This document shows, in pieces, positions 1 through 64,000 of a stretch of 64,000 bases of DNA; the first letter of the stretch is position 1; every line of letters begins with the position of its first letter. A program made the translations under genes and the position numbers. The notes below the pieces were generated by a model. The model saw nothing but the letters and a program-made list of their open reading frames with translations. It did not search any database and had not been told where the DNA came from. The stretch is from Sphingopyxis sp. (GTDB taxonomy: Bacteria; Pseudomonadota; Alphaproteobacteria; Sphingomonadales; Sphingomonadaceae): positions 85,991-149,990 of the forward strand of contig JAGHZY010000002.1 in assembly GCA_017745175.1 (NCBI GenBank), read 5' to 3'.

Positions 1-1333
1 TGCCCTCGACGCGCGTCAGCGGCACCGCACCCGGCAGGAAACAGGCCGCGCCGCCGGGGCCGCAATCGTCGCTGGCGCCAAGGAAGTCGACGCCCTTCCG
101 TGCTTCAAACGAAGTGGCGAGCGACCAGCGCGGCTCGCTCGGGCTGTAGCCGCCGCGGCCGGCGACCGACGCGGGGTCCACCCAACTCGCGTCGGCGCGC
201 AGGTTGAAGACACGCAGCCGGTCCTCGTTGATCGGCACGCCGGTCAGGCTGATGTCCTGATCGATGAAATCGAGCCCGCCGCCGACCGTCAGACGCCGCG
301 CCTGTGTCAACACGAGCGGGTAGGCGGTGTAGAGGCTCACGATCTGGGTATTCGACCTGACCGGAAAGCCCGTGATGTCGGGGCGCGTCCAGGCATAGGT
401 ATAGCTCGCGCCGAAACGCAGTCCTTCGCCGCCGACGCGGAATTCGTGGCCGACTTGCACGACCTTCTGCTCGTCGAAATCGGGGGTCGCGTAGAAACTG
501 ACCGTGGTGACGTCGCCCATGCCGGTCAGACCCGCAAGGCGCGCGCGCATGTTGCCGCCCCAGCGTCCGACGTCGCGCGAACCGAAATTCTGCGCGTTGA
601 AGTCGAAGGTGAAGGGGGTACGCGTGACGGTGACTTCGCCGACGACTTCGCCGGGAACGGCCCCCGGGCGCAGCGTCAGCCGTGCGTCCATGCCGGGAAT
701 GTCGCGCGCGAGCAGCAGATAGCGCTCGGCATCGACGATGTTGAACACCGACTGGTCGTCGAGGCGCGAGAGATAGCGCTGGAGCAGCCGTTCATTGGTG
801 CCGGCATCGCCGCGCACCTCGATGCGCGACATGCGCGCCGACAGGATGTCGAGCCGTACTACGCCGTCGCCGATCGTTTGCGGCGGCACGCGCACCGCAG
901 CCAGATAGCCCCGGCCGCGCAGGATTGTCGCCGCCCGGTCGCGAATGTCGCACACCGCCGAAATCGGCAGTTCCTGTCCGACGCGGTCGGACCAGCTGGG
1001 CGCGAGTATCGCATTGTCGATGCCCTCGACGCTCGAAAATTCGACCGCGCGCAGCGTGAAACGGACATTGGCGAATTCGGGGCTGGCAAGCGGGCAGGGA
1101 GCGCGCTCGATGCTGTCGTCGACCGCGACGACCTGTTCGCCGGGCTGTGCTGCAGGGGGCAGCGCGGGCCGCTGGATTTCCTCGCGCGTCGGAATCTGCG
1201 GCGTTGCCTGCGCCCACAGCGCGGCGGGCAGCGATGCGGCGATCAGTGCCACAGAACCGGCCAGCGAGTGGCCGATCGCGGCGCGTTTGGACCGCACGGT
1301 CGCAATATTCCTCATATCCCCCGACACGGCCAT
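1..1333 (-). CDS. ShlB/FhaC/HecB family two-partner secretion translocator (partial, runs off left edge)
   Basis: Minus-strand reading frame from ATG at 1333 to the window edge without stop (MAVSGDMRNIATVRSKRAAIGHSLAGSVALIAASLPAALWAQATPQIPTREEIQRPALPP...); signal peptide, POTRA-like and beta-barrel-like segments (FDFNAQNFGSRDVGRWGGNMRARLAGLTGMGD). Not in the ORF track because it is truncated. Confidence 0.8.
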   Translation of the reverse strand, partial: MAVSGDMRNIATVRSKRAAIGHSLAGSVALIAASLPAALWAQATPQIPTREEIQRPALPPAAQPGEQVVAVDDSIERAPCPLASPEFANVRFTLRAVEFSSVEGIDNAILAPSWSDRVGQELPISAVCDIRDRAATILRGRGYLAAVRVPPQTIGDGVVRLDILSARMSRIEVRGDAGTNERLLQRYLSRLDDQSVFNIVDAERYLLLARDIPGMDARLTLRPGAVPGEVVGEVTVTRTPFTFDFNAQNFGSRDVGRWGGNMRARLAGLTGMGDVTTVSFYATPDFDEQKVVQVGHEFRVGGEGLRFGASYTYAWTRPDITGFPVRSNTQIVSLYTAYPLVLTQARRLTVGGGLDFIDQDISLTGVPINEDRLRVFNLRADASWVDPASVAGRGGYSPSEPRWSLATSFEARKGVDFLGASDDCGPGGAACFLPGAVPLTRVEG

Positions 1334-1517
1334 TACCACCCCTTGTGTACGGGCGCGCCGCTACAGTTGCGGTACGCCAATTCAACCGGCCCTGCCGCGA
1401 AGCGGCAGCGCAAATTTCGACCCAAGGAAATGTTCCGTCATGCGACCTGCGGAATTTCCTCGGATAAATATCAGAGGGACAAGGCGGCCACAATGATTAC
1501 CGCCCCGTCCACCATCT

Positions 1518-2279
1518 TCATCGCGCCTCGGATTCGGACATCGTATCGACGAGGCGATTGAGCTGCGGCGAGCAGCCCTTCGCCATCAGCATGTCGACCG
1601 ATCCCTCGACCGTGTCGGGCGCATTTTCGACGGCGGCGAAGCGCACCGTCACCGGCTTCGCGAGGCCGCCGCCCGACAGGCGATAATCGGCGCCATATTG
1701 CACGGGCAGCACGTCGGTCGGCCATTTGCGGAAATTGGCGCCGTCGACGATCGCAACGGTCGCCTTCTTGCCGGCGCTTTCGATCTCGAGCGCGGTGTCG
1801 CCTTCCATGTTCGGACGCCACAACATCAGCACTGCCGGGTCGAGCACGCAGAAGGTACCGGCATCGCGATAGTCGAGCAGCCACAGATTGGGCGCACGCA
1901 GGTCGGCCGGCGACGGCGTCACAGGATCGCCGCGCGAGAAACCGCCGCGCGACCGCATCGTCGGGCCCTTGGCGAGCATCCGTGTGACGTTGCCGCCGAG
2001 CGATTGGCTCGCCTGCACGGTACCGGTGGCGCCGAAGGTGCCGGGGCCGGACAGGGTGCGTGTCTTGCCTGATTGCATCAGCACGACCTTGTCGCCCGCG
2101 ACGAGCGTCAGCTTGTCAGTTGCCTTGAGCCGCGCCCCCGTCGGATATTTTGCCGCCGAGGGACCGGTCGAACGGACGACCATCGATTGCGCGGCGGCAG
2201 CGGTGACGAGGGTCGTCGCCAATATGGCAGCCGCGGCGGAAAGGCCGAGGCGGCGCATCCGGAATTCAGGAAAGGACAT
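1518..2279 (-). CDS. Exported FecR-like domain protein
   Basis: 253 aa; signal peptide; segment LKATDKLTLVAGDKVVLMQSGKTRTLSGPGTF resembles FecR-type domains; overlaps the upstream cyclase gene by 14 bp. Confidence 0.6.
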   Translation of the reverse strand: MSFPEFRMRRLGLSAAAAILATTLVTAAAAQSMVVRSTGPSAAKYPTGARLKATDKLTLVAGDKVVLMQSGKTRTLSGPGTFGATGTVQASQSLGGNVTRMLAKGPTMRSRGGFSRGDPVTPSPADLRAPNLWLLDYRDAGTFCVLDPAVLMLWRPNMEGDTALEIESAGKKATVAIVDGANFRKWPTDVLPVQYGADYRLSGGGLAKPVTVRFAAVENAPDTVEGSVDMLMAKGCSPQLNRLVDTMSESEAR

Positions 2280-4356
2280 AGCTTTCTCCCTTTTCGGTCT
2301 CGTTCAGGCGTTCGATCAGGAACATGATGGATGCGTCCTGACCCAATTCGGTGGCCAATGCTGTGGCGCCCGTCACATAGGTATTTTTATCGCCCGCTGC
2401 GTGCGCCGCGACAAGCGCCGCGATGTCCGCGCGCCGTTCAGGGTCGAGGTCGGGCCGCGGCGTCAGGACATCGACGGGCTGCGCGCGGCCGCGCAGCGTG
2501 ACGCGGCCCATCGGGACGAGATCATCACGGCCCGACCGTGCCGCGGCTTCGGCCGAAAAAAGCACCCCGGTCCTGAGGCTCTTGTTCGCAGCCTCGAGCC
2601 GCGATGCGGTGTTCATGCTGTCGCCCAGCGCCGTATACTGGATGCGGCCTTCGCCGCCGAAATTGCCAACGATCGCATCGCCGACGTGCAGCCCGACGCG
2701 CGTCATGCCGATCGGGGGCACATCCTCGGCGGCGAGGTCGACGCGGAATTTCTCGCCCGCCCGATACATGGCGAGCGCCGCGGCTGCGGCTTGCGGTCCG
2801 TCGTCGGGGCGGCTCAATGGTGCGCCCCAGAAAGCGACGATGGCGTCGCCGACGAATTTATCGATCGTACCGCCATGTTCGAGCACGATGTCCGACAGTC
2901 GGTCGAGATATTCGTTGAGCAGCCGCGCCACGGTTTCCGGCGTCACCGCGTGGCTGAGTTTCGTGAAGCCTTCGAGGTCGGTGAAGATGCAGAATATGTT
3001 GCGCCGTTCGCCGTGAAGCGAAAGCTGGTCGGGGTCGCGCATGATCTGTTCGGCGACGTCGGCGGGCAGATATTTGCCGAGCGCCGACTGGGCGAAGGCG
3101 CGCTGGCGCGACCCGATCGTGCGCGCAGCGGTGCCGATCGCGGCATAGCCGAACAGCCAGCCGACTGCCCAGCCGAAGGTCGGCAGCGTCGTCGTGTCGA
3201 TGCCGCGCCCCTGCAGCCAGAACGGAAAGGCGATGAAGAAGGCCATCTGTCCGAGGAAGGCGAGCGCGACCCAGCGCGCACGGAGATCGATCAGGCTGGT
3301 GAGACCGCCGGCAAGGACGATCAGCACTGCGAGCCCCCATAGTGCGGGTGCGGGGATCGGCCGCGTCCATGCGCCATCGAGTTGCTGCGCCAGCATATGC
3401 GCATGGACCTCGAGTCCGATCATCGTCTCATGCTGTCCGGTGATCGCGTCGGGAAAGCGGCTGAGGGGCGTGTTGAATTGATCATTGTCGATGATATCGC
3501 CGCCGATCAGAATGTATCGGCCCTTTACCAGTTCGCCGAAACCCGCCCGCATGTCGGCATCCATCGGCAGCGCGAAGGTGTCGATCGGGATATTGGCGAA
3601 GACCGGTTCTTCCTGACCGGCGGCGGCACGCGCGGGGACGAGAAAACGGATATTTCCCTGAAAGTTGGCGTGCGCGGAATCGATCGGGGCGAGGGCGTTC
3701 GACATGAGCGGTGGCAGGTTCTTCGGCCGGTCGGGCCAGTTGCGGATCACGCTGTCGTCGTCGGTGCGGAACAGGACGCTCGTCGGCTTCGTCCTGTCGG
3801 TCGTGACGTCGGCGATGAAGGCCTCGAGGAACTTCTGCTGTTCGTAGAAGATGGTGTTGGGATTGCTCGACTGCTCGGCATAGGCGAGCCAGGTCGGGGT
3901 CTTCATCGCGCGAAGCTGCGCCTTCAGCATGTCGTCGTCGGGGCGCGGCGAGTCGAAGGCGATATCGATTCCGATCGCTTTCGCCCCCATCTGGTCGAGA
4001 TTGCCGAGTGCCCTGGCGAGCAAGGTGCGGTCGAGCGGCGAACGGATTCCGGTGTTGAACAATGTCTCGTCGTTATAGGTGACAAGCGTAATACGCTTGT
4101 CCTGCTCGACATGCGGCGCCATGAGCGTCGCGCGCGCGTCATAGAGCGCACGCTCGGCGGCATCGATCAGCGGCATCTGCCAGCTGAAGCGCGCGATCAG
4201 CATCGCGATGAACAGAAAGGCGATCGTCGCGGCCATCCGCGATGGGCCGAGCTGCATGACCAGCCGGCGCACGCGCTTGCGCAGCGGGACTGCCGCAGGC
4301 TGGTTCGCAGGCGCGGGGGCGTCCGCGGCGGGAAGGATGGTTTCGGGCGCGTTCAT
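2266..4356 (-). CDS. CHASE2 domain-containing adenylate/guanylate cyclase
   Basis: 696 aa; N-terminal TM, CHASE2-like extracytoplasmic region, three TMs, C-terminal class III cyclase motifs (FTDLEGFTKL, FVGDAIVAFWGAP, GRIQYTALGDSMNTASRLE). Confidence 0.9.
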   Translation of the reverse strand: MNAPETILPAADAPAPANQPAAVPLRKRVRRLVMQLGPSRMAATIAFLFIAMLIARFSWQMPLIDAAERALYDARATLMAPHVEQDKRITLVTYNDETLFNTGIRSPLDRTLLARALGNLDQMGAKAIGIDIAFDSPRPDDDMLKAQLRAMKTPTWLAYAEQSSNPNTIFYEQQKFLEAFIADVTTDRTKPTSVLFRTDDDSVIRNWPDRPKNLPPLMSNALAPIDSAHANFQGNIRFLVPARAAAGQEEPVFANIPIDTFALPMDADMRAGFGELVKGRYILIGGDIIDNDQFNTPLSRFPDAITGQHETMIGLEVHAHMLAQQLDGAWTRPIPAPALWGLAVLIVLAGGLTSLIDLRARWVALAFLGQMAFFIAFPFWLQGRGIDTTTLPTFGWAVGWLFGYAAIGTAARTIGSRQRAFAQSALGKYLPADVAEQIMRDPDQLSLHGERRNIFCIFTDLEGFTKLSHAVTPETVARLLNEYLDRLSDIVLEHGGTIDKFVGDAIVAFWGAPLSRPDDGPQAAAAALAMYRAGEKFRVDLAAEDVPPIGMTRVGLHVGDAIVGNFGGEGRIQYTALGDSMNTASRLEAANKSLRTGVLFSAEAAARSGRDDLVPMGRVTLRGRAQPVDVLTPRPDLDPERRADIAALVAAHAAGDKNTYVTGATALATELGQDASIMFLIERLNETEKGESYVLS

Positions 4357-4360
4357 CGGA

Positions 4361-7300
4361 TCAGCGAGCGGCGCGGCCGGCAGCCTCTCCGTTCCGCGCG
4401 GTCGTCGTGCCGCCGCCGTGGAGCAGCGGCTGGCCGCCGTCGCCGATGATCGCGAAACCCGCCCAATAATAGGGGTGCGAGGTCTGCTTGTCGTCCATCA
4501 GCCGTATCTGCGTCGCCGCCAGCGCGTCGGCGACGCTCGTTCCCTCGCTCGCCGCAAAAAGCCCGCCGATCAGCCGTTTGGTCGCATCGAAATCGTCGGG
4601 GGCGGGCCAATGGCTTGCGATCACCGAGCGGCCGCCCGCGCCGATGAAGCTGCGCACCAGCCCGTCGAGCGCATTGCCGCCGCCCGAAAGCCCGGCCTCG
4701 CGCGTCGCCGCGACGCTCGCCGCGCCCGCCGTGTCGCATGCCGAGAGGATGACAAGGTCGGCGTCGATCTTGAGATCGAAGATTTCCTGGAAGGTGAGCA
4801 ACCCGTCCGAATCCGCGCCGCCGAACGAGGTCACCAGCGCGGGGCGCGCGGGGCAGGCGGCGCGGGGTGCGGTAACAAGGCCGTGCGTCGCAAAATGGAT
4901 GATGCGATAATCCTTGAGGTCCGCGCGGCTTTTTACCGCGGTGTCGGTGAACGCGCCGCCGGTGAGCAGGGTCCCTGCCGCGCGGCCCATTGCGTTGCGG
5001 GCGGTCTCCAGCTCGTCGGCCGAAATCGGGCGCGCCCATTGGGCGACGTCCCACAGGCAATCGCCATCGACGCTCGCGCCCGCCGCGCCGCGCGTGCCGA
5101 GCGAGGGGAGGCGACCATTGACCGGCTGGTTCTCGCCAAGGCCGAAATATTGGTTGCTTGCCTTCGACGGGGTGGCCTGTCGCGCGTTGCGGAAGCCGAG
5201 GGTCGATACCGCCGTGCTCGGGCGCGTCGTGCGGCCCAGCCAGGCGATCTGCCGCATGTCGAACGGATCGGCATCGGGATCGAGCAGGCGCTGTTCATAC
5301 GCGGCAAGGCCGGTATCGGCGGTGATGAGCAGGTTGACCGGCAGCCGCAGCATCGCGCCGTCGGGTTCGAAGATCAGATGCGGTACGCCCGGCAGGCGCG
5401 CGGCGACGGGGCCGAAGAGCTGGCCATAGAGCTTATACGATGTCGCCGCGTCGAAGGGATAGGTGACGCGGCGGCCATTTTCGACGATCGAAATGGTCGA
5501 ACGGATCGTGTCGACCGCGGCTTCGAGCCCCGATGCGCTGATGTCCGATTTCCAGAGTTGCGCGCCGCCCTGTTCGATCAGCATCGCATAGACGCCTTCA
5601 CCGACGACGAGCATCTTCAGATACGCTTCGTCGGGACGCAGAACCTTCTGCAGCTCGGCAAGGTCGAGCTTGCCCGGGGCGACGACGCGATATTGCGGAA
5701 AGGCCGACAGCGCCACAACGGTTTCGGACTGCTGGAACGCCAGATTGTCGAGCTGCGTCCTGACGTCGGCGCGCAAGGCGTTGACTTCGGGCGATTGGGG
5801 AAGCTGTGCGAGGCGGGCATCCTCGATCCGCGCGCGCTCGATGTCGCGGTTCAGCGTTGTCGCCTGCCGGAACAGCCGCGCGCCGTCGTCGCTGCCGCTC
5901 GACAATTCGCGCGCCAGCACCGCCTGCGTGTCGGCGACGCCGGGACGGATCTGGAGCTGACTCGCGACGAAGAAATCCTCGATCGCCTTGGGATCGCTAG
6001 CCGACCGCGCGGCGAGGAGCCGGTAGTAGGGCGCCATGATATTCGCCATGCCTGCGGTCGAGCGCTGCGAGTTCGCGAGCGCGGTCACCACCTCGCGGTA
6101 GATGCCGAGCGCCTTGTCTTCCTGTCCGTGACGGGTGAGGAAAGCGGCATAACGCGCCCGCGCCGAGGCGAGGGCGTTGGTCTCGGGATATTCGACCGCG
6201 AGCAGGTTCACCGATTCGAGGAAGCGTGCGTCGGCAGCGCCATTGTCGCCGCTAGCTTCCTCGGCGAGTGCCAGCTCGCCGAGCATTTGCGAACGCAGGC
6301 GGATGATCGAGGTGACGCGGCCTTCGCGCACCGCGATGGCGTCGGCCAGGCCCTTCATCTGCGCGGTTTTTGCCGCCTGCGCATTGCCGCGCAGCCGTTC
6401 GACGGTGCCGAGCAGATGGACCGCCTGCGCATCGATGATCTGCGCGCGTTCGGCCGGGGTCAGGCGCTCGCGATCGTTGCTCTGGCGCATGACGCGGGCA
6501 TTGTCGCCGCTGTTGACCCCGGCGACGATCTGCGGCGTCAGCGTCACCGCGCCGTGTGCGACCGTCACGCCGCTGGTCAGGGGCGGAATCGGCGCCCGGA
6601 GCAGCGCCGCAGCGCCGTCATAATCGCGCTGGTTGAGGGCATTGATCGCGCGGAAATTGCGGCGAAGGCGCAACTGGACCGGGTCGGCGGTGGGGATTGC
6701 CTCGACTTCGGCAAACAGGCGCCCGGCCTCGGCGAATTCGCCGAGGTTCGAACGTTGCAGCGCGCGATTCAGCGTGACTTCGGTCGGATCGATGTCAGCC
6801 GCGGCGCGTTCCTCGATCGCGCGGCGCGACAGCGCCTCGAAAAATTCCGCCGCCTCGGAATAGTCACCGCTATGATTGCGGCGATATCCCTCGGCGAGCG
6901 CCTTGTCGACGTCGATCGTTCCCGCGAGCGTGCGCGCGAAGCCGTCGTTGCTGCCGACCGATATCGTCGCGACCTTGATCGCGCCGGGCACGACGCGGTG
7001 CTGGCGCACGGATTCGAGCGCGATGTTCAGCGCGTCGCCGTAAGCGGCGAAACCCTCGACGCTATAGGCGACCTTGCCCTCCGTCTCGACCCGCGTCGTC
7101 CACGCGACATTGCTGTTCCTGAGCGTACACGCTCCGTCGGTGGCGCAGGTCACCGTGCCCGCGCGCGCCTGTTCGATCCGCGCGCGCGCTTCGGACGCGG
7201 TGGCGCGCAACTCGCGGACCGTACCGACCGGCTGGCTCGCGTCGCGGCAGATGATGGTCCAGGCGCGTTCGAACATGCCCTTGACCACAGCGTCGCGGAC

Positions 7301-7453
7301 CGTCGCCTGCACTTCGCAGAGCGAACCGCCCTGGTCGCCGATCGAGAAACTGTCGCGGCGCGTCGGGTCGGTGCCCTGCGCCAGTGCGGTTCCGGGCGCG
7401 GCAAAAGCCAGCAACGCCAGGATCGGCACAGTATGCGGACGTCGAGCGGTCAT
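4361..7453 (-). CDS. CHAT domain-containing protein with TPR-like repeats and signal peptide
   Basis: Start at MTARRPHTVPILALLAFAAPGTALAQ; C-terminal CHAT motifs IIHFATHGL and LVILSACDTA (His/Cys dyad), FIGAGGRSVIASHW. The 8209 start in the ORF track over-extends. Confidence 0.88.
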   Translation of the reverse strand: MTARRPHTVPILALLAFAAPGTALAQGTDPTRRDSFSIGDQGGSLCEVQATVRDAVVKGMFERAWTIICRDASQPVGTVRELRATASEARARIEQARAGTVTCATDGACTLRNSNVAWTTRVETEGKVAYSVEGFAAYGDALNIALESVRQHRVVPGAIKVATISVGSNDGFARTLAGTIDVDKALAEGYRRNHSGDYSEAAEFFEALSRRAIEERAAADIDPTEVTLNRALQRSNLGEFAEAGRLFAEVEAIPTADPVQLRLRRNFRAINALNQRDYDGAAALLRAPIPPLTSGVTVAHGAVTLTPQIVAGVNSGDNARVMRQSNDRERLTPAERAQIIDAQAVHLLGTVERLRGNAQAAKTAQMKGLADAIAVREGRVTSIIRLRSQMLGELALAEEASGDNGAADARFLESVNLLAVEYPETNALASARARYAAFLTRHGQEDKALGIYREVVTALANSQRSTAGMANIMAPYYRLLAARSASDPKAIEDFFVASQLQIRPGVADTQAVLARELSSGSDDGARLFRQATTLNRDIERARIEDARLAQLPQSPEVNALRADVRTQLDNLAFQQSETVVALSAFPQYRVVAPGKLDLAELQKVLRPDEAYLKMLVVGEGVYAMLIEQGGAQLWKSDISASGLEAAVDTIRSTISIVENGRRVTYPFDAATSYKLYGQLFGPVAARLPGVPHLIFEPDGAMLRLPVNLLITADTGLAAYEQRLLDPDADPFDMRQIAWLGRTTRPSTAVSTLGFRNARQATPSKASNQYFGLGENQPVNGRLPSLGTRGAAGASVDGDCLWDVAQWARPISADELETARNAMGRAAGTLLTGGAFTDTAVKSRADLKDYRIIHFATHGLVTAPRAACPARPALVTSFGGADSDGLLTFQEIFDLKIDADLVILSACDTAGAASVAATREAGLSGGGNALDGLVRSFIGAGGRSVIASHWPAPDDFDATKRLIGGLFAASEGTSVADALAATQIRLMDDKQTSHPYYWAGFAIIGDGGQPLLHGGGTTTARNGEAAGRAAR

Positions 7454-7663
7454 CACAAATCCCCCAAACACAGACGTAGCGACGCCATGCCGACGCAGCG
7501 CCGGCAAGGCGGAAACTATATAGCTGCGGTGCGACCCATTCCCTTGGGCCGAAACCCTAAACCCTTCGTAAGCGAAAGGGAAGTGATCTGCCGCACAGGC
7601 GGCTTGCGCCGCGGGGACGCGCCACCTATCTGCGAAGGGACATTCCATTCCGGTGAGGACAAA

Positions 7664-7990
7664 ATGAGCGGATTCGACGATCGTGAACGCGCCTTCGAGG
7701 CCGAATTTGCACGCGACCAGGAGGTCCAGTTCCGGATCACCGCGCGGCGCAACCGGCTGGTCGGCGAATGGGCCGCCGAGCGTATGGGCCTGACCCCCGA
7801 GGAAACCGACGCCTATGCCAAGGCGGTTGTGCAGGCCGATTTCGAGGAAGCGGGCGACGAGGACGTCATCCGCAAGCTCGCGGGCGACCTGACCGCGGCG
7901 CAGGTCGAGATCAGCGATGCCGAAATCCGCGCCGCACTGAACGACAAGGCGGTCGAGGCACGGCGCCAGTTCATCGACAAGCAGAACTGA
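7664..7990 (+). CDS. DUF1476 domain-containing protein (alphaproteobacterial F1-ATPase zeta-subunit-like)
   Basis: MSGFDDRERAFEAEFARDQEVQFRITARRNRLVGEWAAERMGL... characteristic of DUF1476/zeta subunit; RBS-like gtgagga upstream of ATG 7664. Confidence 0.85.
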   Translation: MSGFDDRERAFEAEFARDQEVQFRITARRNRLVGEWAAERMGLTPEETDAYAKAVVQADFEEAGDEDVIRKLAGDLTAAQVEISDAEIRAALNDKAVEARRQFIDKQN

Positions 7991-7999
7991 GGCGATTCG

Positions 8000-8233
8000 A
8001 TGGGCATGCGCGAGGATGATTTGCGGGCTATGATCGTCGCGGCGTTTCCCGATGCCGAGGTCGTGATCACCGACCTTGCCGGCGACAACGACCATTATGC
8101 GGCGCATGTCGTCAGCGATGCCTTTCGCGGTATGACCCGCGTCGCGCAGCATAAGGCGGTCTATGCCGCGCTGGGCGGACGCATGGGCGGCGAACTTCAT
8201 GCCTTGCAATTGACGACCGCCATCCCCTCATAA
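8000..8233 (+). CDS. BolA family protein
   Basis: 77 aa, FPDAEVVITDLAGDNDHYAAHVVSDAFRGMTRVAQHKAVYAALGGRMGGELHALQLTT. Confidence 0.9.
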   Translation: MGMREDDLRAMIVAAFPDAEVVITDLAGDNDHYAAHVVSDAFRGMTRVAQHKAVYAALGGRMGGELHALQLTTAIPS

Positions 8234-8280
8234 GGGGCTGACACGAAATTTGCGGCGCCCGGCGCCACCGGAGACTGATT

Positions 8281-8613
8281 ATGACCGACCCCACGACCCA
8301 CGACCGCATCGCCAAGCTGGTCGCCGACAACCCCGTGCTGCTGTTCATGAAGGGCACACCGCTGTTCCCGCAGTGCGGCTTTTCCTCGCGCGCGATCGCG
8401 ATGCTCGACCGCCTCGGCATCGAATATGAAACCGTCGACGTGCTGCAGGACATGGAAGTCCGTCAGGGCATCAAGGAATTTTCGGACTGGCCGACGATCC
8501 CCCAGCTTTATGTGAAGGGTGAATTCATCGGCGGCAGCGATATCATGATGGAAATGTGGGAAGCGGGCGAGCTTCACACGCTGATGACCGGGATTCCGGC
8601 GCGCGCCGAATAA
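8281..8613 (+). CDS. grxD: Grx4 family monothiol glutaredoxin
   Basis: 110 aa with LFMKGTPLFPQCGFSSRAI (CGFS active site) and WPTIPQLYVKGEFIGGSDIMMEM. Confidence 0.95.
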   Translation: MTDPTTHDRIAKLVADNPVLLFMKGTPLFPQCGFSSRAIAMLDRLGIEYETVDVLQDMEVRQGIKEFSDWPTIPQLYVKGEFIGGSDIMMEMWEAGELHTLMTGIPARAE

Positions 8614-8641
8614 GCCCGCGCACCGGCCAAACACAAAAGAG

Positions 8642-8676
8642 CCCGCCGGCGCTCAGGCTCCGGCGGGTTTTGTTTG
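8642..8676 (+). terminator. Rho-independent terminator after grxD
   Basis: CCCGCCGG-CGCTCAGGCT-CCGGCGGG followed by TTTTGTTTG. Confidence 0.8.
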
Positions 8677-8703
8677 TCCGGTTGGGGGTGGATTCCGGAC
8701 ATT

Positions 8704-8776
8704 CGTCATCCCGGACTTGATCCGGGATCCATCGCAGCGCTGAAGTCATGGACCCCGGATCAAGTCCGGGGTGACG
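8704..8776. repeat. REP/palindromic intergenic element
   Basis: CGTCATCCCGGACTTGATCCGGG (8704-8726) inverted against CCCGGATCAAGTCCGGGGTGACG (8754-8776), 22 of 23 positions complementary. Confidence 0.8.
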
Positions 8777-8821
8777 ATATTGGTTAGGTCCGCAATCGGT
8801 CGCTAGCGGTCGTTGTCCGAC

Positions 8822-9271
8822 TTACGCCGCCTTGGCATCCTCATACGCCTGCGCTTCCGCCGCAATCAGCATGTCGGCGAGCATCCAATAGGCCTCGCCC
8901 CACGCCGCAAGCACCTCGTCGGTCGCAACTTCGGCGCCCAGCACGTCGCGGATTGCGGGGAGCAGCGCATCGGCGACATAAGGATAATGCTCCGCCTTCA
9001 CGCCCGTATCGACATGGCGCGCAACCATGCGCGACACTGCGGGCCCGAGGTTCTGCAGTTTGTCGATATTCTTCGCATAAGCGAGGATCGCCGCTGCGAG
9101 GCGCTTCGGCTGTTCGCCGCTCGTCTGCGCAGCGCGGTCGAACATCGCCTCGATGTCCCTGTTCTCGAACAAGCGCGCATACATCGCGGTGGTGATCGCA
9201 AGGCCGTGCTTTTCGAGCGCGGGGGCAGTGGCCTTGACGATCGTCATCGCGTGGGCGGAAGCGGTACGCAT
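8822..9271 (-). CDS. Globin family protein (flavohemoglobin globin-domain-like)
   Basis: 149 aa; MYARLFENRDIEAMFDRAAQ... AAILAYAKNIDKLQNLGPAVSRMVARHVDTGVKAEHYPYVADALLPAIRDVLG. Confidence 0.85.
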   Translation of the reverse strand: MRTASAHAMTIVKATAPALEKHGLAITTAMYARLFENRDIEAMFDRAAQTSGEQPKRLAAAILAYAKNIDKLQNLGPAVSRMVARHVDTGVKAEHYPYVADALLPAIRDVLGAEVATDEVLAAWGEAYWMLADMLIAAEAQAYEDAKAA

Positions 9272-9303
9272 AAAATATCCTTTGGCTGGGTGGGGGGAGA
9301 GTG

Positions 9304-9702
9304 TCAGTCGGCGCGACGACCGGTGGGGTCGGCAAGGCGGAAAAACAGCGCGAGCTGGAGGCTTTCGGCGATGCTTGCGGCCTTGGCCTGCAAGGCTTTC
9401 GCGGCATCAGGCGCCAGCAGTTCGTTGGTCGTGCCGGCCCAGATCGCGAGCCAGCGGTCGAACATCGCGGGGGTGATCGCCTCGCGGTGCTTCAGATGCC
9501 CGGCGACCGGGCTGCCTTTGTAGCGGCCGGCGGTCAGCATCACCGACGACCAGAAGGCGACGAGCTTTTCGAGATGCTCCGGCCAGTCGTGCACTGCGGC
9601 GTTGAACAGCGGGCCGATGTCGGCGTCGGCGCGCACCCGGGCATAAAAGGCCGGGATCAGGCGCTCGAGTGCGGCTTCATCGATCTGGTCGTCCCGTGTC
9701 AC
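9304..9702 (-). CDS. Group III truncated hemoglobin
   Basis: IPAFYARVRADADIGPLFNAAVHDWPEHLEKLVAFWSSVMLTAGRYKGSP; GTG start at 9702 is plausible, TTG at 9714 is the alternative. Confidence 0.85.
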   Translation of the reverse strand: MTRDDQIDEAALERLIPAFYARVRADADIGPLFNAAVHDWPEHLEKLVAFWSSVMLTAGRYKGSPVAGHLKHREAITPAMFDRWLAIWAGTTNELLAPDAAKALQAKAASIAESLQLALFFRLADPTGRRAD

Positions 9703-9716
9703 GATTCGCTCCAATC

Positions 9717-9733
9717 ATGCATTTGAAGCGCAT
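9717..9733. promoter_or_regulatory. NsrR-type operator
   Basis: ATGCATTTGAAGCGCAT, close to the known NsrR pattern ATGCATTTnAAATGCAT; lies between the truncated Hb gene and the divergent Rrf2 gene. Confidence 0.65.
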
Positions 9734-9741
9734 GTATAATC

Positions 9742-9757
9742 GCAATTTGAAACATGC
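9742..9757. promoter_or_regulatory. Second, weaker NsrR-like site
   Basis: GCAATTTGAAACATGC, same half-site logic with mismatches. Confidence 0.4.
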
Positions 9758-9804
9758 AACAAAAATACATATTATAGGCCGACCGGAATTTTCGAAGGAC
9801 CAGG

Positions 9805-10242
9805 ATGCGCCTGACGCGCTACACCGACTATGCGATGCGTGTACTCCTCTATGCGGGGGCGCAGCACGAGGCGCGGCTGAGCCCGATCTCCGAAATCTCG
9901 CGCGCCTATGGCATTTCGCAGAATCATCTGATGAAGGTCGTCAACGACCTGGTGAACGCGGGCTATCTCGAAAGCGTGCGCGGGCGGTTCGGCGGGATAA
10001 GGCTGGCGAAGCCCGCGGCCACGATCAATGTCGGCGCGGTCGTGCGCCATACCGAGGAGGGTTTCGACCTCGTCGACTGCGGCAGTTGCATCATCGCGCC
10101 GGCGTGCGGGCTGACCGGCGCGCTCGCCGAGGCGCTCGCCGCCTTCATGAAGGTGCTCGACGGTTACAGCCTCGCCGACCTGCTCGCGAAACGCGCAAAT
10201 TTCGCTGCGCTCTTCGGGCTTGACGAGCCCGTGCGCAGCTGA
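9805..10242 (+). CDS. nsrR: Rrf2 family transcriptional regulator, NsrR-like
   Basis: 145 aa; MRLTRYTDYAMRVLLYAG... SQNHLMKVVNDLVNAGYLESVRGRFGGIRLAK plus cysteine cluster CGSCIIAPAC. Confidence 0.85.
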   Translation: MRLTRYTDYAMRVLLYAGAQHEARLSPISEISRAYGISQNHLMKVVNDLVNAGYLESVRGRFGGIRLAKPAATINVGAVVRHTEEGFDLVDCGSCIIAPACGLTGALAEALAAFMKVLDGYSLADLLAKRANFAALFGLDEPVRS

Positions 10243-10246
10243 AAGG

Positions 10247-10948
10247 TCAGCGGCGCGGCCAGCCCTTGTCGCGCGCCTGTCGCTCGGCCGGCGCTCCGAG
10301 CGGATCGCTCGCCATCATCGCGGCCGCGGCGGCGGCGAGTTCGCCCGACGAAGCCTGACGATAGTCGGCGCCCGCCTGTCCCCGCATCGTCCGCTCGAGA
10401 TGCCAGCGTCCGTTGTCGTGACAGCCGATACCGTCCAGCGATGCGCTTTCAAAGCTGCGGCAATAGCGCCCGGCCTTGTCCTCAAAGCTGAGACCGATCC
10501 GCACCGCGGCATCGGATGGCTGGTTCGAGGCGAGCTGCGTGTCGAGTGCCTCGGCAAGCGGACCCGCAGCGATGATCATGCCGTCCGCTTCGGCGATACT
10601 GGCCGCAGGCGTCCATGGTCGCAGCCCCAGTGCGAGCCCGAGCGCGAGCGATGCCGCGATCGCGCCCCAATGGATCGGAGCGAAGCGCGCGCTCTTCGCC
10701 TCGCGGCGCGCGGCGAGGCTGGTGTCGATTGCCGTGTCGGCGGTCAGCAGTGCACGCAGCCGCTCGGGCACGGGTTCCTCGGCGACAGGCGCATAATGCG
10801 CTGTCAGCTGCGTCTTCAGCGCGTGGTGCCGCGCGATCTCGGCCGCGAGCGCGGGATCGTTTGTCGCCTCGCGTTCGATCCGGCGCGCGGTCAGGTCATC
10901 GAGTTCGCCATCGACGAAGGCGGCGACGGTGGCGGGATCGAAACTCAT
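10247..10948 (-). CDS. Anti-sigma factor (putative)
   Basis: 233 aa; MSFDPATVAAFVDGELDDLTARRIEREATNDPALAAEIARH, single TM; overlaps the ECF sigma gene by 4 bp. Confidence 0.8.
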   Translation of the reverse strand: MSFDPATVAAFVDGELDDLTARRIEREATNDPALAAEIARHHALKTQLTAHYAPVAEEPVPERLRALLTADTAIDTSLAARREAKSARFAPIHWGAIAASLALGLALGLRPWTPAASIAEADGMIIAAGPLAEALDTQLASNQPSDAAVRIGLSFEDKAGRYCRSFESASLDGIGCHDNGRWHLERTMRGQAGADYRQASSGELAAAAAAMMASDPLGAPAERQARDKGWPRR

Positions 10949-11433
10949 GCGGCCTCTCCCAGCAAATGCATCAGCGTTTCGCGACCGCGTGCGAGGCGCG
11001 AGGTGACGGTGCCGATCGGCACCTCCAATATGTCGGCCGCCTCGCGATAGGCATAGCCTTCGACGAGGACCAGCATCACAACTTCGCGCTGCTCGTCGGG
11101 CAGCCGTGCCATCGCGCCGTCGACGTCGCCGCGCAGCGTTCCGGCCTCGACCTCGGCGGCGCCGTCGCCCGCGATCTGCGTCGCCGCTTCGTCGATCGGA
11201 GCATGGACACCGCGCCGGCCTGCGGCGCGGCGCTCGTCGATCCAGAGGTTGCGGGTGATGCGGTACATCCAGCTATCCAGTCTCGTTCCCTGTTGCCATT
11301 GGCTTCGCGACTTCAGCGCGCGTTCGATCGCTGCCTGGCACAGGTCGTCGGCATCGGCGGCATCACGCGCCAGCCCGCGCGCAAAACGGCGCAGACGGGG
11401 CAGCAACTCGACCAGTTCCTCTTCGAAGCGCAT
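10945..11433 (-). CDS. ECF (sigma-70 family) RNA polymerase sigma factor
   Basis: 162 aa with region 2 (DADDLCQAAIERALKS...LDSWMYRITRNLWIDERR) and region 4 (LPDEQREVVMLVLVEGYAYREAADILEVPIGTVTSRLARGRETL). Confidence 0.93.
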   Translation of the reverse strand: MRFEEELVELLPRLRRFARGLARDAADADDLCQAAIERALKSRSQWQQGTRLDSWMYRITRNLWIDERRAAGRRGVHAPIDEAATQIAGDGAAEVEAGTLRGDVDGAMARLPDEQREVVMLVLVEGYAYREAADILEVPIGTVTSRLARGRETLMHLLGEAA

Positions 11434-11452
11434 TGTCGCCTTTTCGATTGTT

Positions 11453-11490
11453 CGAGGAAGAAACGTTGGCCTTCTATCGTTTCTTCCTCG
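11453..11490. promoter_or_regulatory. Overlapping divergent ECF-type promoters in a perfect inverted repeat
   Basis: CGAGGAAGAAACG (11453-11465) / CGTTTCTTCCTCG (11478-11490). Plus: GGAAG 11456-11460, 17 nt, CGTT 11478-11481. Minus: GGAAG 11487-11483, 17 nt, CGTT 11465-11462. Confidence 0.7.
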
Positions 11491-11534
11491 ACCTGATAAA
11501 TTTTTTCGGGAACCGGCGGCTGCGCCGGGTCCTT

Positions 11535-12815
11535 ATGGGATTTGCGATGCGATTCTGGACGACCTCTCTGGCAATATTCTGCCTCCTGCCCGGCGGGACC
11601 GGCGGACATGTCGCGGCGCAGGTCGCGCTGCCGCCCGTCGCGCTCCCCGACCCGGGCCGCATCCTGCCGCCGCTGCCCGAGGTCGATGCCGGGCGGCTGA
11701 CCGGGCTTGGCGACCAGCTGGCGCAGGTCCGGCTCGACCGGATCACCGGACTCGTCCGCGCAAATCGTGACAGCATCGAACTCGACGAGCGCGGCGAAGC
11801 GGCCGTGCGCGGCGTGCTTGTCGCGAGCGGCGTCGACGCGGCGATGATTGCGCGCGCGGGCGAGGCGGGCTTCGCGCTGATCGACCGCGAACGGATCGAG
11901 GGGCTCGATCTCGATATCGCGCGCTTTCGCGTGCCCGACGGGCGCAGTCTTGGGCGCGCGCGCAGGCAGCTTGCCAGGCTCCTGCCCGAAGCCGGGGTGG
12001 ACGCCGACAATCTCTATTTCGCGAGCGGCCCGGGCGGCGCGCTGCCGGGCGGCGCGCTCGCCGCGGCGACAGGAAGCGGCAAGGCAAGCCTCGGCCTGAT
12101 CGACGGCGGCGTTGCGGCGCATCCGTCGGTCGCCGGGCGCGTCGAGCAGCGCGGCTTTGCGAAAGGCGCGCCGTCGGCGAGCCGCCACGGCACCGCGGTC
12201 GCTTCGCTGTTGATCGGTGACGGCGGAGTCACGGGCGCGGCGCCCGGCCAGCGCCTGCTGGCAGCCGATGTTTATGGCACCGACCCGGCCGGGGGCAATG
12301 CCAGCGCGATCGCACGCGCGCTTGGCTGGCTTGCGCAGAGCGGCGTTGCGGTGACGACGATCAGCCTTGTCGGCCCCGATAACAGGCTGCTGTCCACGGC
12401 GGTCAGCAGGGCGCAGGCGCGCGGCATGCTGATCGTCGCGGCGGTTGGCAACGACGGTCCCGCCGCGCCGCCGTCCTTTCCGGCATCCTGCAAGGGCGTG
12501 CTCGCCGTGACCGGGGTCGACCGGAAGGGACGCGCGCTGCCCGAGGCCGGACGCGCGCTGCACGTCGACTTCGCCGCGCCTGGCGAAGCGGTTCTGGCGG
12601 CGACCGGTACCGCAAGTACCGACCGGCTTCGCGGCACGTCGTTCGCCGCGCCGCTCGTCGCCGGACGGCTCGCGCTTCGCTATCCGGCGCCGTCGGTCGA
12701 TCGTATCGGCCCGGCGGTGACCGCGCTCGTCCTCGAAGCGCGCGACCTCGGCAAGAAGGGCCGCGACAAGGTCTATGGTCACGGGCTGATCTGCGGCAGC
12801 TGCGGCGGCCGATAA
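11535..12815 (+). CDS. S8 family (subtilisin-like) serine peptidase
   Basis: Subtilase triad contexts SLGLIDGGVAAHPSV, SRHGTAVASLLIG, RGTSFAAPLVAG. Start placed downstream of the promoter palindrome (ATG 11535 or 11547) rather than at 11433. Confidence 0.85.
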   Translation: MGFAMRFWTTSLAIFCLLPGGTGGHVAAQVALPPVALPDPGRILPPLPEVDAGRLTGLGDQLAQVRLDRITGLVRANRDSIELDERGEAAVRGVLVASGVDAAMIARAGEAGFALIDRERIEGLDLDIARFRVPDGRSLGRARRQLARLLPEAGVDADNLYFASGPGGALPGGALAAATGSGKASLGLIDGGVAAHPSVAGRVEQRGFAKGAPSASRHGTAVASLLIGDGGVTGAAPGQRLLAADVYGTDPAGGNASAIARALGWLAQSGVAVTTISLVGPDNRLLSTAVSRAQARGMLIVAAVGNDGPAAPPSFPASCKGVLAVTGVDRKGRALPEAGRALHVDFAAPGEAVLAATGTASTDRLRGTSFAAPLVAGRLALRYPAPSVDRIGPAVTALVLEARDLGKKGRDKVYGHGLICGSCGGR

Positions 12816-12835
12816 GCCGCTCCCCGGAATTTTTC

Positions 12836-12861
12836 GGAAGAAAATCGAAACCGCCATCGTT
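12836..12861 (+). promoter_or_regulatory. ECF-type promoter, third copy of GGAAGAAA...CGTT
   Basis: GGAAG (12836-12840)-17 nt-CGTT (12858-12861), same spacing as the sigma/protease promoters. Confidence 0.55.
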
Positions 12862-12908
12862 CTCTCCACAGGCCCACCCCCTCCGGGCCCAAATGCAGGA
12901 GCAGGACA

Positions 12909-13754
12909 ATGGCAAAGCATATTTTCATCCCGGCCCTCGCGCTCGCGGCGTCAGCCATGGCGCTTTCGGCGCCGGCCTCGGCGCAACTGCTTGGTGGCAG
13001 CGGTGGGCTCGGCGGCAATCTGGGCGGTACCTTGAGCGGAACGCTCGGCAATCCGACCGGCCCCATCGGCGGCACGCTGGGCGGCGCAGGCGACCTTACC
13101 GGATCGGGCCGCGGCGACGCGCATGTCGACCGCCGTTCGGGCCGCGTGCAGGGCAAGGGCAATGCCGATGCAAACGCCAAGGGCTCGGCGAACGGCAGCG
13201 GTAATCTGCTCGGCAACGCCATCGGCGGCGATGCCGGCGGTTCGGACAGCGCCTCGGGCGGCGGCAGTCTCGACGCGCAGGCGGTCGGCACCGATTTCGT
13301 CGGCCAGACCGCGCACGGCGCCGTTGGCACGGCGAGGGGTACGGCTTCGACCGCCACCGGCACTGCGCGCGGTGCGGTCGGGACTGCCCGCGACCGGGCG
13401 GGCTCCACGCTGTCGAACGTCTCGGGCAGCGCCAGCGGTGCCGGCTCGGTCGCGGGCAGCTTCCAGGGCGGCCTTGGCCAGCTCGCGGCGGCGGGCAGCG
13501 GCGCGGCGTCGGGTGCAGGTATGTTCGCGGTCGAACCGGGCATGGCGGTCACCGACGCGCGCGGCAAGGTGATCGGCTATGTCCAGGAACTGCGCCAGAC
13601 CGGCCGCGGCGTCGTTCAGGCGGTGACGGTCGAGGTCGGCGATCGTGTCGCGACGCTTCCCGCCGCCAGCTTTGCGGGATCGGGCGATGTGCTTGTCACC
13701 GGCATGACCAGGGGGCAGCTCAGGAAGACGGCCGAGCAGCAGGAAGCCGAATAA
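12909..13754 (+). CDS. Exported Gly/Ala/Ser-rich low-complexity protein
   Basis: 281 aa; signal peptide ending SAPASAQ; GTARGTASTATGTARGAVGTARDRAG repeats; C-terminal segment AVTDARGKVIGYVQELRQTGRGVVQAVTVEVGDRV resembles a PRC-barrel-like fold (inference). Confidence 0.65.
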   Translation: MAKHIFIPALALAASAMALSAPASAQLLGGSGGLGGNLGGTLSGTLGNPTGPIGGTLGGAGDLTGSGRGDAHVDRRSGRVQGKGNADANAKGSANGSGNLLGNAIGGDAGGSDSASGGGSLDAQAVGTDFVGQTAHGAVGTARGTASTATGTARGAVGTARDRAGSTLSNVSGSASGAGSVAGSFQGGLGQLAAAGSGAASGAGMFAVEPGMAVTDARGKVIGYVQELRQTGRGVVQAVTVEVGDRVATLPAASFAGSGDVLVTGMTRGQLRKTAEQQEAE

Positions 13755-13789
13755 AAATGGGGTGGTCGCTGCGGCGACCATGGCTGGGC

Positions 13790-13820
13790 GGGCCGCATTT
13801 GCGGCCCGTCCCTTTTGTTT
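13790..13820 (+). terminator. Rho-independent terminator
   Basis: GGGCCGC-ATTT-GCGGCCC then CGTCCCTTTTGTTTG. Confidence 0.7.
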
Positions 13821-14124
13821 GTTGCAAAAGCTTCCGGGGGGCGGGGCCTTTCGGCCGCTCCGCCCCCCGTCTGCTTCTTCGGGGGTAAGTGGGGTTTTCC
13901 CGGGTGGGGGCAGGGGGCATCAGGGACCAGACCGATGCCCCCCACCGCTCCATTTGAGCGGAACACTCGGGAACATCCTGAATCATACAATTGCCGTGCC
14001 AATTTCGGGGCTTCGCGGATTTCGGGGCGAGACGCTGGTTAGCGATTCCTTACCGCGCTCCGGGCTTGTCAAAAATCCCGACACTCTTGCCGTTCAGCTT
14101 CGTTCAGCCAGCGTTCAGCCCATT

Positions 14125-14140
14125 GACTACATTTGTAGTC
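14125..14140. promoter_or_regulatory. BlaI/MecI/CopY-type operator
   Basis: GACTACATTTGTAGTC, containing the TACA...TGTA core of this repressor family, 36 bp upstream of the BlaI-like ATG. Confidence 0.75.
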
Positions 14141-14175
14141 GCATCAGGTCGATGCCGCCAATGGGAGGGGTCCGC

Positions 14176-14544
14176 ATGGCAGAACGAGCAAGCGAGTCCG
14201 AGATGCAGGTGCTGTCGGCGCTGTGGGAAGAAGCCCCGCAGACCGCCGCCGAGCTGACCTCGCGCATCGGCAAGGTCAATGGCTGGACGCAGGCGACGGT
14301 GAAGACGTTGCTGGCGCGTCTGGTCCAGAAGGGCGCGGTAACGGCCGAGGCCGACGGTCGCCGTTATCTCTATAGTCCCGCGATCGAACGCGCCGACGCT
14401 GTCGGCGAGGAATCGCAGCGCTTCGTCGATCGCCTTTTCGGCGGTCGCGTCAGCCCGCTGATTGCGCATCTCGCCGACCGTGAGGCGATCAGCGACACCG
14501 ACATCGCCGAGATCGAGGCGCTCCTCAAGAAGCTCAAGTCGTGA
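14176..14544 (+). CDS. BlaI/MecI/CopY family transcriptional repressor
   Basis: MAERASESEMQVLSALWEEAPQTAAELTSRIGKVNGWTQATVKTLLARLVQKGAVTAEADGRRYLYSP. Confidence 0.92.
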   Translation: MAERASESEMQVLSALWEEAPQTAAELTSRIGKVNGWTQATVKTLLARLVQKGAVTAEADGRRYLYSPAIERADAVGEESQRFVDRLFGGRVSPLIAHLADREAISDTDIAEIEALLKKLKS

Positions 14545-16241
14545 GCGCCGCAGTGCTGCTCCAGGCTTGGGCTGATACGCTCGTCACGACGGGCCTTCTC
14601 GTCCTTCTGGTCCTGATCGTCCGCAAGCCCTTTGCACGGCATTTCGGCCCCCGGCTCACCTATGCGTTGTGGGCAGTGCCCGCGCTGCGGCTGATCCTCC
14701 CGCCCCTGCCGTTCGCCGACCCGGTCATTGTGGTGCCCGAGCCTGCGGTCCCGATGGTGGTGGAAGCGCCGGTCGGCGTGTCCGTCGCAGCGCCCGCGCC
14801 GGTTGCTGCGCCGCTCTGGTCGCTCGCCGATCTCGTTCCGGTCCTCTTTGCCCTGTGGGCGGCGGGAATGGCCGCGGTGCTGATCACCGCGATGGTGTCG
14901 CACGCACGTTTCCGGCGCGAGGTGCTGGGCGGGGCGGTCGAGCTCGAGCCGATCGGTAATATCCGGCTGGTGATGTCCGATGCCGTTGACGGTCCCGTCG
15001 CGTTCGGGCTGTGGCAGCGCCATGTCGCCGTGCCGCACGATTTCTTCGCGCGCTATGTCGCCGAAGAGCGCGCGCTGGCGATCGATCACGAACTGTCGCA
15101 CCACCGCCACGGCGATCTGTGGGCGAACAGCGCCGCGCTCGTGCTGCTGGCCGTCCAATGGTTCAATCCCTTCGCCTGGCGCGCGATCCGCGCCTTTCGT
15201 TTCGATCAGGAAGCCGCGTGCGACGCGCGTGTGCTGACGATGGCCGACTGCGGCGAACGCGGCGAGCGGACCGCGCGCTACGCCACCGCGATCGTCAAGG
15301 CGGCGGTCGGTCCGCGCCTGTCGCTCGCGGCGCCGATGGCGGTCAACGATAATCTGCAGGAGAGGCTCACGATGTTGATGAGGCAGGATATTTCGAGGAA
15401 GCGGGGATTTGTCGGCCGGTTGCTCGTTGGCGGAGCGACGCTGGCAGTGCTCGCGACGACCGCGACGCTTGTTCCGGCACGGATCGTGGTGGCGAAGGCG
15501 CAGACGGCTGACATTCCCGCGCCGCCGGCACCCCCCGAAGCGCCACTTCCGCCCGAGGCGCCCGAGCCTCCCGAGGCGCTGGACGCGCCCGGCGTGATGG
15601 TTTTCACCGAACACAGCGACAATAGCGTGAGCGAAGACGGCAAGAAGAAACGCGAAGTGCACCGGATCGTCATCCACCGTGATGGCACGGGAGAAAACGG
15701 GAGTGAGGGCAAGGCGCCCGTGGCGATGCTCGCACCCGTCGACGGCAAGGAAAAGGTCCGTCGCTTCGAAATTCGCACGCCCGGCAGCTTGTCGCGCGAC
15801 GATGTGCTTGCGACGCTGAAGGAACAGGGCGTCACTGGCAAACAGGCCGAGGCGATCGCTGATAAACTCGAGGCGAAACGCAAGGAACGCATCCGGACGG
15901 TGATGGCGCCGATGACTCCGATGCCGCCGCTTCCGCCGACGCCGTTCCGCGTCTGGACGATGGACGGCAAGGCAATGGTCGCCGGCAAGTGCGGCGAAGG
16001 CAGGAAGGCTGCGCCGATCGTCAATCGCGACGAAAGCGCCGGCAACAAGCGCAGCCACGTCATGATGTTCGCGTGTAGCGACACGGCCGAAGCCAAGGCG
16101 GCCCGCCTGTCTGCGCTGAGGAAAGCGCGCGAGGCATTTGTCGAGGGGCAGCGCGCGCGCAGCCTGTCGGACGAGATGCGCGCCAAGGTTGCGGCCGACC
16201 TCGACAAGGCGATCGCGGAAATCGAGAAATCGGGCAACTGA
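14541..16241 (+). CDS. M56 family metallopeptidase (BlaR1/MecR1-like sensor)
   Basis: 566 aa; N-terminal TMs; HExxH in AIDHELSHHRHGD; 4-bp overlap with the blaI-like gene. Confidence 0.9.
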   Translation: MSAAVLLQAWADTLVTTGLLVLLVLIVRKPFARHFGPRLTYALWAVPALRLILPPLPFADPVIVVPEPAVPMVVEAPVGVSVAAPAPVAAPLWSLADLVPVLFALWAAGMAAVLITAMVSHARFRREVLGGAVELEPIGNIRLVMSDAVDGPVAFGLWQRHVAVPHDFFARYVAEERALAIDHELSHHRHGDLWANSAALVLLAVQWFNPFAWRAIRAFRFDQEAACDARVLTMADCGERGERTARYATAIVKAAVGPRLSLAAPMAVNDNLQERLTMLMRQDISRKRGFVGRLLVGGATLAVLATTATLVPARIVVAKAQTADIPAPPAPPEAPLPPEAPEPPEALDAPGVMVFTEHSDNSVSEDGKKKREVHRIVIHRDGTGENGSEGKAPVAMLAPVDGKEKVRRFEIRTPGSLSRDDVLATLKEQGVTGKQAEAIADKLEAKRKERIRTVMAPMTPMPPLPPTPFRVWTMDGKAMVAGKCGEGRKAAPIVNRDESAGNKRSHVMMFACSDTAEAKAARLSALRKAREAFVEGQRARSLSDEMRAKVAADLDKAIAEIEKSGN

Positions 16242-16393
16242 GCCCGACAGCTTCGACGCCGGCTTTTACTCCCCGGTGGGGCCGGCGGCAGGGGCGGGGA
16301 AAGGGGGCGGCCCATGTCGCTCCCTTTTTCACGCCAGCCTCTTTTTGACCGGCATCCCTTTTCCTTCGCCCCGCGCGATGCCACATGGGCGGC

Positions 16394-17311
16394 ATGAGCG
16401 AAGAAAAGCCCTGGCCCGACAGCATCCGCGCCGGCGAGTGCGAACAGCATGAGCCGCTGGTGCGCCGCGTGCTCGCGCCGAACCCGTCGCCCTATACTTT
16501 CACCGGCACGCAGACATGGCTCGTCGGCGCGGGCAGCGACGTGGCGGTGATCGACCCCGGCCCGACGGGTTCGGGGCTGAGTATCGGAGACCCGGCGGAC
16601 ATCAACGGCGTCGGCCATGTCGATGCGATCCTGCGCGCGGTCGCGGGCCAGCGCGTTGCCGCGATCCTGTGCACCCACACCCACCGCGACCATTCGCCCG
16701 CCGCGGCGCCGCTGAAGGAAGCGACCGGTGCGCCGATCATCGGCTGTGCGCCCTTGGCGCTGTCCGATAAGGGGCCCCGTGCGGATTCGGCGTTCGACCC
16801 CGACTATGCCCCCGACCGCGTGCTGATCGACGGCGACCGCATTGCAGGCGACGGCTGGACGCTGGAAGCGGTTGCGACGCCCGGCCATACCTCGAACCAT
16901 CTCTGCTTCGGCCTCGTCGAAAGCGGCGCGCTGTTCACCGGCGATCATGTCATGGCATGGTCGACGAGTGTCGTCAGCCCGCCCGACGGCGACATGGCAG
17001 CCTATATGGCGAGCCTGTCGAAGCTCTATGACCGGGACGACCGTGTCTATTATCCGGCGCACGGTCCCGCGGTGAGCAAGCCGCGGCAACTTGTGCGCGG
17101 CATGCTCGGCCATCGCAAGCAGCGCGAGCGGCAAATCTTGCGGGAACTCGAAAAGGGGACGCGCGTGATCCCCGAGATGGTGAAACATATGTACAAGGGC
17201 CTCGACCCGCGGCTGACCGGCGCCGCCGGCCGTTCGGTGCTCGCGCATCTGATCGACCTCCAGACGCGCGGCGCCGTGCGCAACGATAATGACGATTGGA
17301 TGCTCGCCTGA
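16394..17311 (+). CDS. MBL fold metallo-hydrolase
   Basis: AILCTHTHRDHSPAAAPLKEATGAPIIG, TPGHTSNHLCFGLVESGALFTGDHVMAWS metallo-beta-lactamase motifs. Confidence 0.93.
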   Translation: MSEEKPWPDSIRAGECEQHEPLVRRVLAPNPSPYTFTGTQTWLVGAGSDVAVIDPGPTGSGLSIGDPADINGVGHVDAILRAVAGQRVAAILCTHTHRDHSPAAAPLKEATGAPIIGCAPLALSDKGPRADSAFDPDYAPDRVLIDGDRIAGDGWTLEAVATPGHTSNHLCFGLVESGALFTGDHVMAWSTSVVSPPDGDMAAYMASLSKLYDRDDRVYYPAHGPAVSKPRQLVRGMLGHRKQRERQILRELEKGTRVIPEMVKHMYKGLDPRLTGAAGRSVLAHLIDLQTRGAVRNDNDDWMLA

Positions 17312-18072
17312 TGCTGCTGCCTTTGCTCCTTGCCGCCGCCGCACCCGCGGACGGTTCCGTGATCGCGCTCGTCAAGGACGAGAGAGGCAGGCAGTGTCTG
17401 CCCGACAAGAGCCTGTGTCTTCAGCTTTCGGCGGCCGAGGACAACGCCGTAGGCGGCCTGCTCGCGATTTATGCGTCCGAAAATGCAGCCGATGCGGAGC
17501 AGCCGCTGCCGCCACTCGCTGATGGCGACGCGCCCGAACTCTGGCCCACGCTGATTTCGGTCCGGTCCTTGCCCGGGGATGCGCCGGGGACACGCAGGTA
17601 TCTGGCAGGAATACTCGGCCGTCAGTCGACCATGTATTCCGGCGGGGGTGGTTCGGCAGCGCGATTGCATCTTTATGAATTTGTGACCGGCGCAAACCCG
17701 GCACTTGGCGCCGAGCTTCTCGATCTCGCGTGGGACGGCTCGCTTATGATCCGTGCCTGCTTCTCGGAAAAGGATATGAAGGACCGGCTGGAAGCGTGCC
17801 ACGACGAATATGATTTCACCTCGACGCTGTCTGCTGCGCCCGCCGACGGCACGAAACTGCCTGCTTTGACCTATCGCGCCGTCGCAACGACCTTTCCGCG
17901 TACCTCGCGGCGATCGGAGGATAACAGCGCGGCCAAGCTGAAACGGGCCGATCTCGTGCGCGCCGAGGACCCCGCCTGCACATACGAGCGTACCCTGCAC
18001 TATAATGCTGCAACGGCGCGGTACGAGATGGACCGGCCGCTGCCCGATTGTTCGGATTATACGACACCATGA
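17311..18072 (+). CDS. Hypothetical exported protein
   Basis: ORF with signal peptide MLLPLLLAAAAPADG, coupled to the MBL gene. Confidence 0.6.
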   Translation: MLLPLLLAAAAPADGSVIALVKDERGRQCLPDKSLCLQLSAAEDNAVGGLLAIYASENAADAEQPLPPLADGDAPELWPTLISVRSLPGDAPGTRRYLAGILGRQSTMYSGGGGSAARLHLYEFVTGANPALGAELLDLAWDGSLMIRACFSEKDMKDRLEACHDEYDFTSTLSAAPADGTKLPALTYRAVATTFPRTSRRSEDNSAAKLKRADLVRAEDPACTYERTLHYNAATARYEMDRPLPDCSDYTTP

Positions 18073-18716
18073 TCATGCCCGCTTCTTCGCCCGCGCCGCG
18101 GCTGCTACCGCGCCTCATCCTGCTCGCCGCCGCGGCGTTGCTGCTCGTCGCCGTCTGGTGGGCTGTCGCGGCGTGGCAGGACTGGCAAAAGGGTTATGGC
18201 CCCGAAACGGTCGTCGCCGCGAGCCTGCGGGGCCTGCAGGAACAGAATGTTCTCGTGCCCTTCACCGCGCGCTATGTTGCCGTCGTCACCTCGACGCAGA
18301 GCCGGCTGGGGCTGAGTGCGAAGAAGACGCTGATCATGCCAGGAACGGTGCGTTACGAACTCGATCTCGGCAAGCTGAAACAGTCCGACCTCGACTGGGA
18401 TGCGGCCGCCAATGCGCTCACCGTTACCCTGCCGCCGCTGCGGCTCGCGGGGCCGGAGATCGATATCGACGCGATCAGCGAATATCGCGATGGCGAGATA
18501 TTGCTCACGCTCACCGATGCAGAACGCACACTCGATGCCGCGAACCGCAAGCGCGCGCAGGAAGAGCTGATCGCGCAGGCGAAGGGGGCGACGCCGATGC
18601 GCCTCGCGCAGGGCGCTGCGCGCACCGCGGTTGAACAGAGCTTTGCGATGCCGCTGAAAGCGGCGGGGATCGACGCCAGGGTGACCGCGCGCTTCGCCGA
18701 CGCACCGGCCGGGTAA
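18069..18716 (+). CDS. DUF4230 domain-containing protein
   Basis: 216 codons; single N-terminal TM followed by ARYVAVVTSTQSRLGLSAKKTLIMPGTVRYELDLGKL... Confidence 0.7.
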   Translation: MIMPASSPAPRLLPRLILLAAAALLLVAVWWAVAAWQDWQKGYGPETVVAASLRGLQEQNVLVPFTARYVAVVTSTQSRLGLSAKKTLIMPGTVRYELDLGKLKQSDLDWDAAANALTVTLPPLRLAGPEIDIDAISEYRDGEILLTLTDAERTLDAANRKRAQEELIAQAKGATPMRLAQGAARTAVEQSFAMPLKAAGIDARVTARFADAPAG

Positions 18717-18782
18717 AAACCCGGCTTTCCGTGCTTCGGCAGCTTTGTTATCCTTCGCCCGGGTCGGGCAGGGGGAACTGGC

Positions 18783-19496
18783 ATGGCTACAGCGGCGGAG
18801 GGCGCACCGCGCGCCGAGCTTTTCTGGCATCGCATGGCGATCGGCCTCGCGGTCTTCATCGTCTTCGGATTCCTGCAATTCGCGCTCAGGGGTTTCGTCG
18901 ATCCGGTCGCGGCGCCTTTCTGGGTGCATCTTCACGGGATCGCGATGCTGGCGTGGCTTGCGCTGCTGATCGCCCAGCCGACGCTCGTCTCGCGCGATCA
19001 TCTCGCGCTGCACCGGCGGCTCGGGTGGGTCGGGGCGGGGCTCGCGCTGTTCATCACCGGCCTTGGCATCTTTACCGGCCTCGCCTCGCTGGCGCTGAAC
19101 CGCTTTCCGCCCTTCTTTTCGCCGCCTTATTTTCTCGCGCTGACCTCCGTGGAATCGCTTGTCTTCGGCCTGACGGTGTGGGCAGCGGTGCGCCGGCGCC
19201 ATGCGACCGCATGGCACCGGCGGCTGATGATCGGCGCGACGATCATCCTCCTCGAACCCGCGCTTGGCCGCATCCTGCCGATGCCCCTGATGATCGGCTG
19301 GTCCGACATTCCGATCGGCCTGATCCAGCTTGGCGTCGTCGGCATCATTGCGTTGTACGACCGCCGTACGCTCGGCCGCGTTCATCCCGCGACAAAAGCG
19401 ATCGCGGCGATTGTCATCACGGTGCGCGTCACCATCTATCTCCTGGCGATGACACCTCCGGTCGTCGCGCTCGCGGAGCGGCTTGCCGGCGCATAG
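18783..19496 (+). CDS. Multi-pass membrane protein of unknown function
   Basis: 237 aa, about seven hydrophobic segments. Confidence 0.65.
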   Translation: MATAAEGAPRAELFWHRMAIGLAVFIVFGFLQFALRGFVDPVAAPFWVHLHGIAMLAWLALLIAQPTLVSRDHLALHRRLGWVGAGLALFITGLGIFTGLASLALNRFPPFFSPPYFLALTSVESLVFGLTVWAAVRRRHATAWHRRLMIGATIILLEPALGRILPMPLMIGWSDIPIGLIQLGVVGIIALYDRRTLGRVHPATKAIAAIVITVRVTIYLLAMTPPVVALAERLAGA

Positions 19497-19564
19497 CCGA
19501 ATTGCCCTGCCGGGGGCAGCAGTGTAGGGGGTTCGCCAAGGCAAAAGCCAGATAAGGAAAAGCG

Positions 19565-20554
19565 ATGACTGCTCCCGTTCGCGAGAATCTCTCGGGCCTC
19601 GACCTGCGCGCCGAAATCGAACGCCTCCGCAAGGAACGCAACGCCGTCATCCTCGCGCATTATTACCAGAAGCCCGAGATTCAGGACCTCGCCGATTTCG
19701 TCGGCGATTCGCTCGAACTGTCGCGCAAGGCGGCCGATACCGACGCCGACGTCATCGCCTTTTGCGGCGTCAAGTTCATGGCCGAAACGGCGAAGATCCT
19801 GTCGCCGCAGAAGACGGTGATCCTGCCCGACATGGACGCGGGCTGCAGTCTCGAAGACAGCTGCCCGCCCGAACAGTTCAAACGCTTCCGCGAAGCGCAT
19901 CCCGATCATATCGCGCTGACCTACATCAACTGCTCGGCGGCGGTGAAGGCGCTCAGCGACATCATCGTCACCTCGTCGAGCGCCGAGACGATCATCAGCC
20001 AGATCTCGCCCGAGCAGAAGATCATCTTCGGCCCCGACCGCCATCTCGGCGGCTATCTCAACCGGAAATTCGGGCGTGACATGCTGCTGTGGCCGGGCGT
20101 GTGCATCGTCCACGAGGCATTCAGCGAGACCGAATTGCTGAAGCTCAAGGCGCAGCATCCGGGCGCCCCCGTCGCCGCGCACCCCGAATGCCCGCCGCAT
20201 ATCGTCGACCATGCCGATTATGTCGGGTCGACCAGCGGGATCCTGCAGTTCGCGAAAAGCTTCCCCGGCGACACGCTGATCGTTGCGACCGAACCGCACA
20301 TCATCCACCAGATGGAACTCGCGCTGCCCGAAAAGACTTTCATCGGTGCGCCGGGTGCCGACGGCAACTGTAACTGCAACATCTGCCCTTATATGGCGCT
20401 CAACACGATGGAGAAGCTCTACATCGCGTTGCGCGACCTGAAGCCGCAGATCGAGATGGAGGAAGGCCTCCGCCTCGCCGCGCGCAAGAGCCTCGACCGG
20501 ATGCTCGAAATGGCATCGGGGACGATCGGCAAGGGCGATTTGGGCAAGCGCTGA
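19565..20554 (+). CDS. nadA: Quinolinate synthase
   Basis: RNAVILAHYYQKPEIQDLADFVGDSLELSRKA, VAAHPECPP, GADGNCNCNICPYMALNTMEKLY. Confidence 0.97.
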   Translation: MTAPVRENLSGLDLRAEIERLRKERNAVILAHYYQKPEIQDLADFVGDSLELSRKAADTDADVIAFCGVKFMAETAKILSPQKTVILPDMDAGCSLEDSCPPEQFKRFREAHPDHIALTYINCSAAVKALSDIIVTSSSAETIISQISPEQKIIFGPDRHLGGYLNRKFGRDMLLWPGVCIVHEAFSETELLKLKAQHPGAPVAAHPECPPHIVDHADYVGSTSGILQFAKSFPGDTLIVATEPHIIHQMELALPEKTFIGAPGADGNCNCNICPYMALNTMEKLYIALRDLKPQIEMEEGLRLAARKSLDRMLEMASGTIGKGDLGKR

Positions 20555-20682
20555 CCCGGTCATCCGGCCACCGATGTTGCATTTCCGGAAAATGATATAA
20601 GTTCCGCCTCCTAAGGCGCGAGTCTCGCCCCCCGTGCGAGCGTCTGACGGCGAATTCTTGCGTCTGGCAGGAGGATGGTCGC

Positions 20683-21813
20683 ATGGCAGAAGATTGGCTG
20701 GCTGATGTCAGGAAATATGTCGCGGACGCCGACGAGACGGTGGTGTCCGCGATCGTCAAATATCTTGGCATCGCACTCAGAAACCGCGATTCCTCACTCG
20801 TTTCCTTCAGCGACAAGAAGGAAACCGACAGAGTCCGCGAGAATTTCCTCAAGAAGAAGCTCGGGCTGACCGACGATGACGCGACGCTCGATGCCGCGAT
20901 CGCCTCCGTCGGCGAACGGATGAAGGAAGACCGGACCAAGAACCGCGTCACCGTCTATTATCTGCTCGCGCAGCATTTCGGCCTGCTCAGCCTCTTCGGG
21001 GGCGTTGCCGGGGCTGCCGGTGTCGCCGGTGCAGCCGCCGGGTTGGCGGCCGCGGGCGGGCTCGGCAGCGACGCGGACGCGGATGAAGACAAGGCGCCCG
21101 TCGCGCCGCTTGCCGCGGCAGGTCTGGGAGCCGGCGCAGCAGTGGCAGGCGCAGCAGCTGCGGCGCCTGCAAGCGATCCCGCGCCCGCCGCAGCGCCTGT
21201 TGCACCCGCGACACCGCCGCCGCCCGCATCCCCCCAGACCGCCTATACGAGCGGCGGTGACGAAAAGGCCGGCGGCGGCATGGGCTGGCTCGGTTGGCTC
21301 CTGCTCGCGCTCGTGCTCGCGGCGCTGATCTTCTTCGGGTTGCGCTATTGCTCGAAACAGGAGGCTGCGGTGGCGCCGGCCGCAGACGAAGCCGTTGTCA
21401 GCGAGACGGTTCCGCCCGCCACCGATGCGACGGCGACCGCCGCTGCTGCCGCTATCCCCGAAGGCGCCGGCGTCGTCGCGGCGGACCGCGAGGGCAAGCC
21501 GATGCTGACGGTCTATTTCGACACCGGCAAGTCGGAGGTGTCGAACGACCTGACCGCGGCCGCATCGGCGGTGAAGGCCTATCTCGACGCCAATCCGGCC
21601 GCGTCTCTGGCGGTTTCGGGCTATAATGACCCGACGGGCAACGCGGCCGCGAATGCCGAATTGTCGAAGAACCGTGCGCAGAGCGTGAAGGCGGCGCTCG
21701 AGAAGCTGGGCATCGCGGCGGAGAAGGTCGTTCTCGAAAAGCCGGCAGAGACCACCACGACCGGCACCGACAATTCGGCGGCGCGCCGCGTGGAAGTGAC
21801 CGTGAAGGGCTGA
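20683..21813 (+). CDS. DUF2853-like domain fused through a TM to a C-terminal OmpA-like domain
   Basis: N-terminus MAEDWLADVRKYVADADETVVSAIVKYLGIALRNRDSSLVSFSDKKETDRVRENFLKKKLGL; TM MGWLGWLLLALVLAALIFFGLRY; C-terminus LTVYFDTGKSEVSNDLTAAASAVKAYLDANPAASLAVSGYNDPTGNAAANAELSKNRAQSVKAAL. Confidence 0.85.
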   Translation: MAEDWLADVRKYVADADETVVSAIVKYLGIALRNRDSSLVSFSDKKETDRVRENFLKKKLGLTDDDATLDAAIASVGERMKEDRTKNRVTVYYLLAQHFGLLSLFGGVAGAAGVAGAAAGLAAAGGLGSDADADEDKAPVAPLAAAGLGAGAAVAGAAAAAPASDPAPAAAPVAPATPPPPASPQTAYTSGGDEKAGGGMGWLGWLLLALVLAALIFFGLRYCSKQEAAVAPAADEAVVSETVPPATDATATAAAAAIPEGAGVVAADREGKPMLTVYFDTGKSEVSNDLTAAASAVKAYLDANPAASLAVSGYNDPTGNAAANAELSKNRAQSVKAALEKLGIAAEKVVLEKPAETTTTGTDNSAARRVEVTVKG

Positions 21814-21837
21814 TTGCCCTTCCGATACGCGACAGGA

Positions 21838-21867
21838 AAGCGGGGCCTTCGGGTCCCGCTTTTTTCG
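21838..21867 (+). terminator. Rho-independent terminator
   Basis: AGCGGGGCC-TTCG-GGTCCCGCT followed by TTTTTC. Confidence 0.8.
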
Positions 21868-22129
21868 TTCCGATTCGCGATTCGCGGAGGACCCCGATTC
21901 CGTGCGGCGAAGGCGAGTCGGTTCGACGGTCGAATCCGAAAATGCTGCGGCGCTGTTACAAAAATGCTGCAGGGAATCCGCTTGTTGCTAATGCCGGACT
22001 TATCCACAAGCGCAGACGGCCGATCGGGGTTTTTCGCGCATTTTCTGTTGGCGGCCCCGGCGCTTCATGCCAGCTTCAAATCATCGGACGACAGAGACGT
22101 CGGACCGCCGGGACATCAAGGGTAGTTGC

Positions 22130-22486
22130 AAGACTAGCCAGAAGAGAACGGATCGGACCAGCGAGGAAATCGACCGATAGCCTGATCACGGAACGTAGCG
22201 ATTCCCACGAGTTGATGCGGACCCGATCGGGTACAGGAAATGCAGTCCATCGCTTGGACAGCGACTGCTTCGGCGGACGCAAGAAGAGATGATGAAGGGC
22301 TTTCCAGGTGCGGCCGGCCCCCGAAAGGGGGCCGACCAAACCGTCGCCGGGTTGTTCCGGCGTGCGCCGCGACGCATCGTTTTGCGGACTGCCGATCGCA
22401 AGAGAAGCAGGACGGGATGAAGCGGAGCGGAGTAAACGGGACAGAACCGGATAGTGGGGGCTGGCAGCGATGCTGGCCCCCATTTC
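22130..22486 (+). ncRNA. Candidate structured RNA (strand and limits uncertain)
   Basis: No credible ORF; perfect CGGCCCCC-GAAA-GGGGGCCG hairpin (22315-22334); terminator-like GGGGGC...GCCCCC hairpin (22456-22481) followed by ATTTC. Confidence 0.3.
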
Positions 22487-22806
22487 GCGTGCGCCGAGGG
22501 TTCGGCGCTTTGGCGTCATGCCGCGCTCCGGCGCATCGTCCATACCCCTCCCATTTATTTTCCCGGCTGTGACTTTCGTCACACCAGCGTCAAACGCGGC
22601 TGGTTAGTGATGCCTTGCGACCCGGAGACGTTCCCGATCAGGAACCGATCCCCCTTTTCCCGGCCGAGCCCAGGCGGGCCGGCCGGGAACCTTTCGCGCC
22701 CCGGCCGCATTGTTTCGATATCGCTGAAGCGATGTCCGGGTACGACCGGACGTTCCGATACTCGCCGGCTTCCGGCACAGCCGGACCGGTTCAGGGAGGA
22801 AAAGTC

Positions 22807-23070
22807 ATGGGCTTGATCATCACATTGATCGTCGGCGGCATCATCGGCTGGCTGGCGAGCATCGCCATGCGGACCGACGCGCAGCAGGGGATCATCCTGA
22901 ATGTCGTTGTCGGGGTCGTCGGGGCATTTCTCGGCAATTTTCTCGGCGGCTTTTTCGGCATGGGCGCCAGCCTCGACACATTCAGTCCGGTCGGATTGCT
23001 GTGGGCCTTCATCGGCGCCGTGGTCCTGCTCGGGATCATCAACCTCTTTCGCCGCGGCCGTGTCCGCTGA
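22807..23070 (+). CDS. GlsB/YeaQ/YmgE family stress response membrane protein
   Basis: MGLIITLIVGGIIGWLASIAMRTDAQQGIILNVVVGVVGAFLG. Confidence 0.92.
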   Translation: MGLIITLIVGGIIGWLASIAMRTDAQQGIILNVVVGVVGAFLGNFLGGFFGMGASLDTFSPVGLLWAFIGAVVLLGIINLFRRGRVR

Positions 23071-23188
23071 ACCGCCGGCCGGCGAGTGTGGACCGTTGCC
23101 GCCATTCCGCTAGGTGATTTCAAATATTTGCGTTACCAATGCGATGCCTGCAGGGTCAGGCGCCAGAAACGATCGTAGGGGTGATCTT

Positions 23189-23458
23189 ATGACTTGGATT
23201 ATTGCTATCATCATGGGCGGCATCATCGGCTGGCTTGCCAGCATTGTGATGCGGACCGATGCCCAGCAGGGCATCTTCCTCAACATCATCGTCGGCTGTG
23301 TCGGGTCGATCCTCGGCCGCTTCCTGTTCGGCAGCTTCCTCGGCGGTGGTCATTTGCGCGGTGACGCCTTCGATCCGATGACCTTGCTAACGGCCTTTAT
23401 CGGCGCGGTGATCCTGCTCGGGATCGTGAACCTCGTCCGGCGCGGACGCGTTCGCTGA
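23189..23458 (+). CDS. GlsB/YeaQ/YmgE family stress response membrane protein (second copy)
   Basis: MTWIIAIIMGGIIGWLASIVMRTDAQQGIFLNIIVGCVGSILGRFLFG. Confidence 0.92.
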   Translation: MTWIIAIIMGGIIGWLASIVMRTDAQQGIFLNIIVGCVGSILGRFLFGSFLGGGHLRGDAFDPMTLLTAFIGAVILLGIVNLVRRGRVR

Positions 23459-23747
23459 GCCTCCGCGGATAGCGGCCGGGCCCCGCGGGCCGGTCGCAGG
23501 CAAATGGGGCGGCCGCCGCTGGCGTGCCGCCTCTTTTGTGTCCGCAACCACTGGAAATTGCTGGAAGAGGCGCGTATGAGCCGCCGCCCGGGGCGCGGGG
23601 GGATGGCGAAGTTTCGCCTCTTGCCAGTGGTGATATAATTAGGTAATACACCTCGCAGAGGATTGATCCTGTTGTGCGGGGTCGAGGGGACGGGCGCGCT
23701 GGCGCCCGCCGCAGCAGTATGCCGCGCAAGGCAGGGAGGGTTTCGGC

Positions 23748-24941
23748 GTGAATTACGAGCGGAAAGTGGATTCGATGGACAGTCTGGCGGGCACGCAGAG
23801 CTTTTACGAGGACGCCGACGATAGCCGGCGCAAGCGCAGCTGGCTGATCATCGCGGTTGTGCTGATCGCGCTGGCGCTGGCCGCCGCCTATTACGCCTTT
23901 ACGAGCGCCAAGGGCGCGGCCGATGCCGAAGGGCAGGGTGCGACCGCGGTGCCGAACGTTACCGTGGTGATCCCCGGCCGCGTGTCGGTCGAGGCCGCGA
24001 TCACCGCCAACGGCACGATCGCGGCGCGCCGCGAAATGCCCGTGGGCGTCGCAGGCGAAGGCGGCCAGGTCGTTCGTGTGCTTGTCGAGCCCGGTCAGTG
24101 GGTCGGTGCGGGGCAGCCGCTCGCGGTCATCGATCGCGCAGTGCAGACGCAGCAGGCGGCGAGCCTCTCGGCCTCGATCCGCGTCGCGCAGGCCGATGCC
24201 GATCTCGCGCAGGCCGAGCTCGAACGCGCGCAGGCGCTCGTCGGCCGCGGCTTTATCTCGAAGGCCGATATGGACCGCAAGCGCGCTACCCGTGACGCGG
24301 CCAACGCGCGCGTTCGCGTTGCGCAGGCGCAATATGCCGAGGCGACGGCCCGCAACGACCGGCTCAACATCGTTGCGCCGGCGGCGGGTCTTGTCCTGAC
24401 GCGGCAGGTCGAACCCGGCCAGATCGTCGGCGCGGGCAGCGGCGTGCTCTTCCGCATGGCGCGCGGCGGCGAGATGGAAATGCTGGCCCAGATGGCCGAA
24501 GCCGATCTGGCACGCGTCAAGGTCGGCACGCGGGCGACGGTGACGCCGGTCGGGACCGACGTACGGATCGCGGGACAGGTGTGGCAGGTCGCGCCGGTGG
24601 TGAACATGGACACGCGCCAGGGAACGGTCCGGATCGCGGTGCCCTATTCGTCGGTGTTGCGCCCGGGCGGCTTCGCCGACGCGCGGCTCGTTTCGGGCAC
24701 GGCGGAAGCGCCGCTGCTTCCCGAAAGCGCGGTCCAGAGCGGGCCCGAGGGCAATTTCGTGCTGGTCGTCGACGGCAACAACACGATCAGGCGCCAGCCG
24801 GTGAAGGTTGGCGAGGTCACCGATAGCGGCGTGTCGATCGCGTCGGGACTGACCGGCAACGAGCGGGTCGTCGCGCTGGCGGGCGCGTTCCTCAACGCCG
24901 GCGACAAGGTGAAGCCGGTCGTCCAGAAATCGTCGCGATAA
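23748..24941 (+). CDS. Efflux RND transporter periplasmic adaptor subunit
   Basis: GTG start with GGGAGGG RBS; TM then lipoyl/HlyD-like GEGGQVVRVLVEPGQWVGAGQPLAVID and APAAGLVLTRQVEPGQIVGAG. Confidence 0.92.
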   Translation: MNYERKVDSMDSLAGTQSFYEDADDSRRKRSWLIIAVVLIALALAAAYYAFTSAKGAADAEGQGATAVPNVTVVIPGRVSVEAAITANGTIAARREMPVGVAGEGGQVVRVLVEPGQWVGAGQPLAVIDRAVQTQQAASLSASIRVAQADADLAQAELERAQALVGRGFISKADMDRKRATRDAANARVRVAQAQYAEATARNDRLNIVAPAAGLVLTRQVEPGQIVGAGSGVLFRMARGGEMEMLAQMAEADLARVKVGTRATVTPVGTDVRIAGQVWQVAPVVNMDTRQGTVRIAVPYSSVLRPGGFADARLVSGTAEAPLLPESAVQSGPEGNFVLVVDGNNTIRRQPVKVGEVTDSGVSIASGLTGNERVVALAGAFLNAGDKVKPVVQKSSR

Positions 24942-24989
24942 CCGGCCGAGCGGCGCGCGTAGAGATTTGATGCACAAGGGCGTTTGATC

Positions 24990-27900
24990 ATGAGCTTTCG
25001 CAACATTTCCGCCTGGTGCATCCGCAATCCGGTGCCGCCGATCGTGCTGTTCATCCTGCTGCTGCTGGCGGGCGTGGTCAGCTTCAACCGGATGGACGTC
25101 AACGACAATCCCGACGTCGAATTCCCGATGGTACAGGTCATCGTCGCGCAGCCCGGTGCGGCCCCGTCCGAACTCGAGACGCAGGTCACCCAGCGTGTCG
25201 AGGCGGCGGTGCGTGCGGTCAGCGGTGTCGACGAGCTTTCTTCCTATGTCGGCGAAGGCAACAGCCGGACGATGGTGCAGTTCGCGATCGGCACGCCGAT
25301 CGACCGCGCCTATAATGACGTCAACCAGGCGGTGCAGCAGATCCGCAGCGACCTGCCCGAGGGCATTCTCGAACCGCAGGTCGTGCGTGTCGATGCAGCG
25401 GGCGGGCCGATCACCTATTTCGCCGTCGAAACCTCGGACATGACGCTCGAACAACTGAGCTGGTTCGTCGACAATACGGTCGCCAAGGAACTGCTGTCGA
25501 TCCAGGGCATGGCAAAGGTCAGCCGCTCGGGCGGCGTCAACCGCGAGATACGCGTGATCCTCGATCCCGCGCGCATGCAAAGCTATGGCCTGACCGCGAG
25601 CCAGGTGAACCAGCAGCTCCGGCAGGTGAACGTCAACGCGGCGGGCGGGCGCACCGAAATCGCCGGTTCCGAACAGGCCGTGCGCGTGCTCGGCAATGCC
25701 GAAAACGCTTTCCAGCTCGGCGAAACGCGCATTTCGATCGGCAACGGCCGCACGATCCGGCTCGCCGATGTCGCCAAGGTGAGCGACGGCTATGCCGAAC
25801 AGCGCAACCTTGCCAAGATCGAGGGCAAGCAGGTGCTGTCCTTCTCGATCGAAAAGGCGAAGGGCTCGTCGGACGTCACGATCCACGACGAGACGATGAA
25901 GAAGCTCGCCGAGATCAGGAAGGCAAACCCGCAGGTCGAATTCAAGATCCTGTTCACGCGGACCGAATATACCAAGGAACAATATCGCAGCTCGATGCTC
26001 GCGATGATCGAGGGTGCGGTGCTCGCCGTCGTCGTCGTGTTCCTGTTCCTGCGCGACTGGCGTGCGACGCTGATCAGCGCGATGGCGATCCCGCTGTCGG
26101 CGATCCCGACCTTCTGGTTCATGGACCTGATGGGCTTTTCGCTGAACGGCCTGTCGTTGCTGGCGCTGAGCCTCGTCGCGGGCGTGCTCGTCGACGACGC
26201 GATCGTCGAGATCGAGAATATCGTCAGACATATGCGAATGGGCAAGACCGCCTATCAGGCGTCGATCGACGCCGCCGACGAAATCGGCCTCGCGGTCGTC
26301 GCGACGACGATGTCGATCGTCGCGGTATTCCTGCCCGTTGCGCTGATGCCGGGCATCTCGGGCCAGTTCTTCATCCAGTTCGGCCTGACGGTCGTGTTCG
26401 CGGTGCTCGTCAGCCTCGCGGTCGCGCGCATGATCACGCCGATGATCGCCGCCTATTTCCTGTCGGCGCAGGGCGAGCAGGATCATGCCTCGGGCCCGTG
26501 GGTCGATCGCTACGAGCGCATCCTTGCGTGGACGCTCGACAACACAAAACATCATGCAGTCCGCGCGCGTTACGAGGCACACCCGACGAAGCTCGCCTAT
26601 CTGGCGCTGCCGCTGGTGCTCGCCGGCCTGTCGGTGCTCTACGCGATCTATGCCTATTTCCAGCCGGTTCCGGTCGGTCAGGACAAGCCCAATACGGCGA
26701 TGTATTTCCTGCTGCAGACCCCGGTCCAGGCGATCCTCATCTATGTCGGGGTCAGCCTGCTCGCCATCTTGCTGGGGGCGCTCGCCTGGATAGTCGGGAT
26801 GCGCCAGCCGGGCTTCACCAACTGGGCGAGGTTCATGGTCCAGCGCGCCTGGGCGCGCCTGTTCGACCACCGCGTCTGGATCGTCGGTATCGGCGTCGTG
26901 TCGCTGGTGATGAGCGTCGTACTGCTGATGATCCTGCCGCAGCAGTTCCAGCCGACGATCAACAGCGACTATAGCCAGATCCGTTACGAACTGCCGCCGG
27001 GTTCGACGCTTGCGCAGAGCGAGCATATCTCGAACCAGATCAACGCGATCCTCTCGAAGGACAAGAATGTCGAAAACGCCTTTTACGAGGTCAACGTCAA
27101 CGACGGCGGCGTCTATATCACGCTGAAGAAGAGTCGCGAGGTAAGCAGCGTCGAATGGGAGCGCAGCCTGCAGCCCAAGATGGCGGCAATTCCCGACGCC
27201 CGCGTCCATTTCCAGAGCCAGTCGGGCGGTTTTTCGGGCCGCGATATCACTTTCGTCATCGGTAGCGACGATCCGGTCGCGCTCGAAAAACACGCGCGCC
27301 TGATCGTGTCGCAGATGGAGAAGCTCAAGGAACTGCGCGGCTCGCGGATCGAGGGCGACATTCCGCGCCCCGAGATCATCGTGACCCCGCGTCTTGACCT
27401 TGCCGCCGAACTCGGCGTGACGACGTCGGCACTCAGCCAGACGATCCGCATCGCGACGCTCGGCGACATCGATCAGAATGCGGCGAAATTCTCGCTGTCC
27501 GATCGGCAGATCCCGATCCGCGTGCTGCTGTCCGAGGATTCGCGCCGCAGCCTTGCGACGATCGAGAATTTGCCGGTTCCGACCGCGCGCGGGACGACGG
27601 TGCCGCTGAAGTCGGTGGCGTCGATCGGCTTTGGCGCCGGTCCGACCGAACTGCGCCGTTACAATCAGACGCGACGCATCGTGATCGGTGCCGACCTCGC
27701 GCCCGGACTGGTCACGGGCGATGCGCAGAAGAAAATCGACGCGCTGCCAGCGGTCAAGACGATGCCGCAGGGTATCCGCAAGGTCATCCAGGGCGACGCC
27801 AAATGGCAGGCCGAACTGATCACCAATTTCATGATCGCGGTCGTGTCGGGGCTGTTGCTCGTCTTCTCGACGCTGGTGCTCCTCTATCGCCGCTTCCTGT

Positions 27901-28406
27901 CGCCGCTGGTCAACATGTCGTCTTTGCTGCTCGCGCCGCTCGGCGGCCTGCTCGGCCTCTGGGTCACCGGCATGGAAGTCTCGATGCCCGTCTATATCGG
28001 CCTGCTCATGCTGCTCGGAATCGTCGCGAAAAATTCTATCCTGCTCGTCGATTTCGCGATCGAGGAGATGGACCATGGCGTCGAGAAAAATGCGGCGTTG
28101 CTCGACGCGGGACGCAAGCGCGCCCAGCCGATCGTCATGACGACGGTCGCGATGGTCGCGGGCATGGTGCCCACCGCGCTGTCGCTTTCCGGCGACGGCG
28201 CGTGGCGCCAGCCGATGGGCGTCGTCGTGATCGGCGGCCTGATCCTTTCGACGCTGCTCACGCTGCTGATTGTGCCCGCGGGTTTCAGTCTCGCCGACAG
28301 CATCGAAAAGCGCCTCGGCCGCTTCTTCTCGCGCAACCTGCTCACCTACCGGAAGGGCGACGACACGAAGCCGCACGGAGAGCCGGCGCCGCACCCGGCC
28401 GAATGA
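24990..28406 (+). CDS. Efflux RND transporter permease subunit
   Basis: 1138 aa; [46 protein letters not shown]..., RND motifs [17 protein letters not shown] and [21 protein letters not shown]. Confidence 0.95.
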
Positions 28407-28476
28407 TGAGGATCGACCGGCGCGGTAAACCACTGCGCCGGTTGCAACCTTTGCGGCATTTCGCCATTTGGTTCGC

Positions 28477-29742
28477 ATGACCGACCGCACGCTCTCCCGG
28501 CCGATTGGCGTCGCCATTCCGGCACGAGGATCGAACATCCGTGTCGTCGCGACCGGCATGCTCGTCGTCATGGCGGTCGTCTTTGTCGGCGCGAAATATT
28601 ATCAGGACGTCCATCCCGCGGTCGGCTTCGTTCGTGCCTTCGCCGAAGCGGCAATGGTCGGCGGGCTTGCCGACTGGTTTGCGGTTACCGCGCTGTTCCG
28701 TCACCCGATGGGGCTGCCGATCCCGCACACTGCGATCGTTCCCCGCAACAAGAACCGCATCGGCGACACGCTCGCGCGCTTCCTTCTGACCAACTTCCTG
28801 CTGCCGCGCCTGATCGCCCGCAAGATGCAGACGGTCGATGTTGCTGGCGCGGTCGGCAAATTCCTGTCCGAGCCCGGCGAGGGCGGCGGGCGGCTGCGGC
28901 TCGGCGCCTCGCGCATCATCGCCGACGGTCTGGGGGCGCTCGACCAGCAAAGGCTGGGGGGCATGGTCAAGTCGGCAATCGCCGATCGCCTGCGCGAACT
29001 CGATGTTGCCCCCTTGCTCGGTCAGGCGCTGCAGGCCGCGCTCGCCGAGGGGCGGCACCAGCCGCTGCTCGACGCGATGGTCAAATGGGGATCGAAGACG
29101 CTCGAACTCAACGAACATCTGATCCACCAGATGGTGCATGACAATTCGAACGCGATCGTGCGTTTCACGGGGCTCGACGAGAGCATCTCGAACCGCATCG
29201 TCGCGGGCCTGTCGAAGCTGCTGAGCGAAATGGCGGTCGACGAGACGCACCCTCTGCGCATCCGCGTCGAGGAAGGGCTCGCGAAGATGGCGCTCGACCT
29301 GCAGCATGACCCCGAGGTCAAGGCGAAGGTGGCGCACGTGCGCGACGAGCTGCTCGAAAACAGGGCGGTCAAACGCTGGCTCGACGGTCTGTGGGAACAG
29401 GGGCGGTCGGCACTGCTGAAGGCCGCGCGCAACCCCGACACGATGCTCGCGGGCCGGATTGGCGAGCTCGTCACCCAGTTCGGCGCGATGCTGGGCGAGG
29501 ATGCCGGCATCAAGCGCACGCTCAATCGCTATGCCCGCCGCGCCGTGGTCGGCATGGTCGACAGCTATGGCGAGACGGCGCTCAAGCTCGTGTCGGACAC
29601 GATCCGCGGCTGGGATGCCAAGACGATCACCGACCGGCTCGAAAATGCGGTCGGTGACGACCTCCAGTATATCCGTATCAACGGGACGCTCGTCGGCGGG
29701 CTCGTCGGCGTGCTGATCCATACGGTCGATGTGCTGATCTGA
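28477..29742 (+). CDS. DUF445 domain-containing protein
   Basis: FAEAAMVGGLADWFAVTALFRHPMGLPIPHTAIVPRNKNRIGDTLARFL typical of DUF445. Confidence 0.92.
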   Translation: MTDRTLSRPIGVAIPARGSNIRVVATGMLVVMAVVFVGAKYYQDVHPAVGFVRAFAEAAMVGGLADWFAVTALFRHPMGLPIPHTAIVPRNKNRIGDTLARFLLTNFLLPRLIARKMQTVDVAGAVGKFLSEPGEGGGRLRLGASRIIADGLGALDQQRLGGMVKSAIADRLRELDVAPLLGQALQAALAEGRHQPLLDAMVKWGSKTLELNEHLIHQMVHDNSNAIVRFTGLDESISNRIVAGLSKLLSEMAVDETHPLRIRVEEGLAKMALDLQHDPEVKAKVAHVRDELLENRAVKRWLDGLWEQGRSALLKAARNPDTMLAGRIGELVTQFGAMLGEDAGIKRTLNRYARRAVVGMVDSYGETALKLVSDTIRGWDAKTITDRLENAVGDDLQYIRINGTLVGGLVGVLIHTVDVLI

Positions 29743-29838
29743 CCATCGGCGGGTTGGTTTCGCCTTCTATGATCCGGATCACATCGCTGCCGCGCGAGGG
29801 CTCTATCGTCGACCGCGGCATTGAAAGGAACGAAGTCG

Positions 29839-30372
29839 ATGAAAAATCTCGCAGCCTTGGCCGCGTTGGTCGTTGTGGCGCTGATGGCCGTTCTTTTCGC
29901 AAGCGCACCGGCGAACGCGCAGACGAGTTGCGGGCCCGGAACAACCTATAATCCGGCGTACAGCCCCACCGGCGGCCAGCCGATCTGTATTCCGATCACC
30001 GACTGGAGTCCGCCGCCTTCGGCTCCGCAGGGACGTTGGGCGACCCGCTGGGGTGCGTTCGCCGACGATGAGGCAACGGGCAAGGTTGGCATGGCCGGGA
30101 GTATGTCGAGCAAGAGCAAGGCGGTGAAGGCGGCGATCGCCCACTGTCAGGCCAAGGGCGGCGTCGACTGCAGGCTCCGGATTTCCTATTACAACCAATG
30201 CGCCGTGGCAGCCGCGGGTGAGCATGATGACGGCACGTGGAACCGGGCGTTCCAGAGCGCGGCCACGCTTGATGAAGCGACGGACCTCGCGCTCGACTGG
30301 TGTCGCAAGGACGGTGCCAAGGACTGCAAGGTTTACTTCTCCGACTGCAGCAACGCCGAATGGGTGGAATAG
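29839..30372 (+). CDS. DUF4189 domain-containing protein
   Basis: Signal peptide; GRWATRWGAFADDEATGKVGMAGSMSSKSKAVKAAIAHCQAKGGVDCRLRISYYNQCAVAA. Confidence 0.8.
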   Translation: MKNLAALAALVVVALMAVLFASAPANAQTSCGPGTTYNPAYSPTGGQPICIPITDWSPPPSAPQGRWATRWGAFADDEATGKVGMAGSMSSKSKAVKAAIAHCQAKGGVDCRLRISYYNQCAVAAAGEHDDGTWNRAFQSAATLDEATDLALDWCRKDGAKDCKVYFSDCSNAEWVE

Positions 30373-30375
30373 GCG

Positions 30376-31173
30376 TCACCGCCGCGCGATAGCGGCCAGC
30401 CCTTCGCGGAAGGTCGGATAGCGCGGCGTCCAGCCGAGCAGGCGTTTCGCCTTGCCGTTCGCGACGCGGCGGTTCTCGGCATAGAAGGCACGGGCGGCGG
30501 GAGACAGGCCGGCTTTATCGAGCGACTGCAGCGGCGGCAGCGGCGCGCCCAGCATCGCACATCCCCATTCGACGAGGCGGTTCTGATGGCAGGGTTCGTC
30601 ATCGGCGAGATTATAGGTGCCGGCCGGACCGCAAAAGGATGCCATCACGCCGCCCGCGATATCGTCGATATGAATACGGCTGAAGACTTGGGCCGACAGG
30701 TCGATCCGATGCGCGCGGCCTTCGGCTATCCGGTCGAGAATCGAGCGACCGGGGCCATAGATGCCGGGGAGGCGGAAGACGAATACATCGCTGCGAAGCG
30801 CGGCCCATTCGGCGTCGGCGGCGTTGCGGTCGGGGCGGCGGCCTCTGATCGGCGCGCTCTCGTCGACCCATGCGCCGCCGGTGTCGCCGTAGACGCCTGT
30901 CGAAGAGAGATAACCGGTCCACGTCGCCGGGCCGAGGGCGATAGCTTCGCCATAGCGCGAGAGGACGGGATCATGGCCCTCGACGGGGGGGGCCGACGAC
31001 AGGATATGCGTCGACCTTCGCAGCGCGGCGAGCACCGCCTCCTCGTCGCCGAATGCGATCGTGTCGCCACGCCCGCCCTGCGTCGTGCCCGCGACCTCCC
31101 AGCCGCGCGCGCCGAGCCGCGCGGCAAGGTGGCTCGCCGCATAGCCCATTCCGAAAATCAGCATCCGTGCCAT
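30376..31173 (-). CDS. NAD(P)-dependent epimerase/dehydratase family (YeeZ-like)
   Basis: MARMLIFGMGYAASHLAARLGARGWEVAGTTQG; YLSSTGVYGDTGGAWVDESAP. Confidence 0.85.
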   Translation of the reverse strand: MARMLIFGMGYAASHLAARLGARGWEVAGTTQGGRGDTIAFGDEEAVLAALRRSTHILSSAPPVEGHDPVLSRYGEAIALGPATWTGYLSSTGVYGDTGGAWVDESAPIRGRRPDRNAADAEWAALRSDVFVFRLPGIYGPGRSILDRIAEGRAHRIDLSAQVFSRIHIDDIAGGVMASFCGPAGTYNLADDEPCHQNRLVEWGCAMLGAPLPPLQSLDKAGLSPAARAFYAENRRVANGKAKRLLGWTPRYPTFREGLAAIARR

Positions 31174-31219
31174 CGCGCGCCTTATTGCGCGCCGGCGGCG
31201 CGATGCCTAGATCGATTGC

Positions 31220-33820
31220 ATGACCGACGCTTCTTCCACGCCCGCCATTCCCGTCACGATTCACCGCGGCGACTATCGCCCGCCCGAATGGCAGGTGCCC
31301 GACATCGCGCTCGATTTTGCGCTCGGGATCGACGAGACGCGGGTCGGGGCGGCGCTGTCGGTCGAGCGTCATGCCGATACGCCGGTGCCGTTGGTGCTGC
31401 GCGGCGACGGGCTTGCTCCGGCGGCGGTTCGCGTCGACGGCGAGGTGTGGAACGACTGGCGCATGGACGGCGGCGACCTGATCGTCGACCTCGGCGACCG
31501 GACCGTCGCGACGGTCGAGGTCGACACGGTGATCAGCCCTGCGACCAACACCCAGTTGATGGGTCTCTATGCCTCGAACGGGATGCTCTGCACCCAGTGC
31601 GAGGCCGAGGGCTTTCGGCGCATCACCTTCCACCCCGACCGGCCCGACGTGCTCAGCCGCTACAAGGTGCGGATGACAGGCGACAAGGCGGCCTTCCCGA
31701 TCCTGTTGTCGAACGGCAATTGCATCGGGCAGGGCGAGGGGAAGGATGGAAGCCACTGGGCGCTGTGGGAAGATCCTTGGCCGAAACCCTCCTACCTCTT
31801 CGCGCTCGTCGCGGGCGATCTTGTCGTCAATCGCGACAGCTTCACGACGATGTCGGGGCGCAAGGTCGAGCTTGGCATATGGGTGCGCGACGGCGATCTC
31901 GATCGCACCGGCCATGCGATGGACGCGCTCAGGAACAGTATGAAATGGGATGAGCAGGTCTATGGCCGCGAATATGACCTCGACCTGTTCAACATCGTCG
32001 CGGTCGGCGATTTCAACATGGGGGCGATGGAAAACAAGGGGCTGAACATCTTCAATACCCGCTATATCCTCGCCGACCCCGACACCGCGACCGACCTCGA
32101 CTATGACGGCGTCGAAGGCGTCGTCGCGCACGAATATTTCCACAACTGGTCGGGCAATCGCGTCACCTGCCGCGACTGGTTCCAGCTGAGCCTGAAAGAA
32201 GGGTTCACCGTCTTTCGCGACCAGAATTTCTCGGCCGACATGGGATCGCCCCCGGTCAAGCGGATCGAGGATGTCCGCCTGCTTCGCGCCGCGCAATTCC
32301 CCGAGGACGCCGGGCCGCTCGCGCATCCGATCCGCCCCGACAGCTATCAGGAAATCTCGAATTTCTACACCGCGACCGTCTACAACAAGGGCGCCGAAAT
32401 CATTCGCATGATGGCGACGATGGTCGGCCCCGAACGTTTCCGTAAGGGAACCGATCTCTATTTCGAACGCCATGATGGCGAGGCAGCGACCTGCGAGGAT
32501 TTCGTGCGCGCGATCGAGGACGGGGCGGGCATCGACCTCGCGCAGTTCCGCCTGTGGTACAGCCAGGCGGGCACGCCACGCATCGGCGTGCGGATCGATA
32601 CGGATGCGGCGACCGGCGAGCGCACGCTGTATCTGACACAATCCGTCCCGCCGACGCCGGGCCAGCCCGACAAGGCGCCGATGCTCATCCCGCTGCGGAT
32701 CAAGGCTTGGGACCTCGACGGCGGGCACAGTGAGGAAACGGAACAACTCGTGCTGCTCGACCGCCCCGAACTCGCGGTGCCGCTCGGTCATTATCGCAGC
32801 CGTCCGATGCTTTCGATCAACCGCGGCTTCTCGGCGCCGGTGACCGTCGATTTCGCGCGCGAACAGGGCGAGCTGGCGTGGCTTGCGGCGCACGACGACG
32901 ACCCGTTTGCGCGCTACGAGGCGCTGCAGCAGCTGATGCTCGATACGCTGGTCGCCGCCGTGTCGGGCAAGACGGTCGACAACGGCGCCGTGATCGACGC
33001 CGTCGGACAGACGCTGGCGGGGCGTGCCAGCGATCCGGCTTTCGTCGCCGAGGCTATATTGTTGCCGAGCGAAGCCTTCATCGGCGACCAGATGGTGACC
33101 GTCGACCCCGACGCGATCCGCCGCGAGCGGCTGGTGCTGCAGGCCGCGATCGGCAAGGCGCTCGAAACGGAATGGCGCGACATTCTGGCCGGCAGCCCGC
33201 CCGCCGCGACCGATCTGTCGCGCGCTGCGAAGGGGAGACGCCGCCTGCGCGGCGTCGCGCTCGCCTATCTTGCGGCGACGGGGATCGACGATGTGCCGAC
33301 GCTGGCCTTCCGCATCTTCTCCGACGCTGACGGCATGACCGAGCGACAGGCGGCGCTCGCGACGCTGGCGCATGGCGACAGCGACGAACGCGTCGCCGCG
33401 CTCGATATCTTCTATCAGCGCTATCGCGACAATCCGCTCGTGCTCGACAAATGGTTCCAGGTGCAGGCGTGGTCGTTGCGCTCCGACACCGTCGAGGCGG
33501 TGCAGGAGCTCGCGGACCATCCCGACTTCACGCTGGGCAATCCCAACCGCGTCCGCTCGCTCTACGGGGCGCTGACGGGTAACCAGGCGGCCTTTCACCA
33601 GGCCGACGGGGCAGGGTACAGGCTGATCGCCGATCTGGTCATCGCGCTCGACCCGAAGAATCCCCAGACCGCGGCGCGGATGATCCCGCCGCTCGGCCGC
33701 TGGAAACGCTTCGACGGGGGGCGGCAGACGCTGATGAAGGCCGAACTCGAACGCATTCTTGCGCAACCCGGCCTGTCGCGTGATGTGACCGAGCAGGCAT
33801 CGAAAAGCCTGCTCGGCTGA
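31220..33820 (+). CDS. pepN: Aminopeptidase N
   Basis: GAMENKGLNIF, VVAHEYFHNWSGNRVTCRDWFQLSLKEGFTVFRDQ (HExxH-E). Confidence 0.97.
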   Translation: MTDASSTPAIPVTIHRGDYRPPEWQVPDIALDFALGIDETRVGAALSVERHADTPVPLVLRGDGLAPAAVRVDGEVWNDWRMDGGDLIVDLGDRTVATVEVDTVISPATNTQLMGLYASNGMLCTQCEAEGFRRITFHPDRPDVLSRYKVRMTGDKAAFPILLSNGNCIGQGEGKDGSHWALWEDPWPKPSYLFALVAGDLVVNRDSFTTMSGRKVELGIWVRDGDLDRTGHAMDALRNSMKWDEQVYGREYDLDLFNIVAVGDFNMGAMENKGLNIFNTRYILADPDTATDLDYDGVEGVVAHEYFHNWSGNRVTCRDWFQLSLKEGFTVFRDQNFSADMGSPPVKRIEDVRLLRAAQFPEDAGPLAHPIRPDSYQEISNFYTATVYNKGAEIIRMMATMVGPERFRKGTDLYFERHDGEAATCEDFVRAIEDGAGIDLAQFRLWYSQAGTPRIGVRIDTDAATGERTLYLTQSVPPTPGQPDKAPMLIPLRIKAWDLDGGHSEETEQLVLLDRPELAVPLGHYRSRPMLSINRGFSAPVTVDFAREQGELAWLAAHDDDPFARYEALQQLMLDTLVAAVSGKTVDNGAVIDAVGQTLAGRASDPAFVAEAILLPSEAFIGDQMVTVDPDAIRRERLVLQAAIGKALETEWRDILAGSPPAATDLSRAAKGRRRLRGVALAYLAATGIDDVPTLAFRIFSDADGMTERQAALATLAHGDSDERVAALDIFYQRYRDNPLVLDKWFQVQAWSLRSDTVEAVQELADHPDFTLGNPNRVRSLYGALTGNQAAFHQADGAGYRLIADLVIALDPKNPQTAARMIPPLGRWKRFDGGRQTLMKAELERILAQPGLSRDVTEQASKSLLG

Positions 33821-33827
33821 TTGCCGG

Positions 33828-34148
33828 TCAGGCCGAGGCGAAAAGCTTCGTCCCCGCAACGCCGATCACGATGAGCGCCATGAAGCCGAGCTGTACGGCA
33901 CTTATCTTTTCACCGAACAGGATGATGCCGCCAATGATCACGCCCACCGCGCCGAGCCCGGTCCAGATCGCATAGGCGGTGCCCGCCGAAATCTCGCGCA
34001 TCGCAAAGGCAAGCAGCGCCATGTTGAGGAAGCTCAGCGATACCGGCACGATCGACGCCTGCCACGACCCGAGGGTCGCGGCCCATTTCAGGCTGAGCGC
34101 CCAGCAGATTTCGGTGAACACGGCGATTGCAAGGATGAACCATCCCAT
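33828..34148 (-). CDS. SMR family (DMT superfamily) multidrug/guanidinium efflux transporter
   Basis: 106 aa, four TMs; MGWFILAIAVFTEICWALSLKWA...AYAIWTGLGAVGVIIGGIILFGE. Confidence 0.9.
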   Translation of the reverse strand: MGWFILAIAVFTEICWALSLKWAATLGSWQASIVPVSLSFLNMALLAFAMREISAGTAYAIWTGLGAVGVIIGGIILFGEKISAVQLGFMALIVIGVAGTKLFASA

Positions 34149-34154
34149 TTCTCA

Positions 34155-34215
34155 TTCCTTCGAATTGGCGGGCTCGAAGGAAAAGGCGCAGCCGGAAACC
34201 CGAAAGAGGCTGCGC
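34155..34215 (-). promoter_or_regulatory. Two-hairpin leader upstream of the SMR gene
   Basis: Minus strand: GCGCAGCC...GGCTGCGC (34215-34208 / 34193-34186) then CTTTTCC, then perfect 9-bp stem TTCCTTCGA/TCGAAGGAA containing the AAGGA RBS. Confidence 0.45.
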
Positions 34216-34384
34216 GCATCGACACAAGGAAAGTCGTGGGCGCGCCCCTAGGCCAGCGCGAGCGCGATGACAAGTGCTGCGCGCGCGCAAGGCCATCAAT
34301 CCGGCGTTCAATCCGCCGACACCGGTTAGCGGCAGCCCGCGCGGTCGCCGCATGGACGCCGCGCCCATCGTATGCGCGACGGGT

Positions 34385-34996
34385 CTATCCGCCGAGCCAT
34401 CCCGCGACATCGGCCGCGACCTTGTTCGCGGCGCGGGTCAGCGCTTCGCCGACGGGTTTCGCTTCAACCTTGCCCCCGATCGCCTCGCGCACCTCGAAGC
34501 GGCGCTGGGTGACGGTCTTGCCGCCCGCGGACACAAGCATCGCCTGATAGGCGACGACCGCCTCGTTCGAACGGGCATCGACGCCGAATTCCATCAGCTG
34601 CCCCGCGAGCTGTTCGCCGGGCGCGGTCAGATATTGTCCCTCGTCGAGCACGACGCGCGACGTGTGCGCGGCGACGGTTTCGGAGACGAGCCGCTGGAAC
34701 AGGCGCTGCGGCGCCTCGACCCACTGCGCGTCCTTTACATAGGTCACGCTTGTATCATCCTGCTGCACGGGGATGCGCGTCGTGCGCAGCTTCTGGGGCG
34801 CGGTGGGGATCAGGATCGTCAGCGTCGCGGCCTCGGCGGCGGTGCGGGCCGTCCCCGATTGCGGCGCGGCGGCGGGATCGAGCGTCAGGAGGAAGGGCGG
34901 CGGCTTGCTGCCAAGGCCGATGCAGCCCGAGAGGGTGACGGCCGCGATGGCGACGAGCAGCGGGGTGCAAAATGTCCGCATCATGGGCATCCTCAT
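34385..34996 (-). CDS. ABC-type transport auxiliary lipoprotein (PqiC family)
   Basis: Lipobox LSGC; LTLDPAAAPQSGTARTAAEAATLTILIPTAPQKLRTTRIPV; last gene of the Mla-like operon. Confidence 0.85.
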   Translation of the reverse strand: MRMPMMRTFCTPLLVAIAAVTLSGCIGLGSKPPPFLLTLDPAAAPQSGTARTAAEAATLTILIPTAPQKLRTTRIPVQQDDTSVTYVKDAQWVEAPQRLFQRLVSETVAAHTSRVVLDEGQYLTAPGEQLAGQLMEFGVDARSNEAVVAYQAMLVSAGGKTVTQRRFEVREAIGGKVEAKPVGEALTRAANKVAADVAGWLGG

Positions 34997-35934
34997 TCCT
35001 TGTAATCGGGCAGCTTGCTGCCGCCGAGAACCGCGCCGGCGCCTTGCTGGTCGAGCTTGTCGGTCAGACTCGACAGCGAGGCGGAGGTGCGGCGCAGGTC
35101 GCGGATCAGCGCATTGGCTTCGGGGATCGTCGTTTCGCTGAAGGTCTTGAGTCCCGGCCGCGCGTCGGCGATCGCGCCTTCGAGCGTCTGGATCGAATTA
35201 TTTGCCGACTTCAGCGTCTCGCGCAGATTTTGCATCGCCGGGTCGACGTTGCGATCGAGGGTGCCTTGCGTTGCGGCGGCGAGGCTGCCGATCTGTTCGG
35301 CGGCCTGGCCCGCCTGCTGGATCGCGATCCGCGTGTCGGCGATCGCGCGTTCGAGCGCCGGGCCGTTGCGCGCGAGCGTCGCGGTCGTTGCCTCGACATT
35401 GTTCAGGATGTTCGCGAAACTCTCCTGATTCTTGTCGTTCGCCAGCTCGGCGAGCCGCTCGCTGAGCGTCGAGAGGCGCTGGAGCAATTGCGGCGCGGTG
35501 TTGAGCAGTTCGCCGAGCCCGCCGACGCGCGTCGGGATCACGGGCTTGCCCGCGGGCCCCTTGTCGGCGATCGCGGGCGCACCCTTGACCGCGCCATCGA
35601 GCGAAATCTGCGACACGCCGGTGAAACCGACACCCTCGAGCGCCGCAGTCGTGCCTTGCAGGATCGGTACGCCCTCGTTGACCTCGATGCGCACGCGAAC
35701 GAACTGCGGGTCGTCGGGCCACAGCGCGATCTCGCGTACCTGCCCCGCAGGCACGCCCGAGAACTGCACCTGCGCGCCCTTGTTCAGCCCGTCGACCGAC
35801 TGCTTGAAGAATATGTCATATTCGCGTTTCGTGCCGCCGCTGTCGTTGGCGAGCCAGACGACGAAGAAGGCGAGCGCGGCGGTGAAGAGGAGGACGAAAG
35901 CGCCGACGAGCACATTGTTCGACCGAGTTTCCAT
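34993..35934 (-). CDS. MlaD family (MCE domain) protein
   Basis: METRSNNVLVGAFVLLFTAALAFFVVWLAND...QSVDGLNKGAQVQFSGVPAGQVREIAL. Confidence 0.93.
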   Translation of the reverse strand: METRSNNVLVGAFVLLFTAALAFFVVWLANDSGGTKREYDIFFKQSVDGLNKGAQVQFSGVPAGQVREIALWPDDPQFVRVRIEVNEGVPILQGTTAALEGVGFTGVSQISLDGAVKGAPAIADKGPAGKPVIPTRVGGLGELLNTAPQLLQRLSTLSERLAELANDKNQESFANILNNVEATTATLARNGPALERAIADTRIAIQQAGQAAEQIGSLAAATQGTLDRNVDPAMQNLRETLKSANNSIQTLEGAIADARPGLKTFSETTIPEANALIRDLRRTSASLSSLTDKLDQQGAGAVLGGSKLPDYKE

Positions 35935-36800
35935 CAGCTGTTCCTATCCTGCCGCCCGGTGGCGACATTGCAGCCCGCGGCGGCGCGGCCGCGGGGTCCG
36001 TTGAAATAATCCTGTATCCACGGATGCTCCGTGGCAAGCAGTTCGGGGATGGTGCCGACCGCGATCACGCGCTTCTCTGCCAGCACCGCGACGCGGTCGC
36101 AGGTCGCATAAAGCGTATCGAGGTCGTGAGTAATGAGAAAGACGGTCAGGCCCATCGTGTCGGCAAGTTCGCGGATCAGTTCGTCGAACTTGGCGGCGCC
36201 GATCGGATCGAGCCCCGCGGTCGGTTCGTCGAGGAACAGCAGCGCGGGATCGAGCGCAAGTGCGCGCGCGAGGCCTGCGCGCTTCACCATCCCGCCCGAA
36301 AGCTCGGCAGGGAATTTGGGTCCGGCATCGGGCGGCAGCCCGACCATCTCGACCTTGTAGGCGGCGATCTCGTCGAGCAGCTTCTTGTCGAGCCGCGGAT
36401 AATATTCGCGCAGCGGCACCTGGATATTCTCTGCGACGCTCAGCGTCGAGAAGAGGGCGCCGCCCTGGAACATCACGCCCCAGCGCCGGCGGAGATCGCG
36501 CGATTCCTCTTCGTTGGCGATCGTATCGAGCGTCTTGCCATAGACTTCGATCTCGCCCGCCGTCGGCGTCTGCAGCCCGATGATCGACCGCATCAGCACC
36601 GATTTGCCGGTGCCCGATCCGCCGACCACGCCCAATATTTCGCCCGAACGGACGTCGAGGCTGAGGTCTTCGTGGACTACCGCGTCGCCGAACTGGTTCT
36701 TGAGTCCGCGAATGCAGATGGCACGCTCGAACCTTTCGGGCCGGACGGCGTCGGCGGCGGCCAGTTCCTCACGGATTTCGATGTCGGTTTCGTCGGCCAT
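35934..36800 (-). CDS. Lipid-asymmetry ABC transporter ATP-binding protein (MlaF-like)
   Basis: Walker A GGSGTGKS, signature ELSGGMVKRAGLARAL, Walker B LLFLDEPTAGLDP; ATG at 36800. Confidence 0.93.
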   Translation of the reverse strand: MADETDIEIREELAAADAVRPERFERAICIRGLKNQFGDAVVHEDLSLDVRSGEILGVVGGSGTGKSVLMRSIIGLQTPTAGEIEVYGKTLDTIANEEESRDLRRRWGVMFQGGALFSTLSVAENIQVPLREYYPRLDKKLLDEIAAYKVEMVGLPPDAGPKFPAELSGGMVKRAGLARALALDPALLFLDEPTAGLDPIGAAKFDELIRELADTMGLTVFLITHDLDTLYATCDRVAVLAEKRVIAVGTIPELLATEHPWIQDYFNGPRGRAAAGCNVATGRQDRNS

Positions 36801-37906
36801 CAATTCCACCCGAGCGTCGAGAAGAAGACCGCGAAAAAGGCATCGAGCACGATCACGAGGAATATCGCCGCGACCACTGCCGAGGTCGTGCGCCGGCCGA
36901 CTTCCTCGGCATTCTGGCGTACCTGCATGCCCTCGTAGCATCCGGTGACACCGATCAGGATACCGAACACCGGCGCCTTGATCAGCATGATCCAGAAATC
37001 GGTCATCGGGATGATTTCGCGCAGCCGCTGGACATAGGTGAGCGGCGGGATGTCGAGCCCGACCCAGCAGAAGACGCCGCCGCCCGCAATCGCGCACAGG
37101 CTGGCATAGAAACCGAGCAGCGGCATGGTGATCGTCGACGCCGCGACGCGCGGCAACACGATTGCTTCCATCGGCGAGACGCCGATCGTGCGCATCGCGT
37201 CGATTTCCTCGGTCAGCTTCATCGTGCCGATCTGCGCGGCGAAGGCCGAACCTGATCGGCCCGCGACCATGATCGCGGTCATCAGCAGGCCGAGTTCGCG
37301 TATCGAGATGCGGCCGACAAGGTTGATCGTGAACACCTCGAGCCCGAATTGTTCGAGCTGCACCGCGCCTTGCTGTGCGATGACGATGCCGATCAGGAAG
37401 CTCATCAGGCCGATGATCGGCAATGCGTCGACCCCGACGGCCTGGAAGCGCGTGATGACTGCGTTCCAGCGCAGGCGCCGCCGCGCGCGAATCTGGATGA
37501 AGAGCGCGATGATCATGGCGCCGAAGAAGCCGATGATGCCGAGCAGTTCGTGCCAGATCGCCACGCTCGCGGTGCCGACCTGTTCGAGCATGCGTGCCCA
37601 CGCCGGGCGCTGGTCGCGGTGGACGCGATATTCGCTCTTGTCGCTGGCGAGCGCATCGAGCAGGCGTTCGGCCTCGGCGCTCGCTCCGGTGATTTTCGAG
37701 CCATGTTCCTTGGCGGTGCGCGTGACGATCCACGCACCCACGGTGTCGATCCTGTCGATCGCCGAGAGATCAATCGTCGCGATCGGGCCAAGCGCTTCGA
37801 TCCGGGCGGGCACATCGCCGAGACGGGCGAGAGTCAGTCGGCCGGTGAAGCGAACTTCGGCGCCGTCAGCGCCGTCGCTGTGTTCAAAATCCGCTCTGGC
37901 CACCAT
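36800..37906 (-). CDS. MlaE family lipid ABC transporter permease with N-terminal STAS-like domain
   Basis: 368 aa; N-terminal LDVPARIEALGPIATIDLSAIDRIDTVGAWIV-like STAS segment, then MlaE permease (FGLEVFTINLVGRISIRELGLLMTAIMVAGRSGSAFAAQIGTM). Confidence 0.9.
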   Translation of the reverse strand: MVARADFEHSDGADGAEVRFTGRLTLARLGDVPARIEALGPIATIDLSAIDRIDTVGAWIVTRTAKEHGSKITGASAEAERLLDALASDKSEYRVHRDQRPAWARMLEQVGTASVAIWHELLGIIGFFGAMIIALFIQIRARRRLRWNAVITRFQAVGVDALPIIGLMSFLIGIVIAQQGAVQLEQFGLEVFTINLVGRISIRELGLLMTAIMVAGRSGSAFAAQIGTMKLTEEIDAMRTIGVSPMEAIVLPRVAASTITMPLLGFYASLCAIAGGGVFCWVGLDIPPLTYVQRLREIIPMTDFWIMLIKAPVFGILIGVTGCYEGMQVRQNAEEVGRRTTSAVVAAIFLVIVLDAFFAVFFSTLGWN

Positions 37907-38008
37907 CGTGCGGGCGACATTGTATTATTTGCCCGATCACGGCAAGCGAATCCATGGTCCGGCCTGCCAGCCCTTGGCGGTAGGGAAACCCCCGACTATG
38001 GGAGGGGA

Positions 38009-38734
38009 ATGGACGATCCGCTCGCCACGCCGGCCCCCGATTATGCGCACCGTGTCGCCATGTACGACATGGACAGGACGATAACGCGTTCAGGGACTTA
38101 CAGCGGTTTCCTCATGCACGTCGCGCAGCGGCGCCAGCAATGGCGCCTGCTGTTGCTGCCGCTCGTCGGGCTCGCGGGGGCGGCCTGGTCGTTGCGCCTG
38201 ATCGACCGTTCGCGATTGAAGGCGATCAACCTCAGGCTGCTCGTCGGCAGGCGCTTCCGCCGCGCCGAAATCGCCCCGCTCGCCGAAAGCTATGCCGACA
38301 GGGTCGTCGCGCGCGGGCTGCATTCCGCGGCGCTCGAGCAGATCGCCGCCGACCGCGAGGCGGGGTACCGGCTGCTGCTCGCGACGGCGTCGTTCCATCT
38401 CTATGTCGATGCCATTGCGCGGCGCCTCGGCATGGATGATGTGCTTGCGACCCAGCTCGACGAATCCGAGGGCGCCGACCATATTCACGCGCGGCTCGCC
38501 GGCGACAATTGCTATGGCGAGGCGAAGTTCGCACGCATCTCGGACTGGCTCGCTGCCAACAAAATCACGCGCGATCAGGCGCATGTGCGCGCCTATTCGG
38601 ATCATGTCTCCGACCACCCGATGCTGCATTTCGCCGACGAGGCGGTCGCAACCACGCCATCGCGCAAGCTGAAGCAACTCGCGCCGAGGATGGGCTGGCA
38701 GGTGGTCGACTGGCGCGCGCGGCGCGGTCGCTAA
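38009..38734 (+). CDS. HAD-IB family hydrolase
   Basis: MDDPLATPAPDYAHRVAMYDMDRTITRSGTYSGFLMHV; LATASFHLYVDAIARRLGMDDVLATQL. Confidence 0.88.
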   Translation: MDDPLATPAPDYAHRVAMYDMDRTITRSGTYSGFLMHVAQRRQQWRLLLLPLVGLAGAAWSLRLIDRSRLKAINLRLLVGRRFRRAEIAPLAESYADRVVARGLHSAALEQIAADREAGYRLLLATASFHLYVDAIARRLGMDDVLATQLDESEGADHIHARLAGDNCYGEAKFARISDWLAANKITRDQAHVRAYSDHVSDHPMLHFADEAVATTPSRKLKQLAPRMGWQVVDWRARRGR

Positions 38735-40023
38735 ACCGCGTCGAGCGCCTGCGCGAAGTCGGCGATCAGGTCGTCGGGGTCCTCGATGCCGATCGACACG
38801 CGCACGAGATTGTCCGTGATTCCGAGCACCTTCTTGCGCTCGTCGGGTACCGAAAGATGCGTCATGGCGGCGGGATGGCTCGCAAGCGTCTCGGTACCGC
38901 CGAGGCTGACGGCGAGTTTTGCGATCTTCAGCGCGTCGAGAAAGCGGAAACTCTCCGTCTCGCCGCCCTTGATGAACAGCGAGAAGGTCGATCCCGCGCC
39001 GGTGCAGTGGCGGTCGTAGATGTCCTTCTGGCGCGGATCGCCGATGAAGCCGAGATAGCCGAGGCCCTCGACCTTCGGATGATCGCGGAGATATGTGCAG
39101 ACCTTGAGCGCGTTCTCGCCAGCGCGGCTCATGCGCAGTTCGAGCGTTTCAAGGCTGCGCAGCAGCATCCATGCGGTGTTGGGGTCGCAGATCGTGCCGA
39201 TCGTGTTGCGCATCGGCCGGATCGCGTTGATCAGCGCCTGATCGCCCGAGACGCCGCCTGCGACGAGGTCCGAATGGCCGCCGGCATATTTGGTGAGGCT
39301 GTAGACGATGAGTTCGGCGCCCTGCTTCAGCGGCTTCTGCCACAGCGGGCCGAGGAAGGTGTTGTCGATGGCGATCGCGGGTTTCTGGTCGCCGGTGAAG
39401 GCGGCGTCGCGCGCGGCGCGCACCGCCTCGACATCGACGAGCGCGTTGGTCGGGTTCGCGGGGCTTTCAAGATAGACGAGCGCGACCTTGCCGCCCTTTT
39501 CGGCGGCGAGCGCTTGCGCGCGCGCGAGGATTGCGTCGATTTCCTCGCGCGTCGCGCCGGCGGGGAAATCGACGAAGCTGACGCCGAAGCGCGACAGGAT
39601 GCGCGCGATCAGCGTTTCGGTCGCGGCATAGAGCGGGCCCGAATGGACGATCACGTCATTCTGGCCGACGAGTGCGAGGAGCAAAGTCGCGATCGCCGAC
39701 ATGCCGCTCGAAAAGACGAGGCTGTCGTCGGCGCCGTCCCAGACCGCGAGCCGGTCCTCGAGGATTTCCTGATTTGGGCCGTTGAAGCGCGAATAGACAA
39801 GGCCGTCGGCGGGGCCTTCGCGCTTGCCGGTGATATGCTCGAAAAAGCGCTTGCCCGCGGCAGCGCTTTCGAAGGCGAAGGTCGAGGTCAGGAAAATCGG
39901 CGGCTTCAGCGAGCCTTCGGAGAGCGTCGGGTCATAGCCGAGTCCCATCATCAGCGTGGCGGGGCTGAGTTCCTTGTCGCCGATTTTCCTGGTGTTCGTC
40001 TTGGGTTTGCCGCGCATGGCCAT
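38731..40023 (-). CDS. Cystathionine gamma-synthase family PLP-dependent protein
   Basis: Trans-sulfuration enzyme motifs: YSRFNGPNQEILEDRLAVWDGADDSLVFSSGMSAI, YSLTKYAGGHSDLVAGGV. Confidence 0.92.
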   Translation of the reverse strand: MAMRGKPKTNTRKIGDKELSPATLMMGLGYDPTLSEGSLKPPIFLTSTFAFESAAAGKRFFEHITGKREGPADGLVYSRFNGPNQEILEDRLAVWDGADDSLVFSSGMSAIATLLLALVGQNDVIVHSGPLYAATETLIARILSRFGVSFVDFPAGATREEIDAILARAQALAAEKGGKVALVYLESPANPTNALVDVEAVRAARDAAFTGDQKPAIAIDNTFLGPLWQKPLKQGAELIVYSLTKYAGGHSDLVAGGVSGDQALINAIRPMRNTIGTICDPNTAWMLLRSLETLELRMSRAGENALKVCTYLRDHPKVEGLGYLGFIGDPRQKDIYDRHCTGAGSTFSLFIKGGETESFRFLDALKIAKLAVSLGGTETLASHPAAMTHLSVPDERKKVLGITDNLVRVSIGIEDPDDLIADFAQALDAV

Positions 40024-40090
40024 GGGATGCTCCTTGAGTGTTGCAGCCCTTTATCGCAGGTGGGTTTCGTTTGAAACTATATTGCGCAGC

Positions 40091-41374
40091 TCAATCCTCG
40101 ACGATCAGGCTGCGCTCTTTCGTTTCGGGAAGCAACAGCGTCGCCACCCCTGCCATCGCGATCACGAAGGCGACATAGAAATAGAAGACGCGCTCGATAC
40201 CCGCGTCTTTCAGCCCGAGCGCGACGATTTCGAGCGTCCCCGCGAACATCGCATTGCCGATCGCATAGGGCAGGGCGACGCCGAGCCCGCGGATGTGCGC
40301 GGGGAACAGCTCGGCCTTCACCAGCGCATTGTTCGCGCTGTAGCCGCTTTGCAGCGTCAGCGGGATCATGATGAGCAGCGCCGCGACGACGGGCGAGGTC
40401 ACTGTCTCGAGCGTCATAAACGTCGGCACAGCGACGATCGCGCCGCCGATCCCGAACAGCAGCAGCATCGGCTTGCGCCCGAACCTGTCGGCGAGCGCCC
40501 CGAACACCGGTTGCATCGCGGTGAACCAGAGCAGCGCGGCGGCGATGATCCAGGTCGCGGTCGCCTTGTCGAAACCCACTGTGTTGTATAGGAATTTCTG
40601 CATATAGCTGGTGTAGGTATAAGCGGCGAGGCCGCCGCCCGCCGACAGCATGCCGACAAGGATGCTTTCGCGGCGGTGCTCTTTCCACAGCAGCTTGGCG
40701 GTCGATGCCGGGCGGTCGACCGCCTGATTCTCGAACGACGGCGTTTCGGCGAGGTTGCGGCGGAGCAGATAGACGCCGAGCGCGAGCAGCGCGCCGATGA
40801 CGAAGGGGATGCGCCACCCCCACGCGGTCAGTTCGGCCTCGGTCAGGAAGAATTGCAGCACCACCGCGACGAAGATTGCGCAAAGCTGGCCGCCGCACAG
40901 CGTCATATACTGGAAGCTCGCCCAGAAACCGCGATGGTCGCGCGGCGCCATCTCGGACAAATAGGTCGCGCTCGCACCATATTCACCGCCGAGCGACAGG
41001 CCCTGCAGCATGCGCGCGACGAGTAGCGTGGCAGGGCCGAGCAGCCCGGCGACCGCATAGGTCGGCGCGACCGCGATCAGCATCGATCCGCTGAACATCA
41101 GCGCGACCGACAGCGTCAGCCCCGCCTTGCGCCCGCGCGTGTCGGCGAAGCGCCCCATCACCCACGCGCCGATCGGGCGCATCACAAAGCCGACGGCAAA
41201 GATCGCCGCCGAATTCAGAAGCTGTGCGGTCGGGTCGGCCTGCGGAAAGAAGACCGGGGCAAAATAGATGGCGAAGGCGGCATAGGCGAACCAGTCGTAC
41301 CATTCGACAAGATTGCCCAGCGATCCGCCGACAATCGAAACCAGCCTTTTGCGCGGTATCGCGAGCGCCTTCAT
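40091..41374 (-). CDS. MFS transporter, metabolite:H+ symporter type
   Basis: MKALAIPRKRLVSIVGGSLGNLVEWYDWFAYAAFAIYFAPVFFP...MRPIGAWVMGRFADTRGRKAGL. Confidence 0.9.
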   Translation of the reverse strand: MKALAIPRKRLVSIVGGSLGNLVEWYDWFAYAAFAIYFAPVFFPQADPTAQLLNSAAIFAVGFVMRPIGAWVMGRFADTRGRKAGLTLSVALMFSGSMLIAVAPTYAVAGLLGPATLLVARMLQGLSLGGEYGASATYLSEMAPRDHRGFWASFQYMTLCGGQLCAIFVAVVLQFFLTEAELTAWGWRIPFVIGALLALGVYLLRRNLAETPSFENQAVDRPASTAKLLWKEHRRESILVGMLSAGGGLAAYTYTSYMQKFLYNTVGFDKATATWIIAAALLWFTAMQPVFGALADRFGRKPMLLLFGIGGAIVAVPTFMTLETVTSPVVAALLIMIPLTLQSGYSANNALVKAELFPAHIRGLGVALPYAIGNAMFAGTLEIVALGLKDAGIERVFYFYVAFVIAMAGVATLLLPETKERSLIVED

Positions 41375-41403
41375 TCGCTTCTTCTCCCCTTTTCCCTCTT
41401 CCT

Positions 41404-41481
41404 CGTCATCCCGGCGAAGGCCGGGAACTCGCCGGTGCGTCATGAGGCGAGGGCGAGATTCCGGCCTTCGCCGGGATGACG
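41404..41481. repeat. REP/palindromic intergenic element (second subtype)
   Basis: Perfect 21-bp inverted arms CGTCATCCCGGCGAAGGCCGG (41404-41424) / CCGGCCTTCGCCGGGATGACG (41461-41481). Confidence 0.85.
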
Positions 41482-41500
41482 GGAGGTGTATGCGGTTTCG

Positions 41501-42262
41501 CTACCTCAACCCGATCACCGACAATTGGCGGCCATAGGAGTTTTCTCCTTTGTGGCACGCGCGGCGATAGCTGAAATAATCGTTGGCCTCGACATAGGTG
41601 TCCTGCCCGCCGATGGCAATTCGCGTCACGCCCGCCGCTGCGAGCCGCGCGGCGACATAGGCGGCGATGTCGAACATCGCATGGCCGGGCTTTCCGGCGG
41701 CGAAGAAACGCTCGTTCGCGGGATCGTCCGCGACGAAGCGCTGTACGAAATTTTCGTCGACTTCATAGGAGATACGCGCAATGCACGGGCCGATCGCGAC
41801 GGCGATATCGGCGCGGCTGGCGCCGAGGCTTTCCATCGCATCGAGCGTCGCGTCGGTGACCCCGGCGATCGCGCCCTTCCAGCCCGCGTGCGCTGCACCG
41901 ACGACGCCCGCTTCGCGGTCGGCGAACAACACCGGGACGCAATCGGCGGTCAGAATGCCGAGCAGGATGCCGGAGGTGCGCGTCGCAAGCGCGTCGGCTT
42001 CGGGTCGCGCGGCGAGGTCGGTGTCGGCATCGACGATCACGCAGCGGTTGCCATGAACCTGATACAGCCCGGTGAGCGTTGCGCCCGGCAGCAGCGCGTC
42101 GGCGACGATCCGGCGGTTCTCGGCGATCAGCGCCGGATCGTCGCCCGAACCGAGACCGCAGTTGAGCGAGGCGAGCTCGCCCGTCGATACCCCGCCGCGG
42201 CGGCCGAAGAAGCCATGCGGAACGCCGTCCAGCGGCGCGGCGGTGACGAAGGGTGTGGTCAC
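41501..42262 (-). CDS. pgeF: Polyphenol oxidase/laccase-domain family (YfiH/PgeF)
   Basis: TGLYQVHGNRCVIVD, GILTADCVPVLFADREAGVVGAAHAGWKGAIAGV. Confidence 0.93.
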   Translation of the reverse strand: MTTPFVTAAPLDGVPHGFFGRRGGVSTGELASLNCGLGSGDDPALIAENRRIVADALLPGATLTGLYQVHGNRCVIVDADTDLAARPEADALATRTSGILLGILTADCVPVLFADREAGVVGAAHAGWKGAIAGVTDATLDAMESLGASRADIAVAIGPCIARISYEVDENFVQRFVADDPANERFFAAGKPGHAMFDIAAYVAARLAAAGVTRIAIGGQDTYVEANDYFSYRRACHKGENSYGRQLSVIGLR

Positions 42263-42777
42263 AGGTCGAGCCTGAAGAAACGATCCTCGTCGATATGATT
42301 GCCGACACGAAACGCATTGCGGCCGACGTCGTGGAAGCCATAGCGACGGTAAAAGGCCTGCGCGCGGTCATTCTCGGTGAAGACGGTGAGATACAGGATC
42401 GACGCGCGCTCGCGCGCCCAGGCGATCCCCCAGTCCATCAGCGCCACTGCGACGCCGGTCCCTTTGGCGGCATCGGCGACATAGAGCTGATGCAGCTCGA
42501 CGGCGCTGTCGGTCGGCTGATCCGCAGGCAATTCGAAATCGACCGGTCCCATCTTGATGTAGCCGAGTATCGCGCCCGCTTCGTCGCGTACCATCGCGAT
42601 TGCATGATCGTCGCTCGCGATCTGTGCGCGCACGCGGTCGGGCGGGTTCCAGCTGGCGAGGAAGGTCGCGAGGTCGGCGGGGTCATAGATATGACCGAAG
42701 GTGTGCGTGAACGACCTGTTGGCGAAAGCGGCGATCGCCTCCGCGTCCCCGGTCCGGGCCAATTGAACAACGGTCAT
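42259..42777 (-). CDS. GNAT family N-acetyltransferase
   Basis: ELHQLYVADAAKGTGVAVALMDWGIAWARERASILYLTVFTENDRAQAFYRRYGFHDVG. Confidence 0.93.
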   Translation of the reverse strand: MTVVQLARTGDAEAIAAFANRSFTHTFGHIYDPADLATFLASWNPPDRVRAQIASDDHAIAMVRDEAGAILGYIKMGPVDFELPADQPTDSAVELHQLYVADAAKGTGVAVALMDWGIAWARERASILYLTVFTENDRAQAFYRRYGFHDVGRNAFRVGNHIDEDRFFRLDL

Positions 42778-43838
42778 GCGGCGTCTCCTGTGAATCCTGC
42801 GGGCTTTGGCCAGTTCGGCGCGGTGAGGGCCATGACCTTGAACAGATCGCCCATCGCATCGGGCTCGACCAGCCGATCCCGCTGCCCCCTGAGCTCGTCG
42901 GCGCGCGCGGGCGACGAGGCCGCAAGCGACGTCAGCCGCGCGTCGATGCCGAGCCGCCGCAACCAGGCGCCCTGCGTTGCGAGCGCGCTGACCGTTGTGC
43001 CTGCGCTTCGGGCTGCATCGGCCAGTGCCGTGAAATCGACGTGGGCGGTCAGATCGACCTCGCCCGGATCGGCGAAGGCATTGACGAAGCGGTGCGCTCT
43101 GACGGCCTGCAATGTATCGCCTGCGGCAGGCCCGCTATAGCCATAATCGATCGCGAGCATCGCGCCGCCCTGCCGCGCGAGGCGAAAGGCGCAGCGCTGC
43201 ATGATCGCTGCCGAGGCGGGCGCGGTTTCGACGATCGTGCCTGCAGGCTCACCGCGCAGTACCGGGGGGATGGCCTCGTCTGCCGGAACCTCGCCGGCAA
43301 TCGGCGCCGGGACGCCCTCGCGGCGTTCGACCATGCGCTCGCGCCAGCCTTCGGCGGTGCGGATATACTGGTGGATCGGCAGTGCGTCGAAAAACTCGTT
43401 CGCGACGATGATCAGCGGCGCGTCATCGGGCAGTGCGTCGATTTCGTCGTGATGCTCCGCGGCGGGCAGGCGCGTGCGCTGGGCCGCGCGCAGCGTCGGG
43501 CTCGTTTCGACCAGATCGATGCCGGCCGGCGTGCAGCCGAAACGCGCCATCGCGCGCAGCGCGTCGGCGGCGAGCGTCCCGCGGCCGGGGCCGAGCTCGG
43601 CATAGCGAAACGCCGGGCCGCCCGCACGCGACCAGAGGTCGGCGATCCAGATACCGACCATCTCGCCGAACATCTGGCTGATTTCGGGCGCGGTGGTGAA
43701 ATCGCCCGCGGCGCCGAGCGGATCGCGCGTCGCATAATAATGGCCGTTTGCGGCCGCCATATAATCGGCGATCGTCGTCCGCCGCGCCGCCGCAATTTTG
43801 CCGATCAGCTCCCCGGGGTTCGGCGGTCCGTCACGCAA
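42774..43838 (-). CDS. SAM-dependent methyltransferase (MidA/NDUFAF7 family)
   Basis: [60 protein letters not shown]. Confidence 0.93.
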
Positions 43839-44706
43839 CGCTGTCGAGTCCGGCCACCGGCTCGATCCGCTTGCGACGGCCCTTCGCGGTTGCGACCAGC
43901 CAGACGCCGGCGAGCAGCATCGGGACGGTGAGCGTCTGGCCCATCGTCAGTCCCCACGACAGCGTACCGAGCTGCACATCGGGTTCGCGCACGAACTCGA
44001 CTGCAAAGCGGCTGAGGCCATAGATGATCGCCGCCAGCCCGAAGAGGAAGCCAGGTTTGTAGCGCGCATCGGTCCGCCAGAAGAAGAAGGCGAGGATCGC
44101 CATCATGACGATGCCTTCGAGCCCGGCCTCGTAAAGCTGGCTCGGGTGGCGCGGATCCATCGTGCCGCTGCCCGGAAAGATGATTGCCCACGGCACCGTC
44201 GTCGCGCGGCCCCACAGTTCGCCGTTCACGAAATTGGCGAGGCGGCCGAAGAAAAGGCCGAAGGGTACGACACACGCGACATAGTCGCAAAAGCGCAGGA
44301 AACTCAGCTTTTCCTTGCGTGTCACATACCAGATCGCGATCAGTACGCCGATCACCCCGCCGTGGAGCGACATGCCGCCATCCCACAGCTTGAAGATCTC
44401 GAGCGGCTTCTGGATATAATTGCCGAGGTTGTAGAAGAGCACATAGCCGAGCCGCCCGCCGAGGATGATCCCGAGCATCGCATAGAAGATCATGTCGTCG
44501 GCATGGCGCCGTGCCATCGGGGCGCCGGGCTGGGCGATCAGCTTCAAGAGATACCAGTAGCCGACGAAAATCCCGGCAAGATAGGCAAGCGCATACCAGC
44601 GGATCGGCAGCCCGAAGACGCTGAACGCGATCTCGGAGTTCTCACCCATGAGATCGTGGAAGTTCACATATTGCGTTGCTTCGGCTAAGGTTGCAAAAAG
44701 AAACAT
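43831..44706 (-). CDS. lgt: Prolipoprotein diacylglyceryl transferase
   Basis: [73 protein letters not shown]. Confidence 0.96.
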
Positions 44707-44783
44707 ATAGTCGCGCTGTCCTTCCCCAGGAGAGGCCTCCCCATAAGGGGTATGGCGAGCGAGACCAAGAGGAGAGATCAAAG

Positions 44784-46496
44784 ATGCCATCTGCGCTCGA
44801 TTTGCGCCTGGACGCCGCCTATAATCTGATTACCGGTCCGGGGGGACCGATCCAGGTCGGGTCCATCGAACGCTTTGGCCAGCAACTGCCCGTCATTACC
44901 AACGCGCCGACGAATCTGGCCGACTATGTCGCCTTTTTCTGCGCGCAGCATGGCGACGCGACCTTTCTGGTCGAGGGCGACGAGCGGCTGAGCTTCAAAC
45001 AGGTTTATGCGGCGGCGCGCAAGGTCGCCGCGGCGCTCGTCGAGGGGCATGGCGTCGAACGCGGCGACCGCGTCGGCATCGCGATGCGCAACGCCAATGC
45101 GTGGTGCGTCTCCTATCTCGGCGTGCTGATGGCCGGCGGCTGCGCGACCCTGCTCAACGGCTGGTGGCAGGGCGGCGAGCTCGCCGCGGGGATCGAGGAT
45201 GCCGAAGCGAAGCTGGTCATCGCCGACGTCCAGCGCGCTGCGCGGCTTGCGGAGCCGGGCGTCAGCCACGGAGCCAAGGTCATCACGCTCGACCTTGCAA
45301 AGCCGATCGAAGAGGTGATCGCACCGATCACCGGTGCGGGCGGCAGCGCGGAAACCGCATTGCCGGCGCTCACCGGCGACGATCTTGCGACCATTCTCTT
45401 CACCTCGGGTTCGACCGGCCAGTCGAAGGGCGCTTATTCGCGTCATTACGCAGTGTGTCAGGCGATCTTCAACTATGTGACGCAGACGGCGAGCATCGTC
45501 CATCTGCTGACCGAAGACGGCCAGATGTCGGATATTCAGCCCGCGACGCTGATCTGTACCCCGCTGTTTCACGTCACCGCGGAGATCCCGGTGTTCCTCC
45601 AGAGCATCGCGATCGGGCGCAAGCTGGTCCTGATGCCCAAGTGGAATGCCGATGAGGCGATGCGGCTGATCCAGGACGAAAAGGTCAATTATTTCGTCGG
45701 CGTGCCGCTGATGAGCTACGAGATTCTCGTCAGCCCGAACCGCAAGAATTACGACCTCTCGACGTGCAAGAGCTACGCGGGCGGCGGAGCACCGCGTCCG
45801 CCCGAGCATGTGAAGCGCCTCGCGAGCGAGATGGGCGAAGCCAAGCCGCTGCTCGGCTACGGTCTCACCGAAACCAATGCGGTGGGCTGCGGCATCATCA
45901 ACGAAAATTATGTCGACAAGCCGCTGTCGACGGGCCCTGCGTCGAAGCCGCTCGTCGATCTCGCGATCCTCGACGACAATGGCGATCCGGTCGCGCAGGG
46001 CGGTGTCGGTGAAGTCTGTATCCGTTCGGTGTGCAATTTCGAGGGTTATTGGAACAATGAAGCCGCGACGAAGGCGGCCTTTTTCGACAATGGCTATTTC
46101 CGTTCGGGCGACCTCGGATATCTCGACGGGGACGGCTATCTCTTCATCGTCGACCGCAAGAAGGACATCATCATCCGCGGCGGCGAGAATATCAGCTGTC
46201 AGGAAGTCGAGGCCGCGATCTACGAGCATCCCGAGGCAAATGAGTGCGCGGTGTTCGGTCTCCCCGACGAGCGTCTCGGCGAATGCGTCGGCGCCGTGGT
46301 GTGGATGAAGCCCGGCAGCGGCGTGACCGCCGACGAACTCGTCGCCTTCCTCGGCGCGCGGCTCGCACCCTACAAGGTGCCGTGCCGGATATGGATGTCG
46401 AACGATGCGCTGCCCAAGCTCGGCAGCGAAAAGATCGACAAGGTCAGCTTGCGCAACCGTTATCGCGAGGAATATGCGGCGGAGGTTGTCGCGTAA
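44784..46496 (+). CDS. Class I adenylate-forming enzyme (acyl-CoA synthetase family)
   Basis: AMP-binding motif [65 protein letters not shown]. Confidence 0.93.
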
Positions 46497-46526
46497 CCAA
46501 TTGAGCCAAAGGAGCGAACCGGGACC

Positions 46527-47369
46527 ATGGCCGAGGCTGAAACTCCCGTTGCTCCCGAAAGGCCGGGGCCGGTGCGCGTCTATCGCCACCGGCTGCCGAC
46601 GCGCATCTGGCATTGGATCAATGCCGCGACCTTGCTCATCCTGTTGATGAGCGGGCTGATGATCTTCAACGCGCACCCGCGCCTCTATTGGGGTGAGTAT
46701 GGCGCGAACTTCGACCGTGCCTGGCTGGTGATCGGCTCGACGCCGGACAGCGGTTATCTGCGCATCGGCGATTATCGGATCGAAACGACGGGTGTGCTCG
46801 GCCGCTGGACCGATGCGCAAGGGGCGGTGCAGACTTGGGCTTTCCCCGGCTGGGCGACGATCCCGACGCGCTACAGCCTCGCCGACGGGCGGCGCTGGCA
46901 CCTGCTTTTCGCGTGGATGCTCTCGATCGGCTTGACGCTCTACATGTCGTGGGCGCTCCTTGGCGGCCATTTGCGCAAGGACCTGCATGTCCGCCGCGCC
47001 GAATGGTCGCCGCGCCATATTTGGCAGGATGTGAAGGATCATGCGCGGCTGCGTTTCCCGCGCGGCGAGGCCGCAGCTCGCTACGGCATCCTCCAGAAAC
47101 TCAGCTACGTCGGCGTGATTTTCGTGGCGCTGCCGCTGATGATCGCGACGGGGCTCACCATGTCGCCCGGCATGAACGCGGCGTGGCCGTGGCTGCTCGA
47201 TGTCTTCGGCGGACGCCAGTCGGCACGCTCGATCCATTTCATCACCGCATGGGCGCTGGTCGCCTTCTTTCTCGTCCATATCGCGATGATGCTGCTCGCC
47301 GGGCCGGTCAACGAGATACGCTCGATGATCACCGGCTGGTTTCGCCTGCCGCCGGAGAAGCAGGCATGA
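46527..47369 (+). CDS. Cytochrome b/b6 domain-containing membrane protein
   Basis: RHRLPTRIWHWINAATLLILLMSGLMIFNAHP; HLLFAWMLSIGLTLYMSWALLGGH; RSIHFITAWALVAFFLVHIAMMLL; conserved TM histidines. Confidence 0.9.
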   Translation: MAEAETPVAPERPGPVRVYRHRLPTRIWHWINAATLLILLMSGLMIFNAHPRLYWGEYGANFDRAWLVIGSTPDSGYLRIGDYRIETTGVLGRWTDAQGAVQTWAFPGWATIPTRYSLADGRRWHLLFAWMLSIGLTLYMSWALLGGHLRKDLHVRRAEWSPRHIWQDVKDHARLRFPRGEAAARYGILQKLSYVGVIFVALPLMIATGLTMSPGMNAAWPWLLDVFGGRQSARSIHFITAWALVAFFLVHIAMMLLAGPVNEIRSMITGWFRLPPEKQA

Positions 47370-48145
47370 GCGGGATAGTTCTGCCGCGGCGCCAGCTGAT
47401 CGCGCGCGCCGGCGGGTTGGCCGCCGCGGCGGGGGTGCTGCCTTTGCTGTCAGGCTGCGACGCGATCAACGACGCGCCGGCGGTGCGCAAGATCTTGTCG
47501 ATGGGCGAGGAAATGAGCCGCGCAAGCCAGCGCGCGCTGATCGACCGCGGCGCCCTCGCGCGCGAATTCGGGCGCGCCGACCTGTCGCCTTATTTCCGGC
47601 CCAACGGGACGCGCCTGCCAGCGGGCGCCGACTATGCCGCGCATGTCGCGAGCGGCTTTGCCGACTGGCGCGTCAGGGTGACGGGCCTCGTCGCGCGGCC
47701 GCTGTCGCTGTCCATGGCCGATATCCGGGCGATGCCGCAGCGAACGCAGATCACGCGCCATGACTGCGTCGAGGGGTGGAGCGCGATCGGCGGGTGGACC
47801 GGGGTGCAGCTGAGCCACATACTCGCCGCGGCGGGCGTGAGCGAGAGTGCGCGCCATATCGTCTTTCGCTGCGCCGACCGGCTCGGCGATGCGCTCTATT
47901 ATGAAAGCTGCGACATGGTCGATGCGCGCCACCCGCAAACGATCATGGCGTGGGCGCTGAACGGCGCGGTGCTGCCGATCGCCAACGGCGCGCCGCTGCG
48001 TCTCCGGATCGAGCGCCAGCTCGGCTACAAGCACGCCAAATATGTGAACGCGATCGAGGCGGTCGCGAGCCTCGACAGTATCGGCGCCGGCAAGGGCGGC
48101 TATTGGGAGGATCGCATCGATTATGAATGGTATGCGGGAATCTGA
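47366..48145 (+). CDS. Molybdopterin-dependent oxidoreductase (sulfite oxidase-like), putative Tat lipoprotein
   Basis: PRRQLIARAGGLAAAAGVLPLLSGC; ITRHDCVEGWSAIGGWTGVQLSHIL, APLRLRIERQLGYKHAKYVNAIEAV; ATGA overlap with the cytochrome b gene. Confidence 0.9.
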   Translation: MSGIVLPRRQLIARAGGLAAAAGVLPLLSGCDAINDAPAVRKILSMGEEMSRASQRALIDRGALAREFGRADLSPYFRPNGTRLPAGADYAAHVASGFADWRVRVTGLVARPLSLSMADIRAMPQRTQITRHDCVEGWSAIGGWTGVQLSHILAAAGVSESARHIVFRCADRLGDALYYESCDMVDARHPQTIMAWALNGAVLPIANGAPLRLRIERQLGYKHAKYVNAIEAVASLDSIGAGKGGYWEDRIDYEWYAGI

Positions 48146-48183
48146 TCGCAACCTTTTCGCGTGTCGGAGGTTCGGTTCGTAAA

Positions 48184-49434
48184 ATGTCGATCCTGCGTCC
48201 GTTTCTCTCCCGCGTTATTCATCAGGGCCGTCTGACCGTCGTCCTGCCCGACGGTGCGCGCGAGGACTATGGCCAGCCCGCGCCCGGCTTCCCCAATGTC
48301 ACCATCCGCTTCATCAGTCGCAGGGGGATGCGCCGCATCATTCTCGATCCGCGCATCGGCGCGGCCGAGGCGTTCATGGACGGCGAGATGGAGCTGGTCG
48401 AGGGCGACATCATGGAGCTCGTCGCGCTCATCCGGTCGAACACGCCGTGGGATCGTGGGGCGAAGCTGCACGACAAGACCTGGTTCGGCCGCCGCGCCGA
48501 GTGGGTGAAGACGCGGATCGGATCGATCAACCGCCAGCGCCAGTCGCGCGCCAACGTCAAACATCATTACGATATCGGAAACGATCTCTACCGCCTCTTC
48601 CTCGACGACGACATGCAATATAGCTGCGCTTACTGGCCGCGGCCCGACATGACGCTCGAGGAAGCGCAGGTCGCGAAAAAGGCGCATATCGCGGCGAAGC
48701 TCGCGCTCGCACCGGGGCAGCGCATCCTCGACATCGGCTGCGGCTGGGGCGGGATGGCGATCACGCTCGCGAAGCTCGAAAAGGTCGAGGTGCTTGGAAT
48801 CACCCTGTCCGAAGAGCAGCTTGCGCTCGCGCGCCAGCGTGCCGGGACGGCGGGCGTGGCTGACCGGGTGAAATTCGAACTGATCGACTATCGCGACCTC
48901 GCCGCGCGCGAGGCGGGGCGCTTCGACCGCATCGTCTCGGTCGGCATGTTCGAACATGTCGGCGCGCCCAATTTCGAGACCTTCTTTCGCGCCGCCGCCA
49001 ATCTGATGACCGCCGACGGCGTCATGCTGCTTCACACCATCGGCCGCTTCGGGAAGCCCGGATCAACCGACGCCTTCACGCGCAAATATATCTTCCCCGG
49101 CGGTTATATCCCGGCGCTCGGCGAGACGCTGGCGGCGAGCGAGAAGAGCCGGCTGATCGCCACCGATATCGAAACGCTGCGGCTGCATTATGCGCTGACC
49201 TTGCGTGAATGGTATGCGCGCACGCTGGCGCACGAAGCGGAGATCGTCGCGATGATGGGCGTGCGTTTCTTCCGCATGTGGTGCTTTTACCTCGCAGGCG
49301 CGACCGCGGCGTTCGAGAGCGGCGGGATGGGCAATTACCAGATCCAGTTCGCGCGCAGCCGCCATGCGCTGCCGTTGACGCGCGATTATATGGCGGAATC
49401 CGAACGGGACTATGTCGGCAGGGGCGTCGGCTGA
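48184..49434 (+). CDS. Cyclopropane-fatty-acyl-phospholipid synthase family
   Basis: VKHHYDIGNDLYRLFLDDDMQYSCAYW, QRILDIGCGWGGMAITLAK, SVGMFEHVG. Confidence 0.95.
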   Translation: MSILRPFLSRVIHQGRLTVVLPDGAREDYGQPAPGFPNVTIRFISRRGMRRIILDPRIGAAEAFMDGEMELVEGDIMELVALIRSNTPWDRGAKLHDKTWFGRRAEWVKTRIGSINRQRQSRANVKHHYDIGNDLYRLFLDDDMQYSCAYWPRPDMTLEEAQVAKKAHIAAKLALAPGQRILDIGCGWGGMAITLAKLEKVEVLGITLSEEQLALARQRAGTAGVADRVKFELIDYRDLAAREAGRFDRIVSVGMFEHVGAPNFETFFRAAANLMTADGVMLLHTIGRFGKPGSTDAFTRKYIFPGGYIPALGETLAASEKSRLIATDIETLRLHYALTLREWYARTLAHEAEIVAMMGVRFFRMWCFYLAGATAAFESGGMGNYQIQFARSRHALPLTRDYMAESERDYVGRGVG

Positions 49435-50090
49435 GCGATAATCGGGGCGCAGATCAGGGGGAGGCAGCGATCACCGAAGAGGAAGAACTCACGCGGATCG
49501 ACCGGTACGAGCTGCGCAACGGCTGGGCTATGCGCCGCGCCGGGCTGAAGGGCTTGCGGATCGAGGCGGAGATCGTCTGCGGGGAAGCGCCGGTGTTGCT
49601 CCTCACAGGTTCGCGGCGTGGGCGCGTCGAAGTTCCACTGGCGGACATCGACTGTATCCGCGCGAGCGTCGATCAAGGGAAATTTCGCTGGGCCGATTCC
49701 TATCGCTGTCTGATCTGGCGCGCGGGCGAACGAAAGCTGGTGCTTGCCCCGACCTCGTTCGGCAAGATCATCTATGGCGAACTGGTCCTCGAACTCGCGC
49801 GCGCGATGAAGCGGGTTGACCGTTTCGACCGCGTCGAGCGCGGGCTGCAACGCTGGGAGACGATCCTCTATTCGATATTCATGATCGCGGCTGCGCTCTT
49901 CATTGCCTGTGTCGCCTGGGACACGCTGCAAATGAAGCGCGGGCCGATCGAGGGTAAGGATTTCATTTTTCTCGGCATCACCGGGGGCTTCAGCCTGTTC
50001 CTGCTCGTCGCCAGCGTCAGGATATGGGGTGACATCGGCCCGCCGCGCCCCGTTCGCAGCCTCAAGGATCTGCGCGAGGTGCTGCCCTGA
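49431..50090 (+). CDS. Hypothetical membrane protein (start codon uncertain)
   Basis: ORF 49209-50090 in the track; two C-terminal TMs (ILYSIFMIAAALFIACVAW, FLGITGGFSLFLLVASVRIW); true start near 49431. Confidence 0.5.
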   Translation: MSDNRGADQGEAAITEEEELTRIDRYELRNGWAMRRAGLKGLRIEAEIVCGEAPVLLLTGSRRGRVEVPLADIDCIRASVDQGKFRWADSYRCLIWRAGERKLVLAPTSFGKIIYGELVLELARAMKRVDRFDRVERGLQRWETILYSIFMIAAALFIACVAWDTLQMKRGPIEGKDFIFLGITGGFSLFLLVASVRIWGDIGPPRPVRSLKDLREVLP

Positions 50091-50096
50091 CGGACG

Positions 50097-50534
50097 CTAG
50101 GTCGGGTAGCGCTCGTTCATGACGTCCCAGCTCAGCGCCACCAGCTTTTCGAGAACCTCGAGGTCCACATCGGCGAGCTTGTTGACATAAAGACAGGATT
50201 TGCCGTCCCTGTACTTGCCGAGCTTTGCCAGCAACGCGTCGGCTTCGGGCTGACGGTCGCAATAATGACCCATCAGATAGAGCGTCATCGCGGCTTTGCG
50301 GGGCGAGAAACCGGCGCGGCACATCGTGCCCGACCGGCCGCTGTCATAGACATAGTCATAGCTGCCATAGCCGATGATCGAGGCCCCCCACATCGCGGGT
50401 TCGAGGCCGGCGACGCGGCGGTGCATCGCGTCGATGACACCGGCCTCTTCGCGGCGGCGCGCTTGGGGAATCGCAGCGATGAAATCGGCAACGGACACAT
50501 CGGTCGCCCTGGTCCTGATTTCGGCCTTGGCCAT
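50097..50534 (-). CDS. DUF1801 domain-containing protein
   Basis: PAMWGASIIGYGSYDYVYDSGRSGTMCRAGFSPRKAAMTLYLMGHY. Confidence 0.88.
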   Translation of the reverse strand: MAKAEIRTRATDVSVADFIAAIPQARRREEAGVIDAMHRRVAGLEPAMWGASIIGYGSYDYVYDSGRSGTMCRAGFSPRKAAMTLYLMGHYCDRQPEADALLAKLGKYRDGKSCLYVNKLADVDLEVLEKLVALSWDVMNERYPT

Positions 50535-50650
50535 GGCGTTTCTCCCCGGTGTCGACGATAGCCCGCGCGCGGCGGGGCGCCAAGCCGGTTGCGTGCCGGG
50601 CGGCTCCCTGCTAGCCGCGCCCGCGTCTTTCCCTCGCCAAAGGTGCCATC

Positions 50651-51868
<1,218 letters not shown>

Positions 51869-51966
51869 GGCAGGGTCGCGGCTGACGATGCCGCAGACCC
51901 ATCCGGTGAACCGCAACAGAAATAAGGGGTTAGCAAGCAGCCCGCACCTGAGCTAAGGCGCGGGGC

Positions 51967-52977
51967 ATGACTGCGACCCGTTTTTTCTCCGACAATGCCG
52001 CAACCGTCCATCCGTTGGTGATGGAGGCCATGGCCGCCGCCAACCGGGTCGATACGGCCTATGACGGCGACGCGCTCAGCCAGTCGCTCGACGCGACCTT
52101 CTCGGAGCTGTTCGAGACGACATGCGAAGTCGTGTGGATCCCGACGGGGACCGCGGCGAACAGCATCATTCTCGCGCATTTTGTGCGGCCCTGGCAGGGG
52201 ATTCTCTGTTACGAGGAAGCGCATATCGAAGTCGACGAATGCGGCGCGCCGACTTTCTATTCGGGGGGCGCCAAGCTGATGCCACTGCCCGGTCGCGGAG
52301 CCAAGATCGACGCCGAGGCGCTGAAAACGAGGATCGCCGGAATCCGCAAGGATGTGCATCAGGTCCAGCCGGCGGCGATCAGCATCACAAACGCCACCGA
52401 ATATGGCCTGTCGTGGCGCGCGGGCGAAATCGCCGAAATCAGCGAGATCGCACGCAGCAACGGGATGAAACTCCATATGGACGGCGCGCGTTTTGCCAAC
52501 GCCGTTGCCTTCCTCGATTGCGCGCCTGCCGATGTCACGTGGCGTGCCGGGGTCGATGCCCTGTCCTTCGGCTTTACCAAAAATGGCGCGATGATGGCCG
52601 AAGCGATCGTCTTTTTCGGCGGCAGCGGCGGTGCCGGGGTGCGCGAACTCAAGAAACGCGGCGGCCATCTGCTCAGCAAGGGGCGCTTCGTCGCGGCGCA
52701 GATCCGCGCGATGCTGGAGGACGATCTGTGGCTCGCCAACGCGCGCGCCGCCAACGCCGGCGCGGCGAAGCTCGCGGCCGCGTGCGGCAACCGGTTGATG
52801 TACCCGGTGGAGGCGAACGAACTGTTCGTACGTCTGACCGCCGAAGAGGCGACGAAGCTTCGCGATGCGGGTTTCGACTTCTACGACTGGGGCGAGGGCG
52901 CGGCACGCCTCGTCGTCAGCTGGGATCAGGATGCCGAGGCCGTTGCGCCGCTGGCGGCCGCGATCGGCGCGCTATGA
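51967..52977 (+). CDS. Low-specificity L-threonine aldolase/beta-eliminating lyase family
   Basis: FFSDNAATVHPLVMEAMAAAN, GTAANSIILAHFVRPWQGILCYEEAHIEVDECGAP, DALSFGFTKNGAMMAEAIVFF. Confidence 0.92.
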   Translation: MTATRFFSDNAATVHPLVMEAMAAANRVDTAYDGDALSQSLDATFSELFETTCEVVWIPTGTAANSIILAHFVRPWQGILCYEEAHIEVDECGAPTFYSGGAKLMPLPGRGAKIDAEALKTRIAGIRKDVHQVQPAAISITNATEYGLSWRAGEIAEISEIARSNGMKLHMDGARFANAVAFLDCAPADVTWRAGVDALSFGFTKNGAMMAEAIVFFGGSGGAGVRELKKRGGHLLSKGRFVAAQIRAMLEDDLWLANARAANAGAAKLAAACGNRLMYPVEANELFVRLTAEEATKLRDAGFDFYDWGEGAARLVVSWDQDAEAVAPLAAAIGAL

Positions 52978-53933
52978 GCGGCGAGCAGCCGACGCTGCTC
53001 AGCCCGCGCGTCCTTTTGCCCTTTGCACTGGTCACGCTGATCTGGGGATCGACGTGGATCGTCATCAAGGGGCAGCTCGGCATCGTTCCGCCGAGCTGGT
53101 CGGTGACATATCGCTTTGCGGTCGCGGCCGTCGCGATGTTTGCCTTTGCCACGATCCGGCGCGAGCGGCTGCTGCCCGAACCGCGCGCGATGGCCTTTGC
53201 GATGGCGCTCGGGATCGCGCAGTTCGCACTCAACTTCAACTTTGTCTATCGGGCGGAACAGCACATCACCTCGGGGTTGGTCGCGGTGCTCTTCGCGCTG
53301 CTCATCGTCCCGAACACGCTGCTCGGAAGGGCGTTCCTGAGGACGCCGCTCGAAGGACGCTTCCTCGCGGGAGCGGGGATCGCCATCGTCGGCGTGGGGC
53401 TGATGATCCTGCACGAATATCGCGCCGCAGCCGTGGGAGCGGGCGAGGTGCTGCTCGGCACTGCGTTGACGCTGGCGGGGGTGATGAGCGCATCGACCGC
53501 CAATGTCATGCAGGGGACGCGTATAGCGCGTGCGCAATCAATGGTCGTGATGATCGCTTGGGCGATGACGTTCGGCGCGCTGGCCGACGGCAGCTATGCG
53601 TGGATCACGACCGGCCCGCCGGTGATCGAACCGACCGCCGTCTATCTGGGCGGCGTGCTCTACCTCGGCATCATCGCGAGTGCGGTTACCTTCCCGCTCT
53701 ATTTCAATGTCATCCGCGCGGTGGGGCCGGGGCAGGCGGCGTGGTCGAGCGTGCTGATCCCGATCATCGCGATGGGTTTTTCGACCGCGTTCGAGGGCTA
53801 TCGCTGGGCGACACTGTCGATCGCGGGTGGCATCGTCGCGCTGGTCGGGCTGGTGATCGCCGTTGCCAGGCGGCCCGACAAGCCGTCGGTCAGCGGCAAC
53901 AGCGTTTCGGTCCCGGTCCGGCGCGAGGACTAG
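52974..53933 (+). CDS. DMT (EamA) family transporter
   Basis: ATGA overlap with the aldolase gene; LVTLIWGSTWIVIKGQLG, ten hydrophobic segments. Confidence 0.9.
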   Translation: MSGEQPTLLSPRVLLPFALVTLIWGSTWIVIKGQLGIVPPSWSVTYRFAVAAVAMFAFATIRRERLLPEPRAMAFAMALGIAQFALNFNFVYRAEQHITSGLVAVLFALLIVPNTLLGRAFLRTPLEGRFLAGAGIAIVGVGLMILHEYRAAAVGAGEVLLGTALTLAGVMSASTANVMQGTRIARAQSMVVMIAWAMTFGALADGSYAWITTGPPVIEPTAVYLGGVLYLGIIASAVTFPLYFNVIRAVGPGQAAWSSVLIPIIAMGFSTAFEGYRWATLSIAGGIVALVGLVIAVARRPDKPSVSGNSVSVPVRRED

Positions 53934-53968
53934 TTGCCTTTGGTGTGTTGTCATTATAATACGGCTAT

Positions 53969-55234
53969 ATGAAAACACTCCTCGCTTCGCTCTCGCTCCT
54001 CGTTGCACTCTCCGCCGCCCCGGCCCTTGCACAAACCGCCTGCCAACCCGGAACCTATGCGGCGCCCGATGGCGATTTCGTCGTGCTTGCAAAGGTGCCG
54101 ACGATTGCCGCGCCCGGCCTGCGATACCTGTTCCGCGACGGGCGGCGGGGTGCGACATCGGACGCCGCCGCGCCGCTGGTCTGCGGCGCCGGCGACGTCA
54201 GCGTGAAGGGCAAGGCGTGGAAGCCGATCGCCTTTCGCGAAACGCCCGCGAGCTTCGACAGCGTGGGTACGAAAATGAACGGCGTGCTGATCGAGCCGCC
54301 GGGCGTCGATGCCAAGCGGCCGCTCGTCGTCATGGTGCACGGGTCCGAACGCACCTCGCCGATCGGCGGCGTCTATGGCTATGCGATGGCGGCGCAGGGC
54401 ATTTCGGTCTTCGTTTACGACAAGCGCGGGACCGGCGGATCGGAGGGGGAATATACGCAGAACTTCGAGCTGCTCGCCGTCGATGCCGCGAGGGCGCTCG
54501 ACACGGCGCGCGGCATGACGGCAGGACGCCATGGCCGCGCGGGCTTCTTCGGTGGCAGCCAGGGCGGATGGGTCGCCCCGCTCGCGGCGACGCGGACGAA
54601 GGCCGATTTCGTCGCGATCGGCTTCGGCCTCGTCGCCTCGCCGATCGAGGAGGATCGCGAGCAGATGGTGTCGGAGGTGCGTGCGGCGGGGCTCGGCGAA
54701 GATGCCGAGGCGCTGGTCAATCGCCTGTCGCAGGCGACCGCGGGATTGCTTCTCTCCGATTTCCGTACCGGCTACGACGCACTCGACGCGGTGCGGCGCG
54801 AAATGGCGGACAAGCCGTGGGCGGCCAAAATCGATGGCGAATATAGCGGCGCGATCGCGCGGATGCCGAACGAGGAGCTGAAGCGGATCGGCCGCGCCCG
54901 CGTCGACAATCTCGAACTGATCTGGGACTATGATGCCGTCGCGGCTTTGCGGAAACTCGACACGCCGCTGCTCTGGGTGCTCGCGGGCGAGGATCGCGAG
55001 GCACCGATCGAAACGACGCGCGGTGCACTTCTCGGGCTCGCGAAGGAGGGCAAGCCGGTCGACGTCTACCTCTTCCCCGAGACCGACCACGGGATGTTCG
55101 AATTCACCACCAATGCCGACGGTTCGCGCGACGTCACCCGCATCACCGACGGTTATCTCAAGCTGCTTGGCGACTGGATCAAGGGCCGCGCAAGCGGCGC
55201 CTACGGTCGTGCGGAGAAGCTCAGCCCGCGCTGA
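53969..55234 (+). CDS. Alpha/beta hydrolase family protein, exported
   Basis: Signal peptide; [52 protein letters not shown]. Confidence 0.9.
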
Positions 55235-56504
55235 TCCGTTCGATATCGGCGCCGACCGCCTGCAGCTTTTCCTCGAGCCGCTCGTAACCGCGGTCGAGGT
55301 GATAGACGCGGTTGACCTCGGTCTGCCCCTCGGCGGCGAGGCCCGCGATGATCAGGCTCATCGAGGCGCGAAGGTCGGTCGCCATCACCGGCGCGCCGAC
55401 GAGATGATCGACCCCGCGCACCACCGCGCTGCGCCCGCGCACCTCGATATCGCAGCCCATGCGCGCGAGTTCGGGGACGTGCATGTAACGGTTCTCGAAG
55501 ATGGTTTCGGTGAACAGCGACGCCCCCTTGCCGAGCGTTGCCATCGCCATGAACTGCGCCTGCATGTCGGTCGCGAAACCGGGATAGGGCGCGGTCGACA
55601 GGGTGACGGGTTCGGCGCGGCCGTCCATCGCGACGCGGATGCCGCCCTTGGTCGCCTCGACCGTAGCGCCCGCCTGGCGCAGCGCGGCGAGCGTCGCGTC
55701 CATCTCGTCCGCTTTCGCGCCGACCAGCTCGACGTCGCCCTGGGTGATCACCGCAGCGCAGGCGTAGCTGCCCGCTTCGATGCGGTCGGCCATGACGCGA
55801 TAGGTCGCACCGTGCAGGCGGTCGACCCCCTCGATCGTCAGCGTTTCGGTGCCGATTCCCTCGATATGCGCACCCATCGCGACGAGGCAATTGCACAGGT
55901 CGACGATCTCGGGCTCGCGCGCGGCGTTTTCGAGCACGCAAGTGCCTTTCGCGAGCACCGCGGCCATGACGGCATTTTCGGTTGCGCCGACCGACACGAC
56001 GGGAAAGGTGAACTTGCCGCCCGCAAGACGGCCACCGGGCGCGCTCGCCTTTACGTAGCCCGAGGCGAGTTCGATTTCGGCGCCGAAGGCTTCGAGCGCC
56101 TTGAGGTGCAGGTCGATCGGGCGGTTGCCGATCGCACAGCCGCCGGGCAGCGAGACGGTCGCCTCGCCCGCGCGCGCGAGCAGCGGGCCGAGCACGAGGA
56201 TCGATGCGCGCATCTTGCGCACGATATCATAGGGCGCGACGGTCGAGGTCAGCGTCGTCGCGCGCGCGGTCATCACCCGCCCGAAATCCTCGGGCCGCGA
56301 ACCCTCGATCGTCGTCGAGCAGCCGAGCTGGTTGAGCAGATGCCCGAAACCGTCGACGTCGGCGAGGCGCGGCAGGTTGCGGAGCGTCAGCGGCTCGTCG
56401 GTGAGCAGCGCGCACGGCAGCAATGTGAGCGCCGCATTCTTGGCGCCGGAAATGGGGATACGGCCCTTGAGTCGCTGGCCGCCGCGAATGACGATCTGAT
56501 CCAT
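55221..56504 (-). CDS. murA: UDP-N-acetylglucosamine 1-carboxyvinyltransferase
   Basis: [45 protein letters not shown]. Confidence 0.97.
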
Positions 56505-56728
56505 CGGCTGTCTTTAGCGCATGTGCGGGGCCGCGCAAGCGGCCCGGCCAACCGGGCTGCAAGACCGTAGCCCGTCGTCGATCCGATGGGCGGTGTGCGG
56601 GTCCGGACCTTCAGGGCCGTCATGAAGAATTGTGGCGTTCCCTGTGAAAATATGAAACTATTCGGAACTAGTCAGGGCGAACTATCGACAGCGTAAGATG
56701 GAAGCGGCTTTCACAGGGGAGTAAGGTC

Positions 56729-57745
56729 ATGCGGAACAATATCGTTACGATCGTCACCACGGCCACCTTCATCGCCAGCCAGCTTGCCGTTCCGGCGATG
56801 CCGCAGGCGACGACCTTGCCCTGGCCGCCGCCGGGCGGCCCGCAGATTCAGCCACCGCGTCCCGGTTATGGCGACGGTTATGCAGGAACGATCCGCTGCG
56901 AATCGCGGAACAACCAGATGCAGCGTTGCAACGTGCGGACCGGTAATCGCGTCGATCTGCAGCGCGTGATCGGAGGGCGCTGTTCGAAAGGACGCGATTG
57001 GGGTTTTACCGCCAACCAGATCTGGGTGTCGGGCGGCTGCCGCGCCGAATTTGCCTATGGCTATGCCAATGACGGCGGTTACCCGACGCCGCTGCCGCAG
57101 CCGGTCGATGACTATGCCGGCATCATGAACTGCGAATCGTGGAATTACAGCTATCAGCAGTGCAACGTGCGAACGAACGACCGCGTCGAACTCACGCGGA
57201 AGATTGCGGGCAAGTGCAACGCCGGGCGCCAATGGGGCTATACCAGCGATTATATCTGGGTCGACAAGGGGTGCCGCGCCGAGTTCGGCTATGGCTATCG
57301 CAATGTCCGCCCGCCCGAGAAGGACAAGGACAAGGGGCCGAGCACCGGGCTGATCATCGGCGGCATCGTCGTGGCAGGCGGGTTGCTCGCACTGCTCGCG
57401 AGCAAGAAGAAGAAACCGGCGACCGGCGAACAGGCGAGCGCACCCGCGGATCCGGTGACGCCGACCTATCCTGCCGGCCCTCCCGCGACGCTGAGCGCCA
57501 ATCTTTCCGCCCTGCCGAGCGCGTCGCGGCCGTCGGTGCAGAATTGCATGAACGATGCGGCGCGCCAGATCGGCGTCACCGGCGGCACTAGGCTGTCCTA
57601 TGACAAGCTGATCTCGCTCGAACAGGGGAATGGCGGCTGGCGCATCCGCGCGGCGATGACCGCGACCTATCCCGACGGCGCCAAACAGGTCGAGATGTAT
57701 TGCCGCGCGACGCCGAGCGATATCATCCAGCTCGACTTCACCTAG
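56729..57745 (+). CDS. DUF3011 domain-containing protein (two repeats)
   Basis: Two copies of C(E)S...QRCNVRT.NRVDLQR.IGG.C..GR.WG.T...IWV..GCRAEF.YGY; signal peptide and central TM. Confidence 0.85.
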   Translation: MRNNIVTIVTTATFIASQLAVPAMPQATTLPWPPPGGPQIQPPRPGYGDGYAGTIRCESRNNQMQRCNVRTGNRVDLQRVIGGRCSKGRDWGFTANQIWVSGGCRAEFAYGYANDGGYPTPLPQPVDDYAGIMNCESWNYSYQQCNVRTNDRVELTRKIAGKCNAGRQWGYTSDYIWVDKGCRAEFGYGYRNVRPPEKDKDKGPSTGLIIGGIVVAGGLLALLASKKKKPATGEQASAPADPVTPTYPAGPPATLSANLSALPSASRPSVQNCMNDAARQIGVTGGTRLSYDKLISLEQGNGGWRIRAAMTATYPDGAKQVEMYCRATPSDIIQLDFT

Positions 57746-57825
57746 ACAGGAAGGGCACGCCCGCTATGGCCGTCCGCCCGGGGTAACTTCCGGGTGGCGC
57801 GCTTTCGGGACGATGGGGTCGACAG

Positions 57826-58737
57826 ATGCTGAAGGATGGCGGGCCCCTCGCGGCGCTCTGGTCGCGGGCCTATCCGCTGCTCACGATGACGGCGCTGTTC
57901 TGGGCGGGCAATTCGGTCGTCGGGCGCGCGGCGCGCGATCTTGTGCCACCCGCCGCGCTCTCCTTCTGGCGCTGGACACTCGCGCTTGCGCTGCTGCTTC
58001 CGCTCGCTTGGCCACATCTGAGGCGTGACTGGCCCGTCTTGCGGGCGCACTGGCCGATCATGGCGATTCTCGGCGCGCTGGGGATCGGGGCGTTCAACAC
58101 GCTGCTTTATACCGGGTTGCAAACCACGACCGCGCTCAATTCGATGTTGATCCAGTCGGCGCAGCCCGCGCTGATCCTGATAGTTGGCGGGCTCGTGATG
58201 CGTGACCGGACGAGCGCGCGGCAGGTCGTGGGCGTATTGGTGTCGCTCGCCGGCGTGCTGGTTGTGATCGCGCGCGGCGACCCGGCGCTGCTTGTCGGGC
58301 TGCGGCTGAACGCCGGCGATGCGATCATCGCCTTCGCAGTATTGCTCTGGGCGCTTTATTCGGTGCTGCTGCGCCGCCGTCCGCCGGTACATCCGCTGAG
58401 CTTTCTCGCGGCATCGATCATGGTCGGACTGGTGGTGATCGCCCCCGCCTATCTGGCAGAGATCGCCACGGGGCGCTTCATCGTGCCGAAAGCGGGCAGT
58501 GCGCTGGCGATCGCCTATGTGTCGATCTTTCCGTCGTTTCTTGCCTATCTTTTCTTCAACCGCGGGGTCGAACTGATCGGATCGGCGGCGACCGCGCAAT
58601 ATATGAATGTGATGCCTCTGATGGGAGCGGGACTGGCGATGCTATTCCTTGGCGAAACGCTGCACCTGTTTCATGTTGCCGGGCTGGCGCTGGTGGTTGC
58701 GGGCATATGGGTCGCGGGGCGTACCCCGACGAATTGA
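57826..58737 (+). CDS. DMT (EamA) family transporter
   Basis: MTALFWAGNSVVGRAARDLVPPAALSFWRW; ten TMs; ELIGSAATAQYMNVMPLMGAGLAMLFLGE. Confidence 0.93.
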   Translation: MLKDGGPLAALWSRAYPLLTMTALFWAGNSVVGRAARDLVPPAALSFWRWTLALALLLPLAWPHLRRDWPVLRAHWPIMAILGALGIGAFNTLLYTGLQTTTALNSMLIQSAQPALILIVGGLVMRDRTSARQVVGVLVSLAGVLVVIARGDPALLVGLRLNAGDAIIAFAVLLWALYSVLLRRRPPVHPLSFLAASIMVGLVVIAPAYLAEIATGRFIVPKAGSALAIAYVSIFPSFLAYLFFNRGVELIGSAATAQYMNVMPLMGAGLAMLFLGETLHLFHVAGLALVVAGIWVAGRTPTN

Positions 58738-58740
58738 TCG

Positions 58741-59355
58741 TCAGCCCAGCGCTTCCTCGACCTGCGCGAGCCGGTCCTTGCCGAAGAATATTTCGCCGCC
58801 GACGAAGAAGGTCGGGATGCCGAATGCGCCGCGCGCGACCGCGGCCTCGGTATTGGCGACAAGCTTCGCCTTGATTTCGGGTTCCTGCGTGCGGGCGAGC
58901 AGTGCGGGGCCGTCAAAACCGTTCGCCGACAGGAAGGTCGCGATGACCCCGGGATCGTCCATCTTGAGGCCGTCCTCCCACATCGCGCGGTTTACCGCGT
59001 CGACATAGTCGTCGAGATTGCCTTCATCGTCGGCGACGATCGCGCCGCGCATGATCGTCAGCGTGTTGACAGGAAAGTGCGGGTTGATACGGAATTTGAC
59101 GAGGCCATGCCTGGCGATGAAGCGGCGCATTTCGAGATTTTCATAAGCAAGCTTCGCGGGCGCATCGGCATATCGGATCATCGGCGCCTTGTTGCCCGTC
59201 GCCTTGAAGATGCCGCCCAGAAGGCAGGGCGTGATGACCAGGTCGGCGCCGGTGCGGTCGAGCAGGTCGGGGAGCGCCTTCATCGAGAGATAGGCATTGG
59301 GGCTGCCGAAATCGAAAATGAGTTCGAGCGTCTTTGCCGGACTTTGGGTCACCAT
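58741..59355 (-). CDS. 2-hydroxychromene-2-carboxylate isomerase / DsbA-family kappa-GST-like
   Basis: LELIFDFGSPNAYLSMKALPDLLDRTGADLVITPCLLGGIFKATGN; ARGAFGIPTFFVGGEIFFGKDRL. Confidence 0.93.
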   Translation of the reverse strand: MVTQSPAKTLELIFDFGSPNAYLSMKALPDLLDRTGADLVITPCLLGGIFKATGNKAPMIRYADAPAKLAYENLEMRRFIARHGLVKFRINPHFPVNTLTIMRGAIVADDEGNLDDYVDAVNRAMWEDGLKMDDPGVIATFLSANGFDGPALLARTQEPEIKAKLVANTEAAVARGAFGIPTFFVGGEIFFGKDRLAQVEEALG

Positions 59356-60080
59356 TTTTCTCCCCAGGGGCGGAGGTCGAGTTCGTGGGTCCACGCGCTT
59401 TTCGGCTGCTTGTGGAGCATGACATAATTGGCGGCGATCGCATGCGGGTTCAGGATCAGGTCCTGCGCCCTGGCGTTGTCGAAATCGGGGTGGCGGCCCT
59501 TGATGAACTCGGTGTCGATCGCGCCGTCGATCACGGTGTGCGCGACATGGATTCCCTGCGGCCCCAGTTCGCGCGCCATCGACTGCGCGAGCATGCGAAG
59601 CGCGCCCTTCGCGCCCGAGAAAGCGGAAAAACCCGATCCGCCGCGCAGCGACGCCGTGGCGCCGGTGAAGATGATCGTGCCGCGTCCGCGCGGCGTCATG
59701 CGTTTCGCCGCTTCGCGGCCCATCAGGAAACCGCCGAGGCAGGCCATTTCCCAGACTTTGGTGTAAACGCGCACGGTCGTCCCGGCGATCGGGAAATTCA
59801 CATTGGCACCGATGTTGAACACCGCGACCTCGACCGGACCGACCTCGGCCTCGACCTGATCGAAGAGTGCGATCATCGCCTCTTCGCTGCGTGCGTCGCC
59901 GGGAAAGGCGCGCGCCGCGTAACCCTCGTCGCGGATCGATTGCGCGAGCGCTTCGAGCTGGTCGGCATTGCGTTCGCGGCGGTTGACGCAGGCGGTGAGG
60001 CCTTCGGCGGCAAAGGCGCGAGCGATCGCGCCGCCGGTGGCGTCGCCGGCTCCGATGATGACGGCTGCGGGTCGGGGCAT
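59349..60080 (-). CDS. SDR family oxidoreductase
   Basis: VIIGAGDATGGAIARAFAAEG, NIGAN, FTGATASLRGGSGFSAFSGAKGALRML; overlaps the isomerase by 7 bp. Confidence 0.92.
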   Translation of the reverse strand: MPRPAAVIIGAGDATGGAIARAFAAEGLTACVNRRERNADQLEALAQSIRDEGYAARAFPGDARSEEAMIALFDQVEAEVGPVEVAVFNIGANVNFPIAGTTVRVYTKVWEMACLGGFLMGREAAKRMTPRGRGTIIFTGATASLRGGSGFSAFSGAKGALRMLAQSMARELGPQGIHVAHTVIDGAIDTEFIKGRHPDFDNARAQDLILNPHAIAANYVMLHKQPKSAWTHELDLRPWGEKW

Positions 60081-60108
60081 GGCGACTCTCCTCTTGCGCC
60101 ATATAGTA

Positions 60109-60125
60109 ACTATGATAATCATAGT
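60109..60125. promoter_or_regulatory. Palindromic operator candidate between SDR and HxlR genes
   Basis: ACTATGAT-A-ATCATAGT, perfect 8+1+8 inverted repeat in the divergent intergenic region. Confidence 0.6.
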
Positions 60126-60145
60126 GACAAGAGGAAAGGTGAGCC

Positions 60146-60637
60146 TTGCCGAAACGCGCGGATCTGTCGGATACATTGTGCCCCGTCGGGCGGTCGGCCG
60201 AGTTGCTTGGCGATCGCGCGGTGCTGCTCATCCTGCGCGAATTGTTTTTCGGACGCCGCCGGTTCGAGCTGATCGCGGCGAATACGGGACTGGGGCCGCA
60301 ACTGGTGTCGGTGCGGCTCAAGATGCTCGTGGCGGAAGGGGTCGCCGAGCGCCGCGCATACAGCGAGCGGCCGGTACGGCATGATTATTGGCTGACCGAC
60401 AAGGGCAAGGCGCTGTTCGACGTGCTCTATGCGATGCGCAACTGGGCTGAACGCTGGGCCTATGCACCGGGCGAGGCGGGCGAGGGGCCAGCGATCCGCT
60501 ATGTCCATCGGACGTGCGGAACGGATGTCGGGACGGCGACGGTGTGTCCGGGTTGCGGCGCAAGCCTTGGCTATGGGGACCTGAAGGGCGAGCCTTCGCC
60601 GGCGCTCGAGGCCGAACAGACCGCGCGAACGGCTTAG
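60146..60637 (+). CDS. HxlR family transcriptional regulator
   Basis: CPVGRSAELLGDRAVLLILRELFFGRRRFELIAANTGLGPQLVSVRLKMLVAEGVAERRAYSERPVRHDYWLTDKGKAL. Confidence 0.9.
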   Translation: MPKRADLSDTLCPVGRSAELLGDRAVLLILRELFFGRRRFELIAANTGLGPQLVSVRLKMLVAEGVAERRAYSERPVRHDYWLTDKGKALFDVLYAMRNWAERWAYAPGEAGEGPAIRYVHRTCGTDVGTATVCPGCGASLGYGDLKGEPSPALEAEQTARTA

Positions 60638-60638
60638 C

Positions 60639-60983
60639 TTATGCCTTTTCCAGCGTGCATTGCAGCGGATGCTGGTTCTGCCGTGCGGCGTCCATCACCT
60701 GGTTGACCTTGGTCTCGGCGACTTCATAGCTGAACACGCCGCACACGCCGACGCCCTGCTGGTGGACGTGCAGCATCACCTGCGTCGCCTGTTCGATGTC
60801 CATGTTGAAGAAGCGCTGGAGCACCATCACGACGAACTCCATCGGGGTATAATCGTCGTTGAGCAGCAGCACCTTGTACATCGACGGCTTCTTGGCCTTC
60901 GCGCGCGTGCGCGTTGCGATGCCAACGCCGGGGCTGCCGGGCGAGCCGTCGTCCTTGTCCGCCATCGCGCGGATCGGTGTCAT
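60639..60983 (-). CDS. clpS: ATP-dependent Clp protease adaptor
   Basis: [67 protein letters not shown]; start could be 60965. Confidence 0.96.
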
Positions 60984-61094
60984 GGTCGAAACAGGAAACA
61001 TCATGGGCAGGAATATCGCAAGGCGCGGGCGAAGCGCAAGGGGCGCGCGCGCGGATTTTAACCTCTTGTTCGCCAGCGGAGCCAGCGTGTGCCC

Positions 61095-61133
61095 CAAAAA
61101 CAAGAACCGCCCGCTTCCTGAAGAAGCGAGCGG
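61095..61133 (-). terminator. Rho-independent terminator after the phasin gene
   Basis: Minus strand CCGCTCGCTTC-TTCAG-GAAGCGGGCGG followed by TTCTTGTTTTT. Confidence 0.75.
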
Positions 61134-61205
61134 CCTTGGGAGTGTCGGCGCGGACGGGGAGAGGAGGGGGAAGTGCCCGCGCCAACGATGGAAGTTGAAA
61201 GCGCC

Positions 61206-61940
61206 TCAGGCGGCCTTCATCTTCGAAGTGATGACCGAAACGCGGTTCGAGATCGGCGCGAAGCTGTCGTTCGTCAGCTTGACGACGAGTTCGCTGGTCT
61301 TCGAGGTCTGCACAACAGCGGCGTCGAACGCCTTTTTGCTGTTTTCGGCATAGAGCTTGAAGAAGTCGGCCGGGGTCTTGACGGCGGTGTAGCCCTTCAG
61401 CGCGGCGGTCGTGTCTTCAAAGCTCTTGCGAGCGAAGGTGACGCCTTCCTGGCCGAGCGTCTCGATGCCCTTGGCAGCGATCTTGCCCGATTCGACGAGG
61501 GCTTCGATGTTCGCCTTGTTGAATTCGACGGCTTCTTCGGCAAGCTTGCTCGACTTCGCAAACGCTTCCTTGGCCTTTTCGTTGAAGTCGGTGGTCAGGG
61601 CTTCGGCGCGGGTTTTCGCTTCGTCGGCGAACTTCTTGACGGTGTCGTTCATGGTCTTCAGTCCTTTGGTGGCGGCAGCGACCGGCTTCGGCGCGACCTT
61701 GGTCTTGGGGGCAATGATCTTGGCAGCCGTCTTGGGAGCGGCCTTCTTTGCTGCCGGCTTTGCGGCTTTCTTTTGGACCGGCTTGGCCTTCGCCGTGACG
61801 GTCTTGGTTTTCACGGGCGCCGGGGCCTTCGCTGCGGGTGCAGCCTCGACCGGCACGGCAGGAGCAGCCACCGGCTTGGCGGCGGTTTCCAGCGTCGCGG
61901 CTTCGAAAGCCTTTTCGGCACTATCCATCTTGGTAGCCAT
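61206..61940 (-). CDS. Phasin family protein with Lys/Ala/Pro-rich N-terminal tail
   Basis: C-terminal phasin region (EFNKANIEALVESGKIAAKGIETLGQEGVTFARKSFEDTTAALKGYTAVKTPADFFKLYAENSKKAFD); N-terminal KPVQKKAAKPAAKKAAPKTAAK tail. Confidence 0.92.
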   Translation of the reverse strand: MATKMDSAEKAFEAATLETAAKPVAAPAVPVEAAPAAKAPAPVKTKTVTAKAKPVQKKAAKPAAKKAAPKTAAKIIAPKTKVAPKPVAAATKGLKTMNDTVKKFADEAKTRAEALTTDFNEKAKEAFAKSSKLAEEAVEFNKANIEALVESGKIAAKGIETLGQEGVTFARKSFEDTTAALKGYTAVKTPADFFKLYAENSKKAFDAAVVQTSKTSELVVKLTNDSFAPISNRVSVITSKMKAA

Positions 61941-62002
61941 CGGGACAACTCCTTTATGTTGCACTGCACAATATAGGAGTGGATCGGCGATTTCAAGAGA
62001 AA

Positions 62003-62021
62003 TTTTGTGCGGTGCACAAAA
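62003..62021. promoter_or_regulatory. Palindrome between phaC and phasin gene (PhaR-operator-like, inference)
   Basis: TTTTGTGC-GGT-GCACAAAA, perfect 8+3+8; a related TTGCACTGCACAA lies at 61959-61971 next to the phasin start. Confidence 0.45.
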
Positions 62022-62062
62022 ATGCTGCAGGGCCGGCCCGCAGGCAATATATTCGTCAGATA

Positions 62063-63832
62063 TTACCGCTGTTTGACGTAGCGGCCGGGGGCGTCCTCGA
62101 TCGCCTTTTTCTTGCCTTTTCCGGGGATACGTCCGCCCTTGACGGCGGTTTTTACGTCATCCTGCCCGGTAATCCAGTCGATCCAGTGCGGCCACCAGCT
62201 GCCTTTGGTCTCGCTTGCGTCCGCAACAAAGTCGTCGAGTGTCGCGGCATCATTGTCGCCGGTCCAATATTGATATTTGCCCGCCGCGGGCGGGTTGACC
62301 ACGCCGGCGATATGTCCCGAGCCTGCGAGCAAAAAGGTCTTTGGCCCCGACAGATGATCCATCAGCCGCCATACGCTGGCGAGCGGCGCGATATGGTCAT
62401 CGCGGCCCGCCTGGATATAGGCGGGGGTCTCGATCTTCCTGAGGTCGACCGGCGTGCCGAGCACCGACAGGCTGTTCGGGATCACCATGCGATTGTCGCG
62501 GTAGAGGTCCACCAGATATTGCCGGTGCCATTTGGCGGGCAGGTTGGTGACATCGCCGTTCCAGTAAAGCAGATCGAAGGGCGGATAGTCGTTGCCGAGC
62601 AGATAATTGCTCACGACATAATTCCAGATGAGGTCGCGCCCGCGCAGGCTGTTGAAAGTCGCGGCCATATAGCGCCCGTCGAGGAAGCCGCCCGCCGACA
62701 ACTGCTGGAGCAGCGCCAGATAGCTTTCGTCGACGAACATCTTGAGATCGCCCGCCAGTTCGAAGTCGACCTGCGCAGTGAAGAAGGTTACCGACCTGAC
62801 CTTGGCCGCCTCGCCGCGCGCTGCCAACATCGCGAGGGTTGCGGCGAGCGTCGTTCCCGCGACGCAATAGCCGATGGTGTGGACGTGCGGTACGTCGAGC
62901 AGGTCGCGCACCGTATCGATCGCATCGACCTGTGCCGCAATATAATCGTCCCACACAATCTCGCTCATCGACGCGTCGGCCGACTTCCACGACACCATGA
63001 AGACCGAAAGCCCCCGGTCCACCGCCCAGGCAACGAAGCTTTTCGCGGGGTTGAGGTCGAGGATGTAGAAGCGGTTGATCCATGGCGGGAAGATGACGAG
63101 CGGGACGGTGAAAACCTCCGTCGTCGTCGGGGCATAGTGGATCAGCTGGTAGAGGTCGGTCTCGTGGATCACCTTGCCCGGCGTGGCGGCAATATTGACC
63201 CCGACCTCGAATGCGTCGGGGTCGACGTGGCTGAGCTGCCCGCGCGACAAGTCGGCGAGCATATGCTTCAAGCCCTTGAGCAGGCTTTCGCCGCGCGTCT
63301 CGACCGCGCGTTTGATGACTTCGGGATTGGTGATCGCGAGGTTCGATGGCGAGAGCGCCTCGGTCATGTTCTTCGCGGCGAATTCCATCTTCGCGCGCGC
63401 ATGCTCGTCGAGCCCCTGCATGGTCCGGGTGGTCGCGAGCAGCTGTTCGGCGAGCAGGCCATAGGTCTGGCGGATCAGCGCGAAGGCGGGGTTTGCCGTC
63501 CAGTCGGGATCGGCGAAGCGCTTGTCCTTTGGCATATCGGCGCCCGGCGCGAAAGACGGCTGGATCGTCGCGAGCGAGGTCCAGAAGGCGACGCCCTGTT
63601 CCCACATTCTCGACGATTGTTCGGCCCACAGCTGCGTCGTCGGATTCCGGAGCCAGCTTGCAGGGTCGAGCGGGCTGGCGGCGGCGTTGTCCCGGTTCGC
63701 CTGACCCAGCGCATATTCGAGCATCATCTGCTGCGCGCGGCCGATGACGCTCGCCCAATGCTGCATATCCTCGGGCGATGGCATGAAGGGATTCGGCGTT
63801 TCGATCGTACCGTCTTGGCCTGTGTCGCTCAT
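62063..63832 (-). CDS. phaC: Class I poly(R)-hydroxyalkanoic acid synthase
   Basis: IHYAPTTTEVFTVPLVIFPPWINRFYILDLNPAKSFVAWAVDRGLSVFMVSWKSAD; lipase-like box GYCVAG; DDHIAP; AGSGHIAGVVNPP. Confidence 0.97.
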   Translation of the reverse strand: MSDTGQDGTIETPNPFMPSPEDMQHWASVIGRAQQMMLEYALGQANRDNAAASPLDPASWLRNPTTQLWAEQSSRMWEQGVAFWTSLATIQPSFAPGADMPKDKRFADPDWTANPAFALIRQTYGLLAEQLLATTRTMQGLDEHARAKMEFAAKNMTEALSPSNLAITNPEVIKRAVETRGESLLKGLKHMLADLSRGQLSHVDPDAFEVGVNIAATPGKVIHETDLYQLIHYAPTTTEVFTVPLVIFPPWINRFYILDLNPAKSFVAWAVDRGLSVFMVSWKSADASMSEIVWDDYIAAQVDAIDTVRDLLDVPHVHTIGYCVAGTTLAATLAMLAARGEAAKVRSVTFFTAQVDFELAGDLKMFVDESYLALLQQLSAGGFLDGRYMAATFNSLRGRDLIWNYVVSNYLLGNDYPPFDLLYWNGDVTNLPAKWHRQYLVDLYRDNRMVIPNSLSVLGTPVDLRKIETPAYIQAGRDDHIAPLASVWRLMDHLSGPKTFLLAGSGHIAGVVNPPAAGKYQYWTGDNDAATLDDFVADASETKGSWWPHWIDWITGQDDVKTAVKGGRIPGKGKKKAIEDAPGRYVKQR

Positions 63833-63948
63833 GCTCGTTCCTGCTGGTCAGTGCGGATATAATGCCTATAACAAGCCGCGACGCGGCTGGCGAGATTGCC
63901 GCGCGCGTCAATTCAAACGCATACGCAAAGGAGTTGTTCTAGTTTCCC

Positions 63949-64000
63949 ATGTCCGAAGATGAATTCTATCGCATCAAGCGCCTGCCGCCCTATGTCATCG
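63949..64000 (+). CDS. Aminotransferase, LL-diaminopimelate aminotransferase/AlaC-like (partial, runs off right edge)
   Basis: MSEDEFYRIKRLPPYVI, an N-terminus typical of this class I aminotransferase family; truncated. Confidence 0.55.
   Translation, partial: MSEDEFYRIKRLPPYVI

Follow-up and report, generated by a model that had tools for sequence, protein, structure and literature searches.

A predicted CHAT protease gene, a CHASE2-cyclase gene and the gene of a small exported protein stand in one block with the tpsB and tpsA genes of a two-partner secretion (TPS) system at the left edge of the window, the 64,000-nucleotide stretch of DNA analyzed here, and these five genes recur together in other genomes in several orders. 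That the genes of the block function jointly is nearly certain, and we lean toward the view that they form a unit of two-partner secretion (type Vb) equipped with its own module for processing and sensing; this unit would operate in the steps set out below.

The window corresponds to bases 85991-149990 of a 149,990-base contig, so the sequence to its left is also readable. All genes of the block are on the minus strand and follow one another as CHAT (4361-7453; 1030 aa; PF12770, E=4.5e-47), CHASE2 class III nucleotide cyclase (2266-4356; 696 aa; PF05226, E=2.5e-25, and PF00211, E=5.4e-16), small exported protein (1518-2279), the outer-membrane translocator gene tpsB (2-1339; the N-terminal 446 of 609 aa are in the window) and tpsA, a 2,611-aa ORF (contig 77662-85497) that starts ~494 bases left of the window edge; cysS comes next. 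Gene calls and Pfam place the first four genes where an earlier sequence-only reading had put them, and the 4-nt gap between CHAT and cyclase (4357-4360) and the 14-nt overlap between cyclase and small protein gene (2266-2279) that it reported are both exact; a 178-nt gap between the small protein gene and tpsB was absent from that reading, and the TpsA that it predicted to the left of the window is there, after TpsB. Upstream, CHAT diverges from a DUF1476-BolA-glutaredoxin block, and the intergenic region between them (7454-7663) is likely the start region of the operon; a promoter and terminator scan returned no promoter consensus above chance, with scores not above those of shuffles. Two adjacent globin-like genes lie beyond the glutaredoxin gene, both on the minus strand (8822-9271, matching Globin PF00042 at E=6.6e-11, and 9304-9714, weakly matching Bac_globin at E=0.02).

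The CHAT protein begins with a signal peptide, MTARRPHTVPILALLAFAAPGTALAQ (7376-7453, minus strand), which has a hydrophobic stretch and an A-x-A motif. It continues with a TPR region, matched by TPR proteins in a profile search of solved structures and making up the larger part of the protein, and with an intact CHAT domain. Four cysteines downstream of the signal peptide (Cys46, Cys69, Cys103 and Cys109) are invariant in a 17-sequence alignment, which fits with export. The catalytic His857 (HFATHG; codon at 4883-4885, minus strand) and Cys906 (LSACDTA; codon at 4736-4738, minus strand) are invariant in 17 of 17 sequences and are kept in relatives down to 24% identity. Judged by its sequence, the protein is predicted to be an exported TPR-CHAT cysteine protease. 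Searches of the window proteins with Pfam, NCBIfam and PADLOC returned no family that names this CHAT lineage or the small exported protein. A second CHAT in the same genome (C97:45856-46872, L013) is without TPS neighbors and provides an internal negative control.

The cyclase joins a CHASE2 extracytoplasmic sensor domain (residues 51-350; 3307-4206, minus strand; PF05226) to a catalytic domain (2482-3000, minus strand; PF00211) with an intact class III active site, in which metal-binding Asp460 and Asp504, base-binding Lys500 and Asp579, and transition-state Asn582 and Arg586 are invariant in 16 of 16 aligned sequences. We take Lys500 and Asp579 to fit adenylate cyclase specificity; to our knowledge, the ligands of CHASE2 domains are mostly unknown. 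The small protein encoded next is exported and harbors two invariant cysteines (Cys144 and Cys236). It had been described as FecR-like from the sequence alone, a label that does not hold: the protein has no Pfam match, PF04773 is found in 0 of 22 aligned relatives at E<=0.1 (E. coli FecR itself, as positive control, matches at 2.8e-17), and its profile aligned with E. coli FecR gives an hhalign probability of 0.2%. A fair structure model (pLDDT 78) has no recognizable fold and no PDB match at E<=0.001 with Foldseek. The small protein gene is tandem-duplicated at L047, L064, L201, L205, L218, L221 and L222, and at L053 a reversed 367-aa ORF (9296-10448) between this gene and TpsB breaks the operon.

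The sequence-only reading had staked its proposal on the genes being conserved together, and they are. Across Sphingomonadales and other Alphaproteobacteria, the five genes lie together in four orders: CHAT-cyclase-small protein-TpsB-TpsA; TpsB-TpsA-CHAT-cyclase-small protein; TpsB-TpsA-CHAT-small protein-cyclase; and CHAT-small protein-cyclase-TpsB-TpsA, the last in a divergent version (L083 and L084) with a cyclase of ~30% identity. Since the same genes recur together in several orders, the block is not a chance neighborhood. The 40 cyclase loci read in 121 genomes of the family show two states, either the complete five-gene block or cyclase and small protein alone; this pair never adjoins just one of CHAT and TpsBA, though these flank it on opposite sides. 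Near-exceptions are a locus with a weak TpsB-like match (E=1e-09) 5 kb off (L076) and another that ends in TpsB at the contig end (L060). Lone pairs of cyclase and small protein (L068-L070, L072-L074, L078 and L079) are followed by a conserved gene run, part of which carries CxxCH haem-binding motifs (clusters c4, c5, c6 and c9).

A search with the CHAT alignment identifies CHAT as the constant TPS partner. Seventy of 80 named CHAT loci adjoin TPS genes, and for the other 10 the examined stretch ends within 4 kb; the arrangements are CHAT-cyclase-small protein-TpsB(-TpsA) in 34, TpsB-TpsA-CHAT in 25, CHAT-TpsB-TpsA in 5, and TpsA-CHAT-cyclase-small protein in 6, with TpsB seen upstream in 5 of these. 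Other alphaproteobacterial families have TpsB-TpsA-CHAT, followed in some by small protein and cyclase (L087-L091, L271 and L289); at L093, L096, L097 and L100, there is no cyclase in the stretch read. On a FastTree tree of 89 CHAT rows, the arrangement changes at least seven times and the cyclase linkage at least five times, the long branches of L097 and L100 being unsure. No TPS genes are found near CHATs with profile scores under ~335 bits (L272-L285), which sets the boundary of the family; the TPS link thus belongs to a single CHAT lineage and does not extend to CHAT proteins generally.

CHAT and cyclase also co-occur almost perfectly at the level of whole genomes. With CHAT counted if over 700 bits, 37 of the 121 family genomes carry both, none CHAT only, 2 cyclase only and 82 neither (Fisher p ~4e-29, kinship ignored). 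In G052 and G108, the cyclase counted is of the divergent type, lying in the same block; if these cyclases are not counted, the table reads 35/2/2/82 (p ~1e-25, kinship again ignored). One of the cyclase-only genomes, G019, is an 85% complete draft that carries a CHAT-type TpsA tail, and in the other, G002, a paralogue of 40% identity stands next to other genes. Both within-genus contrasts, G030/G113 and G036/G119, are of joint presence or absence. Sixteen of the 37 genomes have CHAT and cyclase unlinked; where CHAT loci were read in these, they again adjoin TpsA or a TpsA-sized ORF.

These distributions bear on a narrower reading, in which CHAT and TpsBA are a functional pair, and the cyclase and small protein act only as a regulator of the same regulon, responding to an unrelated envelope signal and not to TpsA or its cleavage. 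CHASE2 domains elsewhere do sense unrelated envelope signals. The reading also accommodates the 16 genomes with cyclase and small protein at other loci, the 30 of 70 named CHAT-TpsBA loci without an adjacent cyclase, and the Burkholderia CHASE2 kinases, which sit with other exported proteins (PMC5192318). Against it stand the near-perfect co-occurrence of CHAT and cyclase, even where they are unlinked, and the fact that the two modules have come together repeatedly and in different orders, and we regard so full a separation as unlikely, if worth keeping in mind.

The secretion partners themselves fit type Vb secretion. TpsB has an ShlB-type POTRA and barrel in a 609-aa gene (POTRA_2 domain at 842-1060, minus strand; PF08479, E=3.9e-07), and the adjacent 2,611-aa ORF is homologous to operon TpsAs that match the N-terminal TPS domain PF05860 (G012, G073, G024, G083 and G086), itself falling below the Pfam threshold for this family. 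Complete CHAT-linked TpsAs end in a ~320-aa domain, a cysteine pair, a variable acidic linker and, shortly before the stop, a tail with the consensus (D/E)PVTG(A/S)GN(D/E)xLW; in the TpsA of this locus, the pair is CFIASPAAC and the tail codons GNDDLW lie at contig 77680-77697 (minus strand). The cysteine pair is present in the last 150 aa of 30 of 34 family CHAT-linked TpsAs, and thus missing in some, versus 3 of 14 controls.

The conserved tail of CHAT-linked TpsA is new here, and controls without CHAT lack it. A matrix built from 21 clade-1 tails, with significance assessed by shuffling, detects the tail in 21 of 21 clade-1 TpsAs, which trained the matrix and are thus not independent, in 10 of the 13 TpsAs from the second CHAT clade (p<=0.02), and in none of 14 same-family TpsAs without CHAT (Fisher p ~1e-09). 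The exact tail is weaker outside the order Sphingomonadales: it is found in 4 of 14 more distant CHAT-linked TpsAs at p<=0.03, with most out-of-family TpsAs at chance, and several other distant CHAT-linked TpsAs end in a visibly similar GN/GK-x-x-LW that the matrix leaves unscored. At the DNA level, a pattern for GN(D/E)(D/E)(L/F)W gave 51 matches in the 121 genomes versus 2 for the reversed pattern. Among 30 of these loci that were read, 16 have the PVTG context, all 6-36 aa before a stop; those without it are sites in other proteins, including one recurrent conserved gene, so that the tail is a mark of TpsA rather than a sorting tag of general use. A second TpsB-TpsA pair in the same genome (C97:102939 onward, L006) encodes a 4,356-aa TpsA without the tail, a further internal negative control. 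TpsAs unlinked to CHAT (L172, L174, L175, L176, L177 and L178) end in a conserved sequence of another kind, ...PVVPVYPRKQARH, perhaps itself a tag.

A structure model of the TpsA C-terminus (pLDDT 80; no PDB match at E<=0.001 with Foldseek) has high confidence up to residue 326, with disorder along the conserved tail. Recognition or cleavage sites are often conserved yet unstructured. As modeled, a disordered but conserved tail is what would be expected of a recognition site and fits cutting or recognition by CHAT, and it is likely that CHAT acts on TpsA. The same features might be read differently, with CHAT serving TPS export in general, either as a periplasmic chaperone of TPR type or as a protease for quality control, the tail recognized by TpsB or another factor, and TpsA left uncut by CHAT. 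The prominence of the TPR region in the protein would suit such a role, as would the position of the tail in a disordered segment that is open to binding by other factors; however, a catalytic His and Cys that are invariant in all 17 sequences, and a tail found in CHAT-linked TpsAs and absent from the 14 others of the same family, make this improbable.

TpsB-TpsA is also the export route of contact-dependent inhibition (CDI), and caspase-like peptidases process some polymorphic toxins (PMC3482391); CHAT could then be a toxin-releasing peptidase in CDI or polymorphic toxin delivery. This is very improbable and is largely refuted by the TpsA C-terminus, which is conserved across genera and not polymorphic; TpsA has no Pfam toxin domain, no immunity-like gene accompanies it, with cysS next, and the locus thus lacks the polymorphic C-terminal toxin and immunity gene of CdiAB systems. 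Pycsar-type antiphage defense, with the cyclase producing a signal for CHAT as effector, has next to no probability: PADLOC PycC models match the cyclase domain (best E=2.5e-32), as they generally match class III cyclases, CHAT has no PADLOC match and is placed outside the cytoplasm by its signal peptide, no effector of the cytoplasmic Pycsar kind was matched, and TPS linkage is constant. The idea that unrelated genes simply lie side by side in a conserved part of the chromosome draws on the presence of cysS downstream in many of the genomes and is refuted as a sole explanation, as gene content is kept while orders differ and unlinked copies co-occur.

Under our preferred reading of a type Vb unit with its own processing and sensing module, TpsB would export the large beta-helical TpsA, whose C-terminus a small disulfide loop would retain in the periplasm, with the disordered tail exposed. 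The exported TPR-CHAT protease would recognize the TpsA C-terminal region and cut TpsA, and in this way control how TpsA matures or is released. Together with the CHASE2 domain, the small exported protein may in turn sense the secretion or cleavage state, which the cyclase would convert into cytoplasmic cAMP; that the cyclase reads TpsA or its cleavage is plausible. In a more speculative version, to which we attach limited credence, the cut in the periplasmic tail of a surface-held TpsA would itself be the signal, read by the CHASE2 cyclase via a new periplasmic protein family. cAMP would then convey the state of attachment or secretion, and PVTGAGN(D/E)xLW would be a C-terminal signal of a new kind, by which a bacterial caspase-like protease recognizes its target.

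In the literature searched, which covers few subscription journals so that absence is not proof, we found no paper that joins a CHAT domain and filamentous hemagglutinin, none that pairs a CHAT domain or CHASE2 with two-partner secretion, and no published description of the conserved five-gene unit; a review that devotes a section to accessory TPS proteins names none of CHAT, caspase, cyclase and FecR. There is a close functional likeness to the CdrA-CdrB/LapG-LapD system of Pseudomonas aeruginosa, in which a TPS adhesin stays on the surface through its periplasmic C-terminus, which bears a cysteine hook, and the periplasmic cysteine protease LapG cuts the periplasmic end of the TpsA CdrA and frees it under c-di-GMP control (PMC4694147, PMC5422565, PMC11898600). 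The TpsA described here has a cysteine pair that may form such a hook, and its control would likewise lie with a cysteine protease in the periplasm and a second-messenger protein in the inner membrane. LapG, however, is of another peptidase family and LapD reads c-di-GMP from inside, whereas here a TPR-CHAT protein is found with a CHASE2 cyclase that would make the signal, and, unlike LapG-LapD, the genes form one unit. A LapG-type protease and a LapD-type receptor are absent from it, and the two systems may work alike without shared membership.

In HMW1 and HxuA of Haemophilus influenzae, a C-terminal disulfide loop keeps TpsA in its TpsB transporter with the chain end in the periplasm (PMC5422565); these systems have no dedicated CHAT or cyclase. 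In Sinorhizobium meliloti, inner-membrane CHASE2 cyclases (CyaK, CyaD1 and CyaD2) are coupled to the outer-membrane beta-barrel NsrA, with cAMP output through Clr, the targets of which include exported proteins (PMC7529298, PMC5498481, PMC13001267); CyaK reads signals via NsrA (PMC7529298, PMC13001267). Our unit would resemble that system in its working, though not in its parts: that system senses a plant protein signal, and no CHAT protease or TPS pair is described for it in these three papers. The Burkholderia BiofilmReg operon resembles our locus in placing a CHASE2 sensor beside an exported accessory protein (PMC5192318), but its sensor is a histidine kinase and not a cyclase, its accessory protein is a LysM-FecR protein with a true FecR domain, and TPS and CHAT genes are missing. 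Craspase Csx29 of type III-E CRISPR has the same TPR plus CHAT cysteine protease architecture (PMC10028731, PMC9935389); it is cytoplasmic and RNA-guided, whereas the CHAT protein here is exported and TPS-linked, and in the profile search of solved structures, where all matches were TPR proteins, Csx29 was not matched at E<=0.01.

We place the unit within type Vb secretion, with a new processing and signaling module. If correct, this would show what one exported group of caspase-like CHAT proteases does and on which substrate, add cAMP and CHAT to c-di-GMP and LapG as means of regulated adhesin release, and supply a CHASE2 sensor domain with a defined input. By analogy with the systems above, the unit appears to have a part for each known role, drawn from unrelated families: CHAT as the protease, the tail and cysteine pair as site and anchor, and the CHASE2-cyclase with the small protein for sensing.
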